Shown: positions 1-64,000 of the stretch, piece after piece | Layout: the number at the start of each line of letters is the position of its first letter | Position numbering within the stretch: the stretch's first letter is position 1 | Assembly (NCBI RefSeq): GCF_000230735.2 | Contig: NC_019962.1 | Coordinates: 2,790,001 to 2,854,000 of the forward strand | DNA length: 64,000 nucleotides | Source of the DNA: Natrinema pellirubrum DSM 15624 | Lineage (GTDB): Archaea; Halobacteriota; Halobacteria; Halobacteriales; Natrialbaceae | Direction of reading: 5' to 3' | Notes under the pieces: generated by a model | The model's input: only the letters and a program-made list of their open reading frames with translations | Database searches by the model: none | What the model was told of the DNA's origin: nothing | Translations under genes and position numbers: made by a program

Positions 1-652
1 TCACGAACTGCTGCATGGCCTCTTTCTGGCCCGATACGGCGGCTCGCCGCGCTACGGCGTCGGCGTCTCCCACTTCGTCCTCCCCTACGCCTACGCCGAG
101 ACCGACGGCTCGAGCTACACCCGCAACCAGCTGTTGATCGCCCTGCTCGCACCGTTTGCCGTGATCACCGTCGTCGGCCTCGCCGCGATGGTCGTCTCCC
201 CGTCGCCGCTGCTTGTCGTCCCGCTGGCGGCGAACGCGGCCGGCTCGATCGGCGACCTCTGGATGGCCGCGGTCCTCTGTCAGTACCCCGCCGACGTCCG
301 CGTCGGCGATCCGCCCGGCGGCGTCCAGGGCTTTGGCATCTACGGGACCGACGAGGGTGCGAGCGACCGGTCGCCCGGAATGCGGATCCTCTCGCGCTTT
401 GTGACCGGGAGCGTTGGGACCCTCGCCGCCGTCGTGACCTACGCGCTGGTGGCCGTCTTGCTCTCGCTGGCTTTCGGCTCCGGCGACGTCGTCCTCGGCG
501 ATCCCGATCAGGGGTGGCTGCTCGTCCGGCACGACCGCCGCCCCGACGGGAGCGCCCTCCTCGAGATCGGCGATCGAGCCATGCTCGGCGCAGCGGCCCT
601 CGGCGGGCTCGCATGGACGATCGTCGCGACGCTGCGACAGCGCCTCGAGTGA
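1..652 (+). CDS. DUF3267-type putative zincin membrane protein (5' truncated)
   Basis: The gene is open from the left edge of the window in frame 2 and ends with TGA at 650-652. The first visible residues read HELLHG, an HExxH zinc-protease signature, followed by several hydrophobic segments. This combination fits the DUF3267 family of putative membrane zinc metallopeptidases. The N-terminus lies outside the window, so an internal TTG at 134 is not the real start. Family assignment is from the motif and membrane layout. The substrate is unknown. Confidence 0.7.
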   Translation, partial: HELLHGLFLARYGGSPRYGVGVSHFVLPYAYAETDGSSYTRNQLLIALLAPFAVITVVGLAAMVVSPSPLLVVPLAANAAGSIGDLWMAAVLCQYPADVRVGDPPGGVQGFGIYGTDEGASDRSPGMRILSRFVTGSVGTLAAVVTYALVAVLLSLAFGSGDVVLGDPDQGWLLVRHDRRPDGSALLEIGDRAMLGAAALGGLAWTIVATLRQRLE

Positions 653-691
653 AACCGTAACGCTCGAGCCGCCGGTAGCCCACCCCGCGGT

Positions 692-982
692 ATGACCAAG
701 TGGCTCCGGAGCGGCCGCCGGCGGGACATCTGTTTCCTGCTCGCCGCGGCCGCGGACGGCGAACTGCGCGGCCAGCAGCTGAAAACGCGCCTCGAGTCCC
801 ACTACGACGACCGGCTCGAGCCCAAATCGTTCTACGGCTCGCTGTCGGCGCTGGTCGACGCTGGATTCGTCGAGAAGCGGACTGAAGGACTGCACGACGT
901 TTACGCACTGACCGACGGCGGGAAACGGCGAGTCCGGGACCACTACGACTGGGTCAGTGACTGTCTCGAGGACGACGACTGA
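692..982 (+). CDS. PadR-like winged-helix transcriptional regulator
   Basis: A 96-residue protein with a winged-helix pattern. A basic N-terminus is followed by a helix ending in LRGQQLKTRLE, a recognition helix around KSFYGSLSALVDAGFVEKR, and a wing ending in YALTDGGKRR. The wording of the last helices (YGSLSALVDAGF, TDGG) is typical of PadR regulators, which bind DNA as dimers and often repress a neighbouring membrane protein. It lies 39 bases after the DUF3267 gene on the same strand and may be cotranscribed with it. Its target and ligand cannot be read from the sequence. Confidence 0.72.
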   Translation: MTKWLRSGRRRDICFLLAAAADGELRGQQLKTRLESHYDDRLEPKSFYGSLSALVDAGFVEKRTEGLHDVYALTDGGKRRVRDHYDWVSDCLEDDD

Positions 983-1021
983 CGGCGACGGCGTGGCGGC
1001 TGCGGTCGGCTCGCCATGCCG

Positions 1022-1183
1022 TCACTCGAGCGAGGGGTTTCTGAGCAGATGGACGACGACGTAGATCGGGAGCGCAAACAGCAAGACGAACAGCGGAATC
1101 ATCGCGCCCTCGGCTTCCTCGCCGAACGTTCGGACGATCAGTGTGTACGCGATGATCGCGAGGAACAACTCCGTTCGGTCCAT
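1022..1183 (-). CDS. Small membrane protein, 53 aa
   Basis: Start chosen at the ATG at 1183 (MDRTELFLAII), because a TATA-like element (1205-1210) lies about 25 bases upstream, giving a leaderless message. A longer reading from 1252 would swallow that promoter. The protein has two hydrophobic stretches (about residues 6-18 and 28-46) and a short polar C-terminus, so it should be an inner-membrane protein. Function unknown. It is convergent with the PadR-like gene. Confidence 0.55.
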   Translation of the reverse strand: MDRTELFLAIIAYTLIVRTFGEEAEGAMIPLFVLLFALPIYVVVHLLRNPSLE

Positions 1184-1306
1184 AGACACACTGCGCTCGG
1201 CACTTGTATAAGTATGACGAATAGATAGAATAGAAACAAAACCGGGCGACAAAGAGTGAGGGCAACCGATCCACGAGCCGTATCGACTCGCGGGGGCGCC
1301 GGGGAG

Positions 1307-2452
1307 TTACTCCTCGAGCAGTTGGTCGCCGATCGTGTTCCGCAGCACCTCGCTGGTGCCCTCGTAGATCTCGTTGAGCTTGGCGTCGCGGTAGAACCGC
1401 TGGGCGGCGAAGTCCTTGGTGTAACCGTAGCCGCCGTGGATCTGGATACCCTCGTTGGCGACCTCGCGGCTGACTTCGGAGGCGTAGAGCTTGGCCTGCG
1501 AGGCGTCCTTGATGTAGTCCTCGCCGCGGATCTTCTTGTCGGCGGCCTTGTGCATGAGCATCTTCGCGGCCTGGATCTTGGTGTCCATGTCCGCGAGCTT
1601 GTGTTTGATCGACTGGAACTCGCCGATCGGCTGGCCGAACTGCTCGCGTTCGCCGGCGTAGTCACGGGCCTCCTCGAAGGCCGCGCGGGCGATGCCGACC
1701 CCGCGGGCGGCGATCGTGATCCGACCGCCGTTGAGCGTCTTCAGCGCGTGGACGAAGCCGTCACCTTCCTCGCCGAGCCGGCGCGTTTCGGGGATCCGGA
1801 GGTCGTCGAACCGGAGTTCGGCGGTCGGACAGCCCTTGTCACCGAGTTTGTCCTCGGTGCCTTCGACGATGAAGCCGTCGTCCTCCTCGGGCCGGACGAT
1901 AAAGGACGAAATGCCCTTGTTCCCCGCATCGGGATCGGTCTTGGCAAAGAGCGTGACCGTATCCGCGACGGAGCCGTTCGAGATCCAGAGTTTACCGCCG
2001 TTGATGACGTACTCGTCGCCGTCTTTCTCGGCGGTGGTCTCCATCGCCGGCACGTCGCTGCCCGCACCGGCTTCCGAGAGCGCGAACGCCCCGATGTCCT
2101 CGCCCGCCGCGACGGGGGTCAGGTACTCCTCTTTCTGGGACTCGTCGCCGAACTCGTAGAGCATGTTGCCCGCCAGCGAGGTGTGGGCGGCGACGATCGT
2201 CCCCAGGCCGCCCGAGCCACGGGCGATCTCCTCAAGCCCGATCGCGTAGGAGTGATAGTCCAGCCCGGCACCGCCGTACTCCTCGGGGAAGGGCATCCCC
2301 ATCAGCCCCAGTTCGGCCATCTGGTCGACGAGGTCCTGTGGGAACTCGTCGTCGTGGTCGATCTCTTCGGCGACGGGGACGACCTCCTCGTCGACGAACT
2401 CCGACACCATGTCCCGAATCTGTTGCTGCTCGGCCGAGAGTGCAAAGTCCAT
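1307..2452 (-). CDS. Acyl-CoA dehydrogenase
   Basis: A 381-residue flavoprotein of normal family length that oxidises acyl-CoA to enoyl-CoA in fatty-acid or branched-chain degradation, passing electrons to an electron-transfer flavoprotein. The order is an N-terminal helical domain, a middle beta domain (ALSEAGAGSD, KLWISNGS), and a C-terminal helical domain with HGGYGYTKDF and RFYRDAKLNEIYEGTSE. Glu364 in YEGTSE is at the position of the catalytic base. The neighbouring acyl-CoA ligase on the same strand, 171 bases upstream, suggests a shared role in acid activation and beta-oxidation. Chain-length preference cannot be told. Confidence 0.93.
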   Translation of the reverse strand: MDFALSAEQQQIRDMVSEFVDEEVVPVAEEIDHDDEFPQDLVDQMAELGLMGMPFPEEYGGAGLDYHSYAIGLEEIARGSGGLGTIVAAHTSLAGNMLYEFGDESQKEEYLTPVAAGEDIGAFALSEAGAGSDVPAMETTAEKDGDEYVINGGKLWISNGSVADTVTLFAKTDPDAGNKGISSFIVRPEEDDGFIVEGTEDKLGDKGCPTAELRFDDLRIPETRRLGEEGDGFVHALKTLNGGRITIAARGVGIARAAFEEARDYAGEREQFGQPIGEFQSIKHKLADMDTKIQAAKMLMHKAADKKIRGEDYIKDASQAKLYASEVSREVANEGIQIHGGYGYTKDFAAQRFYRDAKLNEIYEGTSEVLRNTIGDQLLEE

Positions 2453-2623
2453 ACGGCGGAATTAGGAATCATGATCCTTTACTGTTCTCTCTTTGCGCTA
2501 TCGTGCCCATTAGTGTCATGAGAAGCAACGTCGTGCAGTAATGTCTCGACCGGCAGTAATCGACGACGAACCGCACTCGGTCCCGGTACGAACGCGGACC
2601 CAAAAAATCGGCAGCCGATCGCC

Positions 2624-4276
2624 TCAGTTCTCGTCCGGCGCGGCGTCTTCCGGAACCTGTCCCTCGACGAGGGACTGGTCGGCGTACTCCTCGCGGATGT
2701 CCTTCTTCGAGAACTTGCCCGTCGCCGTCTTGGGCACTTCCTTGATGAACTCGATCTCGTCCGGGAGCCACCACTTGGGATACTCGTCGGCGAGCATCTC
2801 GTTGACCTCGTCGACGAGCGCGTCCCGATCGGCTCCCTCGGCGGGGACGACGAACGCGACCGGTCGTTCCTGCCAGCGTTCGTGGGGCACGCCGACGACG
2901 GCCGCCTCGGCGACGCCGTCGTGGGCCATGATCGCGTTCTCGAGTTCGACCGAAGAGATCCACTCGCCGCCCGATTTGATCACGTCCTTCTCGCGGTCGA
3001 CGATCTTGATGTAACCGTCCTCGTCGACGGTGACGACGTCACCCGTCTTGAGCCAGCCGTCCTCGAAGTCCGTCTCGTTGGCCTCGGGGCGCTCGAAGTA
3101 CTCCGTCGTCACCCACGGCCCGCGGATCCACAGTTCGCCGAACTCCTGTCCGTTCCACTCGATCTCCTCGCCGTCGTCGTCGATGACCTTGAACTCGAGG
3201 CCGGGAACGACCAGCCCTTGCTTACCGCGCTTTTCGACCCGCGTGTCGTAGTCCGCGTTCTGCAGGTCGGATTTGAGATGGGAGACCGCACCGATCGGCG
3301 CCATCTCGGTCATCCCCCAGGCGTGAAGCACCTCGACGCCTTGCGTGTCGAACCACTCGATCATCGACTTCGGCGCGGCCGAGCCGCCGACGATGACGGT
3401 ATCGAGCGTCGAGAGGTCGACGTCGTTCTCCGTACAGTACTCCATCAGCCCCAGCCAGACGGTCGGGACGCCCGCGCTGATCGTCACGCCCTCGTTTTCG
3501 ATGAGGGACGCGAGGTCTTCGGGCTCGGGAGAGGGGCCGGGGAAGACCTGTTTGGCCCCGCCGGCGGTCGCGGTAAACGGCATTCCCCAGGCGTTGACGT
3601 GGAACATCGGCACCACTGGCATGACGACGTCGTCGTCGGCCATCGGGATTCCTTGGGGCGTCTGGGAGGCCATCGTGTGGCTCCAGAGCATCTGCTGGGT
3701 GTATTCGACGCCTTTCGGGTTGCCGGTCGTCCCCGAGGTGTAACACATCCCCGCGGGCTGTTCCTCGTCGACGTCGGGCCAGTCGTAGTCGGTCTCGTGG
3801 CCGTCGATGAACGACTCGTACGGTGTTGCCTCGAGGTCGTCCGCCGACTCGCTGCCCATGACGACGAAGTCGATATCGTCGAACTCATCGTCGGCGTCGG
3901 CGACGGCACCCGCGAGTTTCGGTGCGAGCGACTGGTCGACGAAGATCAGTTCGTCGTCGGCATTGTCGACGATGTACTGGATGTGTGCGTCGGGGAGCAG
4001 CGGGTTGATCGTATGGAGCTGTGCCCCGATCGATGGCACGGCGAAATACGTCTCGAAGTGCCGCGAGTGGTTCCAACAGAAGGTTCCGACCCGATCACCT
4101 TCCTCGATTCCGTACTCGTCGAGCGCGTTCGCGAGTTGGCTCGTTCGCTGCTCGTACTCGCCGTACGTGTATCGTTGCATCCCGTCGTGATTCCGGGAGA
4201 CGATCTCCGTGTCGGAATACAGCTTGCTTGCCCGCCACAAGAACGGCCGAAGCGTTTGATCAGTACCTGCTGGCAT
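2624..4276 (-). CDS. Acyl-CoA synthetase (AMP-forming, fatty-acid type)
   Basis: A 550-residue ANL-family ligase that activates a carboxylic acid with ATP and joins it to CoA. The phosphate-binding loop YTSGTTGNPKG is at about 179-189. The hinge motif around GWLKTGDV and DREKDVIKSGGEW follows, and the C-terminal catalytic lysine is in TATGKFSKK (Lys521). Length and motifs match medium/long-chain fatty-acid CoA ligases. The start at 4276 is supported by a TATA-like stretch at 4305-4310. Located upstream of the acyl-CoA dehydrogenase, it probably supplies that enzyme. The exact acid is not predictable. Confidence 0.92.
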   Translation of the reverse strand: MPAGTDQTLRPFLWRASKLYSDTEIVSRNHDGMQRYTYGEYEQRTSQLANALDEYGIEEGDRVGTFCWNHSRHFETYFAVPSIGAQLHTINPLLPDAHIQYIVDNADDELIFVDQSLAPKLAGAVADADDEFDDIDFVVMGSESADDLEATPYESFIDGHETDYDWPDVDEEQPAGMCYTSGTTGNPKGVEYTQQMLWSHTMASQTPQGIPMADDDVVMPVVPMFHVNAWGMPFTATAGGAKQVFPGPSPEPEDLASLIENEGVTISAGVPTVWLGLMEYCTENDVDLSTLDTVIVGGSAAPKSMIEWFDTQGVEVLHAWGMTEMAPIGAVSHLKSDLQNADYDTRVEKRGKQGLVVPGLEFKVIDDDGEEIEWNGQEFGELWIRGPWVTTEYFERPEANETDFEDGWLKTGDVVTVDEDGYIKIVDREKDVIKSGGEWISSVELENAIMAHDGVAEAAVVGVPHERWQERPVAFVVPAEGADRDALVDEVNEMLADEYPKWWLPDEIEFIKEVPKTATGKFSKKDIREEYADQSLVEGQVPEDAAPDEN

Positions 4277-4557
4277 GTCGTCCTATATAGAGGGGGAAAT
4301 ACTGTATTATTCTTTCCATACATATGATGGGGGTCGGACGCTTCTTTCGCCCAACGTATCGTCTGCAGTCCCCGTAACGGCTGGAGGTTCGGCGATACAA
4401 TCCGTCTCGGCCGAGACAAGTGTGAGTCCGAGAGGTGGCCGGCCACCGGCGACCGAAACGGTTCACACACCGACCGCACGGCAGCCGTACGGTCGGACAT
4501 GCATCGACTGCCAGTATAGAACAGGGACTCGTCTCTGCAGTCCGTTCCGCGACGGGC

Positions 4558-5205
4558 TCAAATCGAGCCGACGGCCTCGAGCGCGTCCGGAATCGGGTTC
4601 TCGCCCGACAGGATCTCGAACGTCTCGCCGACGACGGGCTCGCAGTCGATCGCGGCCACGAGCGTCGCGGCCACGTCCTCGCGCGGGATGTCATCCTCGC
4701 CCAGCTCGAGCCCCTCGGCGGCCCGGATCTCGCCGGTGCCGGACTCGTCTGTCAGTTCACCCGGCCGGACGATCGTGTACTCGAGCCCGCTGTGTCGGAG
4801 GTACTCGTCGGCTTCGGCCTTCGCGATCAGGTAGTCCCGCAGCGGCTCCGGCCCCGCATCCGGGTCGTCGGCCCCCATCGAACTGAGCATGACGAACCGG
4901 TCGATGCCCGCCTCGCCCGCGGCGTCGATCAGATTGATCGCGCCGTCGCGGTCGACGCCGTAGACGTCCTCGCCGCCGGAGCCGGCCGCGAACACGACGG
5001 CGTCACAGCCCTCGAGCGCGCGCTCGAGCGTGGACGGCTCGGTCAGGTCCGCAACGACCGGTTCCCCGCCCAGTCGTTCCAGTTCCTCCCGCTGGGACTC
5101 GTCGCGGATCATCGCTCGCGGGGTGTAGTCGCCCTCGGCTAGCAGCGCCGTTACGTGCTGACCGACCCCGCCGTGGGAGCCGGCGACGAGTATCGACTGA
5201 TGCAT
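4558..5205 (-). CDS. NAD(P)-binding SDR-like protein (NmrA/epimerase type)
   Basis: A 215-residue atypical short-chain dehydrogenase. The dinucleotide-binding loop GSHGGVG is at residues 9-15. It continues with DLTEPSTLERALEGCDAVVFAAG, a common NmrA/YwnB-like segment, and a YLIAKAEADEYLRHSGLEYTIVRPGEL segment that carries the substrate side. The start is taken at ATG 5205 because the fold begins there. The longer reading to 5550 is low-complexity and runs over the next gene. Such proteins act as oxidoreductases or redox sensors; the substrate is unknown. Divergent from the squalene/phytoene synthase gene. Confidence 0.8.
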   Translation of the reverse strand: MHQSILVAGSHGGVGQHVTALLAEGDYTPRAMIRDESQREELERLGGEPVVADLTEPSTLERALEGCDAVVFAAGSGGEDVYGVDRDGAINLIDAAGEAGIDRFVMLSSMGADDPDAGPEPLRDYLIAKAEADEYLRHSGLEYTIVRPGELTDESGTGEIRAAEGLELGEDDIPREDVAATLVAAIDCEPVVGETFEILSGENPIPDALEAVGSI

Positions 5206-5355
5206 GGGTCCGGATTCGCCGCTCGCACGCATACGGGTTTCGGCGGGAGTTGCCGGCCCCCGATCGGTCGGGCCGGCCCGCTCGGAGCGCCGGGCGGAAG
5301 AGCGCGCCGCGACCGCGGTGTTTTTCCGGGATGATAACGAAACTAACTCGAGTAG

Positions 5356-6414
5356 ATGACCACGGGCCAGCCCGAACCCAAACCAGACGCCGACCTCGAG
5401 GACGACCTCGAGTGGTGTTACGATGCGGTTCACGGCGTTTCGCGGACTTTTTCGATCACGATCGATCGGCTCGAAGAGCCGATGGCGAGACACATCTGTC
5501 TCGGCTATCTCCTCTGTCGGATCGCGGACACCATCGAGGACGCCGGCCACATCCCGCCGGCGCGACAGACCGAACTGCTCACGCGGTACGACCGGCTGCT
5601 CGATCCCGATGCGACGGAGTCGGTCGACGCGTTCATGGACGACATCGAGCCCTGGATTCCCGACGACCGCAACGACGACTGGGAGGTCGTCGCCCGGACC
5701 CCCCGCGTCCTGCGGACGTTCGAGTCCCTCGACGAAGAGCCTCGCGAGATCATGCGCGACCCCGTCCGGGAACTCGTCGACGGGATGGCGATGTTCACCG
5801 ACCGGTACGCCGACGAGGGCGGCCTGCGCTTACAGACAATCGAGGAACTCGAGGAGTACTGCTGGTACGCTGCCGGGACCGTCGGCACCCTGATCACCGG
5901 GCTGGTCGCCCGCGGTACCTCACAGGACCGGGCCGACGAGATGCGGGAGAACGCCCGCTCGTTCGCCCTCCTCCTGCAGCTGGTCAACATCGCGAAAGAC
6001 GTCGACGACGACTACCGCGAGGAGAACAACGTCTACCTTCCCGCCGAATGGCTCGCCGCGGAGGACGTCGATGTCGAGGCAGTCACCGACGAGGCCCACC
6101 ACGGTGGCGTCACGAACGTCATCAAGCGGGTGACAGGCCGCGCCGAGAGCTACCTCGACGACGCCCAGCGATACCTCGAGGTCGTCCCCGAACACAACGG
6201 CAACCGCCTCTCGGCGTGGGCGATCCCCTATCTGCTCGCGGTCGGCACGCTCCGCGAACTGCGCGAACGGCCCGAGGACGTCGTCCGCGAGGGTGACGTG
6301 AAGGTCTCGCGGGCGGAGGTCTTTGCCCTCCTCCAGCAGTTCGAGGACGGCGTCTCCCGCTCGCGACTGGCCGAACTGCGCGAGCAGATGGCCAACCAGC
6401 CGCTCCATCAGTGA
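5356..6414 (+). CDS. Squalene/phytoene synthase family protein
   Basis: A 352-residue trans-isoprenyl diphosphate synthase that condenses two prenyl diphosphates head to head. The first aspartate-rich motif is DTIED (58-62) and the second is KDVDDDY (214-220), followed by REENNVYLP. Both Mg-binding motifs are intact. The length and the VYLP ending of motif two fit haloarchaeal squalene synthases better than carotenoid phytoene synthases, but sequence reading alone does not settle this. The product would feed squalene/carotenoid membrane lipids. The gene stands alone between two divergent or unrelated genes. Confidence 0.85.
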   Translation: MTTGQPEPKPDADLEDDLEWCYDAVHGVSRTFSITIDRLEEPMARHICLGYLLCRIADTIEDAGHIPPARQTELLTRYDRLLDPDATESVDAFMDDIEPWIPDDRNDDWEVVARTPRVLRTFESLDEEPREIMRDPVRELVDGMAMFTDRYADEGGLRLQTIEELEEYCWYAAGTVGTLITGLVARGTSQDRADEMRENARSFALLLQLVNIAKDVDDDYREENNVYLPAEWLAAEDVDVEAVTDEAHHGGVTNVIKRVTGRAESYLDDAQRYLEVVPEHNGNRLSAWAIPYLLAVGTLRELRERPEDVVREGDVKVSRAEVFALLQQFEDGVSRSRLAELREQMANQPLHQ

Positions 6415-6545
6415 ACGGCCACCACTGCGCCTGAAACGCCCGACGAGGGCCGTTCTCGAGCCGTTGACCCGAACCGGCAGCGCCGTTGCCCGGCCCGCGG
6501 CGGAGACACAAGACGTATGCGAGCGTCCTGACGAGTTCTACCCCG

Positions 6546-8024
6546 ATGGTCCGTCCCGCCCTCGAGCGCCGCGTCGGTATCGACGAGCGCGCGCTGGCGG
6601 TGTTTCGCATCGCGCTCGGTGCCCTCCTCCTGTTCGACCTCTGTCACCGGGTGCGGTTTCTCAGCGCCTTCTACACCGACGACGGCGTGTTGCCGCGGGC
6701 GCTCCTTTACGAACAGTACGCGCTCGGACGCTACTCGATTCACGCGCTGTCGGGCGAGCCGTGGCTCCAGGTTGTTCTGTTCGGCTGTTCGGCGCTCTTC
6801 GCGGTCGCACTGCTGGTCGGCTACCGGACGAGAACCGCGACGGCCCTCGCTGCACTCTTGCTCTTCTCGTTGCACGTTCGCAACCCGTTCGTCCTGAACG
6901 GGGCCGACAGACTCCTGCGCGAACTGCTGGTGCTTGCCGTCTTTCTCCCACTCGGCAACCGCTGGTCGATCGACGCTCGAGAGGGGGCGGGACGGAACGA
7001 CGCCGCGACGCGAGCAGGCAACGACGCGCTGATCACGACGCCGGCGACCGCGGCGGTCCTCGTTCACGTCGTCACCCTGTTCGTCGGCAACGCCGTCCTC
7101 AAGACCGAGGGCAGCACCTGGTACAGCGGCGATGCCCTCGGCTACGCGCTCCGGCAGGACCAACTGACGCTCCCGCTCGCCGACGCCGTCGCGACCGACC
7201 CGCTCGCGCTCACGGCCGGCACCTACGCCTGGGCGGGACTCGTGACCGGCGCACCCCTGTTGCTCCTGCTCACCGGCCGTCTCCGAACTGCCTACGCCGC
7301 GGCGTTTCTCGCCGCGGTCTCCGGGATGGCGTTCTCGATGGCGGTCGGCCTCTTCCCGGCGGTCCTGTTCACCGCGGTCCTCCTCTTTCTCCCACCGGGT
7401 GTCTGGGACGTCCTCGAGCGCGTCGCCGCCGGTGCGGTCGGTCGGGTCGCCCCGCTCGAGCGTCCCCTGACGGCCTGCCGAAGCGGGATCGATCGCGTGA
7501 CACCCCCGCAGTCCGTCGGCTCCCCGCTGCCGGCGGCGGTTCGGGACCGAACGCATCGGTACCGGTCGGCCGCACTCGTCGGCGTCCTGACGGTCGTCCT
7601 CCTGTGGAGCGGACTGTTGCTCGGTGCGACGGCCGGTCTCGAGCCGGCCGACTCGAGGGTCCCGGACGACTATCAGTGGACGATGTTCGCACCCGATCCG
7701 AGTACGACCGACGGCGGATTCGCAGTGGTCGGCCACGTCGACGGTGGGCCCGATATCGACGTTCTTCGCGGCACCGCCGTTCGGGCCGATCACCCGCCCG
7801 CGGCCGACACGGGTCCCGACTTCCGCTGGCGGAAGTACCTCTATTCGCTACTCGAGAACGATGCTCGCGCCGAACGGTTCGCTGGCTACATGTGCGAACG
7901 GGCGAGCGTGACGAGCGGTGGTTCCGTCGAGAGCGTCACCGTGACGTACACTGAACGGCGGATCGCGCTCGAGGGGGCGGCCCCGCCGGCGGAGACGGTG
8001 ACGGTCGTCGAACGATCGTGCTGA
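6546..8024 (+). CDS. HTTM-domain membrane protein (vitamin K carboxylase-like)
   Basis: A 492-residue integral membrane protein. Start chosen at ATG 6546 (MVRPALERRVG), where the conserved part begins. Residues about 10-140 have the HTTM pattern (GIDERALAVFRIALGALLL, then a YTDDGVLPR loop), with more membrane spans to about residue 370, and a soluble C-terminal part beginning with the WTMFAPDP phrase seen in this family. HTTM proteins share a fold with gamma-glutamyl carboxylase, but most archaeal members have no known substrate. It follows the squalene/phytoene synthase gene by 131 bases; a functional link is not shown. Confidence 0.75.
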   Translation: MVRPALERRVGIDERALAVFRIALGALLLFDLCHRVRFLSAFYTDDGVLPRALLYEQYALGRYSIHALSGEPWLQVVLFGCSALFAVALLVGYRTRTATALAALLLFSLHVRNPFVLNGADRLLRELLVLAVFLPLGNRWSIDAREGAGRNDAATRAGNDALITTPATAAVLVHVVTLFVGNAVLKTEGSTWYSGDALGYALRQDQLTLPLADAVATDPLALTAGTYAWAGLVTGAPLLLLLTGRLRTAYAAAFLAAVSGMAFSMAVGLFPAVLFTAVLLFLPPGVWDVLERVAAGAVGRVAPLERPLTACRSGIDRVTPPQSVGSPLPAAVRDRTHRYRSAALVGVLTVVLLWSGLLLGATAGLEPADSRVPDDYQWTMFAPDPSTTDGGFAVVGHVDGGPDIDVLRGTAVRADHPPAADTGPDFRWRKYLYSLLENDARAERFAGYMCERASVTSGGSVESVTVTYTERRIALEGAAPPAETVTVVERSC

Positions 8025-8066
8025 TCGAGGGCGAGGGTTGCGACGTGGCGTCGAACGATCGCGTCG

Positions 8067-9413
8067 TTAGTCGTCCTCTGCCGCGAGCGTTCGTCCGAGC
8101 AGCGCGAGCGGACAGCCGAAGACTCCGACGACGATGACCCACGGGAGAAAGAGTATCGTTCCGATGAGGACGGTCAAGACGCCGATCGAACTCGTCGGAT
8201 AGACGATCGCGATGACGACACTCGGAACGAGCGCGACGACCCCGAGTAGCGCCCCCGGCGTCCGACCGCACTCGAACGCGTGGCCGATCGGCAGGAAGAG
8301 CGCGGTAGCGAGCCCGAACAGGAGGGGGAGCGGGTACGCGATCCCGCCGGCAAGCGATCGCGTGTAAGCGGCGGCGACGAGCGTCGCGAAGACCGCGAGG
8401 ACGAACAGCCCGCGCGTCTCGAGTCGGGGACCGATTCGCGCGGCGGCCAGCCCGAGCAACGCGTATCCGGCCCCCAGCGACGACAGCACGACGGCGACTG
8501 GCGGAAACGCCCGCCCGGTCGCCACCGCACCGTAGCCGAGGAAGCCGATCGCGCCGCCGACGCCGACGGCGACGAGCAACCGCTCGAGCGTCGTTGCCTC
8601 GACCGTCGATCGCTCGAGGCCGAGGCGGCTTGCCAGTCGCCCGAACACGGGAGACCCGCGTCCGGGACGGCCGATCGCGATACCGAGGAGACCGACCAGC
8701 GCGCCAGGGACGGCCCCGATAGCCAACCCGCGAGCGAGCGCCGACGGTCCGACCGCGAGGCCGATGGTCGCGTAGCCCCTTGCGGTCCCGAAGAGGCCAC
8801 CCTCGCCGTAGGTGACGTACGTCTGGTCGTCGAAGTCACGGTCCCCACCGTCCTCGGTCGCCCAGGTCGCCTCGTTACCGTCGACTGTAGCGGCGGGGAG
8901 ACGGTTCGTGATCGTCGTTCCGTCGGGCGTATGGATCGTCAGTCGCTCGGCCGCTAACTCGTAGCGCGTGGACGACGTGCCCGTCGCGAAGTAGTCGACG
9001 ATCCGACTGTCGCCGACGCCGCGACGAGCGACGTCGTCGACGGTGTAGTTCACCACGACAGTATCGTCCTCGATCGCCGTCTCGACGGCCCGAACGTCGC
9101 CCTCTGCGGCGTGGGTGTGAGCCCAGGCGGCATCGACTGCGGCCTCGAGCGCGCTCGCGTTGGTCCGGTAGCGTTCGGCAGCCGAAGCGGTGACGGGGAT
9201 CCGGGCGTGCCACAGCGAATCACCGTTCTCGTCGATGTAGATGTCGAGGGTTCCGTGGCCGGTCGCGCCCGCTATTTCGGCGTCGTTCGCGACGCTGGGT
9301 CCGCAGACGCCACAGAGCTGTGTCGGAGGCGGTGCGGCCGCCACCGCGACGACGGCGATCAGTCCGACGAGACACCAACAGAGGAGGAGCGGGAGAACGC
9401 GGGCGGTTCGCAT
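8067..9413 (-). CDS. Haloarchaeal membrane protein with N-terminal signal segment
   Basis: A 448-residue protein I do not recognise. Residues 1-27 form a hydrophobic signal-like segment ending near AAPPP. An extracytoplasmic domain of roughly 190 residues follows, rich in Asp, Thr and Ala (VVNYTVDDVARRG, TIHTPDGTTITNRLP), then about seven or eight membrane spans to the C-terminus. A TATA-like stretch on the minus strand at 9441-9448 lies about 30 bases before the start, favouring ATG 9413. A signal-plus-domain-plus-membrane layout suggests a cell-surface sensor or channel-like protein, but nothing in the sequence proves it. Confidence 0.7.
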   Translation of the reverse strand: MRTARVLPLLLCWCLVGLIAVVAVAAAPPPTQLCGVCGPSVANDAEIAGATGHGTLDIYIDENGDSLWHARIPVTASAAERYRTNASALEAAVDAAWAHTHAAEGDVRAVETAIEDDTVVVNYTVDDVARRGVGDSRIVDYFATGTSSTRYELAAERLTIHTPDGTTITNRLPAATVDGNEATWATEDGGDRDFDDQTYVTYGEGGLFGTARGYATIGLAVGPSALARGLAIGAVPGALVGLLGIAIGRPGRGSPVFGRLASRLGLERSTVEATTLERLLVAVGVGGAIGFLGYGAVATGRAFPPVAVVLSSLGAGYALLGLAAARIGPRLETRGLFVLAVFATLVAAAYTRSLAGGIAYPLPLLFGLATALFLPIGHAFECGRTPGALLGVVALVPSVVIAIVYPTSSIGVLTVLIGTILFLPWVIVVGVFGCPLALLGRTLAAEDD

Positions 9414-9475
9414 CGTCTTCGCAGACGCATGTCGGCACCAAATAAATTATGACGAGGTGAAACGAACGGGCGCGG

Positions 9476-10330
9476 CTATTCGTACTCGTAGAACCCCTGC
9501 CCCGTCTTCTTACCGAGGTCGCCGGCCTCGACCTTCCGCTTGAGGAGGTACGCGGGCTTGTACCGATCACCTAACTCCTCGTGAAGCGTCTCGGAGGCGT
9601 GGAGACAGACGTCGAGGCCGATGTGGTCGGCCAGCGTCAGCGGCCCCATCGGCACGTTGGTCCCGAGTTCCATTCCCGTGTCGATGTCGTCTTTGGAGGC
9701 GACGCCCTCGTCGTAGGCCCGGATTCCCTCGTTGATCCAGGGCATGAGAATGCGGTTGGTGACGAAGCCGGGCTTGTCGTCGGCCTCCCAGGTCGTCTTC
9801 CCGAGGTCCGCGGCGAGGTCGTGGGCCAGTTCGGTCACTGTGTCGGTCGTCTTCTCGCCGACGACCACTTCGACGCCCTCCATGATCGGCACCGGGTTCA
9901 TGAAGTGCAGCCCGATCACGCGCTCCGGGTACTCGAGGTCGCTGGCGATCGAGGTGATCGAGAGCGTACTCGTGTTCGTCGCCAGCACTACGTCGTCGGC
10001 ACACACCCGCTCTAAGTCGGCGAAGACCTCCTGCTTGACTGCGAGTTCCTCGAGGGCGGCCTCGACGACCAGATCACAGTCGCCGAGATCGTCGAGGAGC
10101 GTGGTCCCCTCGATCCGGTCGCGGATCGTCGCCGGCGCTTCCTCGAGGGCACCCCGACTCTCGAGGCGGCTGAGACTATCGTCGATGGTGTCGAAGCCGT
10201 TCTCGACGTACTGCGATTCGATGTCGCGCATGACGACCTCGTAGCCGTTCGTGGCGGCGACCTGTGCGATGCCGCTGCCCATCGTCCCCGCGCCGACGAC
10301 GCCGATCCGGTCGAGCTGCTCGCGAACCAT
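9476..10330 (-). CDS. 3-hydroxyacyl-CoA dehydrogenase (NAD-dependent)
   Basis: A 284-residue enzyme that oxidises 3-hydroxyacyl-CoA to 3-ketoacyl-CoA, or runs in reverse as 3-hydroxybutyryl-CoA dehydrogenase. The NAD-binding motif is GAGTMGSGIAQ near residue 12. The NTSTLSITSIA segment and LHFMNPVPIM carry the catalytic histidine, and the C-terminal dimer domain has DKPGFVTNR and ends in GKKTGQGFYEY. The start at ATG 10330 places the Rossmann fold at the N-terminus, as usual. It complements the acyl-CoA dehydrogenases and ligase in this window for beta-oxidation, though it is not in the same operon. Confidence 0.93.
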   Translation of the reverse strand: MVREQLDRIGVVGAGTMGSGIAQVAATNGYEVVMRDIESQYVENGFDTIDDSLSRLESRGALEEAPATIRDRIEGTTLLDDLGDCDLVVEAALEELAVKQEVFADLERVCADDVVLATNTSTLSITSIASDLEYPERVIGLHFMNPVPIMEGVEVVVGEKTTDTVTELAHDLAADLGKTTWEADDKPGFVTNRILMPWINEGIRAYDEGVASKDDIDTGMELGTNVPMGPLTLADHIGLDVCLHASETLHEELGDRYKPAYLLKRKVEAGDLGKKTGQGFYEYE

Positions 10331-10446
10331 ACGCTCCCTTCCGTCGTCGCGGCCGTAAGCGTGCTGGTCAGCTGGCGGGTCGTGTCGGCGCGCGAGGGCA
10401 ACTTTCAAGACGAGACAGTGTGAGCTACGCACGACCGGTGAATCGC

Positions 10447-11205
10447 GTGAGCAAGGAAGAAGTCGTCAGCGACGCGGAGACGGGAGCCGACCCGGCGAGC
10501 GATGGGGAGGACGGGGACACGACCGTCGTCGACATCGGGATCACCGTCGACGTCGGCGACGACACCGCCGATGTCGCCGACGCCGGTTCGGACCCCGTCG
10601 AACTCGCCTTCGACGAGGACGAACTGCTCGCGGCGACTGACGACGCGACCACGGACGCCGACGACGAAGCCCCCGCAGGTTCGGAGCGGGACGCGGCGAT
10701 CGAGCCGGCCGAACGCGAGGCGCTCGCGGCCGCCGACATCGACCCCGAGGCGGTCGTCGACAAGGAGTACTCCTATCGACTGTTGCTCGAGAACGGGGTC
10801 GACGAGGACGTCGCGGCCGCCCTCCGCAGGCGCTTCTCGTTGCCGTGGTCGTTCGAGTCCAACGGCGACTTAGGGCGGCGCTCGAGCGAGGTCCGCGGGC
10901 TGGGCGAGGCCGAACGCGAGTGGATCGCGGTCAGCGACGACGAGGACTGGCAGGCCTTCGAGTACGACGAGGCGACCGTCTCGATCGGTCGGGAGCGTCC
11001 CTCACAGCGGCCGTATCCGAAGCCGACCCCGGTGACCGCCGTCACCGGGGTCGGCCCGGACGACGCCGATCGGCTGGCCGAGGCCGGAATCCAGTCGGCC
11101 GAGCGGCTGGCGACGATCAGCGCGATGACCGTCGCCACGGCGCTCGATCTGAATGTCCTGCACGTCCGTACGTGGCGACACAACGCCCGCGAATTACTCG
11201 AGTGA
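10447..11205 (+). CDS. Acidic protein with C-terminal helix-hairpin-helix domain
   Basis: About 252 residues, beginning at a GTG (VSKEEVVSDAE). In-frame GTGs at 10420 and 10438 are alternatives. The first 100 residues are very acidic and probably disordered. A middle domain (KEYSYRLLLENGVDEDVAAALRRRF) is followed by a C-terminal helix-hairpin-helix segment, VTAVTGVGPDDADRLAEAGI, similar to the Rad51 N-terminal and DUF4332-type helices that bind nucleic acid or partner proteins. The family appears to be restricted to haloarchaea. Function unknown; a role with DNA is only inferred. Confidence 0.65.
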   Translation: MSKEEVVSDAETGADPASDGEDGDTTVVDIGITVDVGDDTADVADAGSDPVELAFDEDELLAATDDATTDADDEAPAGSERDAAIEPAEREALAAADIDPEAVVDKEYSYRLLLENGVDEDVAAALRRRFSLPWSFESNGDLGRRSSEVRGLGEAEREWIAVSDDEDWQAFEYDEATVSIGRERPSQRPYPKPTPVTAVTGVGPDDADRLAEAGIQSAERLATISAMTVATALDLNVLHVRTWRHNARELLE

Positions 11206-11397
11206 GGACTGCGATAGCACGGTGACGCTGGCAGCACTCGTCGCTCGAGCCGACGCCGCGTTGGCAGTCAGCTCCCGATAGCTGATTTCGATCCCGTTTC
11301 GAGTCCTCGGCGAGTCGGATCGCCGTCACGTCGCACGGCTCGAGAGCGTGCTATTACTACACGTGTACTCAATATCGACAACCAGGACCATCAGAGA

Positions 11398-11403
11398 TTT
11401 ATA
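11398..11403 (+). promoter_or_regulatory. TATA box of the aldolase-phosphatase operon
   Basis: TTTATA ends 24 bases before ATG 11428, the spacing of a haloarchaeal leaderless promoter. No other promoter is seen between the two genes of the operon. Confidence 0.6.
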
Positions 11404-11427
11404 GCGCACTGTTGGACCGTCTAACAG

Positions 11428-12222
11428 ATGATTCCGATCGACGATTCCCCGATCGTACGCGACGGCAAGTCACTGATTCTGGCGATGGACCACGGCTTAG
11501 AACACGGCCCCGTCGACTTCGAGGAGGTTCCCGAGAAGCTCGACCCGGCGACGGTCTTCGAGACGGCGACCCACGACGCCGTCTCCGCGATGGCGGTCCA
11601 GAAGGGGATCGCCGAGGGCTACTACCCAAGCTACGAGGACGACGTCAATCTCCTGTTGAAGCTCAACGGCACCTCGAACCTCTGGATGGGCGAGCCCGAC
11701 TCGGCGGTCAACTGCTCGGTCGACTACGCCGCCGAACTGGGTGCCGACGCCCTCGGATTTACCGTCTACGGCGGCTCGAACCACGAGATCGAGATGGTCG
11801 AGGAGTTCCGCGACGCCCAGGAGAAAGGCCGCGAGTACGACCTCCCTATGGTCATGTGGTCCTACCCGCGCGGCCAGGGACTGAAAAACGACACCAAGCC
11901 CTCGACGATCTCCTACGCGACGCGGCTGGCCCTCGAACTGGGCGCCGACATCGCGAAGGTCAAGTACCCCGGGAGCCCGGAGGCGATGGCCCACGCCGTC
12001 GACTGCGCCGGCGACATGAAGGTCATCATGTCGGGCGGCTCGAAGACCTCCGACTACGAGTTCCTCTCACAGGTCGAGGCGGTCATCGACGCCGGTGCGA
12101 AGGGGCTGGCCGTCGGCCGCAACGTCTGGCAGCGCGAGGATCCGACGCGACTGCTGGACGCCCTCGAGAAGGTCATCTACGAGGAAGCGACGGCCGACGC
12201 CGCGCTCGAGGCCACCGAATAG
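11428..12222 (+). CDS. fba: Fructose-bisphosphate aldolase, archaeal class I
   Basis: A 264-residue TIM-barrel aldolase that interconverts fructose 1,6-bisphosphate with dihydroxyacetone phosphate and glyceraldehyde 3-phosphate. The Schiff-base lysine is Lys177 in IAKVKYPG. LAMDHGLEHG at the N-terminus and MSGGSKT / GLAVGRNVWQ near the C-terminus bind phosphate. The related archaeal enzyme for aromatic amino acids (ADH synthase) is the main alternative, but the next gene is fructose-1,6-bisphosphatase, which favours aldolase. Stop TAG and the next ATG are adjacent with no gap, so the two genes form one gluconeogenic operon. Confidence 0.92.
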   Translation: MIPIDDSPIVRDGKSLILAMDHGLEHGPVDFEEVPEKLDPATVFETATHDAVSAMAVQKGIAEGYYPSYEDDVNLLLKLNGTSNLWMGEPDSAVNCSVDYAAELGADALGFTVYGGSNHEIEMVEEFRDAQEKGREYDLPMVMWSYPRGQGLKNDTKPSTISYATRLALELGADIAKVKYPGSPEAMAHAVDCAGDMKVIMSGGSKTSDYEFLSQVEAVIDAGAKGLAVGRNVWQREDPTRLLDALEKVIYEEATADAALEATE

Positions 12223-13092
12223 ATGACGGTCTCGGACCCGGTCGTCGAGGACATCGTCGCGACGATCAGTCGCTCGGCGACCGAGATACGGCAGGGACTG
12301 ATCGGCCGCCGCGGGACCGTCGACGAGGAAAACCCAAGCGGCGAGACCCAGGCCAAGGCGGACGTCTGGGCGGACGAACTGCTCGGCGAGCGCCTCGCCG
12401 GGATCGACGGCGTCGGTCAGTACGCCAGTGAGGAGCGCGCCGACGTCGTCGACTGCGGTGTGGATCCGGCCGACGGCGACGCCTACGCCGTCGCGGTGGA
12501 CCCGCTCGACGGCTCCTCGAACCTCAAGTCCAACAACACCATGGGGACGATCTTCGGCGTCTACGACGCCGCACTGCCCGCCCGCGGTGAGACCCTCGTC
12601 GCGGCCGGCTTCGTCCTCTACGGCCCGATCACGACGATGGTGATCGCCACCGAGGAGACCGTCGCCGAGTACGAACTCTCCGGGGGCGAGCGGAACGTCG
12701 TCGACGACGACGTGACCCTCCCCGACGAGCCGGTCGTCTACGGCTTCGGCGGCCGCGTCCCGGACTGGCCCGCGGACTTCCGCGAGTACGCCCGCGAGAT
12801 CGAGGACGAACTCAAACTCCGGTACGGCGGCGCGTTGATCGGCGACGTCAATCAGGTACTGACATACGGCGGCACCTTCGGCTACCCCGGCCTCGAGTCC
12901 CGGCCCGAGGGCAAACTCCGCCTGCAGTTCGAGGGGAACCCGATCGGCTACGTCGTCGAACGGGCCGGCGGGCGCTCCTCGAACGGGGACCGCTCGCTAC
13001 TCGCCGTCGAACCCGATGCCCTCCACGATCGCACGCCGGTCCACGTCGGCAACGACGAGCTGATCGAGCGCCTCGAGGCGGCCCTCGCGTAA
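12223..13092 (+). CDS. fbp: Class 1-type fructose-1,6-bisphosphatase
   Basis: A 289-residue phosphatase that removes the 1-phosphate of fructose 1,6-bisphosphate, the committed step of gluconeogenesis. The metal-binding signature DPLDGSSN is at 93-100, with ASEER (69-73) upstream supplying another metal ligand. The C-terminal sugar-binding part has YGGTFGYPG and GNPIGYVVERAGG. It starts directly after the aldolase stop codon, so translation is probably coupled. The fold is shared with inositol monophosphatases, but the DPLDGSSN motif and the aldolase partner point to FBPase. Confidence 0.93.
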   Translation: MTVSDPVVEDIVATISRSATEIRQGLIGRRGTVDEENPSGETQAKADVWADELLGERLAGIDGVGQYASEERADVVDCGVDPADGDAYAVAVDPLDGSSNLKSNNTMGTIFGVYDAALPARGETLVAAGFVLYGPITTMVIATEETVAEYELSGGERNVVDDDVTLPDEPVVYGFGGRVPDWPADFREYAREIEDELKLRYGGALIGDVNQVLTYGGTFGYPGLESRPEGKLRLQFEGNPIGYVVERAGGRSSNGDRSLLAVEPDALHDRTPVHVGNDELIERLEAALA

Positions 13093-13124
13093 CCCGCCGA
13101 TCCGTTTTTCGCTGTTCGGTATCG

Positions 13125-13349
13125 TCAGTCGAGCCAGGCGGCCGTTACGGCGACGTAGACGCCAACACCGACGAGCAACAGCGCGTAGAACGCCCAGCGG
13201 GGCCAGCCGGTCGCGAGGAACGCCAGGGTGAGAAACAGGACCCACAGGGAGATGGCGATCAGATCCCCGACGACGCGGCCGATCGTCCGGACGGCCGTTC
13301 TGACGGGTCCGGTCGCGCCCTCCTCGGACCGACTGGTATCGTTACGCAT
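13125..13349 (-). CDS. Small haloarchaeal membrane protein, 74 aa
   Basis: A 74-residue protein with a polar N-terminus (about 1-25) and two hydrophobic spans, around LIAISLWVLFLTLAFLATG and FYALLLVGVGVYVAV. No motif identifies a function. It is convergent with the fbp gene, which ends 32 bases away. Three 31-base tandem repeats lie directly upstream of its start. Confidence 0.55.
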   Translation of the reverse strand: MRNDTSRSEEGATGPVRTAVRTIGRVVGDLIAISLWVLFLTLAFLATGWPRWAFYALLLVGVGVYVAVTAAWLD

Positions 13350-13352
13350 CGC

Positions 13353-13445
13353 GGTTCGGTCCTCGTGACTCTGGTCGATCCTCGGTTCGATCCTCGTGAC
13401 CCCCGTCGGTCATCGATTCGATCCTCGTGACTCCCGTCGGTCGTC
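13353..13445. repeat. 31-bp tandem repeat, three copies
   Basis: Units start at 13353, 13384 and 13415 and share the core TTCGATCCTCGTGAC with few differences (the first copy is the most diverged). The array fills the gap between the stop of the serine-protease-like gene (13448) and the start of the small membrane gene (13349). Confidence 0.8.
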
Positions 13446-13447
13446 GC

Positions 13448-14620
13448 TCAGAAGTGATAGCCATGTGTTTCGGTCAGTCGATAGGCCCCCACGCCCCAGA
13501 CGTAGCTCTGGCCGGGCCACCAGGTCCGGGCGTTGTTGAAGCCGGCGATGAGGACGTCGTCGGGCCCGCCCTCGGGATCGCGGTGGTAACTCACGGAGCC
13601 GCTATCGCCGTCCGTGAGGTCCATCTCGCCGCCCCAGCGGAGCTGCCCGCGCCGGCAGAAGTCGTCCGTGAAACAGGTCACGGCGTCGATTCCCTGTACC
13701 GTTCCCACCGTGTGACCGGTCATCGCACCGACCTTCTCGAGTTCGGCGTCGCGTGCGACGAGCGTCGCGAGGCCGAACTTGGTGAACTGGCCCCGCACCC
13801 GCGGGCTCGAGGGGGCGTCGATCCTGTTCGTCGGTTCGATGCCGCCGGTCGGCTCGACGGTCGCGACGTCGGCGACCGGGTGGTGTCGTGCAACGGTTCC
13901 CAGCTCGGCCGCGTCGTCGCCACTGATGGGCAGCGACAGGGACTCCGCGGTCGACCCCTCGATCCCGTCGAAGGCATGATCGGCCGTCACGAAGAACCGC
14001 CGTTCCCCGTCGGGATGATACAGCGCCGGGCCGAGCGTCGCCAGACTCGTCGGCGTCTCGCAGGCGACGCCGCTGGGGACGCGACCGTCCGTATCGGGGT
14101 AGCCGAGCCGGGGTTCGCTCGCCTCGGAGTTGTCCCCGATGTCGTCGACATCGATGAACGTCTCCACGTCGATCTCGACGCCCTCGGCGAGTTCGCCGAG
14201 CAGTTCGTTCACGGAATGCCCCTCGCTCGAGACGCCGACGGAGACGGTTGCGGTCCCGCTCTCGAAGTCACCGGGGACGACGGCACTCCCGAGGTAGCCG
14301 GTGAACCCGACCCGGGACAGGAGATCATTGATTTCGAACGCCTTCTCGACGGCGGCGTACCACGCTGCAGGGACGCGTTCCGTTCGCTCCCGGATCGACC
14401 ACGGGTCGGCCGGGTCGTCCCTGACGAGGGCAGTGACGACGGGGACCTCGCCGTCGCCGGCGGCGAGGAAGTCGTCGACGCCGAGCAAGTGGGCCATCCC
14501 GAGGGCGTAGCCACCGCCGGCGACCGTCCGCAGGAACTCGCGTCGGTCCAGTCCCCGCCCGATCCGGTCGCGAAGCGTCGCTCTCCGTTGTCCCAAACGT
14601 TCGGTGTGTCCCTCCGACAT
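13448..14620 (-). CDS. TAT-exported trypsin-fold serine protease-like protein
   Basis: A 390-residue protein. The twin-arginine signal is LDRREFLRTVAGGGYALG (Arg26-Arg27), which marks export in a folded state. The C-terminal half reads like a chymotrypsin-fold protease. VTADHAFDG offers the histidine, and DGDSGSVSY (Ser340) has the GDSGS nucleophile loop. Thus a triad is plausible, but the aspartate is not certain. Start taken at ATG 14620 rather than an upstream in-frame ATG because the TAT motif sits at normal distance. Probably a surface or secreted hydrolase; substrate unknown. Confidence 0.7.
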   Translation of the reverse strand: MSEGHTERLGQRRATLRDRIGRGLDRREFLRTVAGGGYALGMAHLLGVDDFLAAGDGEVPVVTALVRDDPADPWSIRERTERVPAAWYAAVEKAFEINDLLSRVGFTGYLGSAVVPGDFESGTATVSVGVSSEGHSVNELLGELAEGVEIDVETFIDVDDIGDNSEASEPRLGYPDTDGRVPSGVACETPTSLATLGPALYHPDGERRFFVTADHAFDGIEGSTAESLSLPISGDDAAELGTVARHHPVADVATVEPTGGIEPTNRIDAPSSPRVRGQFTKFGLATLVARDAELEKVGAMTGHTVGTVQGIDAVTCFTDDFCRRGQLRWGGEMDLTDGDSGSVSYHRDPEGGPDDVLIAGFNNARTWWPGQSYVWGVGAYRLTETHGYHF

Positions 14621-15310
14621 ATCGCTATCTACCCCGCTCCACACTACTGGAACGGATCGCTAACCGTCGAAACGAACGGCGATTCGACGGAAAGCCGTGC
14701 TGCCTGCAATTGCCGTCAAACGTCTTTCTCGCGGCCGGATCGTCGGTCGGCAGCGGCCGTGGTGTGCCCGCCAGTCGATCGCGGCCTCCCGGACACCGCT
14801 ATAACGCGGCCTCCCACGTAACGCGTGGACTACTGAACGCGAGCGTTCGTATCATCCGACCCGACAGTGTATGGTGTCTCCGTGCTGGTGACCACGGAGA
14901 CAGAACGCACTCTCGAGCGGGTCGCGCCATAGTCGATCCGTCTCCCCTCGCGACGACCGCCACACGATCAGTGGCGATCCGTCGGCGCGACCCCTCTCCC
15001 CCTCTACTGTCCCATCCAGTCCGTGATCGGTTCGTGTGACCGTCCGACACGGAGACGACGGTAACGACAGTATTCGGCCGGCAGGAGATCCAGTATCATG
15101 TGGTTTCGACGCATAGTTGCCCCTGCCCTCGAAGTACGACCCGGTTACAACCTCGAAATCGTCGCGGCCGCCGCCCGAACCGTTTGCCGTCGATTGTAAG
15201 CGATTACCAGCGACGGCGATCCCCCTACGCCTGCCATAACAATACCCCGTGTACTGGTACGGGCTCGTACTCCCGACGGCAACGGTCGGTTCGATTCCGG
15301 CCGGGAGTCT
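14621..15310. other. Gene-free stretch, 690 bp
   Basis: No open frame here has convincing codon use. It holds the promoter side of the minus-strand protease-like gene and a perfect 10-bp inverted repeat at 14875-14902 (TGTCTCCGTG and its complement around an 8-base loop). A second hairpin is directly before ATG 15311 (15269-15308). Nothing else is recognised. Confidence 0.5.
15269..15308 (+). other. tRNA-minihelix-like hairpin abutting a start codon
   Basis: ACTCCCG (15269-15275) pairs with CGGGAGT (15302-15308). Inside lies GTCGG-TTCGATT-CCGGC (15285-15301), which has the stem lengths and loop of a tRNA T arm. There is no room for D and anticodon arms, so it is not a tRNA gene. It ends two bases before ATG 15311. 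Confidence 0.35.
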
Positions 15311-15673
15311 ATGAGTTCCGAGCGCGCGACCCCAGGCCAGTGGCTGCCGGGCGATGTGACGCCCGTCGACCTCGAGCGGCTGCTCTGGGGGCTGGTCGCG
15401 CTCTCGCTGATCGCCGACATCGTCACGACGTTCGTCGGGCTCAACCTCGGGTTGGCCGAGTCCAACCCCGCGGCCCGCGGGGCGATCGAGAGCCACGGCG
15501 TCGTCGGCATGCTCGGGCTGAAGGCGTTCGCGGTCGGCGTCGCGCTGGCCTGTCGGCCCCTCCTCGAGCGGGCGTATCGGCCGATCGTGCCCGCGGGGCT
15601 CGCGGTGCCGTGGCTGGCCGCCGCGGTCGTCAACATGTATACGATCTCGACAGTACTCTCTAGTAGCCACTGA
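15311..15673 (+). CDS. DUF5658-like haloarchaeal membrane protein
   Basis: A 120-residue protein with four likely membrane spans. The phrase GLNLGLAESNPAARG after the first span is the kind of conserved loop seen in DUF5658-type proteins, whose function is unknown. The start ATG at 15311 is preceded at once by a stable hairpin that may affect translation. No operon partner: the next gene starts 157 bases later with its own TATA box. Confidence 0.6.
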   Translation: MSSERATPGQWLPGDVTPVDLERLLWGLVALSLIADIVTTFVGLNLGLAESNPAARGAIESHGVVGMLGLKAFAVGVALACRPLLERAYRPIVPAGLAVPWLAAAVVNMYTISTVLSSSH

Positions 15674-15800
15674 CCGTCATTGCACAGCTAATCGCGCGAC
15701 TGCGGTGCGACAGTATGGAAACCGTTTCAGTGGCTCCGAGAGGCGTCCCGGTCGCGATCTATCGGTTCCCGTTCGTCAGTCGAGCAGGGACCGCCCGTAG

Positions 15801-15806
15801 TTTATA
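15801..15806 (+). promoter_or_regulatory. TATA box of the lipoprotein gene
   Basis: TTTATA ends 24 bases upstream of ATG 15831. This is leaderless spacing and supports that start codon. Confidence 0.6.
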
Positions 15807-15830
15807 CCAGATCACGAGGCCACTCCGGGT

Positions 15831-16907
15831 ATGGCTCGAACCCAAGCAACACGCCGACGCGTACTCCGGGGCTGCGGTGCCCTCGGCGTCGTCGGATTGG
15901 CGGGTTGTGCAAACAGGAGTACCGATGCGACGACCGACGCCGACTTCCCGCCGGGGCTGACCGCCGACGGTCTCGAGGATCCGGCGGCCCTCCTCGAGGC
16001 GCACCGGCGAGCGCTCCCGGAGACGTCGTTTACCGGGTCCTTCGAGTATCGGTATCGGGACTCGGTCAAGGACACCGAGGCCACGACGACGGTCGATTCG
16101 TTCGACATCCGGGCCGACCCTGCCGCCGACCGCGTCGTTCGAACACGTCACGGGACCGTTCCCGGCTACGATCGAGACCGCGTGGTCTACGTGAACGGCG
16201 AGTACAGGGCGACGAATCGCCCCGCCCCACTCACGCACGACGGCGCTACTGCCGTCATCGACGACTCTCTCGAGTCGATCGAGAACTGGATGCTCGATCC
16301 CATCGACGAGTACGAGGGAACGCGAGCGACCGATACGGGCCCCGTCCACGAGTACCGGCTGTCGGAGACGACCGCCTTCGAGGCGTCGGAGGGCGTCCCG
16401 GTCCCGGATGCGTTCCCCGGGTCCAACCCCGCGGGGACCGGCCGGATCCTCGTCGACGAGGCCGGCCGCATTCGTCGCTATCGGACGACGCAACGAGGAC
16501 AGTTCGAAGCCATTTCGTCGGTAATCGATCTCGACATCACGTTCGGTCAGTTCGGACGGACGGAGGTGGCGGAACCCAAGCGCGTCGATCCGGTCGGAGC
16601 CGACGGCCACCGAACGTTAGACGCCGGAACGAAGATCGAGTTAGCGCTTCGAGATTATAGTTGGCTCGGCGTCGAACCAGCCGAGATACGGGGATTCGAC
16701 GACCCGACGCTCGTTCTCGCAGCGGGGAAGCCATACGAGGTCTCCGTGACGGGCGTCGGACGGGCTCATGACTTCGAGATACGGGATGCCAAGGGAGATG
16801 TCGTCGACACGACGGACGGCACTTCCCTCGAGTTCGTCGCGAGCGAGGCAATGACGTCGTATAGGAGCAACAGTATCGATGTCGGCGGCGAGGTCGTCGT
16901 CCGCTGA
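15831..16907 (+). CDS. Haloarchaeal lipoprotein with cupredoxin-like C-terminus
   Basis: A 358-residue protein. RRRVLRG near the N-terminus followed by LAGC (Cys26) is a TAT-type signal with a lipobox, so the protein should be anchored outside the cell. Residues about 45-250 form a domain typical of haloarchaeal LolA-like lipoproteins (FEYRYRDSVKDTEATTTV; VDEAGRIRRYRTT). The last 90 residues look like a cupredoxin fold (LAAGKPYEVSV, HDFEIRD), but the usual Cys-His-Met copper loop is absent. It is probably a structural or binding module rather than an electron carrier. Function unknown. Confidence 0.65.
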   Translation: MARTQATRRRVLRGCGALGVVGLAGCANRSTDATTDADFPPGLTADGLEDPAALLEAHRRALPETSFTGSFEYRYRDSVKDTEATTTVDSFDIRADPAADRVVRTRHGTVPGYDRDRVVYVNGEYRATNRPAPLTHDGATAVIDDSLESIENWMLDPIDEYEGTRATDTGPVHEYRLSETTAFEASEGVPVPDAFPGSNPAGTGRILVDEAGRIRRYRTTQRGQFEAISSVIDLDITFGQFGRTEVAEPKRVDPVGADGHRTLDAGTKIELALRDYSWLGVEPAEIRGFDDPTLVLAAGKPYEVSVTGVGRAHDFEIRDAKGDVVDTTDGTSLEFVASEAMTSYRSNSIDVGGEVVVR

Positions 16908-16920
16908 TTCGGGAGGGTCC

Positions 16921-17245
16921 TCAGGGCCCGGATGTACGAACGATCACGGCCGGACGTCCCTGCCATCTCGTCCGTTTGCGATGGCACCGGTCACGCGGGT
17001 CGGTCACCGCGAACGTCTCGATGCGCATCGTGACGATCCCACGCTCCCCGTCGCTGGTCTCGCGTTCGTCGGTGACCATCGACAGCCCCACCGTCAGACG
17101 GACCGTGTAGAGGCCGTTGACTACTCAGAACTGCTGGGTTGTGCCCTCGGTGATCGTCCGCCGGCGCTCGTGTTCGATGGTCTCGCCGACGGTACTCGCG
17201 GGCCGTCGGATTCCGACTCGAGCCGCCGATCGATGCGGTGTTCAT
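16921..17245 (-). pseudogene. Decayed gene coupled to the aldehyde dehydrogenase
   Basis: The aldehyde dehydrogenase stop overlaps an ATG as ATGA (17242-17245), a normal sign of translational coupling. The frame from that ATG keeps coding-like codons for about 18 residues (MNTASIGGSSRNPTAREY). After that the coding signal moves to another frame (STVGETIEHERRRTITEG), meets TGA at 17125-17127, and continues beyond it (VVNGLYTVRLTVGLSMVTDE) to a final stop at 16921-16923. G or C at about 90 percent of third positions on both sides of the stop supports former coding. The family is not recognised. One frameshift plus one nonsense codon makes it a likely pseudogene. Confidence 0.45.
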
Positions 17246-18642
17246 TCAATCATGTCGGTCTCCTCGCCGGCGTCCTGCTGGACCCAGATCGTCTTCGTGT
17301 TGACGAACTCCGTGATCCCGTGTTCGGCGAGTTCCCGGCCGTAGCCCGAGTCCTTCACGCCGCCGAAGGGCAATCGAGGATCGGATTTGACGAGTTCGTT
17401 GACGAAGGCGAGCCCGGACTCGAACTGCCGGGCGACCCGCTCGCCGCGCTCGAGATCCTCGGTCCAGACGCTCGCACCGAGACCGAAGCGGGTGTCGTTT
17501 GCTTTCTCGATGGCGGCGGCCTCGTCGGGGACCCGGAATAGAGAGGCGACGGGGCCGAACAGTTCCTCCCGGTCGGCGGGGGCGTTCTCGGGAACGTCCG
17601 TGATCACCGTCGGCGGGTAGTACGCGCCGTCGCGGTCCATCGGCTCGCCGCCCAACTCGAGTTCGCCGCCTTGCTCGACCGTTTCCGCGACCTGCTCGTG
17701 GAGGTCGTCCATGAGGTCCGGACGAGCCTGCGGGCCGAGGTCGGTGGCATCGTCCATCGGATCACCGACCGTCTGGGCCGCCATCTCGTCGATAAAGCGG
17801 TCGACGAACTCGTCGTAGACGTCGTCGACCACGACGAACCGCTTGGCCGCGATACAGGACTGGCCGTTGTTGATGAGCCGCGCCTGGACCGCCGTCTCGA
17901 CCGTCTCCTCCATGGGGGCGTCCTCGAGGACGACGAAGGGGTCGCTCCCGCCCAACTCGAGGACCGACTTCTTGAGCTGGCTGCCGGCGGTTTCGGCGAC
18001 CGCTCGACCCGCGGCGTCGCTGCCGGTGATGGTGACGGCTCGGATCCGGTCGTCCTCGATGACCGCGTCGATCTCGCTCGAGTCGATCAGCAGCGACGTG
18101 AAGGCGCCGTCGGGAAACCCCGCTCGGTCGAAGACGTCCTCGATGGCCCGGGCACAGCCGGGAACGTTCGAGGCGTGTTTCAGCAGGCCGACGTTGCCCG
18201 CCGCGAGGTTCGGCGCGGCAAAGCGAAAGACCTGCCAGAACGGGAAGTTCCAGGGCATGATCGCCAGCACCGGCCCCAGCGGCTGGTAGGCGACGACGGT
18301 GCGGGCGTTCTCGTCGCCGGCGATCACCTCGTCCTGAAGGTGTTGTGCCGCGTTCTGGGCGTAGTAATCACAGACCCACGCGCATTTCGCGACCTCGTCG
18401 CGGGCCTGCCCGATCGGCTTCCCCATCTCTTCGGTCATCAGTTCGGCGTACTCGTCTGTGTTCTCCCGAAGGACATCGGCCGCCCGGGCGAGCAGCCGCT
18501 GGCGGGTCTCGATCGGCGTCTCCGACCACTCCGAGAAGGTCTCGGTCGCGCGCTCGAGTCGGGCCTCGCGTTCCTCGTCGGAGGTCGCCTCGAAGCTGTC
18601 GACCACGTCGCCCGTCGCCGGGTTCGTGCTTTCGATTGACAT
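17242..18642 (-). CDS. NAD(P)-dependent aldehyde dehydrogenase (succinate-semialdehyde type)
   Basis: A 466-residue ALDH of standard length that oxidises an aldehyde to an acid. The cofactor segment is PWNFPFWQVFR (130-140), the general base is Glu229 in LELGG, and the nucleophile is Cys263 in NNGQSCIAAKR. The C-terminus has LPFGGVKDSGYGRE. The wording is closest to succinate-semialdehyde dehydrogenases (GabD type), but substrate calls in this family are uncertain. Start at ATG 18642 (MSIESTNPATG) is the normal ALDH start. Its stop overlaps the start of a decayed downstream gene. Confidence 0.9.
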   Translation of the reverse strand: MSIESTNPATGDVVDSFEATSDEEREARLERATETFSEWSETPIETRQRLLARAADVLRENTDEYAELMTEEMGKPIGQARDEVAKCAWVCDYYAQNAAQHLQDEVIAGDENARTVVAYQPLGPVLAIMPWNFPFWQVFRFAAPNLAAGNVGLLKHASNVPGCARAIEDVFDRAGFPDGAFTSLLIDSSEIDAVIEDDRIRAVTITGSDAAGRAVAETAGSQLKKSVLELGGSDPFVVLEDAPMEETVETAVQARLINNGQSCIAAKRFVVVDDVYDEFVDRFIDEMAAQTVGDPMDDATDLGPQARPDLMDDLHEQVAETVEQGGELELGGEPMDRDGAYYPPTVITDVPENAPADREELFGPVASLFRVPDEAAAIEKANDTRFGLGASVWTEDLERGERVARQFESGLAFVNELVKSDPRLPFGGVKDSGYGRELAEHGITEFVNTKTIWVQQDAGEETDMIE

Positions 18643-18761
18643 GCCGTGACCGACCACGACGAACCGCTTAGTACGCGGGGCTGCCAACCAATGGTGAGTC
18701 GATCCGTCACGGTCGTTCGTGCCACACAACCCCTATGCCGGTCGAATCCCTACGAGCGACC

Positions 18762-18974
18762 ATGTCAACCGACACGTCCCACGACGATTTCGAACCGCCA
18801 CCCGAAGCGCGGAAGACCGTTCTCTTCTGTCCGGACTGTGGCCACGAGAGTCCGGTTACCGGCGACTGGAAGACCGTAACGGCCGGCGACGAGCGACTGC
18901 TCGTTTGTGTCGACTGTGGTTGCGTCGTCGACCGCCGATCGCGACGCCAGCACGAGACCGTGAAAGCGGTCTAG
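18762..18974 (+). CDS. Small zinc-ribbon protein, 70 aa
   Basis: Two cysteine knuckles, CPDC (23-26) and CVDCGC (49-54), would hold one zinc ion in a ribbon fold. The N-terminus is polar. Small zinc proteins of this type are abundant in haloarchaea and mostly act as adaptors or regulators. ATG 18762 is preferred over an upstream in-frame ATG at 18735 because the shorter form matches the compact family layout. Divergent from the aldehyde dehydrogenase. Confidence 0.65.
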   Translation: MSTDTSHDDFEPPPEARKTVLFCPDCGHESPVTGDWKTVTAGDERLLVCVDCGCVVDRRSRRQHETVKAV

Positions 18975-18995
18975 CGCGGGACCGGGGGATGGTCC

Positions 18996-19019
18996 CACAC
19001 CCCTCGTTCAGAGTGAAAC
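18996..19019 (-). repeat. Origin recognition box (ORB), downstream of orc1
   Basis: On the minus strand this reads TTTCACTCTGAACGAGGGGT plus TGTG, identical to the two best boxes at 20875 and 20966. It lies just beyond the 3' end of orc1, about 1.5 kb from the main cluster. Confidence 0.75.
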
Positions 19020-19049
19020 GCGTGTTCGAGGTGGTGGCAGTTCGACGGG

Positions 19050-20336
19050 TCAGGAAAAGGACTCGAGGTCGGCGTCGCGGTTCCCCGTCGACGGCCCCGT
19101 CTCCCGAAGTCGGTCGTACGTCGGCAGGTCCTCGAGCGAGGCATCACGGCGGACCGCCTTGACGATGTGTTTCGGGTCAGTCACGAGCCGGTGCAGGAGG
19201 TAACTCCCCTGTGACCGACCGCCACCGGTCTTCTCGGATTCGATGACGCCGAGAAACGCCTGCTCTTTCAGTTGGCGATAGAGGCCGTTCTCGGTGATCG
19301 GATCGGTCGCGACCAGCTCACAGATGCCGACGTAGCGCTCGTACACCTCCCGGGTCTTGTACGTCTCCCGATCGCCCGTGATGATACAACTGGCGAGCGC
19401 ATAGAGGGCGAGTTTCGCGTGAACGGTCGCGCCGCTCGTGAGTTCCTCGATACGGTTGATCTCGGCGACCTCCTGAGCCTGCTGAATGTGGGTCTCCGAA
19501 ACCGTCTCGCTGTCGGTGCGGCGGGCGAGTTCCCCGGCTTCCTTGAGGATCTCGATCGCCTTTCGTGCGTCGCCGTGTTTCTTCGCCGCGAGGGCGGCAC
19601 AGAGTTCGATCGTTCCGTCCTCGAGGACATTGGGCTGGAAGGCGTCCTCGCGATTGCGCATGATCTCGCGGAGTTGGGAGGCGTCGTACGGATGGAAGAA
19701 CAGCTCCCGGTGGCCGAAGCTGCTGTCGATCCGCTCGTCGAGCGTCTCGCGGTACTGGACCTTGTTGCTGATCCCGATGACGCCGATATAGGCGTCGGTC
19801 TTTCGGGCCTCTCGAGCGCGCGAGAGCTGCATCAGAATGTTGCTGTTGTCCAGTTTGTCGATCTCGTCCAAGATGACGATGACGGCGTCGAAACAGTCCT
19901 CGAGAATCCCCCAGATGTGCTGGTAGTACTCCATCGTTCCAACGCCGCGAAGCGGGATGTTCTGCTGGTAGTCGGTCTGGTCTTTCAGACTGAGCGCCAG
20001 CTGTCGGGTCGCACGGGTCTCGGTGTTCGCTTCGGAGCAGTCGACGTAGAGAACGGCACAATCGATGTCGTTGCCGCGGGCGGCGTCCTGGGCCCGCGTC
20101 GAGACGTGTCGTGAGATCAGACTCTTTCCGGTCCCCGTTTTGCCGTATATCATCACGTTGTTCGGCGGATCACCGCGCGTGATCGCACCGACTTCGGCGG
20201 CGACGGACTGGATCTCGTCGTCGCGCCCGACGATGCGGTCCTCGTCGGGAACGTGACCGACGTGGAGGAGTTCCTTCCGATCGAAGATGGGATCATGAGA
20301 TTCGAAGAGCGGGTCCCCACCGGTCTGCTCGGCCAT
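19050..20336 (-). CDS. orc1: Orc1/Cdc6 family replication initiator
   Basis: A 428-residue AAA+ protein that binds origin recognition boxes and loads the MCM helicase. Walker A is GKTGTGKS (65-72), Walker B is VILDEID (154-160), sensor 1 is around IGVIGISNKV, and the C-terminal third is a winged helix. A minus-strand TATA box (20359-20365) lies 23-29 bases before ATG 20336, so the message is probably leaderless. ORB repeats flank the gene on both sides, including one that nearly overlaps the promoter, so the protein may also control its own transcription. Which of the several haloarchaeal Orc paralogues it is cannot be decided here. Confidence 0.95.
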   Translation of the reverse strand: MAEQTGGDPLFESHDPIFDRKELLHVGHVPDEDRIVGRDDEIQSVAAEVGAITRGDPPNNVMIYGKTGTGKSLISRHVSTRAQDAARGNDIDCAVLYVDCSEANTETRATRQLALSLKDQTDYQQNIPLRGVGTMEYYQHIWGILEDCFDAVIVILDEIDKLDNSNILMQLSRAREARKTDAYIGVIGISNKVQYRETLDERIDSSFGHRELFFHPYDASQLREIMRNREDAFQPNVLEDGTIELCAALAAKKHGDARKAIEILKEAGELARRTDSETVSETHIQQAQEVAEINRIEELTSGATVHAKLALYALASCIITGDRETYKTREVYERYVGICELVATDPITENGLYRQLKEQAFLGVIESEKTGGGRSQGSYLLHRLVTDPKHIVKAVRRDASLEDLPTYDRLRETGPSTGNRDADLESFS

Positions 20337-20358
20337 AGTTCAGATCTGGAGACGGACA

Positions 20359-20365
20359 TTATAAA
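20359..20365 (-). promoter_or_regulatory. TATA box of orc1
   Basis: The minus strand reads CTTTATAA, 23-29 bases before the start codon. An ORB-like half site at 20376-20389 lies just upstream, where bound Orc1 could affect transcription. Confidence 0.6.
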
Positions 20366-20375
20366 GCTGTGGAAG

Positions 20376-20389
20376 CCCGTTCAGACTGA
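20376..20389 (-). repeat. ORB-like site, weak
   Basis: The minus strand reads TCAGTCTGAACGGG, which matches the ORB core but has a short G string. Confidence 0.45.
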
Positions 20390-20495
20390 TAGTGAACAGA
20401 GATAGAACTGTTACTGTCTATTGAGGGCCGTTTCGGAGTATCCGTACTCGCTGCCGGGTGCAGACTGAACTGTGAACGCCCGTCGGGAACAGGCC

Positions 20496-20517
20496 CACAC
20501 CCCGTTCAGACTGAAAG
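20496..20517 (-). repeat. Origin recognition box (ORB)
   Basis: The minus strand reads TTTCAGTCTGAACGGGGTGT plus G, one substitution and a shortened spacer from the best copies. It lies left of the AT-rich core. Confidence 0.7.
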
Positions 20518-20603
20518 CGGTCAATAAGCCGTAGTCACCAATCGGAGTGTACACCGAAATCGCGTGGAACGTCGAGAGTACGACGGATGCAGTGTTCCGG
20601 ACC

Positions 20604-20633
20604 GTCTCCCTCTCCCTCTCCCTCTCCTCCACC
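20604..20633. repeat. Pyrimidine tract (TCTCCC repeats) at the origin
   Basis: Three to four TCTCCC units run into TCCACC. The tract lies directly beside the AT-rich core and could form an unusual DNA structure or bind single-strand proteins. Confidence 0.55.
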
Positions 20634-20634
20634 T

Positions 20635-20657
20635 AGAAGTAATATTATATTTTATGG
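20635..20657. other. AT-rich candidate duplex-unwinding element
   Basis: A run of about 23 bases that is almost only A and T (AATATTATATTTTATGG at 20641-20657), in DNA that is otherwise rich in G and C and bracketed by oppositely oriented ORBs. Confidence 0.65.
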
Positions 20658-20761
20658 TAGCGGAAGCTTTTGCGGCACCTTACAGTACCAAATCGTAACA
20701 ATCGCTCGTCTCCACCGCGGGTCGATTCCGTCGGTCACAACCGGATACCGTTCACTCGGTA

Positions 20762-20783
20762 TTCACTCTGAATGGGGGGTGTG
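20762..20783 (+). repeat. Origin recognition box (ORB)
   Basis: The plus strand reads TTCACTCTGAATGGGGGGTG plus TG, with a six-G string. It is the first box to the right of the AT-rich core. Confidence 0.72.
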
Positions 20784-20830
20784 GGTCCGGCGCTACGAAT
20801 CACAAACCATCCGATCGCGTTCGATCGGAT

Positions 20831-20850
20831 CCCCCGCCGTTCAGAGTGAA
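20831..20850 (-). repeat. Origin recognition box (ORB), inverted
   Basis: The minus strand reads TTCACTCTGAACGGCGGGGG. It forms an inverted pair with the box at 20875. Confidence 0.6.
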
Positions 20851-20874
20851 CCCGGCCATCCCCTCACGACCCCG

Positions 20875-20897
20875 TTTCACTCTGAACGAGGGGTGTG
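20875..20897 (+). repeat. Origin recognition box (ORB)
   Basis: TTTCACTCTGAACGAGGGGT plus GTG, identical to the copies at 20966 and 18996 (inverted). Confidence 0.78.
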
Positions 20898-20965
20898 ACT
20901 ACCCCCTCGATCGTGATCCGTCGATCGCCGAGATGATTCCGAACGGCCGGCGACACCGCCCGGCT

Positions 20966-20988
20966 TTTCACTCTGAACGAGGGGTGTG
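20966..20988 (+). repeat. Origin recognition box (ORB)
   Basis: TTTCACTCTGAACGAGGGGT plus GTG, 91 bases from the identical box at 20875. Confidence 0.78.
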
Positions 20989-21276
20989 TCACCGAGCTGT
21001 CGACCCGCACTCGAGATCGGGCCTCGAAACGGGCAGTAGAGAACTGACCGATCGCCAATCCGCTCGAGTGCGGACGCGATCGTGTTCGACCTCGAGGGCG
21101 CGCGGTTGCCCCTAACGGGACCCGCGTCGACGGCGTCGTGACCCGTCCGGAGCAACCGGCGAAACCGACTGAACGGTCAATATATAGGGTACTTAGGTCA
21201 GCCTTGGAGAACGTACATCTCTTTCCATGATAGATATTCGCTACGCTTATCCCTTGGTCTCCGAAACCCCCCGCGT

Positions 21277-22533
21277 ATGAGCGAAGAGACCAACCCGTTC
21301 GAAAGCCTGCAATCACAGATCGACGACGCGGCGGCGTATCTCGACGTCGGCGACGACGTGATCGAGCGACTCAAACACCCCGAGCGCGTCCTCGAGACGA
21401 ACCTCACGATCGAACGCGACGACGGCGATCTGGAACGGTTCAAGGCCTTCCGTTCGCAGTTCAACGGTGACCGTGGGCCCTACAAGGGCGGCATCCGCTA
21501 TCACCCGGGCGTCTCCCGCGACGAGGTCAAGGCCCTGTCGGGCTGGATGACGTACAAGACCGCGATCGTCGACATCCCCCTCGGCGGCGGGAAGGGCGGC
21601 ATCATCATCGATCCGGCCGACTACTCCGAGAGCGAACTCGAGCGGCTCACCCGCTCGTTTGCGAAGGAACTCCGGCCCATGGTCGGCGAGGACCGCGACG
21701 TGCCCGCGCCCGACGTGAACACCGGCCAGCGGGAGATGAACTGGATCAAAGACACCTACGAGACCCTCGAGAACACGTCGGAGCCGGGCGTCGTGACCGG
21801 GAAGGCGCTGGATTCGGGCGGCAGTGAGGGCCGCGTCGACGCGACCGGCCGCTCGACGGTCATCGCCGCCCGCGAGGCCTTCGACTACCTCGACAAGGAC
21901 ATAGAGGGCGCGACTGTGGCCGTCCAGGGCTACGGGAACGCCGGCTGGATCGCCGCCCGACTGATCGACGAGATGGGCGCGACCGTCGTCGCCGCCAGCG
22001 ACTCGAGCGGCGGGATCTACAACCCCGACGGCTTCGATCCGGTCGCGGCCAAGGATCACAAGAACGAGACGGGCAGCGTCGTCGGCTTCGAGGGAAGCGA
22101 AGAGGAGATCACCAACGAGGACGTCCTCACCCTCGACGTCGACCTGCTGATCCCCGCGGCGCTGGAAAACGCGGTCGACGCCGACCTCGCGGAAGACGTC
22201 GAAGCCGACGTCATCTCGGAGGCCGCAAACGGGCCGCTGACGCCCGCGGCCGACGAGGTCCTCGAAGCGAAAGACGTCTTCGTGATTCCGGACATCCTCG
22301 CGAACGCGGGCGGGGTCACCGTCTCCTACTTCGAGTGGGTGCAAAACCGCCAGCGCTTCTACTGGTCCGAGCAGCGGGTCAACGAGGAACTCGAGGGCGT
22401 CATCGTCGACGCCTTCGACGCCTTGATCGAGGCCTACGAGGAACACGACCTCGAGAACCCCCGGACCGCGGCCTACGTCGTCGCGATCCAGCGGGTCGCA
22501 GACGCCTTCGAGGAAGCCGGCAGCTGGCCCTGA
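21277..22533 (+). CDS. gdh: Glu/Leu/Phe/Val dehydrogenase (glutamate dehydrogenase)
   Basis: A 418-residue amino-acid dehydrogenase, probably interconverting 2-oxoglutarate plus ammonia with glutamate. The dicarboxylate site has GGIRYHP and the catalytic Lys106 in PLGGGKGG. The nucleotide fold begins at [10 protein letters not shown] (about 216-225). The C-terminus has [17 protein letters not shown], as in hexameric glutamate dehydrogenases. Coenzyme choice (NAD or NADP) is not predictable. CTTAT at 21246-21250 could be the TATA element for leaderless transcription; an AT-rich TATATAG further up (21181) is an alternative. It borders the replication origin. Confidence 0.93.
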
Positions 22534-22643
22534 CCGACGGTCGCTCGCCCACCCCGGACCGATTCGGACGGACCTCCTTTTCGAGTGACACACTGTCAGG
22601 ATTTCAGTAAACACTTACCACCTGGACCGCCATTTGCAGGGAA

Positions 22644-23393
22644 ATGAATCGACGAACCGTTATCGCAGGACTCGGTGCGGCGGGACTGGCCGGCCTGTCG
22701 GGCTGTCTGGGACTGCTCGGTATGGACGAACACGAATCGTCGCCCGCGGGCGTCGAATCCGAGGCCCGCGCGGAGACCGGCTACGAACAGACGGCCATCG
22801 ACCCGCTCGAGATCAAGCGCGACGTCGGCCCCACCAACGAGACCGTCACGGTCACGAACTACATGACCAAACACGAGAAGCAGGTCGGGATCGAGGGGCT
22901 CGGCGAGCGCCGCGCCGCGGTCTTCAACGTGTTGACCACGCCGCAGGTCAACATCCTCGGGCGGGAACTCAACCCCGTCGGAGAAATGTCGACCGAGGAA
23001 CTCATCGACCTCGTCCGGGAGAACTACGACGGCATCTCCAACGTCTCACACGACCGAGACACCGAGGTCACGATCCTCGAGGAGTCGACGACGCAAGCGC
23101 AGTACACCGCCGACGCGACGTTCGACGGCCGCGACGTCGAGGTCGACGTTCACATCACCGAGGCCGTCGAGGCCGGCGACGACTTGCTCGTGACCATCGG
23201 CGTCTATCCTAAGCGCCTCCGGAGCCAGGAACGGCCGAACATCACGACGCTCGCCGAGGCGGTAACCACCGACGTCGACGAGGACGCCTCGAGCGGCGAC
23301 TCTGGCGGCAACGAATCCGATTCCGACGACGGGTCACAGAGCGACGACAACGAGAGCAGCGACAACGAGAGCGACGACGGCATCCTCGGCTGA
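22644..23393 (+). CDS. DUF6517 family lipoprotein
   Basis: A 249-residue protein. MNRRTVIAGLGAAGLAGLSGC is a short TAT-like signal with a lipobox at Cys21. The middle domain begins near AETGYEQTAIDPLEIKRDV, followed by NETVTVTNYMTKHEK, a pattern I associate with the haloarchaeal DUF6517 family. The last 40 residues are an Asp/Ser/Asn-rich tail, common in exported haloarchaeal proteins. Anchored outside the membrane; function unknown. It follows gdh by 110 bases but probably has its own promoter. Confidence 0.72.
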   Translation: MNRRTVIAGLGAAGLAGLSGCLGLLGMDEHESSPAGVESEARAETGYEQTAIDPLEIKRDVGPTNETVTVTNYMTKHEKQVGIEGLGERRAAVFNVLTTPQVNILGRELNPVGEMSTEELIDLVRENYDGISNVSHDRDTEVTILEESTTQAQYTADATFDGRDVEVDVHITEAVEAGDDLLVTIGVYPKRLRSQERPNITTLAEAVTTDVDEDASSGDSGGNESDSDDGSQSDDNESSDNESDDGILG

Positions 23394-23474
23394 TCGGCTC
23401 GCTTCGTGGCCGGGCCGGTCCGCCGACGAACGGCTCGAACCGCGGATCCGAGTCGAACGACCGTCGCGGCGGCG

Positions 23475-24617
23475 CTACAGTCCGAGTTCGCGACCGATCA
23501 CTAAGTGCTGGATCTCGCTTGTTCCCTCGCCGATCTCCATCAGCTTCGCGTCGCGGTAGAACCGCTGGGGTGCGAAGTCGGTCGTGTAGCCGTAGCCCCC
23601 CAGGACCTGGACGGCGTCCTCGGCGACCTCGCGGGCGGCCTCGCTGGCCTCGAGTTTCGCGAGGGCCGACTCCCTGGTGACGGGGTCGCCCCGATCGTCG
23701 GTGCGGGCGGCCTGCCGGGTCAGGAGCCGCGATCGCTCGGTCTTGCGGTGCATATCGACGATCGTGTCCCGGATCGCGTCGAACTCGCAGATCGGCTGGC
23801 CGAACTGCTCGCGTTCCTTACTGTAGGCCTTCGCGTGTTCGTAGGCCCCCTGTGCGAGCCCGGTCGAGAGCGTGGCGATCGAGATGCGGCCGCCGTCTAG
23901 GGTCTTCTTGGTCTGGTCCCAGCCGTCGCCCACCTCGCCGAGCAGGCGGTCCGCGGGGAGGCGAACGTCGTCGAACGCGATCTCACAGGTCGGCGAGGCG
24001 TTGAGCCCCATCTTCTCCCAGACGGTCGTCACCTCGAAGCCGTCGTCCTCGTCGGGGGCGATGATGAACGTCGAGATGCCGTCGTAGCCCGCGTCGGGGT
24101 CCGTGACGGCCTTGACGAGAATCGATCCGGCCTCGGAAGCGTTCGTGATGAACTGCTTGGTCCCGTTCAGTACCCACTCGTCGCCCGCTTTCCGTGCCCG
24201 GGTGTTCATGTCCGAGGCATCCGAGCCGCTCTCGGGTTCGGTCAGCGCCCAGCCGCCGATGGTTTCGCCCTCGGCCAGCGGCCGCAGCCAGCGTTCCTTC
24301 TGGGCCTCGGTCCCGAACCGTTCGATGGGTTTCGAGGCCAGCGACGTGTGCGCGACGTAGGAGAGGCCGACGGCCCCGGAGACCCGGCCCAGTTCCTCCG
24401 CGACCAGCGTATACATCAGGGTATCGCCGCCCAGCCCTCCGTAGTCCTCGTCGATCGGTACCCCCATCATATCGAGGGCGGCCAACTGGTCGAAGACCTC
24501 GGCCGGGAACCGATGGTCGTCCTCGATCTCCTGAGCGATCGGCTCGATCTCGGCCTCGCAGAAGTCCCTGACGGTCTCCCGAATCATCCGGTGTTCGTCG
24601 GGCAGATCGGCAGCCAT
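23475..24617 (-). CDS. Acyl-CoA dehydrogenase (second copy)
   Basis: A 380-residue flavoenzyme, paralogous to the one at 1307-2452. The middle domain has ALTEPESGSD and KQFITNAS, the C-terminal domain has LGGYGYTTDF and RFYRDAKLMEIGEGTSE, and the catalytic base is Glu364. Start at ATG 24617 puts MAADLPDEHRMIRETVRDF at the N-terminus, as in the family. The GEGTSEIQHLVIGREL ending is usual for short-chain and glutaryl/isovaleryl-type enzymes, but substrate is not decided by sequence. No ligase or ETF gene is adjacent. Confidence 0.92.
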   Translation of the reverse strand: MAADLPDEHRMIRETVRDFCEAEIEPIAQEIEDDHRFPAEVFDQLAALDMMGVPIDEDYGGLGGDTLMYTLVAEELGRVSGAVGLSYVAHTSLASKPIERFGTEAQKERWLRPLAEGETIGGWALTEPESGSDASDMNTRARKAGDEWVLNGTKQFITNASEAGSILVKAVTDPDAGYDGISTFIIAPDEDDGFEVTTVWEKMGLNASPTCEIAFDDVRLPADRLLGEVGDGWDQTKKTLDGGRISIATLSTGLAQGAYEHAKAYSKEREQFGQPICEFDAIRDTIVDMHRKTERSRLLTRQAARTDDRGDPVTRESALAKLEASEAAREVAEDAVQVLGGYGYTTDFAPQRFYRDAKLMEIGEGTSEIQHLVIGRELGL

Positions 24618-24685
24618 ACGCAATACTTGCCGAGAGAAGGAATAAACGCACCGCCGCCCGCAGGGGGCGGCCGAGAGAGTCACCC

Positions 24686-25903
24686 CTACCAGCCGCTTCG
24701 ATCGTCCCGATCGTCGTCATCATCGTCCGACCCGCTCGAGTCGCCCCAGCCGTCGCCGTCATCGTCGGAGTCGCCTCCGCCGACCCCGCTGTCCGACTCG
24801 TCGCGGTCCCCCCAGCCGCTCGAGTCGTCGGAATCCGGTTCGTTCCAGCGGTTGTCGAACGATTCCGAGTCGTCGCCCCACATGTCGTCGGTCCCGAGGT
24901 CGTCGCGGTCGTCCCGGCGATCGCCCTCGGCTCGAGAGTCGGGCGTCTCCCAGGAGCCGCCGGCACCCGGGCCGCCACCGCGAACCGCTTCCCGTCGGTC
25001 GGGAATCAGATCGAGGTCCGCGTCGGTATCGCCCAGCAGGAGCAAGGCGTAGTAGCGCAGGTAGACGACGACCGGTACCTGGACCAACAGAACGAGTACC
25101 ACGAGCAGCGGAATAGCGACCAGCAGGACGAGCAGGTTCAGAAACGGAATGAACAGGAGAACGAACAGGACGATCACGATCGGGATCGCCAGGATGAACA
25201 GCGCGATACCGATCGCAAAGGCAAAGACCAGTTGCAGGAGCCAGACCAGCAGGAAATAGACGATGTACTCCGCCCAGTTTCCCGACAGCGTCGGCCAGAA
25301 CCGCTTCCAGGCGGCGACGACGCCGAGATCCTTCTGCAGCATCGTCGGGGCGATAAAGACCGTCGTGAACCGACTGATGACTGCATAGGCCAGCGCCACG
25401 GGGATCGCGACGAGGATCACGATGCCGATCATCGCCAACGAGACGGCGTCCGACCCCGAGAGGAAAACTGCGGCCACCGGGAACCCGATCACTGCGAGCG
25501 CGATCAGCCCGAGGACGACCCGAAACCCGAACAGTTGAACGCCGTGCCCGACGTTGCGCTTCGTGTACCGACGGACGTGTACCTCCCCGGAGCGCAGCGA
25601 CTCGAGGAACGTGAACTCGAATATCGATCCGACCAGCAGGAACGCGAGTCCGACGAGGAGGACGGCGACGGTGACGACGACGAGTATCGGGAGTAACTCG
25701 CCGACGTCGACGGTGCCCGGATCGACCGTCGCTCCCTCGTCGCTAACTCCCCCACTGCCGCCGGAAAAGGCGGGGTTGCCGAACCCGATGCCGCCGATGA
25801 AAAAGAGCAGCAAGGCGAGTTTGAGCCACATCCAGGGACGGATCGGCGTCAGAAACTCGCGGGTGACATCAATTGCGTCGCTGAGGTCGTCGATCGCATA
25901 CAT
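24686..25903 (-). CDS. Haloarchaeal multi-span membrane protein with acidic tail
   Basis: A 405-residue protein. An N-terminal amphipathic segment (YAIDDLSDAIDVTREFLTPI) precedes about six membrane spans to residue 295. A Ser/Asp/Gly-rich, very acidic tail of about 110 residues (WGDSSGSDDDD near the end) follows. The layout matches the haloarchaeal DUF7544-like group, function unknown. The tail has tandem low-complexity phrases such as SGWGDRDESDSG and is probably disordered in the cytoplasm or outside. Confidence 0.65.
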   Translation of the reverse strand: MYAIDDLSDAIDVTREFLTPIRPWMWLKLALLLFFIGGIGFGNPAFSGGSGGVSDEGATVDPGTVDVGELLPILVVVTVAVLLVGLAFLLVGSIFEFTFLESLRSGEVHVRRYTKRNVGHGVQLFGFRVVLGLIALAVIGFPVAAVFLSGSDAVSLAMIGIVILVAIPVALAYAVISRFTTVFIAPTMLQKDLGVVAAWKRFWPTLSGNWAEYIVYFLLVWLLQLVFAFAIGIALFILAIPIVIVLFVLLFIPFLNLLVLLVAIPLLVVLVLLVQVPVVVYLRYYALLLLGDTDADLDLIPDRREAVRGGGPGAGGSWETPDSRAEGDRRDDRDDLGTDDMWGDDSESFDNRWNEPDSDDSSGWGDRDESDSGVGGGDSDDDGDGWGDSSGSDDDDDDRDDRSGW

Positions 25904-26029
25904 TGGCGACGAGTAGAACGTCCCGACTCATAGTGTTAGCGTTCCAACTCCTGGTTCCCCGCCGCCAGCGACACCTTCCACCGATAACACTTCGGGACGC
26001 ATTTAACGCCGCCGCTCCTGACTGGCGGT

Positions 26030-26839
26030 ATGGACATCCGCCGGCTCGCACGAGGGACCGTCGAGTGGAGCCGCATCGAGCGTGTCGTCCGCACGCTGGC
26101 GGATCGCTACGACCGCGAGTCGGTCCGCGTCGAGTTCCTCGAGGCGGACAACTGGCTGTCGACGCCCTGCGTCATCGACGACGAGTGGTTCGTCAAGATC
26201 GTCTCCCGACAGAACGCCCTGGTGCATGCGGTGTTGACGACCGGCCGAAACGTCGGCGCGTTCTCCTCGGGCACCGAAGGCTTCTTCGATCGGTTCGACA
26301 CCCCTCGAGAGATGGTCGAACACGAGTACGAGGCCACCCTCCGAATGCGCGAGATCGGTATCAACGCCCCTCGGCCGATCGATGCCTTCGAGGTCAACGG
26401 ACTGGGCGTCCTCGTCCTCGAGTACCTCCCGGAGTTCCGGTCGCTCGACGACGTGGCCGACGACGCCGTCGCCGAACGCGCGCCGGAGCTGTTCGCCATG
26501 CTCGCAACGCTGCACGACCACGGACTTGCCCACGGCGACCTGCGGGCCGAGAACATCCTGCTGTGTGACGACGAGTTCTACTTCATCGACGCGACCAGCG
26601 TCCACGACGACCGTGTCGACGAGACGACCGCCTACGATCTAGCCTGTGCGCTCGCGGTCCTCGAACCTCGAATCGGGCCTCGAGCGGCCGTCGACGCCGC
26701 TGCGACGGCCTACGGACCCGACACCTTGCTCGCCGCACGGGAGTTCCTCGATTTCGTGCGGCTCCGGCCCGACCACGAGTTCGACTCGACGACGCTGCGC
26801 AGCGAACTCGAGAAGGCGGCCGAGCTGGGCGGGGCGTGA
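26030..26839 (+). CDS. RIO/Bud32-like protein kinase family protein
   Basis: A 269-residue kinase-fold protein. Lys56 in EWFVKIV would bind ATP, an EHEYEATLRMREIG helix supplies the paired glutamate, the catalytic loop is HGDLRAENIL (168-177), and FIDAT (186-190) replaces DFG. The HGD..N / ID pattern fits RIO1-type and lipopolysaccharide-kinase-type atypical kinases. All key residues are present, so it may be active. The target is unknown. It stands divergent from the membrane protein at 24686, with 126 bases between starts. Confidence 0.75.
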   Translation: MDIRRLARGTVEWSRIERVVRTLADRYDRESVRVEFLEADNWLSTPCVIDDEWFVKIVSRQNALVHAVLTTGRNVGAFSSGTEGFFDRFDTPREMVEHEYEATLRMREIGINAPRPIDAFEVNGLGVLVLEYLPEFRSLDDVADDAVAERAPELFAMLATLHDHGLAHGDLRAENILLCDDEFYFIDATSVHDDRVDETTAYDLACALAVLEPRIGPRAAVDAAATAYGPDTLLAAREFLDFVRLRPDHEFDSTTLRSELEKAAELGGA

Positions 26840-27278
26840 GGGCGAGGACCGGTCACGCCCCGACCACAGGCGGCTGCAGGCACGACAACGGACCGTCACC
26901 GAGGAGCGCAGCGAGGAAGCGGACCGATAGACGACTCCGTCTTCGAGCGCCGTACTCGGGTCGGCGGACCGGAACGAGGCGGTCTGCTATCGTGGCAACA
27001 CGGGATGACCACGCCCTCCCCAGCCGATTCGCTCGCTCATCCCTCGCGCACCATCGATCCGCGGCTCACATCGGTTCGCCGCGGAACAGCGCGCGCCACT
27101 GCAGGGCGGATGATCAGGGGGAACGAGACTGCCACCGATACGAGCGAACGTCAGTCCGTCGGCTGAGAGCGGGCTCGAGTCGACGGGATCCACCGGTTTC
27201 ACTCGAAAATCCACACGACCGATCCGTGACATGTGAACGACCAGCAGGATTTTGGCCGCGCCGGTCGTAGTCGATCGT
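26840..27278. other. Gene-free stretch with a dispersed repeat
   Basis: No open frame is convincing. The segment 26968-27040 is, in reverse complement, similar to 31257-31330. The rest shows nothing recognisable apart from the promoter of the aldehyde dehydrogenase that starts at 27279. Confidence 0.5.
26968..27040 (-). repeat. Dispersed intergenic repeat, copy A
   Basis: On the minus strand it contains AATCGGCTGGGGAGGGCGTG, then TGTTGCCACGATAGCAG and GTTCCGGTC, in the same order and near-equal spacing as copy B at 31257-31330. Confidence 0.6.
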
Positions 27279-28859
27279 ATGAGCCAGCAAGCCACTGAAC
27301 AGGTATACGGCCACTACATCGGCGGCGAGTGGACGGAGGGCTCGGGCGATACCTTCGAGAGCGAAAACCCCGCAACCGGCGAGACGCTGGCGACGTTCCG
27401 GCGAGGCACGGCGGCCGAGGTCGATCGGGCGCTCGAGGCGGCGGACGAGGCCTTCGAGGAGTGGCGCGAACTGTCCTACATCGACCGGGCGGAGTACCTC
27501 TGGGACATCTACCACGAGTTGCGCGAGCGTCACCAGGAACTCGGGGAGATCGTCACCAAGGAGTGTGGCAAGGAGATCTCCGAGGGGAAGGCGGACGTCA
27601 CCGAGGCCTGGCACATGGTCGAATGGGCGGCGGGCAACGCGCGCCATCCACACGGCGACGTCGTGCCGTCGGAAGTCGCGGGCAAGGACTCCTACATGCG
27701 CCGTAAGCCGCGCGGCGTCGTCGGCTGCATCACGCCGTGGAACTTCCCCGTCGCGATCCCGTTCTGGCACATGGCCATCGCCCTCGTGGAAGGCAACACC
27801 GTCGTCTGGAAACCAGCCGAGCAGACCCCGTGGTGTGGCCAGATCATCGCGGAGATGTTCGAAGACGCGGGCATCCCCGACGGTGTCTTCAACATGGTCC
27901 AGGGCTTTGGCGACGCCGGCGCGGCGATCACCGACGACGAGCGCGTCGACACCGTCCTCTTTACCGGCTCGGCCGAAGTCGGCCACGGGATCGCCGACAA
28001 AGTCGGGGGTGAACCCGGCAAGCTCGCGGCCTGCGAGATGGGCGGGAAAAACGGGATCGTCGTCACGGAGAACGCGGATATGGACACCGCGGTCCACTCC
28101 GCGGTCATGTCCAGCTTCAAGACGACCGGCCAGCGCTGCGTCTCGAGCGAGCGCCTGATCGTCCACGAGGACGTCTACGACGAGTTCAAGGAACGCTTCG
28201 TCGACATCGCCCAAGACATCGCGGTCGGTGACCCGCTCGAGGAGTCGACGTTCATGGGGCCGGCGATCGAGGCCGACCACGTCGAGAAGATCCACCGGCA
28301 TAACGAGTTGGCCCGCGAGGAGGGGGCCGAGGTGCTGGTCGATCGATTCGAACTCGAGGACAGTGAGATTCCGGAGGGTCACGAGGAGGGGGCGGCTACT
28401 GCCGCCGATGGTGAGCGTAGCGGCAGCTACGCGAACGGCCACTGGGTCGGCCCGTTCGTCTACGAGATCGACTACGAGTCCGATCTGCGCTGTCTCAACG
28501 AGGAGTGTTTCGGTCCCCACGTCGCCCTCCTCGAGTACTCGGGTGATATCGAGGATGCAGTCGAGATCCACAACGATACACCCTACGGGCTGGCAGGGGC
28601 AATCATCTCGGAGGACTACCGGCAGCTCAACTACTTCCGCGACCACGCCGATATCGGACTCGCGTACGCGAACCTGCCGTGTATCGGCGCGGAGGTCCAG
28701 TTGCCGTTCGGCGGCGTCAAGAAATCCGGCAACGGCTATCCGAGCGCCCGCGAGGCCATCGAAGCCGTGACCGAACGCACCGCCTGGACGATGAACAACG
28801 CCGACGAGATCGAGATGGCACAGGGGTTGTCGGCCGATATCACAACCTCCGAGGACTGA
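27279..28859 (+). CDS. NAD(P)-dependent aldehyde dehydrogenase with a loop insertion
   Basis: A 526-residue ALDH, longer than the usual 470-490. PWNFPVAIPFWH is at 153-164, the general base is Glu253 in CEMGG, and the nucleophile Cys287 is in TTGQRCVSSER. Extra length comes mainly from a polar segment at about 358-388 (GHEEGAATAADGERSGSYANG) between two conserved regions. ATG 27279 (MSQQATEQVYGHYIGGEW) is the natural start. Close relatives include piperidine-carboxylate and 2,5-dioxovalerate dehydrogenases, so a semialdehyde substrate is likely but unproven. It is followed by the GlmU-like gene with its own promoter. Confidence 0.9.
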   Translation: MSQQATEQVYGHYIGGEWTEGSGDTFESENPATGETLATFRRGTAAEVDRALEAADEAFEEWRELSYIDRAEYLWDIYHELRERHQELGEIVTKECGKEISEGKADVTEAWHMVEWAAGNARHPHGDVVPSEVAGKDSYMRRKPRGVVGCITPWNFPVAIPFWHMAIALVEGNTVVWKPAEQTPWCGQIIAEMFEDAGIPDGVFNMVQGFGDAGAAITDDERVDTVLFTGSAEVGHGIADKVGGEPGKLAACEMGGKNGIVVTENADMDTAVHSAVMSSFKTTGQRCVSSERLIVHEDVYDEFKERFVDIAQDIAVGDPLEESTFMGPAIEADHVEKIHRHNELAREEGAEVLVDRFELEDSEIPEGHEEGAATAADGERSGSYANGHWVGPFVYEIDYESDLRCLNEECFGPHVALLEYSGDIEDAVEIHNDTPYGLAGAIISEDYRQLNYFRDHADIGLAYANLPCIGAEVQLPFGGVKKSGNGYPSAREAIEAVTERTAWTMNNADEIEMAQGLSADITTSED

Positions 28860-28923
28860 GCCCGTTTCGCCTCTCCCTATCAACGCCCGGCTTGCGTTTC
28901 AGATCCTACTCGGAAACGAATCG

Positions 28924-28928
28924 CTTAT
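28924..28928 (+). promoter_or_regulatory. TATA-like element of the nucleotidylyltransferase gene
   Basis: CTTAT ends 25 bases before ATG 28954, which supports that start over the GTG at 28939. Confidence 0.5.
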
Positions 28929-28953
28929 CCGGGGATTCGTGGAAGGGCCGGAC

Positions 28954-30144
28954 ATGAAAGCAGTCGTTCTCGCGGCGGGCCAAGGAACCCGAATGCGACC
29001 GCTGTCGGAATCGGTGCCGAAGCCGATGCTGCCGGTCGCTGATCGCCCGCTCGCGGCGCACACAGTCGACGCGGCGATCGAGGCCGGAGCCGACGAGATC
29101 GTCCTCGTGATCGGCTACGAGGCCGAGACGGTCCGTGACTACTTCGGCCCCGAGTACCGCGGGGTCCCCGTCTCCTACGCCGTTCAGGAGCGACAGGCCG
29201 GGACCGCCGACGCCGTCAACGCCGCTCGTGACCACCTCGAGGGCCCCTTCGCCGTTCTCAACGGCGACAACCTCTACGATCCGGCGGCGATCGACCGGCT
29301 GTTCGACGCCTGTCCTGCGATCTGTGCGATCGAAGTCGCGGAGCCGTCCAACTACGGCGTCCTGAGTACCGAAGGCGGCCCCGATGGCCCCGTTACCGGA
29401 ATCATCGAGAAGCCCGACGAACCACCGACGAACCTCGCCAACGCCGGCGCCTACGCCTTCCCAGCCGAGGCCCGGCAGTGGCTCGAGGTCCCCGCCAGCG
29501 AGCGGGGCGAACACGAGATCACCGACGTCGTCGCGCGGGTGATCGAGGAGTTCGACATGACACCGGTCACGCTCGAGCGGTGGCTCGACGTCGGCCGCCC
29601 GTGGGAACTGCTCGAAGCCAACGAGTGGAAACTCGCCACCCTCGAGCGCCGGATCGACGGCGACGTGAGCGAGGACGCCCACCTTGAGGGCGACGTGGTC
29701 GTGGAAGCGGGAGCGACGATCGAACCCGGCGTCGTGATCGAGGGCCCGGCACTGATCCGCGAGGGTGCCGAAGTGGGGCCCAACGCCTACGTCCGCGGCG
29801 CGACGCTGATCGGCCGGGACGCCGAGATCGGCCACGCGGTCGAAGTGAAAAACAGCGTCGTCTCCCCGGGCACCTCGGTCAGCCACCTCTCCTACGTCGG
29901 CGACAGCGTCCTCGGGCGAAACGTCAACGTCGGCGCGGGGACGAACGTCGCCAACCTCCGACACGACGATGCCGACATCCGGTTCACCGTCAAGGGCGAG
30001 CGCGTCTCGACTGGCCGTCGGAAGTTCGGCGTCGTCGCCGGCGATGGTGTCAAGACCGGCATCAACACGAGTCTGACCCCCGGACTGAAACTCGAGGGCG
30101 GCGCGACCACGCGGCCCGGGGAAGCCGTCGAGCGGGATCGGTAG
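28954..30144 (+). CDS. GlmU-like bifunctional sugar-phosphate nucleotidylyltransferase/acetyltransferase
   Basis: A 396-residue two-domain enzyme. The N-terminal nucleotidyltransferase domain opens with LAAGQGTRMRPLSESVPKPM, and AVLNGDNLY carries the metal aspartate. From about residue 240 a left-handed beta-helix follows (hexapeptide rhythm: AHLEGDVVVEAGATIEPGVVIEGPALIREG), ending in GDGVKTGINTSLTPG. Archaeal homologues make UDP-N-acetylglucosamine or dTDP/UDP-glucose from the sugar 1-phosphate, for glycan and S-layer glycosylation. Which sugar is used here cannot be read. Start ATG 28954 agrees with the TATA element. Confidence 0.9.
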   Translation: MKAVVLAAGQGTRMRPLSESVPKPMLPVADRPLAAHTVDAAIEAGADEIVLVIGYEAETVRDYFGPEYRGVPVSYAVQERQAGTADAVNAARDHLEGPFAVLNGDNLYDPAAIDRLFDACPAICAIEVAEPSNYGVLSTEGGPDGPVTGIIEKPDEPPTNLANAGAYAFPAEARQWLEVPASERGEHEITDVVARVIEEFDMTPVTLERWLDVGRPWELLEANEWKLATLERRIDGDVSEDAHLEGDVVVEAGATIEPGVVIEGPALIREGAEVGPNAYVRGATLIGRDAEIGHAVEVKNSVVSPGTSVSHLSYVGDSVLGRNVNVGAGTNVANLRHDDADIRFTVKGERVSTGRRKFGVVAGDGVKTGINTSLTPGLKLEGGATTRPGEAVERDR

Positions 30145-30206
30145 TCCGACAGTCCGCTCGAGTGACGGCGGCTCCCCCCTCGGACAGCGTTGCGTCGGCA
30201 ACATCG

Positions 30207-30212
30207 TTTATA
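30207..30212 (+). promoter_or_regulatory. TATA box of the membrane gene at 30237
   Basis: TTTATA ends 24 bases upstream of ATG 30237, the spacing of a leaderless promoter. Confidence 0.6.
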
Positions 30213-30236
30213 GGGGATTAGTGACTTCTCCCGCAC

Positions 30237-30995
30237 ATGTCGACGGCGACGGTTCGCGGCACGATCAGGGGGATGGGGCAGCGAGCGAATCCGGCCTTCG
30301 CGGTCGCGGTGATACTGATTCCGCTGGCCGCCTTGGGCTATGCGGTGACTGTCGCGACGGTCCAGCAACACACCTACGTTCACGTGATGGCGGGGGTTCT
30401 CTGGACGGGGATCGATGTCTTCATGGGTGCGGTCCTCGGCCCGGTCATCGGCGGCTTGGACGACGAGGAGAGTTCGGCGGTGTTCCAGCGGCTCACGCCG
30501 AAGACGGCGTTTCTGCTCCCGTCGCTGGCCTTCGTCACCATCGCGGGCGGGATCACGCTGGCCCAGCGGATCGGTCTCTTTCCCCACGCCGACGCGTGGC
30601 TGGCGCTCTTTACCGCGGTGAACGTGATCCCGATCCTGCTCCTGCTGGGCTGGCGACTGGACGCCTGGGACGACCGCCGCTGGCAGATTCCATTCGCCGT
30701 CGCGACGGTCGGCTCGCTGGCTTGGGTCGCGCTGACGATCGACGGCTTCGCGATGACCGAACCGACCGTCGCGGTGGCACTTGCCCTCGTCACGGTCCTC
30801 TCGGTGCAGGGCTTTGGCTTCCTGTTACCCGGCGAGATCCGGATGTACCGCGAGATGCGCTCGGCCGACCCCGATCCGTCGATCATCGCCGGGATCGGCA
30901 AGCAAAACGCGATGCTCGGCGGCGTCCAGGGAGTCTTTCAGTTGCTTCTCATCCTCGATATGGTGTACCTGCGCTACGGTGGCTTTCCGTTCTGA
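30237..30995 (+). CDS. Multi-span membrane protein, CopD/DUF2269-like
   Basis: A 252-residue protein with about six membrane spans. The phrase HTYVHVMAGVLWTGIDVFMG puts conserved histidines and a Trp in a membrane helix, like CopD-type and DUF2269 proteins that may bind haem or metal. An ending such as GKQNAMLGGVQGVFQLLLILDMVYLR is another membrane helix. Metal binding is inferred only. ATG 30237 is supported by a TATA box. The region after its stop codon is gene-free for more than 600 bases. Confidence 0.6.
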   Translation: MSTATVRGTIRGMGQRANPAFAVAVILIPLAALGYAVTVATVQQHTYVHVMAGVLWTGIDVFMGAVLGPVIGGLDDEESSAVFQRLTPKTAFLLPSLAFVTIAGGITLAQRIGLFPHADAWLALFTAVNVIPILLLLGWRLDAWDDRRWQIPFAVATVGSLAWVALTIDGFAMTEPTVAVALALVTVLSVQGFGFLLPGEIRMYREMRSADPDPSIIAGIGKQNAMLGGVQGVFQLLLILDMVYLRYGGFPF

Positions 30996-31256
30996 CCACC
31001 GATCGGTCGTTTATCGTGCGGTGGCGCGCGCTGTCGGCCGACCTCGTATTGCGAGCGGTGAGCAACGCGAACCGTGAGCCGAGCGAGCGCTAGCGAGGCT
31101 GGCCGACGACACTGTGCGAGGTCTTCGCGAACGGAGTAAGCGAACGGCTCGGAAGACGCGGAGCGTCTTCCGGTGGATGAGTGAGGGAACGTCGTGACCG
31201 AACGTTAGCGCGGAACCTTCGGTTCCGCGAACCATACGAACGGCGGCAGAGCCGCC

Positions 31257-31330
31257 GTGAGCAGCAATCGGCTGGGGAGGGTGTGGCTACTCACTGTTGC
31301 CACGGTAGCAGGACACTCCGTTCCGGTCGC
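31257..31330 (+). repeat. Dispersed intergenic repeat, copy B
   Basis: Contains AATCGGCTGGGGAGGGTGTG, TGTTGCCACGGTAGCAG and GTTCCGGTC, with substitutions scattered relative to copy A at 26968-27040, which is in the opposite orientation. Confidence 0.6.
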
Positions 31331-31466
31331 ACGATCCTACCTCAATGCACGATCTCAATAGTTCATAACTCTCACGAACACTACAGTTGACCTCGAGACG
31401 TTGCTCGAAGCGATCGGAACGAAAGCGAGAGGCGAAAGGGTGGACGAGGAGGCGGGCGCGGTGTAA

Positions 31467-31490
31467 CGCTCGGGTCCCGGGACCCGAGCG
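31467..31490. repeat. Perfect 24-base palindrome
   Basis: CGCTCGGGTCCC followed by its exact reverse complement with no spacer, centred at 31478/31479. It can extrude as a cruciform or serve as a dimer-binding site. Confidence 0.7.
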
Positions 31491-31658
31491 CGCGACGGGC
31501 CGGAGCGACGCGCAATGCCGGGTAGACGTGAAAAGCGTCTGTGCCGGCAGCCAAACAAATGGCGTGGGACAGTAAAAAGTCAGCGGTCGGCGAACCCGTG
31601 TCCGGCCCGCGGTCACAGCCGTCCGTCCGGGCCCGTTACAGCCGCCGGTCCAGCCCCG

Positions 31659-32513
31659 TCACAGCCGTCGGTCCCGCAACGCGGGGAACTCCTCGCGGAC
31701 CTCGGCGACCGTCGCCGGATCGATCTCGGCCGTGACCAGCGCCGGCTCGTCTCCGCTCGAGGAAAGCGCGACGCCCCAGGGATCGTAGACGCTCGAGCGC
31801 CCGAGCAAGGTCGCGTCGTCGAACTCGCCGGCCCCGTTGATCGTCGCCACGTAGGCCTGATTCTCGATGGCGCGGGCCCGCGAGAGGGTCTGCCAGTGTT
31901 CGATGCGGGGGTAGGGCCATGCGCTGGGGACCAAGAGGAGTTCGACGCCGTCGTCGACCAGCCGTCGGTAGAGTTCCGGGAACCGCAGGTCGTAACAGGT
32001 CGTCACGCCGACGGTCAGGCCGCCGATCGTCGCCGTCTCGAGGCGCTGGCCGGGGACCAGCAGTTCGGACTCGGCCGACTCGTAGCCGAAGAGGTGGTGT
32101 TTCCGGTAGACCAGTTGCAGGTCGCCGTCGGAATCGAACAGGGCGGCGGTGTTCGCGAGGCCGTCGTCGGCCGGCGTCGGGACGCTATCGGTCGCGGCGA
32201 GGTCCTCGACGATGGTCCCCGCGAGGACGGCGACGTCGTGATCGGCCGCGGCCGCGCGGAGTCGCCCGAACGTCTCGCCCGCGAACGGCTCCGCCTTGCG
32301 CGCGTAGAGATCGAACGCGAAGTAACCCACGTTGAACAGTTCCGGCAGGGCCACGAGGTCCGCGCCGCGGTCGGCGGCGCGAGCGATCGCCGCCAGCGCG
32401 CGGTCGACGTTGGCCTCGACCTCGCCGGCCTCGACGCGAATCTGTGCGAGCGCGATCGACAGCGAGTCGCCGGACTCACCGCCGTCGTGGTCGGCCTCGG
32501 TCTCGTTGCTCAT
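31659..32513 (-). CDS. Carbon-nitrogen hydrolase (omega-amidase/nitrilase family)
   Basis: A 284-residue amidase with the catalytic triad intact: Glu in LPELFNVGY, Lys in VYRKHHLF, Cys in TTCYDLRFPELYR. The CYDLRFPELYR segment is typical of omega-amidases and related hydrolases that act on omega-amides of dicarboxylic acids or deaminated glutathione. The start at 32513 gives an acidic 18-residue extension before the beta strand SIALAQIRVEAG. It lies 27 bases downstream of the SRPBCC gene on the same strand, so the two may share a message. Confidence 0.88.
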   Translation of the reverse strand: MSNETEADHDGGESGDSLSIALAQIRVEAGEVEANVDRALAAIARAADRGADLVALPELFNVGYFAFDLYARKAEPFAGETFGRLRAAAADHDVAVLAGTIVEDLAATDSVPTPADDGLANTAALFDSDGDLQLVYRKHHLFGYESAESELLVPGQRLETATIGGLTVGVTTCYDLRFPELYRRLVDDGVELLLVPSAWPYPRIEHWQTLSRARAIENQAYVATINGAGEFDDATLLGRSSVYDPWGVALSSSGDEPALVTAEIDPATVAEVREEFPALRDRRL

Positions 32514-32540
32514 ACCTCGAGCGTGGCGGCCCCACCACCG

Positions 32541-32975
32541 TTACTGTGTCGTCTGCAGGTCCCGCTCGAGCGCGCGCTGGAGGTTCCGCAGCTCGGAATC
32601 GAGGTTGCGCTTGAAGAACTTCTCGACGCCGGGGAGCTTGCCGTCGACGTCGAAGTGGTTCTCGAGGCGCGTCCCGTCGTCGGTCTCGACGATCTCGTGT
32701 TCGCCGGTGACGTCCATCACTTTCGACTTGCCGACGAATTTGACGTACTCGGGCGGTCGCCGGGTGACGTCTTCGGTGTTGACCGTCACCGTCTTGCGAA
32801 CGAGCGGGATGGGCAGCGCCACCTGCCAGGTCACGCGCCGGCCGTCCGCGTCGTCGACGGCGTACTCCTCGACGACGCTGATCGCCCGGGCGCGGTTCGA
32901 CGGGTCGGCGATGAACTCCCAGACCCGCTCGGGCGACGCGGGCACGTCGAACGACCGGTCGACACGTACAGTCAT
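32541..32975 (-). CDS. SRPBCC (START-like) family protein
   Basis: A 144-residue helix-grip protein starting MTVRVDRSFDVPASPERVWEFI, the standard opening of polyketide-cyclase/START-like proteins. This is followed by strands around VNTEDVTRRPPEYVKFVG and a long C-terminal helix (FFKRNLDSELRNLQRALE). Such proteins bind a hydrophobic ligand in a deep pocket. The ligand is unknown. Start at ATG 32975 rather than upstream in-frame codons, because the fold begins there. Confidence 0.82.
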   Translation of the reverse strand: MTVRVDRSFDVPASPERVWEFIADPSNRARAISVVEEYAVDDADGRRVTWQVALPIPLVRKTVTVNTEDVTRRPPEYVKFVGKSKVMDVTGEHEIVETDDGTRLENHFDVDGKLPGVEKFFKRNLDSELRNLQRALERDLQTTQ

Positions 32976-33070
32976 GCCCGTACCTCTGCGATTGTTGGAT
33001 AAAAAGGCCGTGGACCCATCGGCGGCGTCGACTCGAGTCGGGCACGGCCGTCGCGGTCCGGCGTGGCCGA

Positions 33071-33295
33071 TCAACTGGTGGTGACTCGCCAGGTCGTCGA
33101 CCGGGCACGACCCCACTTCTCGATGTCGACCTCGTCGGCTTTCTCCGCGAGATGCGGGAGCCGAGCGCCGACCTGTTTCGACGAGAGTCCGATCGCGTCC
33201 GCGATGTTCTTCGCCCGGAAGTACTGTTCGCCGCGGGCCGCGCTCTCGCGGAGATACGAGAGGATCCGTTGCTCTTCGTCGGAGTAGTCCGTCAT
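33071..33295 (-). CDS. Winged-helix protein, DUF7123-like
   Basis: A 74-residue protein: YSDEEQRILSYLRESA, then a turn and AKNIADAIGLSSKQVGARLPHL as recognition helices, then a wing ending in TWRVTTS. The layout is a single winged helix and fits a small DNA-binding family common in haloarchaea (DUF7123-like). It may regulate nearby genes; the target is unknown. Confidence 0.7.
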   Translation of the reverse strand: MTDYSDEEQRILSYLRESAARGEQYFRAKNIADAIGLSSKQVGARLPHLAEKADEVDIEKWGRARSTTWRVTTS

Positions 33296-33406
33296 CGTCC
33301 GTAGGTCCCGCTAGGGGAGCAGCGCTCTTAACTGTTAACGGCAACGGCCCGCGATACCCAGCGAGCGGTCGAAACCGGAGGCATGTGGCCGGGGCTGCCG
33401 ACAACC

Positions 33407-33592
33407 TCAGTAGGAGAAGAGGTGGATCCCGACGACCGCCAGCGAGCTAAAGAGAACGGCCGCGGCGAAGCCCCAGGCCGCCGTTATCTCCGGTGCGCCG
33501 ACGAGCATCAGCAACGCGCCGATCACCGCGAGCGCACCCAGTGCGAGCGCCAGTCCAACGCCTTTGTCCGTCGTTTCGGATTCCGTAGCCAT
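33407..33592 (-). CDS. Small membrane protein, 61 aa
   Basis: ATG 33592 gives MATESETTDKGVGLALALG. Two hydrophobic spans follow (about 11-28 and 34-57). Small two-span proteins of this type are widespread in haloarchaea (DUF7525-like); function unknown. A longer in-frame start at 33631 adds a polar leader without support. Confidence 0.6.
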   Translation of the reverse strand: MATESETTDKGVGLALALGALAVIGALLMLVGAPEITAAWGFAAAVLFSSLAVVGIHLFSY

Positions 33593-33724
33593 GCTCGGGG
33601 GTTGCGTGTGGGGTCCCTTAACTTCACCCATTCCTGACGGATCGAGCGTCGAACGGACGCCGGCCGCTCGGCCACCGATTCGCGGGAGAATCGACCGAAC
33701 GTCTTCGCCACGCTCGCGCGGCTG

Positions 33725-34756
33725 TCACTTGATCGTCGTGTGTTCGGACTCCTCGTTGAGCGCGAGGTTGGCCGCGATTTCTCCGTTTCGGGCCGCGTAC
33801 TGGGCGGTCTGCTCGAGGCTGACCAGCACCTCCCGCACCCGAAGCAGGTCCTCGTTGTCCATCTCCGGCAGCCCCGAGAGGATCTCGTCTTCGCGGGCGG
33901 AGATCTCGTGGAACAGTCCGCGGACCTCGTTGGACTTGTCGTAATCGCGCTCGACGGCCGCCTCGACCGACTTGGTCGTGATCTCGTCGACCAACTCGTT
34001 CAGTTCCCGGATCTCGCGCATGACGGCGCTCTCGACGTTCAGGGTGTGGCCCTCCGTCTCGATGACGATGTCGGCGATGTCCTCGCCGTTGTCGGCGGTC
34101 AGCTCGAGGTTCTTCGCGATCGAGCGGTAGCCGATCAGCGGGAAACCGGTGTTCAGGCCGACTGCCCGCGCGAGGTTGGGGTTCTGGTAGGCCGTAAAGA
34201 TCAGCCGCAGCAGGAGGACGAAGATCTTGTTGGCCTGGCGCTCCCGGTTCAGGGCGCGCTGGGCCAGATCGGGGTTGCCGTGGGCCAGCGCCTTGATTCC
34301 CTCGCCGCGCATCGTCTGGCCGGTCCGCTCTAAGCGCTCGAGGAGGTTGTCGAGCGTGAAGTCCTCGGGGTCGACCGAACAGCGGATCGAGATGCTCTCG
34401 GGGGTCTCCTCGATGACGCCCAGCCCCATCAGCTGGGTCTCGGCCTGGTAGACCGCGTTGATGTGATCCGACTCGAGCGCGCCGTCCTCGCGTTCGATGC
34501 GGATGATGCGGCGGCCGAGAACGTACTGCGCGACGATCGCGCGCTCGACGGCGTCGGCGTCGAGATCGTCGGTGTGGATGATCGCCTCCGTCTCCTCCGA
34601 ACTCGCGGACTCGGGCATCACGGTCAGGGTGCCCTTACCGCTGGTGCGCAGCGAGACCTCATCGCCCTTCTCGACGCCGTGTTCGGACGCCCACTCGGCC
34701 GGGAGCGTCATCGCCAGCGTCGACGGACCGAGTCGTTGGACTTTCCGCGTTTCCAT
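33725..34756 (-). CDS. Phosphate-uptake-type regulator (AbrB-like plus PhoU domains)
   Basis: A 343-residue protein starting METRKVQRLGPSTLAMTLPAEWASEHGVEKGDEV, a SpoVT/AbrB-type DNA-binding hairpin. Two PhoU-like helical domains follow (about 120-330; for example LNRERQANKIFVLLLRLI, then REIRELNELVDEITTKSV). This architecture is typical of haloarchaeal phosphate regulators, which couple phosphate status to DNA binding. No pst transporter genes are in the window, so it acts elsewhere or on its own. Start 34756 is where the swapped-hairpin domain begins; the upstream region is AT-rich (34781-34810). Confidence 0.85.
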   Translation of the reverse strand: METRKVQRLGPSTLAMTLPAEWASEHGVEKGDEVSLRTSGKGTLTVMPESASSEETEAIIHTDDLDADAVERAIVAQYVLGRRIIRIEREDGALESDHINAVYQAETQLMGLGVIEETPESISIRCSVDPEDFTLDNLLERLERTGQTMRGEGIKALAHGNPDLAQRALNRERQANKIFVLLLRLIFTAYQNPNLARAVGLNTGFPLIGYRSIAKNLELTADNGEDIADIVIETEGHTLNVESAVMREIRELNELVDEITTKSVEAAVERDYDKSNEVRGLFHEISAREDEILSGLPEMDNEDLLRVREVLVSLEQTAQYAARNGEIAANLALNEESEHTTIK

Positions 34757-34886
34757 ACGGGCCCCTAGGCGGGACTTGACCTTAATCTTGACTATATGGT
34801 CATTATATAGCGCCGCATGGTTATATGGTTGATTTACGTGGCCGTTTTGCACAACCCCTTATACGCTTCGAGCGTGACGGGGCCGG

Positions 34887-36026
34887 CTACACGACGTTGA
34901 TCAGCCGCGTCGTGAACCGGCCGGTCCGGACCTGTAACCACCCGCGGAGCCGCTCGTCGATCTCCTCGTCGTCGGTGTCGACGCGCAGCGAGTCGAGGTC
35001 GGCGAGTTTCTCGTCGGACGCGACGACCTCGATCTCCTCGGCCCGCCGGATCACGGCCGGCGAGATCTGGTGGTTACCGCGACCGAAAACAAAGCCCTGG
35101 CCGCCGATCGGCGAGACGACGATCGTGGCCGGCGACTCGAGTACCGAGAGGATCTCCGATTCGCCGGCGTCGCGGGCCAGCAACGCGCCGCCTGACTCCC
35201 CGTCTTCGGTCCCAGCACGCCAGACGTCGACACCCAGCGGCGAGGGGTCGATCCCCAACTCCGCCTCGATCGCGCCGACGGTGCTGCCGGGGCCGAAGAC
35301 GTAGGTCCGGCCGGGCTCGACCTCGCGAGCGAACCCCGCCGCCAGCGAGTCGACGCTCCCGCTCGAGACCTGTTTGCCCGACTGGACCGCCGGCGCGACG
35401 GGGACCGGCACGATCGCTTTGAGTTCCGTTCGGACCTCCCCCTCGCGGTAGGCGTCCTCGTCGATATCGTTGACTTCGCGGCGCTCGACGCGGTCGAACT
35501 CGGCGGCGATTCGGCCGGCGTCGGCCGGCGTCACGCCGAAGACCGACGAGTAGATCTTGACGCCAGCTGGGACGCCCAGCATCGGCGTCTCCCCGTCGGC
35601 TTCCGCGAGCGTCTCGGCGACGTCGACGGCGGTGCCGTCGCCGCCGACGAAAAAGACGAGATCGACGTCGGCCGCGAGCAGCGCTCGGACGGCCGCACGC
35701 GTGTCGTCGGCCGACGTCTCGGCCGTCTCGGGGTCGGCGACCCGAGCCGGGCCGTCGGTCACGGCGGCGTCTGCCGGGTCGTAGACGATCTCGGGTTCGT
35801 AGCCGGCGTCCCGGACCGCGCGTTCCCCCATGACGCCCGCGGCCGTGGAGACCGCGAGGTCGGGGGCACGGCGATGGAGCGATCGCAACGCCTCGCGGGC
35901 CCGGTCCGGCGCGCGCGGCTCGGCACCGCGGCGCCGCGCCTCCTCGAGTTTCCCGTCGGTCCCCTTTAGTCCGACCCGACCGCCCATCCCCGCGATCGGG
36001 TTGACGACGACGCCGATGGCCTCCAT
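34887..36026 (-). CDS. ATP-NAD kinase family protein
   Basis: A 379-residue protein starting MEAIGVVVNPIAGMGGRVGLKGTDG. The kinase signature GGDGTAVDVAETL (VFFVGGDGTA) is intact, with IKYSS-type and GGQGFVFGRGNHQISP motifs further on. Length and the NPIAGMGG opening match the longer archaeal/bacterial NAD-kinase-like group rather than classical NadK of about 280 residues. It probably phosphorylates NAD or a related compound. The start at 36026 is preferred over in-frame codons further upstream, which give an arginine-rich shadow. Confidence 0.82.
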   Translation of the reverse strand: MEAIGVVVNPIAGMGGRVGLKGTDGKLEEARRRGAEPRAPDRAREALRSLHRRAPDLAVSTAAGVMGERAVRDAGYEPEIVYDPADAAVTDGPARVADPETAETSADDTRAAVRALLAADVDLVFFVGGDGTAVDVAETLAEADGETPMLGVPAGVKIYSSVFGVTPADAGRIAAEFDRVERREVNDIDEDAYREGEVRTELKAIVPVPVAPAVQSGKQVSSGSVDSLAAGFAREVEPGRTYVFGPGSTVGAIEAELGIDPSPLGVDVWRAGTEDGESGGALLARDAGESEILSVLESPATIVVSPIGGQGFVFGRGNHQISPAVIRRAEEIEVVASDEKLADLDSLRVDTDDEEIDERLRGWLQVRTGRFTTRLINVV

Positions 36027-36227
36027 ACCGCCCTCTGGGGAAGCCAGCCGGAAAGCCGTATCGCGTCGCCTCCGGTGGTGTTCCGCTGCAGGCCCTCGAG
36101 CGGCCGGTGGGCCTCGAGGGTCGCGGGCGGAGACGCGGCGGGGTCGACCGGCCAACGGACTCGAAGGTCCGTGGCCGACGCGCTCGCTTTCTGAACAATT
36201 AAGGGGGACGGGTACCGATCGCCGACT

Positions 36228-36362
36228 ATGTCAACACTGATCGAGGCCGCTGTTCTCGCGTCGGAAACGGAACCGGAACTGCCGATGCAACTCGTCGGCT
36301 GGGGCGCGCTCGCGCTCGGCCTCCTGGTGACGGTCGCCTGGGCGGTCTCGCTCTACCGGTAA
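36228..36362 (+). CDS. 44-residue single-span membrane protein
   Basis: ATG 36228 to TAA 36360-36362. The product begins MSTLIEAAVLASETEPEL and has one hydrophobic span (LVGWGALALGLLVTVAWAVSLY). A TATA-like CAATTAAG (36196-36203) lies about 25 bases upstream, giving leaderless spacing, and codon third positions are GC-rich. It is convergent with the CinA-like gene, whose stop begins two bases past the TAA. Function unknown; such short membrane proteins are often missed. Confidence 0.6.
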   Translation: MSTLIEAAVLASETEPELPMQLVGWGALALGLLVTVAWAVSLYR

Positions 36363-36364
36363 GA

Positions 36365-37048
36365 TCACGGCGAGTCGACTCGCTCGCGGAGCCAATCGGC
36401 AGCGTCGGCGACCGTCGCTTCGTCGGTGCCGGTCAGTTCGATCCTGACCGACTCGCCGGGGTAGCTGCCGACCGAGACATCGAACCGCTCCCGGACGTCG
36501 GCGATCCGATCGAGCAGGGCGCTCTCGGCCTCGCCGGCGACGACCGTTTCGCGGTAGGTCGGGGTCCCCGCGAACTCGTCGGCGATCGACTCGAACATCG
36601 CCTTCATCTCCGCCGGGACGCCCGGGAGAACGTAGACCCCCTCGAGGGCCGCGCCGGGGGCGACGCCCGCGTCGTTGTGCAGGGCCCGCGCGCCGGCGGG
36701 TAAATCGGCCGTGCCGGCCGCGAGGTCGTCCCGCGTGTAGCCGTCCTCCTCGAGCCAGGCCAGTGCAGCGTCGTGTTCTTCGACCTCGCGGCCGAGGGCC
36801 GCCGCGACCCCGTCCATGGTGAGATCGTCGTGGGTCGGGCCCAGCCCCCCGGTGACGATGACGGCGTCGTACTCCGCGCGGTACTCGTTGACCACGCGGG
36901 CGATGTCGGCCACGCGATCGGGAACCGTGGTCACCCGGCCGACGGTGACGCCGCGGTCGTCGAGTTCCGAACAGAGCCACGTGGCGTTCGTGTCCGTCGT
37001 TCGTCCGGCGAGCAGTTCGTCCCCGACCGTTACGACCGCGACGTTCAT
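36365..37048 (-). CDS. CinA-type molybdopterin-binding domain protein
   Basis: A 227-residue protein starting MNVAVVTVGDELLAGRTTDTNATWLCSEL. The MoeA/CinA-type nucleotide-pterin site is visible as VTGGLGPTHDDLTMDGVA, followed by LPGVPAEMKAMFE. It is the single-domain archaeal form, without the C-terminal nicotinamide deamidase part of bacterial CinA. Homologues hydrolyse ADP-ribose or FAD, or bind molybdopterin; the actual role is not known. Its upstream region (37049-37178) reaches the IS701-like element. Confidence 0.8.
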   Translation of the reverse strand: MNVAVVTVGDELLAGRTTDTNATWLCSELDDRGVTVGRVTTVPDRVADIARVVNEYRAEYDAVIVTGGLGPTHDDLTMDGVAAALGREVEEHDAALAWLEEDGYTRDDLAAGTADLPAGARALHNDAGVAPGAALEGVYVLPGVPAEMKAMFESIADEFAGTPTYRETVVAGEAESALLDRIADVRERFDVSVGSYPGESVRIELTGTDEATVADAADWLRERVDSP

Positions 37049-37178
37049 ACCCCGTCGTTCGGGCCGGACCCCCAAATGCGTCTCGCCCTCGGCCGATCGC
37101 CGCCGGCTCGTGGGCCTCGCCTCGACCTGTCTGATAAAGTAGTACTCACGGTAACCACAAGATTCAATCCAGATAATT

Positions 37179-37193
37179 ACTCAGCTTTGCACG
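37179..37193 (+). repeat. Left terminal inverted repeat of the IS
   Basis: ACTCAGCTTTGCACG, an exact complement of 38443-38457. The transposase stop codon (37181-37183) lies within it. Confidence 0.88.
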
Positions 37194-38401
37194 CTAGCCT
37201 CGGTTGTTGAGTGAACGAAGAGATGATCGATCTCGGTCATAAGGTCATCAACACCGCGGTCATCATTGTCTCGAACCCACGAGAGAAGGTTGTAGACGGC
37301 TTCCTTCAGGGAGTGTTCGAGGTTCGCTCGAAGCGATGACGCCTTCGAGCGAACCGTTCCCAAGGCGCTCGAATCGGGATCAAGACGAACGAGACTGTAG
37401 GCAGCCATCAGGAGGTGCCAGTGGCGACTGGCACCTCCGTCAGTCTGCAGCTCGCAGTCTCCCAAGCCGAGATCCTGCTTCGAGTCCTCGAAGAACGTCT
37501 CGATGCGCCAGCGCATCCCGTAGGAGCGAATGATGTGGGCGGTTGGTGCGTCGGTCTTGTTCGTAGCGAGGTACTTGATCGGGTTATCTTCGTCTCCGTC
37601 GGTCTCTTTCTCTGCGATGACCAGCTTCACGTCTCCCAACTGGGAGACGGGAAGCTTCTTCGTCCAGATGTGATAGGTTTCGTCGTCAATATCGCGCTCA
37701 ACCGTGTCGATGCGCTCTTCCAGCGCATCGACGCGGAGCTCTTTGCCGGCGTAAGTCACCTGTCGATTGCTCCGGAGCGGGCCGATCCAGTCCTTGCCGT
37801 AGGATTCGATGTGTTCAGGAAGGCCAGAATCGTGAGCGAACCACGAGTCGAAGAGGTAGGTGTTCGCAGGCACACCTACCTCTTCTTCGAGTTCGGTGAT
37901 GATCTCGCGGGCGAGGTCGTACTTGGTGTCGTGGTCTTGGTCATCCTCGTCTTGCTTTTCGTAGAGGCGGAAGGTGAGCGGGTAAGCGGTTTTGTCGTCA
38001 GCGTAGAAGGCGTAGATGAGGTCTTGCCCCCAGACAGTGTCACCTTCGGCGTGATCGTAGAAGTGGCCGACGCCGGGGACTTCGTCCCCGGCTTTCTCGG
38101 TGATCGTGTCGTCGAGGATAATGTAGCCATCCGTTGACCAGCGTGTTTCACCGTGTTTCTGGAGTTCTTCAAGGCGTTCGTGGTTGAACTGCTGTTCGTC
38201 CCAGTCGTACTCGGTGAGGAACTTGTTGAGAGCGCGTTTGCTGTTGGCTGGAAGGACTTCGCGTGCGATGCCCGCCACGGTCTTGTTGCTGGCCGCAACA
38301 AGACCTGTGGCGTAGGTTTTGGCGTGATGACGTTGTGCTGGAGACAGCGACTCGAACTCGTCGAACGCACGCGTACACGACAAGAAGTCCGTAATCGGCA
38401 T
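37181..38401 (-). CDS. IS701-family transposase
   Basis: A 406-residue DDE transposase (an ATG three bases upstream at 38404 is equally possible). Acidic residues are placed as in IS4-superfamily enzymes: YIILDDTITEK (first Asp), YLFDSWFAHDSG (second Asp), and RWRIETFFEDSKQDLGLG (Glu, with the IS701-type spacing). The reading frame is intact from start to stop, so it may be active. Wording and length agree with haloarchaeal IS701 transposases as I remember them. Confidence 0.88.
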   Translation of the reverse strand: MPITDFLSCTRAFDEFESLSPAQRHHAKTYATGLVAASNKTVAGIAREVLPANSKRALNKFLTEYDWDEQQFNHERLEELQKHGETRWSTDGYIILDDTITEKAGDEVPGVGHFYDHAEGDTVWGQDLIYAFYADDKTAYPLTFRLYEKQDEDDQDHDTKYDLAREIITELEEEVGVPANTYLFDSWFAHDSGLPEHIESYGKDWIGPLRSNRQVTYAGKELRVDALEERIDTVERDIDDETYHIWTKKLPVSQLGDVKLVIAEKETDGDEDNPIKYLATNKTDAPTAHIIRSYGMRWRIETFFEDSKQDLGLGDCELQTDGGASRHWHLLMAAYSLVRLDPDSSALGTVRSKASSLRANLEHSLKEAVYNLLSWVRDNDDRGVDDLMTEIDHLFVHSTTEASVQS

Positions 38402-38442
38402 CATCCGTCTTTGCCACCGCCTACGTCACGCTCCTACTTCAA

Positions 38443-38457
38443 CGTGCAAAGCTGAGT
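38443..38457 (-). repeat. Right terminal inverted repeat of the IS
   Basis: The complement of ACTCAGCTTTGCACG, followed by target copy AATT (38458-38461). Confidence 0.88.
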
Positions 38458-38464
38458 AATTAGT

Positions 38465-38472
38465 AAGGAGGG
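38465..38472 (+). promoter_or_regulatory. Shine-Dalgarno site of the winged-helix gene
   Basis: AAGGAGGG lies 4 bases before ATG 38477. It is a strong match to the 16S 3' end, unlike the mostly leaderless genes of this window. Confidence 0.65.
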
Positions 38473-38476
38473 TACT

Positions 38477-38833
38477 ATGTCTCGGAGTCGGACGGAACGA
38501 ACGGAGGCGGACTCGGCCACAGTGCTATCCGCGCTAGGGAACAAATACAGCGCGGAGATCCTCTGTGCGGCCGGCACGCCGAAATCAGCGCAGGCGCTTA
38601 GCGAGGACATCGAGATCCCGATCGCGACCTGTTATCGCCGGATCGAGGAACTCGTCGACGCCGGACTGTTGACCTGCGAAGGTCGACAGCTCTCCGACGA
38701 GGGGCGACGGACCAATATCTACCGACGGACGCTCGACGAGATCGAGATCGACTTCTCGAACGACACCCCCGAGTTCTCCCGCAAGCGCCGGACCGAGGCG
38801 AAAAACAGGCTCCAGGACAAACTCGAGGATTAA
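38477..38833 (+). CDS. ArsR-like winged-helix regulator
   Basis: A 118-residue protein. TVLSALGNKYSAEILCAAGTPKSAQALSEDIEIPIATCYRRIEELVDAGLL forms the helix-turn-helix, with a wing and a basic C-terminal helix (KRRTEAKNRLQDKLE). The pattern matches haloarchaeal ArsR-like DNA-binding proteins. Cysteines are at LCAAG, ATCYR and TCEGR, but no clear metal site is visible. The IS701-like element ends 19 bases before the start codon, so the native promoter has been displaced. Only a strong Shine-Dalgarno site remains between IS and gene. Confidence 0.72.
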   Translation: MSRSRTERTEADSATVLSALGNKYSAEILCAAGTPKSAQALSEDIEIPIATCYRRIEELVDAGLLTCEGRQLSDEGRRTNIYRRTLDEIEIDFSNDTPEFSRKRRTEAKNRLQDKLED

Positions 38834-38931
38834 CGCCTCGAGCCGGCAGTTCCCGCCGGGAGGCGGGACGGTCCGCGTTCCGTTCTCGAAGCGACGACTC
38901 CGATCCCAGCGTAGCGGCCGTTCGGTCATCC

Positions 38932-38938
38932 TTAAGTA
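38932..38938 (+). promoter_or_regulatory. TATA box of the queDEC operon
   Basis: TTAAGTA ends 21 bases before ATG 38960. Confidence 0.5.
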
Positions 38939-38959
38939 TTCCCACGAGAATCCCATGAT

Positions 38960-39439
38960 ATGACCGACACCGCCGATCCCCGCGAACGCGGCTCCGACGC
39001 GACGACCGACGATGCGATCGTCGGCACACGTCGCACCCTCCACGTCGGCCGCGACCGGCCGATCCGGATCAGTACCGGCCACCGGATACGACACCACGAC
39101 GGCAAGTGTGCCCGCCCGCATGGCCACAACTACGAGATCACCGTCACCGTCACGGGCCGGCTCACCGAGGAGGGATGGATCGCCGACAAGGGCGATATTA
39201 CCGACGTGATATCCGAGTGGGACCACCGGTTCCTGCTCGAGGCCGGCGACCCGCTGATCGAGGCCTTCGAGGCGGCCGGCGACGGGGACGGCGTCGTCGT
39301 CCTCGAGCAGCCGCCGACCGCGGAGGTGATGAGCGTCGTCTTGGAGCGAAAGCTCGCGGCGGCACTGCCCGAGACGGTCACCGACGTCGCCGTGCGGGTC
39401 AGCGAGACGAGCGAACTCTGTGGGGGCAGCGGGTTCTGA
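38960..39439 (+). CDS. queD: 6-carboxy-tetrahydropterin synthase
   Basis: A 159-residue enzyme of the 6-pyruvoyl-tetrahydropterin synthase family; it makes 6-carboxy-tetrahydropterin, second step to preQ0. Zinc ligands are in STGHRIRHHDGKCARPHGHNY, and the Asp/His pair is near EWDHRFLLE. A 30-residue acidic extension precedes the catalytic core. QueE follows with a one-base gap and QueC after it, so it makes the precursor of archaeosine, the modified base at position 15 of archaeal tRNA. Confidence 0.9.
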   Translation: MTDTADPRERGSDATTDDAIVGTRRTLHVGRDRPIRISTGHRIRHHDGKCARPHGHNYEITVTVTGRLTEEGWIADKGDITDVISEWDHRFLLEAGDPLIEAFEAAGDGDGVVVLEQPPTAEVMSVVLERKLAAALPETVTDVAVRVSETSELCGGSGF

Positions 39440-39440
39440 G

Positions 39441-40229
39441 ATGCCGGTTTCCGACTCCATCGACCTCGATTCGGACGCGAACACCGCGGGCGAGGAGACG
39501 CCGGACGGACTGCCGATCAACGAACTGTTTCACTCCCTCCAGGGGGAGGGCACCCTCGCCGGCGTCCCGTCGACGTTCGTCCGCACGAGCGGCTGTAACC
39601 TCCGCTGTTGGTTCTGTGACTCCTATCACACCTCCTGGGAGTCCACCCACGCGTGGCTCGGTCGTGAGGAGATCCTCGCCGAGATCGAAGCCCGTGACGC
39701 CGACCACGTCGTCCTGACCGGCGGCGAACCGCTGCTCCACGACGAGAGCGTCGCCTTGCTCGAGGCCCTCGACGAGCGGGGGTATCACACCACCGTCGAG
39801 ACAAACGGGACGATCTACCGGGACGCGCCGATCGATCTCGCCTCGATCAGCCCGAAACTCGCGAGCAGCACGCCGACGCCGGAACGCACACCGGAGGACG
39901 CCCCCGCCGGCGAGTGGGAGGAACGTCACGAACGCGATCGGATCGACATGGACGCGCTGACCCGGCTGGTCGAGGAGTACGAGTTTCAACTCAAGTTCGT
40001 CGTGACCGACGGCGACGATATGCCGGAGATCCTCGAGTTGCTCGGCGACCTCCGCGACGCCGCCGCGGTCCCGATCCCCGACGACGACGTCCTCCTGATG
40101 CCCGAGGGCGCGACCCGCGAGCGCCTCGCGGAGACCCGAACCCGGGTCGCCGACCTCGCGATGGAGTACGGCTTCCGGTATACGCCGCGCCTGCACGTCG
40201 ACCTCTGGAACGACGCCCCCGAGACGTAA
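39441..40229 (+). CDS. queE: 7-carboxy-7-deazaguanine synthase (radical SAM)
   Basis: A 262-residue radical SAM enzyme that rearranges carboxy-tetrahydropterin to carboxy-deazaguanine. The cluster motif is CNLRCWFC (Cys52, Cys56, Cys59), preceded by the substrate phrase HSLQGEGTLAGVPSTFVR. LTGGEPLLH and TVETNGT follow, as in the family. The 20-residue N-terminal extension is acidic. It sits one base after queD and 29 bases before queC, forming an operon. ATG 39441 is the start; a GTG in the preceding gene is not needed. Confidence 0.92.
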   Translation: MPVSDSIDLDSDANTAGEETPDGLPINELFHSLQGEGTLAGVPSTFVRTSGCNLRCWFCDSYHTSWESTHAWLGREEILAEIEARDADHVVLTGGEPLLHDESVALLEALDERGYHTTVETNGTIYRDAPIDLASISPKLASSTPTPERTPEDAPAGEWEERHERDRIDMDALTRLVEEYEFQLKFVVTDGDDMPEILELLGDLRDAAAVPIPDDDVLLMPEGATRERLAETRTRVADLAMEYGFRYTPRLHVDLWNDAPET

Positions 40230-40258
40230 CGCCGACCGATCGACCGCTCGAGACACGC

Positions 40259-40987
40259 ATGACCGACGATACCCACACCACGACCGACGAACCGTCCGAA
40301 AAACGCGCCGTCGTCCTCCTCTCGGGGGGGATGGACAGCGCCACCGCCGCCGCCGTCGCCCGCGATCGGGGCTACGAGATCTACGCCCTGCATACCTCCT
40401 ACGGCCAGCGCACTGAAGATCGGGAACTCGAGTGTGCCCGCCGGCTGGCTGAGGAGTTCGATGCGGCCGACTTCCTGCGGCTCGAGACCGACCACCTCGC
40501 GGCGATCGGGGCCTCGAGCCTGACCGACGAGGAGATGGCCGTCGAAGACGCGGACATGGAGAGCGACGAGATCCCCACCTCTTACGTCCCGTTCCGGAAC
40601 GCCAACCTGCTCGCGATGGCCGTCTCCTACGCCGAGGCCAACGACTGCGGCGCGGTCTTCATCGGGGCCCACAGCGAGGACTTCTCCGGGTATCCGGACT
40701 GCCGACCCGCCTTCTTCGAGGCCTTCGAGGACGTGGTCGACGTCGGGACCAAGCCCGAGACCGAGATTTCGATCGAGGCACCGTTCGTCGAGTGGTCCAA
40801 GACCGACATCGCCGAACGGGGCGTCGAACTCGAGGTCCCCTACGAACACACCTGGAGCTGTTACCGGGAGAACGAACCCGCCTGCGGCACCTGCGACGCC
40901 TGTGCGTTCCGGCTGCAGGCGTTCCAGAACATCGGCGTTCGCGACCCGATCGAGTACGCCGAACGGCCGTCCTACACCGACGAGTAG
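40259..40987 (+). CDS. queC: 7-cyano-7-deazaguanine (preQ0) synthase
   Basis: A 242-residue PP-loop enzyme that converts carboxy-deazaguanine to preQ0 with ATP and ammonia. The loop is SGGMDS (22-27). The zinc-binding cysteines are in CYRENEPACGTCDAC near the C-terminus. PreQ0 is inserted into tRNA by TgtA and turned into archaeosine, genes for which are not in this window. It ends the queD-queE-queC operon. Confidence 0.93.
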   Translation: MTDDTHTTTDEPSEKRAVVLLSGGMDSATAAAVARDRGYEIYALHTSYGQRTEDRELECARRLAEEFDAADFLRLETDHLAAIGASSLTDEEMAVEDADMESDEIPTSYVPFRNANLLAMAVSYAEANDCGAVFIGAHSEDFSGYPDCRPAFFEAFEDVVDVGTKPETEISIEAPFVEWSKTDIAERGVELEVPYEHTWSCYRENEPACGTCDACAFRLQAFQNIGVRDPIEYAERPSYTDE

Positions 40988-41012
40988 CGATTCCGACGAC
41001 TCGGCGCGTCGC

Positions 41013-41297
41013 TCACCCTTCGCGAACGCGGAGATACGTCGTGTACACCGTCGTCAGCAGGCCGGTTCGCTCGCTCTCGATGCCGAGCAGTTCGTGGGAG
41101 GTCTGTGCCGCCAGCTGCGGATACTCCTGTTTCGACCGTTTGTCCGTACTCCGGATCTCGAGGACGGCCCCGTCGGGCAGGTCCTCGAGCGCTCGCTGGA
41201 CGGCGGCGATGCCGTTGGCACAGCCCCGGCCGCGGTTGTCGACGGTCCGGTCGGGGTCGACATCGGGCAGCTCCGTCGGGACGGCCGCGTCAGTCAT
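41013..41297 (-). CDS. TusA/SirA-like sulfurtransferase-fold protein, altered motif
   Basis: A 94-residue protein. The TusA pattern D-x-R-G-x-x-C is at VDNRGRGCANGIAAVQRAL (Cys26), followed by LPDGAVLEIRSTDK, the second half of the fold. In true TusA the cysteine sits in CPxP; here it is CANG, so the persulfide loop is changed. It overlaps by 8 bases with the upstream CopD-like gene (41290), which indicates coupling. Possibly a redox or metal protein rather than a sulfur carrier. Confidence 0.72.
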   Translation of the reverse strand: MTDAAVPTELPDVDPDRTVDNRGRGCANGIAAVQRALEDLPDGAVLEIRSTDKRSKQEYPQLAAQTSHELLGIESERTGLLTTVYTTYLRVREG

Positions 41298-42297
41298 CGC
41301 TCGTCACCTCCGTCGGCTCGGGGCCGGCGGCGTCGGTCGTCGGTCCGTCGCGCTGGCCGCCCATCTCCTCGAGGTCACAGACCCCGTCGATGGGCGAACA
41401 GGCCCGCCACATCGGGCAGAGTTTGAAGATGACCACGAGGACGCCGATCGATCCCAGTTTCGCCGCGACTGCGAGTCCGAGGGTCGTTCCCAGATAGGTC
41501 CCGATCGTCGTGCCCAGAGCGTCGACGGCCTGATACAGTCCCGTCGCGATCAGGGTCGGAATGATAAAGCGGACGGCCCACCGGAACCGCTCGAGCTGTT
41601 GGCCGGCGGCACGGATCACGGGCGTCGTTGGGTACTCCTGACCGGTCGGGACGGCGACGAAGATGTTCCAGACGGCCCCGCCGACCCACACCGCGAACGC
41701 CAGCAGGTGGAGGACTCGGACGCCGACCGCGAGGCCGTCGCCGGCCCGGAGTCCAACCTCGAGCGCGGCCGTCAGGACGACGGCGGCCAGCGCCAGCGCC
41801 AGCGCCGCGAGCCCGAGTGGGCCGCGGAACTGGGCGTCGACCGATGCGGAACGCAGCGACTGCGTCCCGCCGGCCGCGACGAGTCCGAGGACCGCCGTCC
41901 CGAGCGCGAGGACGGGAAGCGGCCGCGAGACGGCCGCGGCGTACCGATCGATCGCGACGGCGGCCCCGGGGACGAGAACGACGAGCGCCCCGATCGCGAT
42001 CCAGTGGAACCGGTCGTACATCCGCGCGCAGTAAGCGTCGGCCCCGGTCTCGAGATCGCCCGGGCTGACGAAGCCGTGTTTCCAGAGTAGTCCGCCGGCA
42101 AGCACGCCGAGGGCGACGAAGTAGCCCCACTTGGCGACCGCCACCGCGAGGCTTCCGCTGCCGGCGAGTCGGCCGGTCACCACCGTGCCGAGAAAGGACG
42201 CAGCCAGAATGATCGTCAGCGCGATTTTCGGGAGCGTGTACTTGTCGAAGAGGTCGTCCGCCGTCGTCTCGACGGATTGCCTCGTGGAGCCGGCCAT
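41290..42297 (-). CDS. CopD-like multi-span membrane protein
   Basis: A 335-residue protein with about eight membrane spans. The segment GVRVLHLLAFAVWVGGAVWNIFVAV is the CopD-type helix with His and Trp, and the C-terminus carries CPMWRACSPIDGVCDLEEMGG, with three cysteines that could bind copper or another metal. It overlaps the TusA-like gene by 8 bases. A role in copper or haem handling is inferred from the family resemblance. Confidence 0.7.
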   Translation of the reverse strand: MAGSTRQSVETTADDLFDKYTLPKIALTIILAASFLGTVVTGRLAGSGSLAVAVAKWGYFVALGVLAGGLLWKHGFVSPGDLETGADAYCARMYDRFHWIAIGALVVLVPGAAVAIDRYAAAVSRPLPVLALGTAVLGLVAAGGTQSLRSASVDAQFRGPLGLAALALALAAVVLTAALEVGLRAGDGLAVGVRVLHLLAFAVWVGGAVWNIFVAVPTGQEYPTTPVIRAAGQQLERFRWAVRFIIPTLIATGLYQAVDALGTTIGTYLGTTLGLAVAAKLGSIGVLVVIFKLCPMWRACSPIDGVCDLEEMGGQRDGPTTDAAGPEPTEVTSDD

Positions 42298-42460
42298 ACT
42301 GTGGGGTCACCCGCCTCGTCGTTGGGTCGGTCGCCACTAAGGGCTGGTCGCGGACATATTCGCTCGCGCGGTTTCAGCGGGCCGAACCAGTTCGGAGTCC
42401 CGGACGAATCGGTTCGGGTCCGGACCTTAGCGTCTCGACGCCCTAACGCCGCCCAACGCC

Positions 42461-43372
42461 ATGACCGGAACCGACGCTCGAGAGTCGACGACGCCGATTT
42501 CGTGGACGAGGGGGAGCCAGGAACGGCCCGCACCCCTCGTGGAACGGGTACCGTACGTCGAACTCCGTCTCGAGCATCCATCGCTCGAGGCCGACCGGTT
42601 CGGGGACGCGTTCTTTCCGGACGCGATCCCCTACGAGTTCCGGGGCGAACGGCGCGTGTTTTACTGGCGCTCGGTGCTTCCCCCCGACGGGCCGGCACCC
42701 GCCGACTGGACCGGCGTCTGCGCGACGACGCACGGTCTCCGCGCGCTCACCGCCGACGGGACGCGGTCGCCGTCGCTGTGGCCACAGGACGGGACGATCG
42801 GCGACGGGGCTGCCTCCGGTACCGACGCCGTCCGCGAACTCGTCGTCGATGGGACCGTCGCGGGCGATTCGACGGTCGCTGCCGTTCGCGACTACTCGCC
42901 GCCCGCGATCGCGGTTCGGGCAACTGACGCCGACGCGGTGTCCCTCGAGACGCCGGCTGGTCCGCTCTCCGTGCCGGCCGGCGAGCGGACGACGGTCGAG
43001 CTGTCGTCCCAGTCCGTCCGCTCGGCGACCGACGGCGAATCCCGGACCGTGACGCCGCGGCTCCGCGTCCGCTATCCCGGTCAGCGGACCCTGTATCATC
43101 CCGCTCGCGGTGCCGACACCGCCGTCTTTCCCTCGTTCGGGCTCGACCTCGAGACTCTGCCAAACCCCGTCCCCGTGCCGACCGCGGCCGGCGAACTGGA
43201 CGACCGCGGGCTGGCGGCCGCGCTCGGGGTCGATCTCTCCGAACGACCGTATCCCGAACGCGTCCTCTGGCAGGCCATCGCGTACGGTGCGTTCGATCCC
43301 CACCGAGGGGCGGAACCGCGGCTGTCCCAGCCGAGAGACGACCTGCTTCGACTCGAGAACCCGACGGCGTGA
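42461..43372 (+). CDS. Haloarchaeal protein of unknown function, 303 aa
   Basis: Not recognised. Starts at ATG 42461. No signal peptide or membrane span is visible. Phrases include VPYVELRLEHPSLEADRFGDAFFPDAIPYEF and RERVL-like VLWQAIAYGAFDPH near the end. The composition is acidic with many Pro, Gly and Thr. It is divergent from the CopD-like gene and next to the DUF2249 gene, 113 bases away. Confidence 0.6.
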   Translation: MTGTDARESTTPISWTRGSQERPAPLVERVPYVELRLEHPSLEADRFGDAFFPDAIPYEFRGERRVFYWRSVLPPDGPAPADWTGVCATTHGLRALTADGTRSPSLWPQDGTIGDGAASGTDAVRELVVDGTVAGDSTVAAVRDYSPPAIAVRATDADAVSLETPAGPLSVPAGERTTVELSSQSVRSATDGESRTVTPRLRVRYPGQRTLYHPARGADTAVFPSFGLDLETLPNPVPVPTAAGELDDRGLAAALGVDLSERPYPERVLWQAIAYGAFDPHRGAEPRLSQPRDDLLRLENPTA

Positions 43373-43485
43373 TACCGCCGCCGGCGATCACCGTCGTGAC
43401 CGGCCGTCGATCCCCACCGGTGTTATGACGTGACGAATACGTTCGGGAGAGTCCCTATTCGAATCCGGTTCGTCGATTCGTCCCG

Positions 43486-44544
43486 ATGGAAGACCCTCTC
43501 GACGTCCGCGACCAGCCGCGAGCCGAGCGACGGGATAGCGTGTTCGACCGCCTCGATCGAGCGGAGGCCGGCGAGACAGTGGCGATCACCGCCGAGACGG
43601 ACGTCCGCCCGAGCGTCGCCCAGTACCGCATCGAACGGGAGACGGCCCTCGAGTGGACGCTCGAAACGGACGGTCCCGACGCGTGGGAAGTCCACGTGAC
43701 GAAACGGGCCGAATCGGCGGCGGAGGCCCCCGAGTTCGATGTGCGGGAGATCCCGCCCAAGCGCCGCCACGAAGTCCTGACCGACACGTTCGACCGTCTC
43801 GAGCCGGGCCAGGGGTTCGTGCTGGTCAACGACCACGATCCGGAGCCGCTGTATCACGAACTGCGATCGACTCACGGCGACGTCGTCGGTTGGGAGTACG
43901 CGAGCCGCGACGCCGGCGAGTGGCGCGTCGAAATCGCAAAGACGGACGAGAGCGACGCCGCAACCGACGACGACGTAGCCGCGACCTTCGACGTTCGCGA
44001 GATCCCGAAGCCGGAGCGCCATCCGACGATCCACCATCGGTACGGCAACCTCGAGGCTGGCGACGCGATGGAAATCGTTGCCCCCCACGAACCCAAACCG
44101 CTCCACCAGGAGTTCCAACAACAGTACGGCGACGCGTTCGAGTGGGCGGTGATGGATCGATCACCCGGCGAGGTTCGGGTCCGGATCACCAAGGGATCGG
44201 GCGGGGCCGACGGGGCCGACGAAGCTGGAGGCGACCTCGCGGTGACGACCGAACTGGACGTCCGCGATCGGCCGCCCGCCGAGCGTCACGAACTGATCTT
44301 CGAGTCCTACGCCGACCTCGAGGCCGGCGAGGGGTTCGTATTGGTCAACGACCACGACCCGAAGCCGCTGTACCACCAGTTCGAGGCCGAGGCCGGCCCC
44401 GAGTTCCACTGGGAATATCGGTTGAAAGACCCCGGCGAGTTCCGCGTACTGATCGGGAAGACCGACGCCGGCAGCGGGTCGGTATCGACGGCAGCCAACT
44501 CCGACGCCGCCACGGCGGACGACGGCCCACAGGCCCCGTTCTGA
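43486..44544 (+). CDS. Four-repeat DUF2249 protein
   Basis: A 352-residue protein built of four tandem DUF2249 units at about 4-73, 84-153, 168-237 and 257-326. Each opens with FDVRE/LDVRD-IPP-x-x-RH. Units 2 and 4 share FVLVNDHDPxPLYHxF with the most conserved residues. Unit 1 lacks the HDP loop (ITAETDVRPSVAQY) and unit 3 has PHEPKPLHQEF. DUF2249 has a TusA-like fold, found beside haem-copper, nitrite and thiosulfate enzymes. It is probably a sulfur or redox protein; the cysteine expected for sulfur transfer is absent. Confidence 0.85.
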   Translation: MEDPLDVRDQPRAERRDSVFDRLDRAEAGETVAITAETDVRPSVAQYRIERETALEWTLETDGPDAWEVHVTKRAESAAEAPEFDVREIPPKRRHEVLTDTFDRLEPGQGFVLVNDHDPEPLYHELRSTHGDVVGWEYASRDAGEWRVEIAKTDESDAATDDDVAATFDVREIPKPERHPTIHHRYGNLEAGDAMEIVAPHEPKPLHQEFQQQYGDAFEWAVMDRSPGEVRVRITKGSGGADGADEAGGDLAVTTELDVRDRPPAERHELIFESYADLEAGEGFVLVNDHDPKPLYHQFEAEAGPEFHWEYRLKDPGEFRVLIGKTDAGSGSVSTAANSDAATADDGPQAPF

Positions 44545-44605
44545 CCGCGCCGGAAACGACAGCTGATAGAAACGTTCACGGTCGCTCGCGGTGAAGCGAG
44601 CGGTG

Positions 44606-45088
44606 ATGGCACGGCGGGAACGGATCCGCGAGTGGTTCCGGGACGACGACGGGGACTGGCAGGTTCCCGAGGGCCGTCGCGGCGAGTTCGTGGCGTTGCT
44701 CGTCGGACTGCCGCTGTACGCCTGGGCCGCCGACTTCTATCTGGGACTGCCCGCCATCGTCCACTACTGGCCCGCGGTGTTGCTCGGTGCGTCCTGCGGA
44801 TTCGCCTACACGACCCCCTATCGGGACCGCGTCACCGACCCGCTTCCCGACTGGGCACCCGCCAGCCAACTCCTCTCGCTACTGGTCGGCGGAATCGGAC
44901 TCGATCTCCTCGAGATCGTCCAACTGGCCGACCCGTTCGTCACCCTGCTCCTCGCCGCGGGATGCACGGTCCTGTCGATCTATCTCGTCAGACTCGCCTC
45001 GCCGTTCCACCGCGGCCTCGAGCCGCCCCGCCGCGGCGTCGAACCGCCGACGGCCGTCGACGGTCAGGAGAGCGAAGCCAACGGCTGA
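44606..45088 (+). CDS. Membrane protein, 160 aa, unknown
   Basis: ATG 44606 (MARRERIREWFRDDDGDW) is preferred to the GTG at 44591. Three to four hydrophobic segments follow (FVALLVGLPLYAWAAD; YWPAVLLGASCGFAY; LLSLLVGGIGLDLL; VTLLLAAGCTVLSIYLV), with a polar C-terminus. No known motif. It lies 61 bases downstream of the DUF2249 gene on the same strand. Confidence 0.55.
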   Translation: MARRERIREWFRDDDGDWQVPEGRRGEFVALLVGLPLYAWAADFYLGLPAIVHYWPAVLLGASCGFAYTTPYRDRVTDPLPDWAPASQLLSLLVGGIGLDLLEIVQLADPFVTLLLAAGCTVLSIYLVRLASPFHRGLEPPRRGVEPPTAVDGQESEANG

Positions 45089-45095
45089 GACCGCT

Positions 45096-46322
45096 CTACC
45101 ACGCCGCCTCGAGGACCCCTTCGATCTCGTCGACGGTCGGCTCGAGCCCCGGCGGTGCGTTGGCCATGAACGGGTCCGCGAGAACCGCCTCGGCGACCGT
45201 CGTGAACTCCTCGGGGTCGGGGCCGTCGACGTCCCGGAGCCGCGCGGGCAGCTCGAGCGCGTCCCGAATCTCGGAGACAGCCTCGACGACCGCGGCCTCG
45301 TGATCGGCCGCGTCATCGACGCCGAGCGCGGTCGCGAGCATGCCGGCGCGTGCGTCGACTCCCGACTGCTCGAAGCAGTACGCGAGGACGTGCGGGACGA
45401 CCACACCGTGGGCCGCGCCCTGTTGGACGGCGTCCGTCCGCGTGAGAGCGTGGCCGAAGGCGTGAACGATCGAGGCCGTCGTCTCGCCGGGCCGGGAGAT
45501 GCCGTACTGGACGAGGACGATCCCCTCGAGGATCGTCTCGACCGTCTCGATCCCGCGGTCGCCGTCGCCGAACGCCCGGAGGCCGGCCGCGAGCGTCTCG
45601 AGGCCGGATCTCGCCGTCGCGTCGGTGATCGGCGTGGCGTTGCTCGCGTAGAGCGTCTCGATCCCCTTGTCGAAGCCGTTCATCGCCGAGCCGGCCAGGA
45701 TCGCGTCCGGCGTGGTCGCGACCAGTTCCGGGTCGTAGACCGCGGCCGCGGGCATCAGGTCGGAGTCGGAGATCCCGCCGGCGATTTCCTCGTCGACCGG
45801 ACTCGAGTCGGGCGCGGCGGTGACGCCCGCGACCATCGAGAGATCGGCTCCGGCGAGCGTCGTCGGAATCGTGAGAATCGGCGTCAGTCCCTCGTCGGGC
45901 ACCGCGATCGTCCCCGTCTCGGCGAACTCGGCGGCGACGTCCTCGTGGGTGCGATCGCCCGCCGCGAGGACGCTGATTACCGTCGCGACGTCGAGACTGC
46001 TGCCGCCACCGAGTGCAACGAGCGTGTCAGCGTCCGCCGCACGCAGGCGTTCCCGACCTTCGACGGCCGTCGCGAGCCGCTTTTCCGGCGTCGTCTCGTC
46101 GAAGACATCGGCCAGTCGATCGCCGAGTCCCTCCCTGACCGGATCGATGACGTCGGGGGTACTCCCGACCGTCGAGCCACAGACGACCAGCGCCCGCTCG
46201 AGACCCTGCGCCTCGAGTTCGGCCGCGAGATCGTCGACGCAGCCGGTCCCGAACCGGATCGTCGGGGGCTGGTAGTCGAATCGGAACGCTGGGTCGCGGC
46301 CGCTCGCGTCGAACGGTGTCAT
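45096..46322 (-). CDS. Iron-containing (group III) alcohol dehydrogenase
   Basis: A 408-residue dehydrogenase. The Rossmann part has VALGGGSSLDVATVI (nucleotide loop). The metal site includes the Asp in AMNGFDKGIETLYA and the histidines in VHAFGHALTRTDAVQQGAAHGVVVPH. It oxidises or reduces an alcohol/aldehyde pair with NAD(P). The start at ATG 46322 has a TATA-like TTTTAAC on the minus strand (46346-46355). It stands divergent from the yqeC-like gene. Glycerol-1-phosphate dehydrogenase belongs to a related fold, but the motifs here favour simple alcohols. Confidence 0.85.
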   Translation of the reverse strand: MTPFDASGRDPAFRFDYQPPTIRFGTGCVDDLAAELEAQGLERALVVCGSTVGSTPDVIDPVREGLGDRLADVFDETTPEKRLATAVEGRERLRAADADTLVALGGGSSLDVATVISVLAAGDRTHEDVAAEFAETGTIAVPDEGLTPILTIPTTLAGADLSMVAGVTAAPDSSPVDEEIAGGISDSDLMPAAAVYDPELVATTPDAILAGSAMNGFDKGIETLYASNATPITDATARSGLETLAAGLRAFGDGDRGIETVETILEGIVLVQYGISRPGETTASIVHAFGHALTRTDAVQQGAAHGVVVPHVLAYCFEQSGVDARAGMLATALGVDDAADHEAAVVEAVSEIRDALELPARLRDVDGPDPEEFTTVAEAVLADPFMANAPPGLEPTVDEIEGVLEAAW

Positions 46323-46380
46323 GGACACCCATACGAACTGGCCGGTGTTAAAAGCGCGAGCAGCGGCGATCCGGTCTCAG

Positions 46381-46563
46381 TCCCCCGCCGCCGGCGTTCA
46401 GTCGTCGTTCGAGGTGTTCAACGATGGCCACACCAACGAGACCCGCGGTCTGTTAGAGCGCCGGAACCTCGCCGAACCGGTCTACGCGACGCTGATCTTC
46501 GGCCGGCACCAGCTGCCGTTCGCGACGCCGGCACAAGCGCGGGAGATCTGGGGCTGTGAAGCG
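46381..46563 (+). pseudogene. Collapsed remnant of a BKACE (DUF849) gene
   Basis: In the frame that leads into the next gene, the translation runs SSFEVFNDGHTNETRGLLER, RNLAEPVYATLIF, GRHQLPFAT and PAQAREIWG. As I know the beta-keto-acid cleavage (BKACE, DUF849) family, these are four conserved phrases that normally lie far apart: the EVF-x-DG turn, the ATLIF strand, the FGxHQLPFAT metal loop and the final AREI(L/W)G helix. Here they are joined with large internal losses. This suggests an old gene reduced by deletions. The intact protein would be about 300 residues. Confidence 0.45.
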
Positions 46564-46605
46564 CGGCGTCCCAACTACTTAGCGAGTGCCGATGATAGCT
46601 GGGGT

Positions 46606-47355
46606 ATGGACCCCCTCGAGGCGCTCCGGGCCGAGTCCGGCCTCGTCGCGGTCGTCGGCGCGGGCGGGAAGAAGACGACGCTGTACGCGCTGGCGGCCCG
46701 AGCCGCCCGCGATCGGTCGCTTCGAGCGGCCGTGACCGCGACGGTTCGGATCCCAATCTTCGACCGCCGCGTCGAGCGCGTCGTCATCACGGACGACCCC
46801 GCGGCGGCGCTCGAGCGCGCCGAATCGTGGCCGATCGGGGTCGTCCCCGAACGGGAGGGCGAGGACCGCTACGTGGGCTACGAACCGGCGGTCGTCGACG
46901 ACCTCGCGGCGACCGACGCCGCGGACCTGCTCCTCGTCAAGGCCGACGGCGCGCGGACCCGGGAGTTCAAGGCTCCGAACGACCGCGAGCCCCAACTCCC
47001 CGCGAGCGTCGATACCGTGGTCCCGATCGCGAGCGTCCGGGCGGTCGGGGAGCCGCTCGCGGCCGCGACGGTCCACCGACCCGAGCGAGTAGCGGCGATC
47101 ACCGGTCTCGATCGCGGCGACGCGATCCGCCCCGTCGACGTGGCCCGGGTCCTCGCGAGCGACCGCGGCGGACTGAAAGGCGTCCCCGAGGGTACGACGG
47201 TCGTCCCGCTGCTCAACAAGGTCGACGGGCCCGAACTGCGCGAGACCGCCACGGCGATCGGCCGGGAGCTGCTCGAGCGAGCGCCGGCCGTCTCCCAGGT
47301 CGTGTTGGCCCGGATGATCGACGACGAACCGATCGTCGACGTCCTCGAGCGGTGA
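46606..47355 (+). CDS. yqeC: YqeC-like selenium/molybdenum cofactor protein
   Basis: A 249-residue protein starting MDPLEALRAESGLVAVVGAGGKKTTLYAL, with a P-loop-like GAGGKKTT, then VTATVRIPIF. The D-G-A-R-x-R-E-F-K motif VKADGARTREFKAPND is a YqeC hallmark. YqeC is known as an accessory for selenium-dependent molybdenum hydroxylases. MobA follows on the opposite strand with the two stop codons adjacent, and FdhA lies close by, so the locus handles molybdenum enzymes. ATG 46606 is where the conserved part begins. Confidence 0.8.
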   Translation: MDPLEALRAESGLVAVVGAGGKKTTLYALAARAARDRSLRAAVTATVRIPIFDRRVERVVITDDPAAALERAESWPIGVVPEREGEDRYVGYEPAVVDDLAATDAADLLLVKADGARTREFKAPNDREPQLPASVDTVVPIASVRAVGEPLAAATVHRPERVAAITGLDRGDAIRPVDVARVLASDRGGLKGVPEGTTVVPLLNKVDGPELRETATAIGRELLERAPAVSQVVLARMIDDEPIVDVLER

Positions 47356-47988
47356 TCACGAGTCGGCCGCGAGCCGCTCGGCCGCCGCCTCGAACTCCTC
47401 GCGGGTATTGAGGTTCTCGAAGGTCTCGAGCGACGCGTACTCGCGGACGTCGTCGTCCTCGCAGACGACGTAGTCGAGGTCCGACAGCGGTTCGACGACC
47501 CGGCGGTCGCCCCGCTCCAAGGCACGTTCGCAGGCGGCGATCATCGGATCGGCTCGGTAGACGGCCTGCGTAGTCTGGAACCACTGGTCGTCGACGCGTG
47601 GCACCGCGGCGTCGCGGCCGGCGGCCCGCTCGAAGAGGTGGGCGATCAGCGCCGGGTCGACGAAGGGCATGTCGCAGGCGACGACGGCGGCGTACTCCCC
47701 AGTCGCTTCCTGAAGGCCGGTCATGATGCCCGCCATCGGTCCGCGGTCCGGGACCGGGTCGACGGCGAACGAGGGGTCGGGGCCGCCCGCGAGTGCGTCC
47801 TCGAGCGCCGGCACCTGTGCCTCGCGGCAGTTGACGACGACCTCGTCGACGACCGGCTCGAGACGGTCGACGACCCGGCGGACCATCGGCGTCCCGGCGA
47901 GGTCGGCGACGGCCTTGTCCGCGTCGCCGAAGCGGGTCGAACCCCCGCCCGCGAGGACGACGGCTGACCGGTCGGACTCGAGGGTCAT
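47356..47988 (-). CDS. mobA: Molybdenum cofactor guanylyltransferase
   Basis: A 210-residue nucleotidyltransferase that adds GMP to molybdopterin. The GTP loop is VVLAGGGSTRFGDADKAVADL, the metal Asp is in AVVACDMPFVDP, and the middle has PDRGPMAGIMTGL. The product, a guanine dinucleotide form of the cofactor, is used by DMSO-reductase-family enzymes such as the formate dehydrogenase encoded 0.8 kb away. It is convergent with yqeC: the two stop codons are adjacent. Confidence 0.9.
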   Translation of the reverse strand: MTLESDRSAVVLAGGGSTRFGDADKAVADLAGTPMVRRVVDRLEPVVDEVVVNCREAQVPALEDALAGGPDPSFAVDPVPDRGPMAGIMTGLQEATGEYAAVVACDMPFVDPALIAHLFERAAGRDAAVPRVDDQWFQTTQAVYRADPMIAACERALERGDRRVVEPLSDLDYVVCEDDDVREYASLETFENLNTREEFEAAAERLAADS

Positions 47989-48089
47989 GGTCGAGCGTTC
48001 GTCCAGCGATGTCAAAAGTGCCCCGCCGACGGGAACGGCCCCGGTGACGGCGGCCGGAGCGGGGCAGGGCGGTCGAGGCGGATCGGTAC

Positions 48090-48644
48090 TCAGTCGGAGA
48101 GCCGCCAGAGCGCCCGGTACAGCGTCCAGAGGTCGCAATCGAACCGGTCGGCGAGGGTCCGGCAGCGCTCGAGGTAGCGTTCGTAGTCGGCCACCGACGG
48201 CGGGTCGGGGTAGGGCCGCTCGAGTTCGTCCGCGTCGCGAAGCATCGCCCACTCGCGGGGGCCGACGACGACGTACTCGTCCGGATCGAGAAACATGCAA
48301 AACGCCGATGCGACGGGAACGTCGACGGCCTCGAGGGCGGTCAGCGCCTCGACGGCCGCGGCGGCGTCGGCCGCATCGACGGCCGCCGCGATGGCGCTCC
48401 GGACGGTCTCGAAGTCGTTGTCCCGGAAGTGGTCCTCGGCCGCGCGGCGGTCAGCGTCCGGGTAGTCCCCGAGGAAGCGCCGGTAGTACCACCGGACGAC
48501 CCAGACCGCGTCCCGACGGCCGTACTCGCCGGCCGCGAAGGCGGCCGGCAACGTCTCGAGCTGTTCGGCCTCAACGGCGTACAGCGGCTCCCGCTCACGG
48601 TACTCGCGGGCCTTTGCGGCGACGAGCGAGTCGGCGAGTTCCAT
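48090..48644 (-). CDS. Haloarchaeal helical protein, 184 aa, unknown
   Basis: Not recognised. ATG 48644 gives MELADSLVAAKAREYREREPLYAVEAEQLETLPAAF, then a mostly helical, Ala/Arg/Asp-rich protein with WVVRWYYRRFLGDYPDADRR and a polar C-terminus (DLWTLYRALWRLSD). No signal, no membrane span, no metal motif. It lies between mobA and the divergent fdhA, so a link to molybdenum enzymes is possible. Confidence 0.6.
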   Translation of the reverse strand: MELADSLVAAKAREYREREPLYAVEAEQLETLPAAFAAGEYGRRDAVWVVRWYYRRFLGDYPDADRRAAEDHFRDNDFETVRSAIAAAVDAADAAAAVEALTALEAVDVPVASAFCMFLDPDEYVVVGPREWAMLRDADELERPYPDPPSVADYERYLERCRTLADRFDCDLWTLYRALWRLSD

Positions 48645-48744
48645 CGTGCGACTATTTGACGCGGTGTCCCGTAGGCGTTGTCCCGATGGTCTCGAGTCGG
48701 GGCCGCTGACGAAGAGGTTCCGAGACGATCTATCGATAACCACA

Positions 48745-48760
48745 TACCACCTGTGTGGTA
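48745..48760. promoter_or_regulatory. Inverted repeat upstream of fdhA
   Basis: TACCAC-CTGT-GTGGTA, perfect 6-base arms with a 4-base spacer, ending 52 bases before ATG 48813. A dimeric regulator could bind here. Confidence 0.5.
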
Positions 48761-48812
48761 GAAAGTATCATGCACGTGGGTGTAGACTGGTCGGCCAACG
48801 GGTGTAACCTCG

Positions 48813-50951
48813 ATGTCCAGCGATCAACAGGAGCCAGTCAAAACGATCTGTCCGTACTGCGGGGTCGGCTGCGGGATCAAAGTCCAGCCGGGCGAAGAGC
48901 CCGGCGACGTCCGGTTCATGCCGTGGGGCGAGGCCCCGGTCAACGAGGGCCGGATCTGTATCAAGGGCGGCGCGGCGACGGAGGTGGTCGACCACGAGGA
49001 CCGACTCACCGAGCCACGGATCAAGGAGGACGGCGAGTTCCGCGAGGCCACGTGGGAGGAAGCCTACGACTACATCGTCGACGAACTCGAGCGGATCCGT
49101 GAGGCGTACGGCCCGGACGCGATGGGCTTTTTCGGCTCTTCGAAGGTGATGAACGAGGAGAACTACCTCCTCCAGAAGCTGGCCCGCCGGTACGGCACCA
49201 ACAACGTCGACAACTGCACGCGGATGTGCCACGCCTCGACGGTCTGGGCGCTGCGGACGAGCCTCGGCGCGGGGGCGATGACCAACAGCATGCGCGACCT
49301 CCGCGAGGAAGCCGACGTGTTCTGGATTCAGGGAGCTAATCCGGGCGAGCAACACCCCATCGCCAACAGTCAGTACTTCCGGCAGGCGGTGCTGGAGGGC
49401 GCGACGGTCATCCAAGTCGACCCCCACGCGAACAAGACGACGCGGTCGTTCGGGATCGACGACACGGAGCGCCACCAGCACCTCCAGTTGAATCCCGGGA
49501 CCGACATCCCGCTGCTCAATATCGTCCTGAAGACGATCCTCGAGCATCACGAGGAACACCCCGAGGACGGCTGGATCGACGAGGAGTTCGTCGAGGAACG
49601 CACCGAAGGGTTCGAGGACCTGAAAGAGACGCTCGAGGACTTCGACAAAGACGCCGCGGCCGAGGAATGTGGCGTCCCGCTCGAGGCGATCGAACGCGCC
49701 GCGGAGCAGTACGCGACGGCCGACAACGCGGCCATCTTTACCGGGATGGGGATGAGCCAGCACGCCTGCGGCGTCGACAACGTCCAAAACGAGATCAACC
49801 TCGCGCTGATCACGGGCAACCTCGGCCGGCCCGGCACCGGCGTCAACCCGCTGCGGGGCCAGAACAACGTTCAGGGAACCTGTGACGTCGGCGCGATGCC
49901 GAACGTCCTCCCGGGCTATCAGCTGGTCGACGACGACGAGGCCCGAGAATCGGTCGAGGACGTCTGGGGGTTCGAGATCCCCGACGAACCCGGCCTGACG
50001 AACGTCGAGATTTCCTACGAGGCGGGTGACTCGATCAAGGGTCTCTACGTCATGGGCGAGAACCCCGTGATGAGCGAACCCGACGCCAATGCGGTCGCCG
50101 AGCGGTTGGCGGACCTCGAGTTCACCGTCGTCCAGGACATCTTTCACACCGAGACGGCGGACTACGCCGACGTGATCCTCCCGGCGACGACGTGGGCGGA
50201 ACGGGGCGGCACCGTCACCAACACCGACCGACGCGTCCAGCGGATGCGCGGTGTGGGAAAAGTCCACGAGAACACGAGACACGACCGGGAGATCCTGACC
50301 GAGATCGGGACGCGGCTGTTCGACGAGGGCTTTGACTTCGACGATCCCGAGGCGATCTTCGAGGAACTCCGGCAGGTCTGTCCCAGCTACCACGGGATGA
50401 CCTACGACCTGCTCGGCGAGGAGGGACTGCACTGGCCCTGTTACGAGCCCGGCGACGAGGGCGACCCGTTCCTCTACGAGGACGTGTTCGAGACCGAGAG
50501 CGGCCTGGGCCACATCGAGGGGGTCGAACACACCCCACCCGCGGAGACCCCAGACGACGAGTACCCGCTGATACTGACGACCGCGCGCCTCGAGGAACAC
50601 TACAACACCGGGACGATGAGTACCCGCTCGCCAACGCTGAACAAGCAAACCCCGGAGAATTTCGTCGACGTCCATCCGGCTGACGCCGAGCGCTACGGCA
50701 TCGAGGACGGCGAGTACGTCCGGTTGCACTCGCGGCGGGGCGAGATCACGCTCGAGGCCCGCGTTACCGACGACACCAAGGAGGGGGTCGTCTGGACGAC
50801 GCCGCATTTCGCCGCCGCGTCGGCGAACAAGCTGACGAACCACGTCCTCGACGAGCGCGCGAAGATCCCCGAGTACAAGGCCGCCGCCGCGGAGATCGAT
50901 GTCGAGGTCGAACCGATCGGCGAGACCGCGGATCCGACGGCCGAAGACTGA
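48813..50951 (+). CDS. fdhA: Formate dehydrogenase alpha subunit (molybdopterin, Cys type)
   Basis: A 712-residue DMSO-reductase-family enzyme that oxidises formate, or reduces CO2, at a molybdenum or tungsten bis-pterin site. The [4Fe-4S] cluster ligands are Cys13, Cys16, Cys20 and Cys49 (CPYCGVGC, CIKG). Cys139 in TRMCHAS sits where E. coli FdhH has selenocysteine, with the catalytic His next to it. The C-terminus has the dinucleotide-binding domain (NTGTMSTRSPTLNK). No signal peptide, so it is cytoplasmic. No beta or hydrogenase subunits are next to it; partners must be elsewhere. Confidence 0.92.
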   Translation: MSSDQQEPVKTICPYCGVGCGIKVQPGEEPGDVRFMPWGEAPVNEGRICIKGGAATEVVDHEDRLTEPRIKEDGEFREATWEEAYDYIVDELERIREAYGPDAMGFFGSSKVMNEENYLLQKLARRYGTNNVDNCTRMCHASTVWALRTSLGAGAMTNSMRDLREEADVFWIQGANPGEQHPIANSQYFRQAVLEGATVIQVDPHANKTTRSFGIDDTERHQHLQLNPGTDIPLLNIVLKTILEHHEEHPEDGWIDEEFVEERTEGFEDLKETLEDFDKDAAAEECGVPLEAIERAAEQYATADNAAIFTGMGMSQHACGVDNVQNEINLALITGNLGRPGTGVNPLRGQNNVQGTCDVGAMPNVLPGYQLVDDDEARESVEDVWGFEIPDEPGLTNVEISYEAGDSIKGLYVMGENPVMSEPDANAVAERLADLEFTVVQDIFHTETADYADVILPATTWAERGGTVTNTDRRVQRMRGVGKVHENTRHDREILTEIGTRLFDEGFDFDDPEAIFEELRQVCPSYHGMTYDLLGEEGLHWPCYEPGDEGDPFLYEDVFETESGLGHIEGVEHTPPAETPDDEYPLILTTARLEEHYNTGTMSTRSPTLNKQTPENFVDVHPADAERYGIEDGEYVRLHSRRGEITLEARVTDDTKEGVVWTTPHFAAASANKLTNHVLDERAKIPEYKAAAAEIDVEVEPIGETADPTAED

Positions 50952-50956
50952 CCCGC

Positions 50957-51814
50957 TCAGGGTTCGGACGGCGATTCGTCCGCGAGGGCGAGGTCGGCCA
51001 TCTCGAGCCACGGGTCGGCCGCCGATTCGGCGACGGCGAGTTCGACGAGCGGCCGGTCACAGTCCTCGCAGACGGCTCGAATCGCGACGCGGGGCCGCCG
51101 ACAGCAGTGATCGTGACGGTCGGCGGCGGTCGTCACCGCTCCGCCACAGATCGGACAGCGATCCCGGAGCAACCGGACCCCCCGCAGGAGGTCGCGGCGC
51201 TCGTCGATGGCGAGATCGTCCCACCCCTCGAGGCGGGCGCGAAGCAGGGGGGCCGCGGCGATGTCGGCCCGCAGCGTCGCGGTCGATTCCCAGCAGACGC
51301 GTTTACGGCCGTCGACGACGAACGCGGCGTCGTCGATCCGCTCGAGGTCGTCCGCACCCAGGATCGCTGCGACGGCGGCGGCGCTCGGTTCGGCCGGCCC
51401 GTCGCTCGAGCGGTCGTCGGCCCACCGCTCTCGGACGGCGGCGGTCGGTCGGAGGTCACCCGCCCGGTCGGTCGCGATTTCGGCAGCGAGCAGGACGTCC
51501 GTCAGCTCCGCGGGCGAGACCGTCTCGATCGTCGCCTGCGGCGACGGCGTCTTGCCGAACAGCGCGAGAACGCGATCGGGGAGGTACCGCCGGGTAAGCG
51601 TCGGCGTTCCGGGGAGCAGGTAGCCCCGGTAGCGGACGACGGCGAGACAGCCGGCGAGTACGAGCGCGCCGACCGACGGAGCGACGGCGATCCCCGCCGC
51701 GATCCCGGCGGCGACCGCGATTACGATGTTGACGGCCGTACACGGCCAACACCGGTTCTCACCGACGTACGCCGGCTGCTCGAGGCGCGTCCGGAGGTCG
51801 CGGAGATCGATCAC
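50957..51814 (-). CDS. Membrane protein with C-terminal zinc-ribbon-like cysteines
   Basis: A 285-residue protein, not recognised. The N-terminus has a cysteine pair (ENRCWPCTA), then hydrophobic segments (about 27-62). The middle is soluble. The C-terminal third has CPICGG, then a CC pair, then CEDC, which could bind zinc. It is convergent with fdhA, only five bases between stop codons, but no functional link is seen. Confidence 0.6.
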   Translation of the reverse strand: MIDLRDLRTRLEQPAYVGENRCWPCTAVNIVIAVAAGIAAGIAVAPSVGALVLAGCLAVVRYRGYLLPGTPTLTRRYLPDRVLALFGKTPSPQATIETVSPAELTDVLLAAEIATDRAGDLRPTAAVRERWADDRSSDGPAEPSAAAVAAILGADDLERIDDAAFVVDGRKRVCWESTATLRADIAAAPLLRARLEGWDDLAIDERRDLLRGVRLLRDRCPICGGAVTTAADRHDHCCRRPRVAIRAVCEDCDRPLVELAVAESAADPWLEMADLALADESPSEP

Positions 51815-52020
51815 CGGGTCTCACCCACGGAACGTACGGTCGCGAGGATCAAAAACGGGTATCGTCCCGTACGGGCCGATTACTGGGAAGTTCGATCCAG
51901 CGGACCGGCCTCCCGTCACGCGATAGGGTAGCCGTACAGTCTGTGCGAACGTTCCCGCGCAGCGACGGTCCCTCCGGTGGACCGTACACTCGTTTAGATG
52001 GACCCTATAGCTCCGGAATT

Positions 52021-52041
52021 CTTTGATAAGCATTATCAAAG
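52021..52041. promoter_or_regulatory. Palindromic site upstream of the PQQ operon
   Basis: CTTTGATAA-GCA-TTATCAAAG, perfect 9-base arms, ending 31 bases before ATG 52073. It spans the place where a TATA box or an upstream regulator would sit. Confidence 0.55.
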
Positions 52042-52056
52042 CACGTGATGGCGTTC

Positions 52057-52082
52057 TTTGTGCCGTGGTATCATGGCACAAA
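52057..52082. promoter_or_regulatory. Inverted repeat covering the start codon of the PQQ operon
   Basis: TTTGTGCC and GGCACAAA, perfect 8-base arms 10 bases apart. The start codon ATG 52073-52075 is in the spacer and the first base of the right arm. It could be an operator or an mRNA hairpin over the start. Confidence 0.55.
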
Positions 52083-52975
52083 TATCCACTGCGGCGAACA
52101 TGACAGCCGCGGAACAACGCGATCTGGCAGCGGTCCTCGGCGTCGACGATCCGTCGGACGGAGCGGTAACGTGGGCGGGGCTCGCGGGACAGATCGAACC
52201 GCGGTCCGACTCGTCATTTGCCTCCCGTGGCGAAGCGATTCGGGCCGACCTCGATGGGCGACTCGAGCGGGACCGACTCGAGCGGGAGCGGGCAAACATC
52301 GCGGATGCGATCGGTCGCGTACCGGCGGTTCGCGACGGCGGCGTCCCCGACGGGATGGACGGCCCGTATACCGCGCTGGCGGCACCGGGCTGGCGACTGT
52401 ACGACCACCTGCTCGAGGCGGGCTTCTTCGAAAGCCTCGACGAGAACCTGCCGCGGTTTACCGCGGGACACATCGAGACGACGGTCCGCGAACTGGTACT
52501 GGCGGAGCCGCTGTCGTCGGCGCTCGACGGCGTCGGGTTCGACGAGGCCGAGAAGACGGCACTGTTGACCGATGTCGCGAACAACAGCGAGCGGCTCGCG
52601 CGATGGGTGCCGTCGAACCAGATCCCGGACGGGGTCGAGTTCGAGACGGCGACCGTCCCGCCGCTCCACCAGCGCGCGATGGGCGGGGCTTTGCTGTGGA
52701 TCCGCGGGCTCGACAGGCACCTCAGCCAGTACGGGGTTCTCCTCACCGACGAGATCCTCGACGACGCAGTGCGGTACACGAAGGCGATGCTGGGCGGGCT
52801 GTTCGTGACGGCGACGGCCGCCTGCGATCTCGTCGGGGACCGACGGCTCACCGACGAACAGTTGACCGCCGCGTTCACCGCGGGGTCGGCCGTCCAGATT
52901 GTCGCCCAAGAGGAACTGTGTCACTCCGTGTTCTACATCACGGACGAGATGCGCGCCCCGAGCGAACTGCGGTGA
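52073..52975 (+). CDS. Unknown helical protein, first gene of the PQQ operon
   Basis: A 300-residue protein (MAQISTAANMTAAEQRDL; a later ATG at residue 10 is possible), not recognised. It is almost all helical, soluble, with RERANIADAIGRVPAVRDGG and a C-terminal part MGGALLWIRGLDRHLSQYGVLL. The only cysteines are in AACDLVG and EELCHS. No signal peptide. It ends four bases before the start of the quinoprotein and is therefore cotranscribed and probably needed for it, for example in maturation, cofactor delivery or regulation. Function is not known. Confidence 0.6.
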   Translation: MAQISTAANMTAAEQRDLAAVLGVDDPSDGAVTWAGLAGQIEPRSDSSFASRGEAIRADLDGRLERDRLERERANIADAIGRVPAVRDGGVPDGMDGPYTALAAPGWRLYDHLLEAGFFESLDENLPRFTAGHIETTVRELVLAEPLSSALDGVGFDEAEKTALLTDVANNSERLARWVPSNQIPDGVEFETATVPPLHQRAMGGALLWIRGLDRHLSQYGVLLTDEILDDAVRYTKAMLGGLFVTATAACDLVGDRRLTDEQLTAAFTAGSAVQIVAQEELCHSVFYITDEMRAPSELR

Positions 52976-52979
52976 TTCG

Positions 52980-54689
52980 ATGGCACTACGCAACGACAGG
53001 GCCGTTCAGGCCGCACGCGAGATCGAACTCCAAGAGACCGACGACGGCTATACGCTGGTCGGCGGACCCGATGAGGCGGTCACCGAACAACACGACACCG
53101 ACCGGATTCCCGAGGTCGACGTCGACCAGGAGATGCTGAGCGACACGGGCGAGGACCCCGAGTCCTGGCTCATGTACGGCGGCAGCTACGAACAACACCG
53201 CGCGACGCCGGCCGACGTCATCACGCCGGAGAACGTCGCCAACCTCGAGCTGGAGTACGAGCTGTCGGTCGGGACGGGCTCGAGCATGGAGGGGACGCCG
53301 ATCGTCGTCCCGGGCGACCCGCCGGTGATGTACCAGACGAACGGGCCGAACCACATGAAGGCGATCGACCCCCGCGAGGGCGAGATCCTGTGGAGCTACA
53401 CCTACGCGGTCCCGATGGGGGTCGAACTGTGCTGTGACGACAACAACCGCGGGGCCGCCGTCCACGGCGACACGGTCTATATGACGACGCTCGATTCGGG
53501 CGTCGTCGCGCTGGACCGCTACACCGGTGAGGAGCGCTGGTACACGAGTACCGCCGACCACGAAGAGGGGTACTCGGCGACGTGGGCACCGGTCGTCCAC
53601 GACGGGACGATCTACACCGGCAGCGCCGGCGGCGAGTACGGCGTTCTCGGATTCATCGCCGCAATCGACGCCGAGAGCGGCGAGATACAGTGGCAAACCG
53701 ACACGCTGCTCGAGGACGAGTGGGTCGGTGCGAGCCGCGAACACGGCTGTGGGACGAGTTGGATGACACCGACGATCGACGAGGAGGCGGGCGTCCTCTA
53801 CACGGCGGTCGCCAACCCCGGCCCCGACTTCGATGGCACGGTACGGCCGGGGCCGAACTTCCCGACCTGTGGAACGATCTCGCTGGACCTCGAGAGCGGC
53901 GAGTTCCAGTGGGGGTTCCAGAGCAGTCCCCACGACGTTTGGGACTACGACGCGGTCGCGCCGCGCGTGCTGATCCGGGACGTCGAGACCGACGACGGGT
54001 CGATGGACATGGTCGTCGGCTCGGACAAGACCGGCTGGGTGTACATGATGGACGCCGAATCGGGCGATCTCCACGAGCGCAGCGAGGAGATCTGCCAGCA
54101 TATCAATATGTGGGAGATGATCCCCCACATCAGCGAGGACGAACGCGTCGCGTTCGTCCCCGGCGCACCTGGGGGCAACGACTGGCAGCCGCCGTCGTAC
54201 AACCCCGAGACGGGACTGGTGTACGTGATTCACCAGAACTACCCGCAGGACCTCTACTGGCGCTACGAGGAGTACAGCGAGGGCAACCCCTACTGGGGCG
54301 GCGGGTTGGACGATCCGGCCAGCGAGTTCCCCGACGAGTGGAACGGCGCGATCACGGCCTTCGCGGCCGTCGATCCGACGACCGGCGAGCGCGTCTGGCG
54401 CGAGTGGATCGAGAGCGAGGACGACCACTACATGTGGGGCGGCTCGCTGTCGACTGCCACCGGACTCGTCTTCAACGGCACCCAGAACGGCACCTTCGTC
54501 GCCTACGACGGCGAGACCGGCGACCGCCTCTGGGAGTACGAGTTCGACGTGCCGATCAGTGCCTCGCCGATGAGCTGGTACGACCCCGGCGAGGGGAAAC
54601 AGTACGTCGCCGTGCAGGTCGGCGGCAGCGGCTGGCTCCGGCAGGGACCGCGCGGGGACACGCTCGCCGTGTTCTCGATGGAGGACTGA
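52980..54689 (+). CDS. PQQ-type quinoprotein dehydrogenase, atypical active site
   Basis: A 569-residue beta-propeller. Family hallmarks are the adjacent cysteines Cys151-Cys152 (LCCDDNNRG), Glu219 in GSAGGEYGV, Asn279 in VANPGP, a W-x-F-Q-S-x-P-H-D-V-W-D-Y-D repeat (near 311-324), and repeated propeller strands. In methanol-dehydrogenase-type enzymes RPGDN carries the catalytic Asp. Here the aligned stretch is RPGPN (Pro292), so the base is missing. No signal peptide is seen, unlike periplasmic relatives. It may act through another residue or bind PQQ for another task. It is cotranscribed with the cupredoxin after it. Confidence 0.82.
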   Translation: MALRNDRAVQAAREIELQETDDGYTLVGGPDEAVTEQHDTDRIPEVDVDQEMLSDTGEDPESWLMYGGSYEQHRATPADVITPENVANLELEYELSVGTGSSMEGTPIVVPGDPPVMYQTNGPNHMKAIDPREGEILWSYTYAVPMGVELCCDDNNRGAAVHGDTVYMTTLDSGVVALDRYTGEERWYTSTADHEEGYSATWAPVVHDGTIYTGSAGGEYGVLGFIAAIDAESGEIQWQTDTLLEDEWVGASREHGCGTSWMTPTIDEEAGVLYTAVANPGPDFDGTVRPGPNFPTCGTISLDLESGEFQWGFQSSPHDVWDYDAVAPRVLIRDVETDDGSMDMVVGSDKTGWVYMMDAESGDLHERSEEICQHINMWEMIPHISEDERVAFVPGAPGGNDWQPPSYNPETGLVYVIHQNYPQDLYWRYEEYSEGNPYWGGGLDDPASEFPDEWNGAITAFAAVDPTTGERVWREWIESEDDHYMWGGSLSTATGLVFNGTQNGTFVAYDGETGDRLWEYEFDVPISASPMSWYDPGEGKQYVAVQVGGSGWLRQGPRGDTLAVFSMED

Positions 54690-54716
54690 CCGACGACCGA
54701 TCACCACTACACAACC

Positions 54717-55835
54717 ATGTCGAACGAACAACGTTCACGCGACGACGTGTCTCGCCGCGGCGTGCTGCGAGGCACCGCGGCGATCGCCGGGACGGCAGCC
54801 GCCGGCACTGCGGGCGCGTACCGCGACGAGATCGATTTCCGGCTGCCGGCCACGCAGAACGACGGGGAGGGCCGAACCCTCTCGCTGCTGGGTATCGTCG
54901 GCGGCTGGGTCGGCGTCGCCCCCGCCGAGATCGACGGCCGCTCGAACCCGCCGCTGCGACTGATCGAGGGCGAAGACCACGAGATCGTCTGGACGAACGG
55001 CGATGGCTCGCGGCACAACTTCACCCTCGAGGACGAGGACGGCAACGTGATCGAGGCGACCGACTTCGTCGAGGAGCAGGGCGAATCGACCTCGCTGACG
55101 GTCACCGCCGAGGAGGGGATGGCGGGCTACTACTGCGTTCCCCATCCCGTCCAGATGCGCGGCCCGATCGAACTGATCGACGCCGACGAGGTCCACGAGT
55201 TGCGGGTACGGGTCGAAGACGAGAACGGCGACCCCCTCGGCGCGGAGGTGTTCGTCGGCGATCACCACTCCTTCTCCGACGTCGCCGCCAAACCGGGCCA
55301 ACAGGAAGCGGAAGCACCGCCCGCAGTCGCCCGCTTCGATATGCTCGAGGACGGGGAGTATGACGTCGAGGTCTGGACCTACGGCCACGAGCGACTGACC
55401 GACACGGTGACGATCGACGGCGACGACGCCGCGTTCACCGCCACCCTGTCTGCAACCGAGCCCGGCGACCCGGCCGAGACCTACTCGATGCGACTCGAGG
55501 AGGGACGCTGGGTCGGGGTCGGCCCCGACGCCATCGCCGACGAGGAGAACCCGACGCTCGAACTCGAGGCCGGCGAGACCTACGCCCTCGAGTGGGAGAA
55601 CGCGATCGGGCAACACCAGCCCGAAGGCGAGAACAGGACCTACGAACCGCTGCCCGGCCACAACTTCGTGATCGCCAGCGCGGGCGGGACGAACGAGTGG
55701 AACACCTACGTCCGTTCGGACTTCCTCAGCGAACAGGGTGAGACCCAGACCGTCGAGTTCGTCGCCGAGGAGGACATGGGCGTCTACCTCGACCAGTCAC
55801 AGCTCGACGCGGTCGGCGAGATCGACGTCCAGTAG
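54717..55835 (+). CDS. TAT-exported two-cupredoxin protein
   Basis: A 372-residue protein. SRRGVLRGTAAIAGTAAAG is a twin-arginine signal (Arg13-Arg14). Domain 1 (about 55-153) is a type-1 copper cupredoxin with ligands His100, Cys140, His143 and Met147 (YYCVPHPVQM). A middle domain (about 158-245) is beta-rich. Domain 2 (about 255-370) has the same fold with GHNF (His315) but GVYLDQSQL in place of the Cys-His-Met loop, so it has lost its copper. It starts 27 bases after the quinoprotein stop and is probably the electron acceptor or carrier of that protein. Confidence 0.8.
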   Translation: MSNEQRSRDDVSRRGVLRGTAAIAGTAAAGTAGAYRDEIDFRLPATQNDGEGRTLSLLGIVGGWVGVAPAEIDGRSNPPLRLIEGEDHEIVWTNGDGSRHNFTLEDEDGNVIEATDFVEEQGESTSLTVTAEEGMAGYYCVPHPVQMRGPIELIDADEVHELRVRVEDENGDPLGAEVFVGDHHSFSDVAAKPGQQEAEAPPAVARFDMLEDGEYDVEVWTYGHERLTDTVTIDGDDAAFTATLSATEPGDPAETYSMRLEEGRWVGVGPDAIADEENPTLELEAGETYALEWENAIGQHQPEGENRTYEPLPGHNFVIASAGGTNEWNTYVRSDFLSEQGETQTVEFVAEEDMGVYLDQSQLDAVGEIDVQ

Positions 55836-55879
55836 CCCGCTGCCGGGCTCTTTTTCTGTCGACGACCCCGCCACGGCCG

Positions 55880-56788
55880 TCAGTCCGCCGTGTCGACGCG
55901 CCGGTCCCGCTCGAGCGTCGTCACCGCGACGCCGGCGATCACGACGAGGCCGCCGCCGACCGTAACCGGGCCCGGCACTTCCCCGAGCAGGACGAGCGCG
56001 AGCAGCGTCGCACCGACCGGCTCGCCGAGCCAGGCGACGCTGACGACGACCGACTCGAGGTGAGCCAGCGCCCAGTTGCTCACCGTGTGCCCGAGGAGGC
56101 CGGGGCCGATAGCCAGCCCGAGAAAGAGCGCCCATTCGTGGGGCGGATAGCCGACGTAGGCGTGGCCCTGCAGACCCACGAGAGCAAAGAGCGCGACCAC
56201 ACAGGCCCCGTAAACGACGGTCACGTAGGGAAAGAGCGGGACCCGCTGGCGGATCGAGCGGCCGGCCAGTACGTAGCCGGCGACGGTCACCGCGCCGAGG
56301 ACTGCGAGGGCGTTGCCGTACGGGGCCGTCCCGGCGAAGGCCGAACCTCCGGCGTCGCCGAGCGACATCGCCGTCGCCCCCGCGAGCGCGACGGCGATCC
56401 CGGCGGCCGTCGCTCGCGTGAGTCGCTCGCCGAGGACCAACCATGCCCCCAGCGCGACGAAGATCGGCTGGCTCTGGACGAGCGTAACGCTGGCGGCGAC
56501 GCTGGTGTGGGCGAGGCTCTCGAACCACGCGGCGAAGTGGACTGCCAGCGCGACGCCGGCGACGATCGCACCTGCGAGGTCCCGGATGGAGAGCCGCGCG
56601 AAGGCCCCGCGGTGACGGGTCGCGGCGACGGGCGCGACCAAGACGGTCGTAAAGAGGACGCGGTAAAACGCCGCAACCGAACTCGGAGCCGTACTCCAGC
56701 GGACGAGGACGGCGCTGGTACTCGTCGCCGCCACCGCGACCGCGAGGGCGATCAGCGGTGTCGGCTCGCGATCGACGTACACGTCCAT
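55880..56788 (-). CDS. EamA/DMT-superfamily transporter
   Basis: A 302-residue transporter with ten predicted spans in two EamA halves (about 10-140 and 150-295). The segments WSTAPSSVAAFYRVLFTTVL and TVSNWALAHLESVVVSVAWLGEPVGATLLALVLLGE are typical of both halves. Such proteins move metabolites or drugs across the membrane, usually as exporters. ATG 56788 is the normal start. It is convergent with the cupredoxin gene. Confidence 0.88.
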   Translation of the reverse strand: MDVYVDREPTPLIALAVAVAATSTSAVLVRWSTAPSSVAAFYRVLFTTVLVAPVAATRHRGAFARLSIRDLAGAIVAGVALAVHFAAWFESLAHTSVAASVTLVQSQPIFVALGAWLVLGERLTRATAAGIAVALAGATAMSLGDAGGSAFAGTAPYGNALAVLGAVTVAGYVLAGRSIRQRVPLFPYVTVVYGACVVALFALVGLQGHAYVGYPPHEWALFLGLAIGPGLLGHTVSNWALAHLESVVVSVAWLGEPVGATLLALVLLGEVPGPVTVGGGLVVIAGVAVTTLERDRRVDTAD

Positions 56789-56837
56789 CGCTCCCGCGCG
56801 ACCCCACAAACGGCTTCCGGAACCGGTCGAACCCGAG

Positions 56838-57422
56838 CTACTCGTCGGGTACTCGATGTGGGCGGTAGATCGCCGCGATCTCGAGGTCGACCGGCTCGAG
56901 CCCAGTGATGATGTCGTCCTCGGGCGAGAGGTCCTCGGCCTCCCACGCCTCGAGATAGTTCAGGGCGTCCTCCCGGTCGGCGAACGCTTTGGGATCGATC
57001 CCCATCGGATCGTCGACCGCCTCCTCGTCGGTGATCAGGACGTAGTGGGCCTCGGTCGCGTCGATCTGCTCGCCGGTTTCGCGATCGACCGTCCACGCGC
57101 CGGCGATCGGCGAGTCCGGCGTCGACGAGGCGACGTACGCGAACAGACAGCCCGGCGACTCGAACACGGCTGCCTGCCCGTTCTCGTGGACGAGCTGACT
57201 CGATTCGGGGTACTCGGTCGCGGCCATGCTACAGACCGCACAGGACTCGCCCTCCGGAAACGCGAACGGCCCTTCCTCGATCCCCTCGAGCGTCGGTTCG
57301 TACACCTGTGCGGGGGGGCCGTCATCGGACTCGCTCTCGCCGAGACAGCCGGCGATACCCACACCCGTCCCCGCCGCGAGCGCACCGATGAACCGTCGCC
57401 GGTCGACCCCGTCGTCAGTCAT
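56838..57422 (-). CDS. NosL-like copper-binding lipoprotein
   Basis: A 194-residue lipoprotein: RRRFIGALAAG is TAT-like and GIAGC (Cys26) is the lipobox. CAVCSM (Cys61, Cys64, Met66) is the copper motif of NosL, which delivers copper to nitrous oxide reductase. The C-terminal part (ITDEEAVDDPMGIDPKAFADREDALNYL) also fits the family. No nos genes are in the window. It sits 49 bases upstream of the EamA gene on the same strand and near the copper-protein operon, so it may serve that system. Confidence 0.8.
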   Translation of the reverse strand: MTDDGVDRRRFIGALAAGTGVGIAGCLGESESDDGPPAQVYEPTLEGIEEGPFAFPEGESCAVCSMAATEYPESSQLVHENGQAAVFESPGCLFAYVASSTPDSPIAGAWTVDRETGEQIDATEAHYVLITDEEAVDDPMGIDPKAFADREDALNYLEAWEAEDLSPEDDIITGLEPVDLEIAAIYRPHRVPDE

Positions 57423-57511
57423 ACATCCCGGTAGGCCGGCAACGGGCAAAACGGGACTGGTTCGGGTGTCGAATCGCCCGATTGGGCCGCCGACACGTCA
57501 CCGCGGCTCGG

Positions 57512-57991
57512 TCACTCGAGTTGGGCTTTCGCCAGCCGGTGGCGTGCCCGAAACATGGCCTCGAACCCGAGGTTCGAGAGCGGGGCGACCGCATCCCCGA
57601 GCCCGCCGATCGGGAGGTCGTAGGTGACCCGGTCCCGGATCCGGGTTCGACGGCCGTCGGCGTAGAACGAGTGGGTGTGTTCCCAGCGGTCGAAGGGGCC
57701 GTGGACCATTTCGTCCCGGAAGTACGCCGATCCGTCCTCGCGCTCGCGGTCCGTGATCACCGACGTCCAGTGCTGTCGCGGCCCGACGCCGAAGGGCCGC
57801 ATCGAGAGCGCGATCTCCGAGCCGGGCTCGAGGACATTCGGATCCGGCTCCCCGTCGGGCCCGATCACGCGCTCGACGCGCAGGTTCATCCAGTCGGGCG
57901 TCAGTCCCTCGAGGCCGGAGATCTGTGAGTGGAAGGCCCAGACGTCCTCGAAGGGCGATCGAACGGTCGTCTCGCGTTCGTAGGTAGGCAT
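57512..57991 (-). CDS. SRPBCC (cyclase/dehydrase-like) family protein
   Basis: A 159-residue helix-grip protein starting MPTYERETTVRSPFEDVWAFHSQISGLEGLTPDWMN, with typical later strands (SALS-type IALSMRPFGVGPRQHW, then DRVTYDLPIGGLGDAVAPL) and a C-terminal helix. It should bind a hydrophobic ligand. Similar proteins occur beside oxidoreductases and photolyase-like genes in haloarchaea. Function unknown. Confidence 0.82.
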   Translation of the reverse strand: MPTYERETTVRSPFEDVWAFHSQISGLEGLTPDWMNLRVERVIGPDGEPDPNVLEPGSEIALSMRPFGVGPRQHWTSVITDREREDGSAYFRDEMVHGPFDRWEHTHSFYADGRRTRIRDRVTYDLPIGGLGDAVAPLSNLGFEAMFRARHRLAKAQLE

Positions 57992-58063
57992 CGCTCGGTG
58001 ACGGCTACGGCGGCCACGGGGAAAACGTCGGTCCCAACGACCGGCGACGAACGGCGACGCGCG

Positions 58064-58492
58064 TTACTTGAGACGCTCCTGGAGGAAAGATGGATGGGCC
58101 GCAGTCACGCCGTCGATCTCGAGGAGATCCTCGGAAATGATCTCACCCAGGGCGTCGCCGTCCTCGGCACGCACCTCGGCCATTAGCATGTGGTCGCCGC
58201 TGGAACTGTACAGGGCCTCGACCGCTTCGAGGTCCTTGATCGCCTTCGTCGCCTCGACGTAGCGTTCGCTGGCCACGTCGAGCCCGACCATCGCGATCGT
58301 CTGGCTCGAGAGCTTCTTCGGATCGATGTCGGCCGAGTAGCCGACGATCACCCCCTCCTCCTCGAGCTGGTTGATGTACTTCCGTACCGTGGGTTTCGAG
58401 ACGTTCGCCCGATCAGCGATCTCGGCGTAGGACGCCTGGGCGTCCTCCTCGAGGACCTCGAGGATACGATCTTCCGTCGCCTGGGTACTCAT
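58064..58492 (-). CDS. lrpA1: Lrp/AsnC family transcriptional regulator
   Basis: A 142-residue regulator. An N-terminal winged helix (ILEVLEEDAQASYAEIADRANVSKPTVRKYINQLEEEGVI) is joined to an AsnC-type ligand domain (IAMVGLDVASERYVEATKAI; SSGDHMLMAEV). It resembles haloarchaeal LrpA1, which lies next to the pyruvate oxidoreductase genes in Halobacterium as I recall. Here porB-porA are also the next operon upstream on the same strand, with a small gene between. A minus-strand AT-rich TATA (58516-58523) lies about 25-30 bases before the start. The symbol is tentative. Confidence 0.82.
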   Translation of the reverse strand: MSTQATEDRILEVLEEDAQASYAEIADRANVSKPTVRKYINQLEEEGVIVGYSADIDPKKLSSQTIAMVGLDVASERYVEATKAIKDLEAVEALYSSSGDHMLMAEVRAEDGDALGEIISEDLLEIDGVTAAHPSFLQERLK

Positions 58493-58515
58493 GACCGTAC
58501 GTTTTGCTCCGGCGG

Positions 58516-58523
58516 AAAAATAT
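58516..58523 (-). promoter_or_regulatory. TATA box of the Lrp regulator
   Basis: An AT-rich AAAAATAT at 24-31 bases from the start codon at 58492, within leaderless range. Confidence 0.5.
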
Positions 58524-58599
58524 CTTTTGTATCCGAAAACGACGTATATCCGAACGGAAGACACGGGGAGACGACCGGCTCGAGGCCCGAAATCGCGCG

Positions 58600-58606
58600 G
58601 TTTATT
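58600..58606 (+). promoter_or_regulatory. TATA box of the gene at 58633
   Basis: GTTTATT lies 27-33 bases before the GTG at 58633, which favours this start over upstream frames. Confidence 0.5.
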
Positions 58607-58632
58607 CCCGTGGTGGACCCAGGGCGACCATC

Positions 58633-58953
58633 GTGGTCGCTCCGACTCTCATCAGCGGCGTCGTCTGGATCGGCTGTGGACTCGCGATCCTCGGATTGGC
58701 GTGGCTCATCGCCGTTCGCGGGCGGGCGGACCTCCACGCCAACTACGACGAATCGGTCGACCCCGCATACGCCTCGCGGTGGGCCGGCGGAACGGCGCTG
58801 CTAATGGGACTGTTGGTCGTCGCCTACGGCGTCCGCGAGGCGCTGTACGGGTTCGATCCGCGCCTGCTCGCCGGGCTCGTCCTCGCCCTCCTGATTCTGA
58901 GCTACGTCTCGAAGCTGTTCGCTAAAGGGGTCGGCGCGGACGGACGCGACTGA
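58633..58953 (+). CDS. Small membrane protein (DUF3784-like), GTG start
   Basis: A 106-residue protein starting at GTG 58633 (VVAPTLISGVVW). Three hydrophobic spans (about 4-27, 49-68, 76-94) surround a loop with LHANYDES, reminiscent of the DUF3784 loop LIAGYN. No enzyme motif. The GTG start agrees with the TATA box. It is divergent from the Lrp gene. Confidence 0.55.
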   Translation: MVAPTLISGVVWIGCGLAILGLAWLIAVRGRADLHANYDESVDPAYASRWAGGTALLMGLLVVAYGVREALYGFDPRLLAGLVLALLILSYVSKLFAKGVGADGRD

Positions 58954-59035
58954 GTTCGATCCAGCCAGTCACGTCGCGGGCTCCTGCAAAGCAGTGAAAC
59001 GGGGTCGACCGATTCGGGGTCGTTCGCGACCGTCC

Positions 59036-59971
59036 TCAGGTGTGGCGCTCGAGGAGGTCGTAGCTGCGTTCCCACTCGGCGTCGTCGTCGAAGTACCGCT
59101 CGGCCAGCGGCTGGTCGGGCAGTTCGCCGACGGCGGCCTTCTCCTCGGTGTAGGACGGCCGGTCCTCGTCGACGTAGTACCGGCCCGTGAGGACGGTCCC
59201 CTCGTTGAGGACGTCCTCGGTCTCGCGCATCATCTCGGCGGCTTCCGCGCGGTCGGTGACGTCGAACTCGTAGTCGTCGGACTCCTGGACGTCGATGTAG
59301 GGGACGTACTGACGGGCGTCCTTGTTCCAAGTCGGACACTGGGTCAGGAAGTCGACGTGGGCGAACCCGTCGTGTTCGATGGCCTCCTTGATGATCTCTT
59401 TCGCCTGGTTCGGGTTGACCGCGGCGGTGCGGGCGATGTAGCTCGCGCCGGCGGTCAGCGACTGCGAGAGCGGCCGGATCGGCGTCTTCGCGCTGCCCGA
59501 GGGCTGGGTTTTCGACTTGTGGCCCTTCGGACTCGTCGGCGACGTCTGGCCCTTCGTCAGCCCGAAGATCTCGTTGTTGAACACGATGTAGGTCATGTCG
59601 TGGTTCTCCCGGGCCGTGTGGATGAAGTGGTTGCCACCGATCCCGTAGCCGTCGCCGTCCCCGCCCGCGGCGATGACCTCGAGTTCGGGGTTGGCGAGTT
59701 TGGCCGCGCGGGCGACCGGCAGCGAGCGACCGTGGATCGTATGGAAGCCGTAGGTATCGAGGTAGCTGTTCAGCTTGCCCGAACAGCCGATCCCGGTGAC
59801 GGTCAGCACTTCCTCGGGGGTCTTACCGACCTCCGGAAGCGCCTGTTTCAGGGACTTCAGGACGCCGAAGTCGCCACAGCCCGGACACCACGTCGGCTGC
59901 GGTTCGACGCCGGGGGTGAACTCGTCCCGGTCGATCTCGCGTTCCTCTCCGATTGCGTTGAATGCACTCAT
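59036..59971 (-). CDS. porB: Pyruvate:ferredoxin oxidoreductase, beta subunit
   Basis: A 311-residue TPP subunit. Cysteines of the Fe-S site are in CPGCGD (29-34) and IGCSGK (61-66). The thiamine diphosphate/Mg motif is GGDGDGYGIGGNH, ending in VFNN (130-133). Length matches haloarchaeal PorB, which pairs with a fused gamma-alpha PorA to decarboxylate pyruvate to acetyl-CoA with ferredoxin. A 2-oxoglutarate enzyme (KorAB) is the alternative; the sizes here favour Por. It is transcribed after porA, with only two bases between the genes. Confidence 0.88.
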   Translation of the reverse strand: MSAFNAIGEEREIDRDEFTPGVEPQPTWCPGCGDFGVLKSLKQALPEVGKTPEEVLTVTGIGCSGKLNSYLDTYGFHTIHGRSLPVARAAKLANPELEVIAAGGDGDGYGIGGNHFIHTARENHDMTYIVFNNEIFGLTKGQTSPTSPKGHKSKTQPSGSAKTPIRPLSQSLTAGASYIARTAAVNPNQAKEIIKEAIEHDGFAHVDFLTQCPTWNKDARQYVPYIDVQESDDYEFDVTDRAEAAEMMRETEDVLNEGTVLTGRYYVDEDRPSYTEEKAAVGELPDQPLAERYFDDDAEWERSYDLLERHT

Positions 59972-59973
59972 TG

Positions 59974-61878
59974 TCAGTCACCTGCAGCAGGTTCGATTCG
60001 TACCTGTGCGGTCGGTTCGCGGTCCTCCTCGGCGAGGTTGACCTCGTAGCCCTCGACGATTTCAGCGGGCTCGAAGGGGTTGCCGTTGTACTTCAGCAGG
60101 CTCGTGAGCTTCTCGCCGAACCGGCCCAGTTCCTTCTGGAGCAGCCCGCGGAACTGCGCCGTGGCGTTCATCTCGACGACCATCGCCTCGTCGACGCTCT
60201 CTAAGAACTCGGTCACCTCTTTCTCGGGGAACGGCATCATATCGGAGACGCTGAGCCCCTTGACGGAGTGGCCGTTCGCGTTGAGTCGTTCGATGGCCTC
60301 CTCGACCGCACCCTGTGAGGAGCCCCACGTGATGATGCCGTAGTCGGCCGTCTCGTCGCCGAAGTAGGTCTGGGTGGACTCGCGCTCCTCGTCGAGTTCA
60401 GCGCGGATGGACTCGAGTTTCTCGAGGCGACGGTCCATCTGGGCGACGCGGTTGTCGGGATCCTCGCTGATGTGGCCGACCGGGCTGTGTTCGTTCCCGG
60501 TCGCGAGGAAGCGCCCGCCCTTCTGTCCGGGGATCGACCGCGACGCGACGCCGTTCTCGGCGTTCTCGTAGTCGAAGCGCTTGAACTTCCCGGAGTTGTC
60601 GTGGGCGGCCTCGCGGAGTTCGTCCTCGGTCAGCGTCGAGCCCAGGTCCGGCGAGACCTCGCGGTCGAAAAAGTCGACATCGACGTTGGTGTTCTCGCCG
60701 GAGAGTTTCTGGTCGTAGATGACGATCGCCGGGATCTGGTAGTCCCAGGCGATGTCGAAGGCCAACCGGGTCTGTTCGTAGGCCTCCTCGATGTTACCGG
60801 GCGCGAAGACGACCCGCTGGGAGTCGCCCTGGCTCGTGTAGAGGACGTGTTCGAGGTCGGCCTGTTCGGGTTTGGTCGGCATCCCGGTCGAGGGGCCGGC
60901 CCGCATCGACTCGACGAGGACGACCGGCGTCTCGGTCATCTCCGCCAGCCCGAGCGGTTCGGACATCAGCGCGAAGCCGCCGCCGGAAGAGCCGGACATG
61001 GCCTTGACGCCGGCGTGGCTCGCGCCGACGGCCAGCGCGGCCGCGGCGATCTCGTCCTCGACCTGCTCGGAGACCCCGCCCATGTCGGGGAAGTTCTGCG
61101 CGAGGATGGTGAATACGTCCGTCCACGGCGTCATCGGGTAGCCGGCGATGAACCGACAGCCGGCGTCGATCGCGCCGTAGGCGATCGCGTTCGAACCCGA
61201 CAGCAGCGCCTGCTCGGCGTCGTGAGAGCCTTCGGGGGCCCGCAGGTCGTGTTCGAACTCGTACTCCTCCCGCGTCGTCTCGTAGGCCTCGTGGAGAATC
61301 TCGAGGTTCGCCTCGAGAACGTCCCCGCCCATCGCGTCGGACATCAGGTCCTCGATGTGCTCGAGTTCCATGTCCAACAGCGCCGCGGTGACGCCGACGC
61401 CTGCGGTGTTGCGCATGACCTCGCGACCGTGTTCGCGTGCGAGTCCGCGCAGGTCCATCGGGAAGACGTGCCAATCGTTTTCCTCGGCACGCTCGTGGAG
61501 GTCGATCGCTTCGACGTCTTCCTCGCTGATGAGGCCCTCGTCGTAGACGATGATCCCGCCCTCGCGAAGTTCGTCCAAGTTCTCCGAGAGGGGCTTGATC
61601 TCCTCGTTGCCGTAGTAGGCTTCCTCCTGCGGGTTGCGGGCGAAGGAGTCACCCAGCGAGAGCAGGAAGTTGTAGCCGTCGCCGCGTGACTGTACCTCAT
61701 GGTCCGCGGCTCGGATCTCGACGTAGGTGTGGCCGCCGCGGATCCGCGACGGATAGTGGCGGTGGGTAAATACGTCGAGCCCCGAGCGCATCAGCGCCTT
61801 GGCGAAATTCTGGCTCGTCGAGTCGATCCCGTCGCCGGAACCGCCCGCGATTCGCCAGATGAGTTCGTCGTCGCTCAT
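59974..61878 (-). CDS. porA: Pyruvate:ferredoxin oxidoreductase, fused gamma/alpha subunit
   Basis: A 634-residue protein. The first about 190 residues are the gamma domain (IAGGSGDGIDSTSQNF opening) and the rest is the alpha part, starting at LLSGSNAIAYGAIDAGCRF. It binds TPP together with PorB and oxidises pyruvate to acetyl-CoA and CO2, reducing ferredoxin. In haloarchaea this replaces pyruvate dehydrogenase. It is first in the porA-porB operon and its start lies next to a short AT-rich leader on the minus strand (61920-61960). Confidence 0.88.
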   Translation of the reverse strand: MSDDELIWRIAGGSGDGIDSTSQNFAKALMRSGLDVFTHRHYPSRIRGGHTYVEIRAADHEVQSRGDGYNFLLSLGDSFARNPQEEAYYGNEEIKPLSENLDELREGGIIVYDEGLISEEDVEAIDLHERAEENDWHVFPMDLRGLAREHGREVMRNTAGVGVTAALLDMELEHIEDLMSDAMGGDVLEANLEILHEAYETTREEYEFEHDLRAPEGSHDAEQALLSGSNAIAYGAIDAGCRFIAGYPMTPWTDVFTILAQNFPDMGGVSEQVEDEIAAAALAVGASHAGVKAMSGSSGGGFALMSEPLGLAEMTETPVVLVESMRAGPSTGMPTKPEQADLEHVLYTSQGDSQRVVFAPGNIEEAYEQTRLAFDIAWDYQIPAIVIYDQKLSGENTNVDVDFFDREVSPDLGSTLTEDELREAAHDNSGKFKRFDYENAENGVASRSIPGQKGGRFLATGNEHSPVGHISEDPDNRVAQMDRRLEKLESIRAELDEERESTQTYFGDETADYGIITWGSSQGAVEEAIERLNANGHSVKGLSVSDMMPFPEKEVTEFLESVDEAMVVEMNATAQFRGLLQKELGRFGEKLTSLLKYNGNPFEPAEIVEGYEVNLAEEDREPTAQVRIEPAAGD

Positions 61879-62104
61879 AGTGGATCAGTGGCCGATGATC
61901 GACCGTATCCTCGATTTTGCTCCACGTGACCTAAAGACTTTGCTATAGATTACCAAGGATCTTTCGTGAAGAATGGACGTACATTGAAGAATATGTATGA
62001 ACGATCATTACGATAGCCGGGAACCCGTTGCTGTTCGTCACATTCGATCGGGAACGAGAGTCTCGTTTCTCGGCGTTGAAGGAGACGTGACGGCTCCCGT
62101 CGAT

Positions 62105-62890
62105 TCACGCGTCAGTCCCAAGTCCGTCCGGATCGACTGCCTCGAGACCCCATTCGTCGAGGAAGTCCTCGAGGAAGGCGGCTCGGTCGGGGAGTTCGTC
62201 GGGGTGGTGGGAGTCGGTGCCGACGGTGACGGCCACGTCGTGGTCGCGGAGAACGGTGAGGAACCGCTCGGCGGGATGGACGACCCCGGCGTCGGAAAGC
62301 GCCCGCCCGGCGTTTACCTCCGGCACCGTTCGCGAGTCGGCAAGTGCCCGCGCCACGCGCCGGTAGTGGGCCTCGGTCGCCCGCCCCCGCAGCGGCGGCG
62401 TCCGCTCGAGCAGGTCGACGTGGGCCGCGATATCGAACAGTTCCGACTCGACGAGCGCGACCAGCCGGTCGAAGTACCTGTCGACGACCGCGTCGCGTTC
62501 GGCGTCGGACATCGCCGCGAAGTGGGACGCGACCTGGACGTTGTTGCCGTCGACGGCGTGGACGCTGCCGATCGCGTACTCGAAGCCCGCCTCCGAGAGG
62601 AAAGTGTCGATGGCCGCCTCGTCGCGCGGATCGTAGTCCATCTCGACGGCGTCGTAGATCTCGAGGTCGAAGTCGCTCTGCAACCGCTCGATCCCCCGAC
62701 GGCGGCGCTCGTAGGTGAGATCGAGGTTGAAGCCGTAGACCCCTCGCATCGATTCGGGCCGCTCGCGCGAGGCCACGTTGCAGTGGTCGGCGAACCCGAT
62801 GCCGTCGAGACCGGCCGTCTCGGCCGCCCGAACCATCGATCGAAGGAAGTCTCCGTCCGAGTAGTTCGAGTGAACGTGAAAATCACGCAT
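62105..62890 (-). CDS. PHP-domain phosphoesterase
   Basis: A 261-residue metal-dependent phosphoesterase. Metal-site motifs are HVHSNYSDGD at the start, GFADHCNVASRERP, GSVHAVDG, and VGTDSHHPDEL at the end. The layout fits histidinol-phosphatase-type PHP proteins and nucleotide or sugar phosphate hydrolases. The substrate is not known. It stands alone on the minus strand, divergent from the LUD gene. Confidence 0.88.
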   Translation of the reverse strand: MRDFHVHSNYSDGDFLRSMVRAAETAGLDGIGFADHCNVASRERPESMRGVYGFNLDLTYERRRRGIERLQSDFDLEIYDAVEMDYDPRDEAAIDTFLSEAGFEYAIGSVHAVDGNNVQVASHFAAMSDAERDAVVDRYFDRLVALVESELFDIAAHVDLLERTPPLRGRATEAHYRRVARALADSRTVPEVNAGRALSDAGVVHPAERFLTVLRDHDVAVTVGTDSHHPDELPDRAAFLEDFLDEWGLEAVDPDGLGTDA

Positions 62891-63015
62891 ACGTTACCGA
62901 CCACGGGTGACGTGTTAGTCGTTTTGCTTATTGGCGGTATTCGACCCGGTAATTCGTGATTGGGCCCAGCGTGTGGCACTCGCGGACGGCAGTGCGGGCC
63001 GACCGAACGACGAAG

Positions 63016-63044
63016 TAACACCGGTGTAATCAGCTAACACCGGT
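63016..63044. promoter_or_regulatory. Direct repeat upstream of the LUD gene
   Basis: TAACACCGGT occurs at 63016-63025 and again at 63035-63044, 19 bases apart. The first copy extends to a perfect palindrome ACACCGGTGT (63018-63027). Its place 55-85 bases before ATG 63099 fits an activator or repressor site. Confidence 0.55.
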
Positions 63045-63098
63045 ATCCGCGAACACTTACGGTGATCTCGGCCCCAGACGAACGTACGGCAACGACAC

Positions 63099-63755
63099 AT
63101 GTCACAACGAAAACCGGACTACGTAGACGACACCGAGATCGACGCGACGCTCGACGAACTGCCGACCGACGAGGCCATCGAGGCAACCGTCGACAACCTC
63201 GAGGCGAACGGCTTCGACGTCGTCGTGGCCGACTCAACCGAAGCGGCCCTCGAAGCGGTCCAATCACAGATCCCTGCCGGTGCGTCGGTGATGAACGGCC
63301 ACTCCACGACGCTCGAGGAGATCGGCTTCGATGACTACCTCTCGGCGGGCGACCACGAGTGGGAGAGCCTGGCCGACGAGATCTGGAGCATCGACGACGA
63401 CGCCGAGCGCCAGGCGGCCCGCCGCGAGTCCCAGACCGCCGACTACTTCCTCGGCGGTATCAACGCGATCGCCCAAACGGGCGAACTCGTCGCGGCCGAC
63501 CGCTCTGGCAGCCGGATCGGCGCGTACCCCTTCGCCGCGAGCAACGTCGTGATCGTCAGCGGCGTCAACAAGATCGTGCCGACGCTCGAGGACGCGCTCG
63601 ACCGCCTCGAGTCGGTCGCCTACCCCCTCGAGAACGAACGGGCACAGGAGGCCTACGGCGTCGAGTCCGCCATCGCCAAACAGCTCATCTTCCGACAAGA
63701 ACTCGAGGACGATCGGACGACCGTCGTCCTGGTCCGCGATCAACTGGGCTACTGA
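63099..63755 (+). CDS. LUD-domain protein (LutC/YkgG-like)
   Basis: A 218-residue protein. Features are ATVDNLEANGFDVVVADSTEAALEAV near the start, GASVMNGHSTTLEEIG, DYFLGGINAIAQTGELVAADRSGSR and a C-terminal helix. The LUD domain is found in LutC of the lactate utilisation complex LutABC and in YkgG. No LutA or LutB gene is seen here. Two TAACACCGGT repeats lie upstream. Confidence 0.85.
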   Translation: MSQRKPDYVDDTEIDATLDELPTDEAIEATVDNLEANGFDVVVADSTEAALEAVQSQIPAGASVMNGHSTTLEEIGFDDYLSAGDHEWESLADEIWSIDDDAERQAARRESQTADYFLGGINAIAQTGELVAADRSGSRIGAYPFAASNVVIVSGVNKIVPTLEDALDRLESVAYPLENERAQEAYGVESAIAKQLIFRQELEDDRTTVVLVRDQLGY

Positions 63756-63944
63756 GGTCCCGGTCGGAGCGACGCCTGCAGTTACGCGCCGCTCCGGTCG
63801 CGCCCTCGAGTAGGGGCGGCCTCCGTCGCGACCGTCGCATCTCGTCCCGCCGAACTCGTCGCCTTCGGACGAGAAAGAGCATAAGGGCCACTGGCCCGTG
63901 GCCCTACGAACGTGGGTCGTGGAAACGATACGCGACGGGAGGCC

Positions 63945-64000
63945 ATGTCAAACCAGTACATCACGGCAGCGGACCATCTGCCCGACGAGGAGCGGACGGA
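63945..64000 (+). CDS. Start of a gene truncated by the window end
   Basis: ATG 63945 opens a frame with no stop to the end (MSNQYITAADHLPDEERT). GGGAGG (63937-63942) lies two bases before the ATG. Only 18 residues are visible, so no function can be given. Confidence 0.4.
   Translation, partial: MSNQYITAADHLPDEERT

Follow-up and report, generated by a model that had tools for sequence, protein, structure and literature searches.

A conserved palindrome in the promoter of a haloarchaeal quinoprotein operon is a putative regulator-binding site

What are two perfect inverted repeats doing in front of a quinoprotein operon of the haloarchaeon Natrinema pellirubrum DSM 15624? The first-pass annotation of the window (the whole stretch of 64,000 nucleotides analysed here) described the two repeats as nested and took them, together, to suggest that a regulator binds the promoter and that an RNA structure hides the start codon. 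The arms are indeed found where they had been placed (Table 1). The first repeat consists of perfect 9-nt arms around a 3-nt spacer, and the second of perfect 8-nt arms around ten nucleotides, such that the ATG of the first gene (52073-52075) straddles the junction between loop and right arm. The two are in fact arranged in tandem, side by side, and they do not behave as a single conserved unit.

Table 1. Positions, in the window, of the promoter elements, the repeats and the genes of the quinoprotein operon.
Feature	Position	Strand	Remarks
Box A, GTTTAGA (consensus ATTTAGA)	51992-51998	+	-81 to -75 from the ATG; AT-rich, candidate TATA element
GGAAnnC block	52015-52021	+	-58 to -52; conserved, abuts the palindrome
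First inverted repeat, CTTTGATAA-GCA-TTATCAAAG	52021-52041	no strand	putative operator of a dimeric regulator; conserved in orthologous promoters
7-3-7 palindrome core, TTGATAA-N3-TTATCAA	52023-52039	no strand	-50 to -34 from the ATG; consensus of 20 loci
TTAT of the right half-site	52033-52036	+	-40 to -37 from the ATG; second candidate TATA box (TTWT), putative role
Second repeat, left arm TTTGTGCC	52057-52064	+	mostly not conserved beyond close Natrinema
TGTG..GTG stretch	52059-52067	+	-14 to -6; conserved; putative transcription start region or ribosome-binding sequence
Second repeat, right arm GGCACAAA	52075-52082	+	overlaps the start codon and codons 2-4
Gene 1, all-helical protein of 300 aa	52073-52975	+	no Pfam or NCBIfam match
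Gene 2, PQQ-type alcohol dehydrogenase	52980-54689	+	TIGR03075-like, below cut-off
Gene 3, halocyanin-like copper protein	54717-55835	+	domain searches

Perfect inverted repeats are common in this DNA. The window holds 12 with 9-nt arms and a spacer of at most 3 nt, against about 3.5 in a Markov null, and 104 with 8-nt arms and a spacer of at most 12 nt, against about 48. Finding such a repeat is thus unremarkable by itself, and this is especially true of the second. The first is the sole AT-rich member of the 9-nt class in the window. The annotation had also stated that neither repeat recurs in the window, and this remains so when up to 3 mismatches are allowed; moreover, the exact form of the first repeat occurs just once in the genome. 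It is conservation that makes the first repeat significant, and not its palindromicity.

To follow this conservation, we compared the upstream regions of the best 30 gene-1 loci, whose gene-1 proteins are 58-100% identical, together with 21 paralog regions from 20 further loci; relatives of gene 1 occur in 53 of the 125 genomes of the family. A copy of the palindrome is present in all 30 of the closest orthologous promoters. In 25 of them it stands at one fixed distance from the ATG, and in the other five this distance differs by 1-2 nt (for this count, the ATG of loci L013 and L014 was taken one codon downstream). At least 14 positions of the 17-nt consensus are matched in 23 loci, and 10-12 in the remaining 7; a weakened right half or other departures are seen in 7 loci. 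When 20 non-redundant loci are combined, the consensus becomes a perfect 7-3-7 palindrome, TTGATAA-GTA-TTATCAA. Arms of at least 7 nt arose somewhere in 95 of 2000 shuffled consensuses, so that the palindromicity of the consensus taken alone has p ~0.05.

The palindrome belongs to the middle one of three blocks that align in the 30 best loci: ATTTAGA at -81, GGAAnnCnTTGATAAGnATTATC from -58 to -36, and TGTG..GTG just before the ATG. Within Box A, the A at -77 is found in 19 of 20 loci and the T at -79 in 18 of 20. Over 18 loci, the best 17-nt upstream window reaches a mean pairwise identity of 0.77, compared to 0.45-0.61 in most other gene sets. Three control sets (c1, c4 and c5) score 0.83-0.99; their windows probably extend into coding sequence further upstream. 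One window upstream of an EamA gene is also highly conserved (0.86, 6 loci). The palindrome is absent upstream of the distant gene-1 relatives of the same family (21 regions, 20 loci), and it is absent from 20 upstream regions chosen from other families as a sample of the matches.

Two further observations concern palindromes in this set of loci. In L084 (G072:C3:1112506-1113401), gene 1 is split over two frames and the adjoining gene, which encodes a fusion of a winged helix-turn-helix (wHTH) to an NMT1 domain, is partial; the palindrome is intact. Elsewhere in the window, a TCCGGAA-centred palindrome (56813-56824) stands just before an EamA-like gene (minus strand, start ~56809) and is conserved in 6 related loci.

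How many such sites does a genome contain? A sequence profile of the block, built from 13 loci and searched against 125 genomes, recovers the gene-1 promoter in 28 of 30 genomes, G009 and G022 being missed; of the 17 genomes that had no part in its construction, it recovers 15. Across the 125 genomes it returns 14 further matches elsewhere, the best at E 0.008, the true sites ranging from E 1e-6 to 0.11. A search with the exact pattern gives 15 non-orthologous matches, and 13 for the reversed control. With the profile, one strong site is found per genome, and it is always the gene-1 promoter. We rejected the idea of a global-regulator site on these grounds: the site is single in each genome and non-orthologous exact matches stay at control level. 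No second site was found in the genome, and none before any candidate regulator gene, which is unusual for a repressor that regulates itself.

Do these conserved positions act as DNA or as RNA? A reading in which both repeats function as mRNA structures and the start codon is masked by the second appears very improbable to us. It draws on the leader of this species, which folds better than its shuffles: the second repeat reaches -16 kcal/mol (z -4.3 for a 40-nt piece, z -3.9 for a 76-nt piece) and the ATG is paired within an 11-bp stem. To this extent, the proposal that the start codon is hidden holds in this species; as a conserved mechanism, however, it fails. At least 7 of the 8 pairs of the second repeat are kept in just 6 of 30 loci, the pairs being lost outside a few Natrinema, and swapping leader and coding sequence between loci gives p values of 0.11, 0.046 and 0.13 for energy and of 0.052 and 0.23 for stem length. 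RNAalifold finds no consensus structure in the leader of 20 loci. Pairs of the first repeat are broken without compensation at several positions, one of them in 15 of 30 loci, and Rfam has no match within 51850-52250 up to E 1. With a transcription start some 12 nt upstream of the ATG, a large part of the left arm would even lie outside the mRNA. In the absence of conserved or compensated pairs, of a consensus fold and of an RNA-family match, we reject an RNA hairpin for the first repeat and keep it as a DNA site. The second is left unproven and is set aside as a conserved structure, given its retention in so few loci and its weak swap values; it is probably an incidental hairpin of this species without a conserved role. 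A DNA element could nevertheless be conserved for reasons other than a dedicated regulator. A study of haloarchaeal promoters (PMC4983044) describes the TATA box as TTWT and the BRE as CGAAA, with an additional -10 WW element; the TTAT of the right half-site fits TTWT and ATTTAGA is an alternative TATA element. Our mini core-promoter profile, made from 212 predicted upstream regions, was too noisy to separate the two candidates. Whichever of them is the TATA box, the palindrome would fall inside the core promoter. The whole block might then be a strongly constrained core promoter, a BRE and TATA box used perhaps by one TFB/TBP pair, its symmetry incidental. Besides the fit of TTAT at -40 to -37, this idea is consistent with the fixed distance to the ATG, as expected of a TATA box in a short-leader gene, and with AT-rich boxes seen by eye about 35 nt before the ATG of related genes in other families. 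Still, the two halves are conserved to about the same degree, the left one, TTGATAAG, does not correspond to the BRE motif CGAAA, and in these genomes the profile picks up no other promoter that carries the block. We thus regard a core promoter without a dedicated regulator as unlikely.

The reading that we favour, and that we hold to be somewhat probable, is that the first repeat regulates the quinoprotein operon in cis as a DNA element: a homodimeric regulator, probably of the winged-helix kind, would bind its 7-3-7 palindrome within the core promoter. Regulator binding, as the first-pass annotation had proposed for this repeat, gains support from the conserved sequence, the palindromic consensus, the fixed spacing and the single site per genome. 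Against the reading count the p value of just ~0.05 for the palindromicity by itself, the departures in 7 loci, the high conservation of the EamA upstream window and the lack of a further site in the genome or at a candidate regulator gene. The repeat is conserved as a sequence in orthologous promoters, as the operator of a dimeric repressor would be. We envision that the dimer would dock on the palindrome and keep basal factors or the polymerase off the promoter. With Box A as the TATA element, the palindrome would lie over the transcription start; with TTAT in this role, it would cover the TATA box itself. Since a dimer bound in the core promoter would hinder initiation, repression is the likeliest effect, and a signal connected with the oxidation of alcohols or with the cofactors of this reaction may relieve it.

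Which genes would be controlled in this way? Among 40 loci in which the neighbours of gene 1 were compared, gene 1 adjoins the dehydrogenase gene in all 40. A structure model of the gene-1 protein is all-helical and confident (pLDDT 88.8); Foldseek returned no match to it at E <= 0.001, and the VIA-align matches stay below Z 7, the range for which the tool itself warns of helical bundles. The best PDB relative of the gene-2 product is 6zcv, named a quinoprotein ethanol dehydrogenase, which we take to be PedH, and the WDYD motif of gene 2 aligns with WDFD of 6zcv. In lanthanide-type enzymes, the catalytic Asp is followed two residues later by another Asp. Gene 2 has this additional Asp, and it also has a vicinal Cys-Cys, as in lanthanide-type PQQ enzymes. 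A search for PqqE in this genome gave matches below the cut-off only, and no Pfam family matches the product of the gene that diverges from gene 1 (50957-51814, minus strand).

Several other features of the surrounding gene families are worth recording. Two NMT1/THI5-fold proteins are encoded at L135:5491-7425 (G000:C1:555490-557424), with similar ones in L136-L144, and in several loci cupin and VOC-like genes adjoin them. Each of the 53 genomes with gene 1 has NMT1 homologs, as do two others; a cofactor or uptake module for the quinoprotein is a possible role for these genes. Between the cupin and NMT1 genes of L135, L136, L142, L143 and L144, a conserved TGATAAACGTATC(A/G) is found next to a TATA-like box; it resembles the palindrome of the window, with a half-site spacing one base shorter. 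In the paralogous operon of L085 and L086, a hairpin about 26 nt before the aligned start of gene 1 takes two forms, GTGTGTG/CACACAC in one genome and GTGCGTG/CACGCAC in the second, which differ at a single pair, in both of its bases. Another paralog class (L090-L096) has a conserved leader, GTTGG..GCATGG, upstream of gene 1, and in several of these loci a 17-codon mini-ORF was seen by eye, whose stop overlaps the gene-1 start (ATGA).

Can a protein be matched to the palindrome? The best lead is a small ArsR-type protein (G000:C1:1511886-1512155; L141:8860-9171), present in 52 of the 53 genomes with gene 1 and in none of the 72 others, a co-occurrence whose Fisher value ignores shared ancestry. 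It carries an ArsR wHTH domain and scores 71.3 bits against NCBIfam NF033788 (ArsR/SmtB metalloregulators; cut-off 55), and it has ArsR relatives in the PDB. In 13 of 30 genomes, no more than 13 kb separate its gene from the palindrome operon; in 11 the same holds for a paralogous quinoprotein operon, and in 6 for neither. However, the protein is also present in genomes whose only such operons are palindrome-free paralogs, its own upstream region does not contain the palindrome, and co-occurrence is evidence of membership in a module rather than of binding. That it binds the palindrome is therefore a tentative proposal, possible and on the unlikely side. Another specific form of the favoured reading is less probable still: the regulator could be the wHTH-NMT1 fusion protein, which combines a MarR_2-like N-terminus with an NMT1 binding domain and whose gene lies next to gene 1, in divergent orientation, in 13 of the 30 palindrome loci (in one as a fragment). 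Against it, 9 of the 30 genomes (G042, G043, G048, G069, G070, G073, G076, G077 and G078) have only NMT1 proteins of 32-35% identity at E <= 1e-30. Those examined among them show by eye no HTH at their start, and the palindrome is still kept in these genomes.

What would such a site mean? Judged by its sequence, the first repeat belongs to a common type of element, a putative regulator site, and its setting is unusual and little studied; we found no haloarchaeal study of such an operon or of its control in the open-licence literature. The palindrome offers a precise target of 17 bp with which the regulator of alcohol oxidation by haloarchaeal quinoproteins could be sought. In addition, the co-occurrence of the ArsR-type protein, the NMT1-fold proteins and the helical gene-1 protein suggests a functional module, of which we found no description in the open-licence literature.

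How does the site compare with known systems? Like the mRNA hairpins that sequester a start codon, the second repeat can pair the ATG in a long stem; unlike them, it is not conserved and has neither covariation support nor an Rfam family. The first repeat in turn recalls a Fur box, which is 7-1-7, TGATAATnATTATCA: read as 7-1-7, the site becomes TGATAAG-C-ATTATCA, with one position different. A Fur-type site was rejected because the conserved spacing is 7-3-7 and because FUR proteins do not track the operon; the family is above its cut-off in 15 of 125 genomes, and the match found here in Natrinema stays under the curated threshold. A third comparison is with archaeal winged-helix repressors, for example of the TrmB, MarR and ArsR types, whose palindromic operators overlap the TATA box or the start site. 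The palindrome shares with these operators a short inverted repeat with half-site centres ~10 bp apart, its predicted place in the core promoter and its conservation among orthologs; it differs in being a single site per genome, with none at a regulator gene. At the far end of what we envision, and a long shot, the palindrome would serve a dedicated archaeal switch as its operator; the switch, possibly the ArsR-type protein, would sense a lanthanide, PQQ or the alcohol substrate and control a haloarchaeal lanthanide-type quinoprotein operon. If true, it would be the first counterpart in archaea to the lanthanide switch of bacteria.
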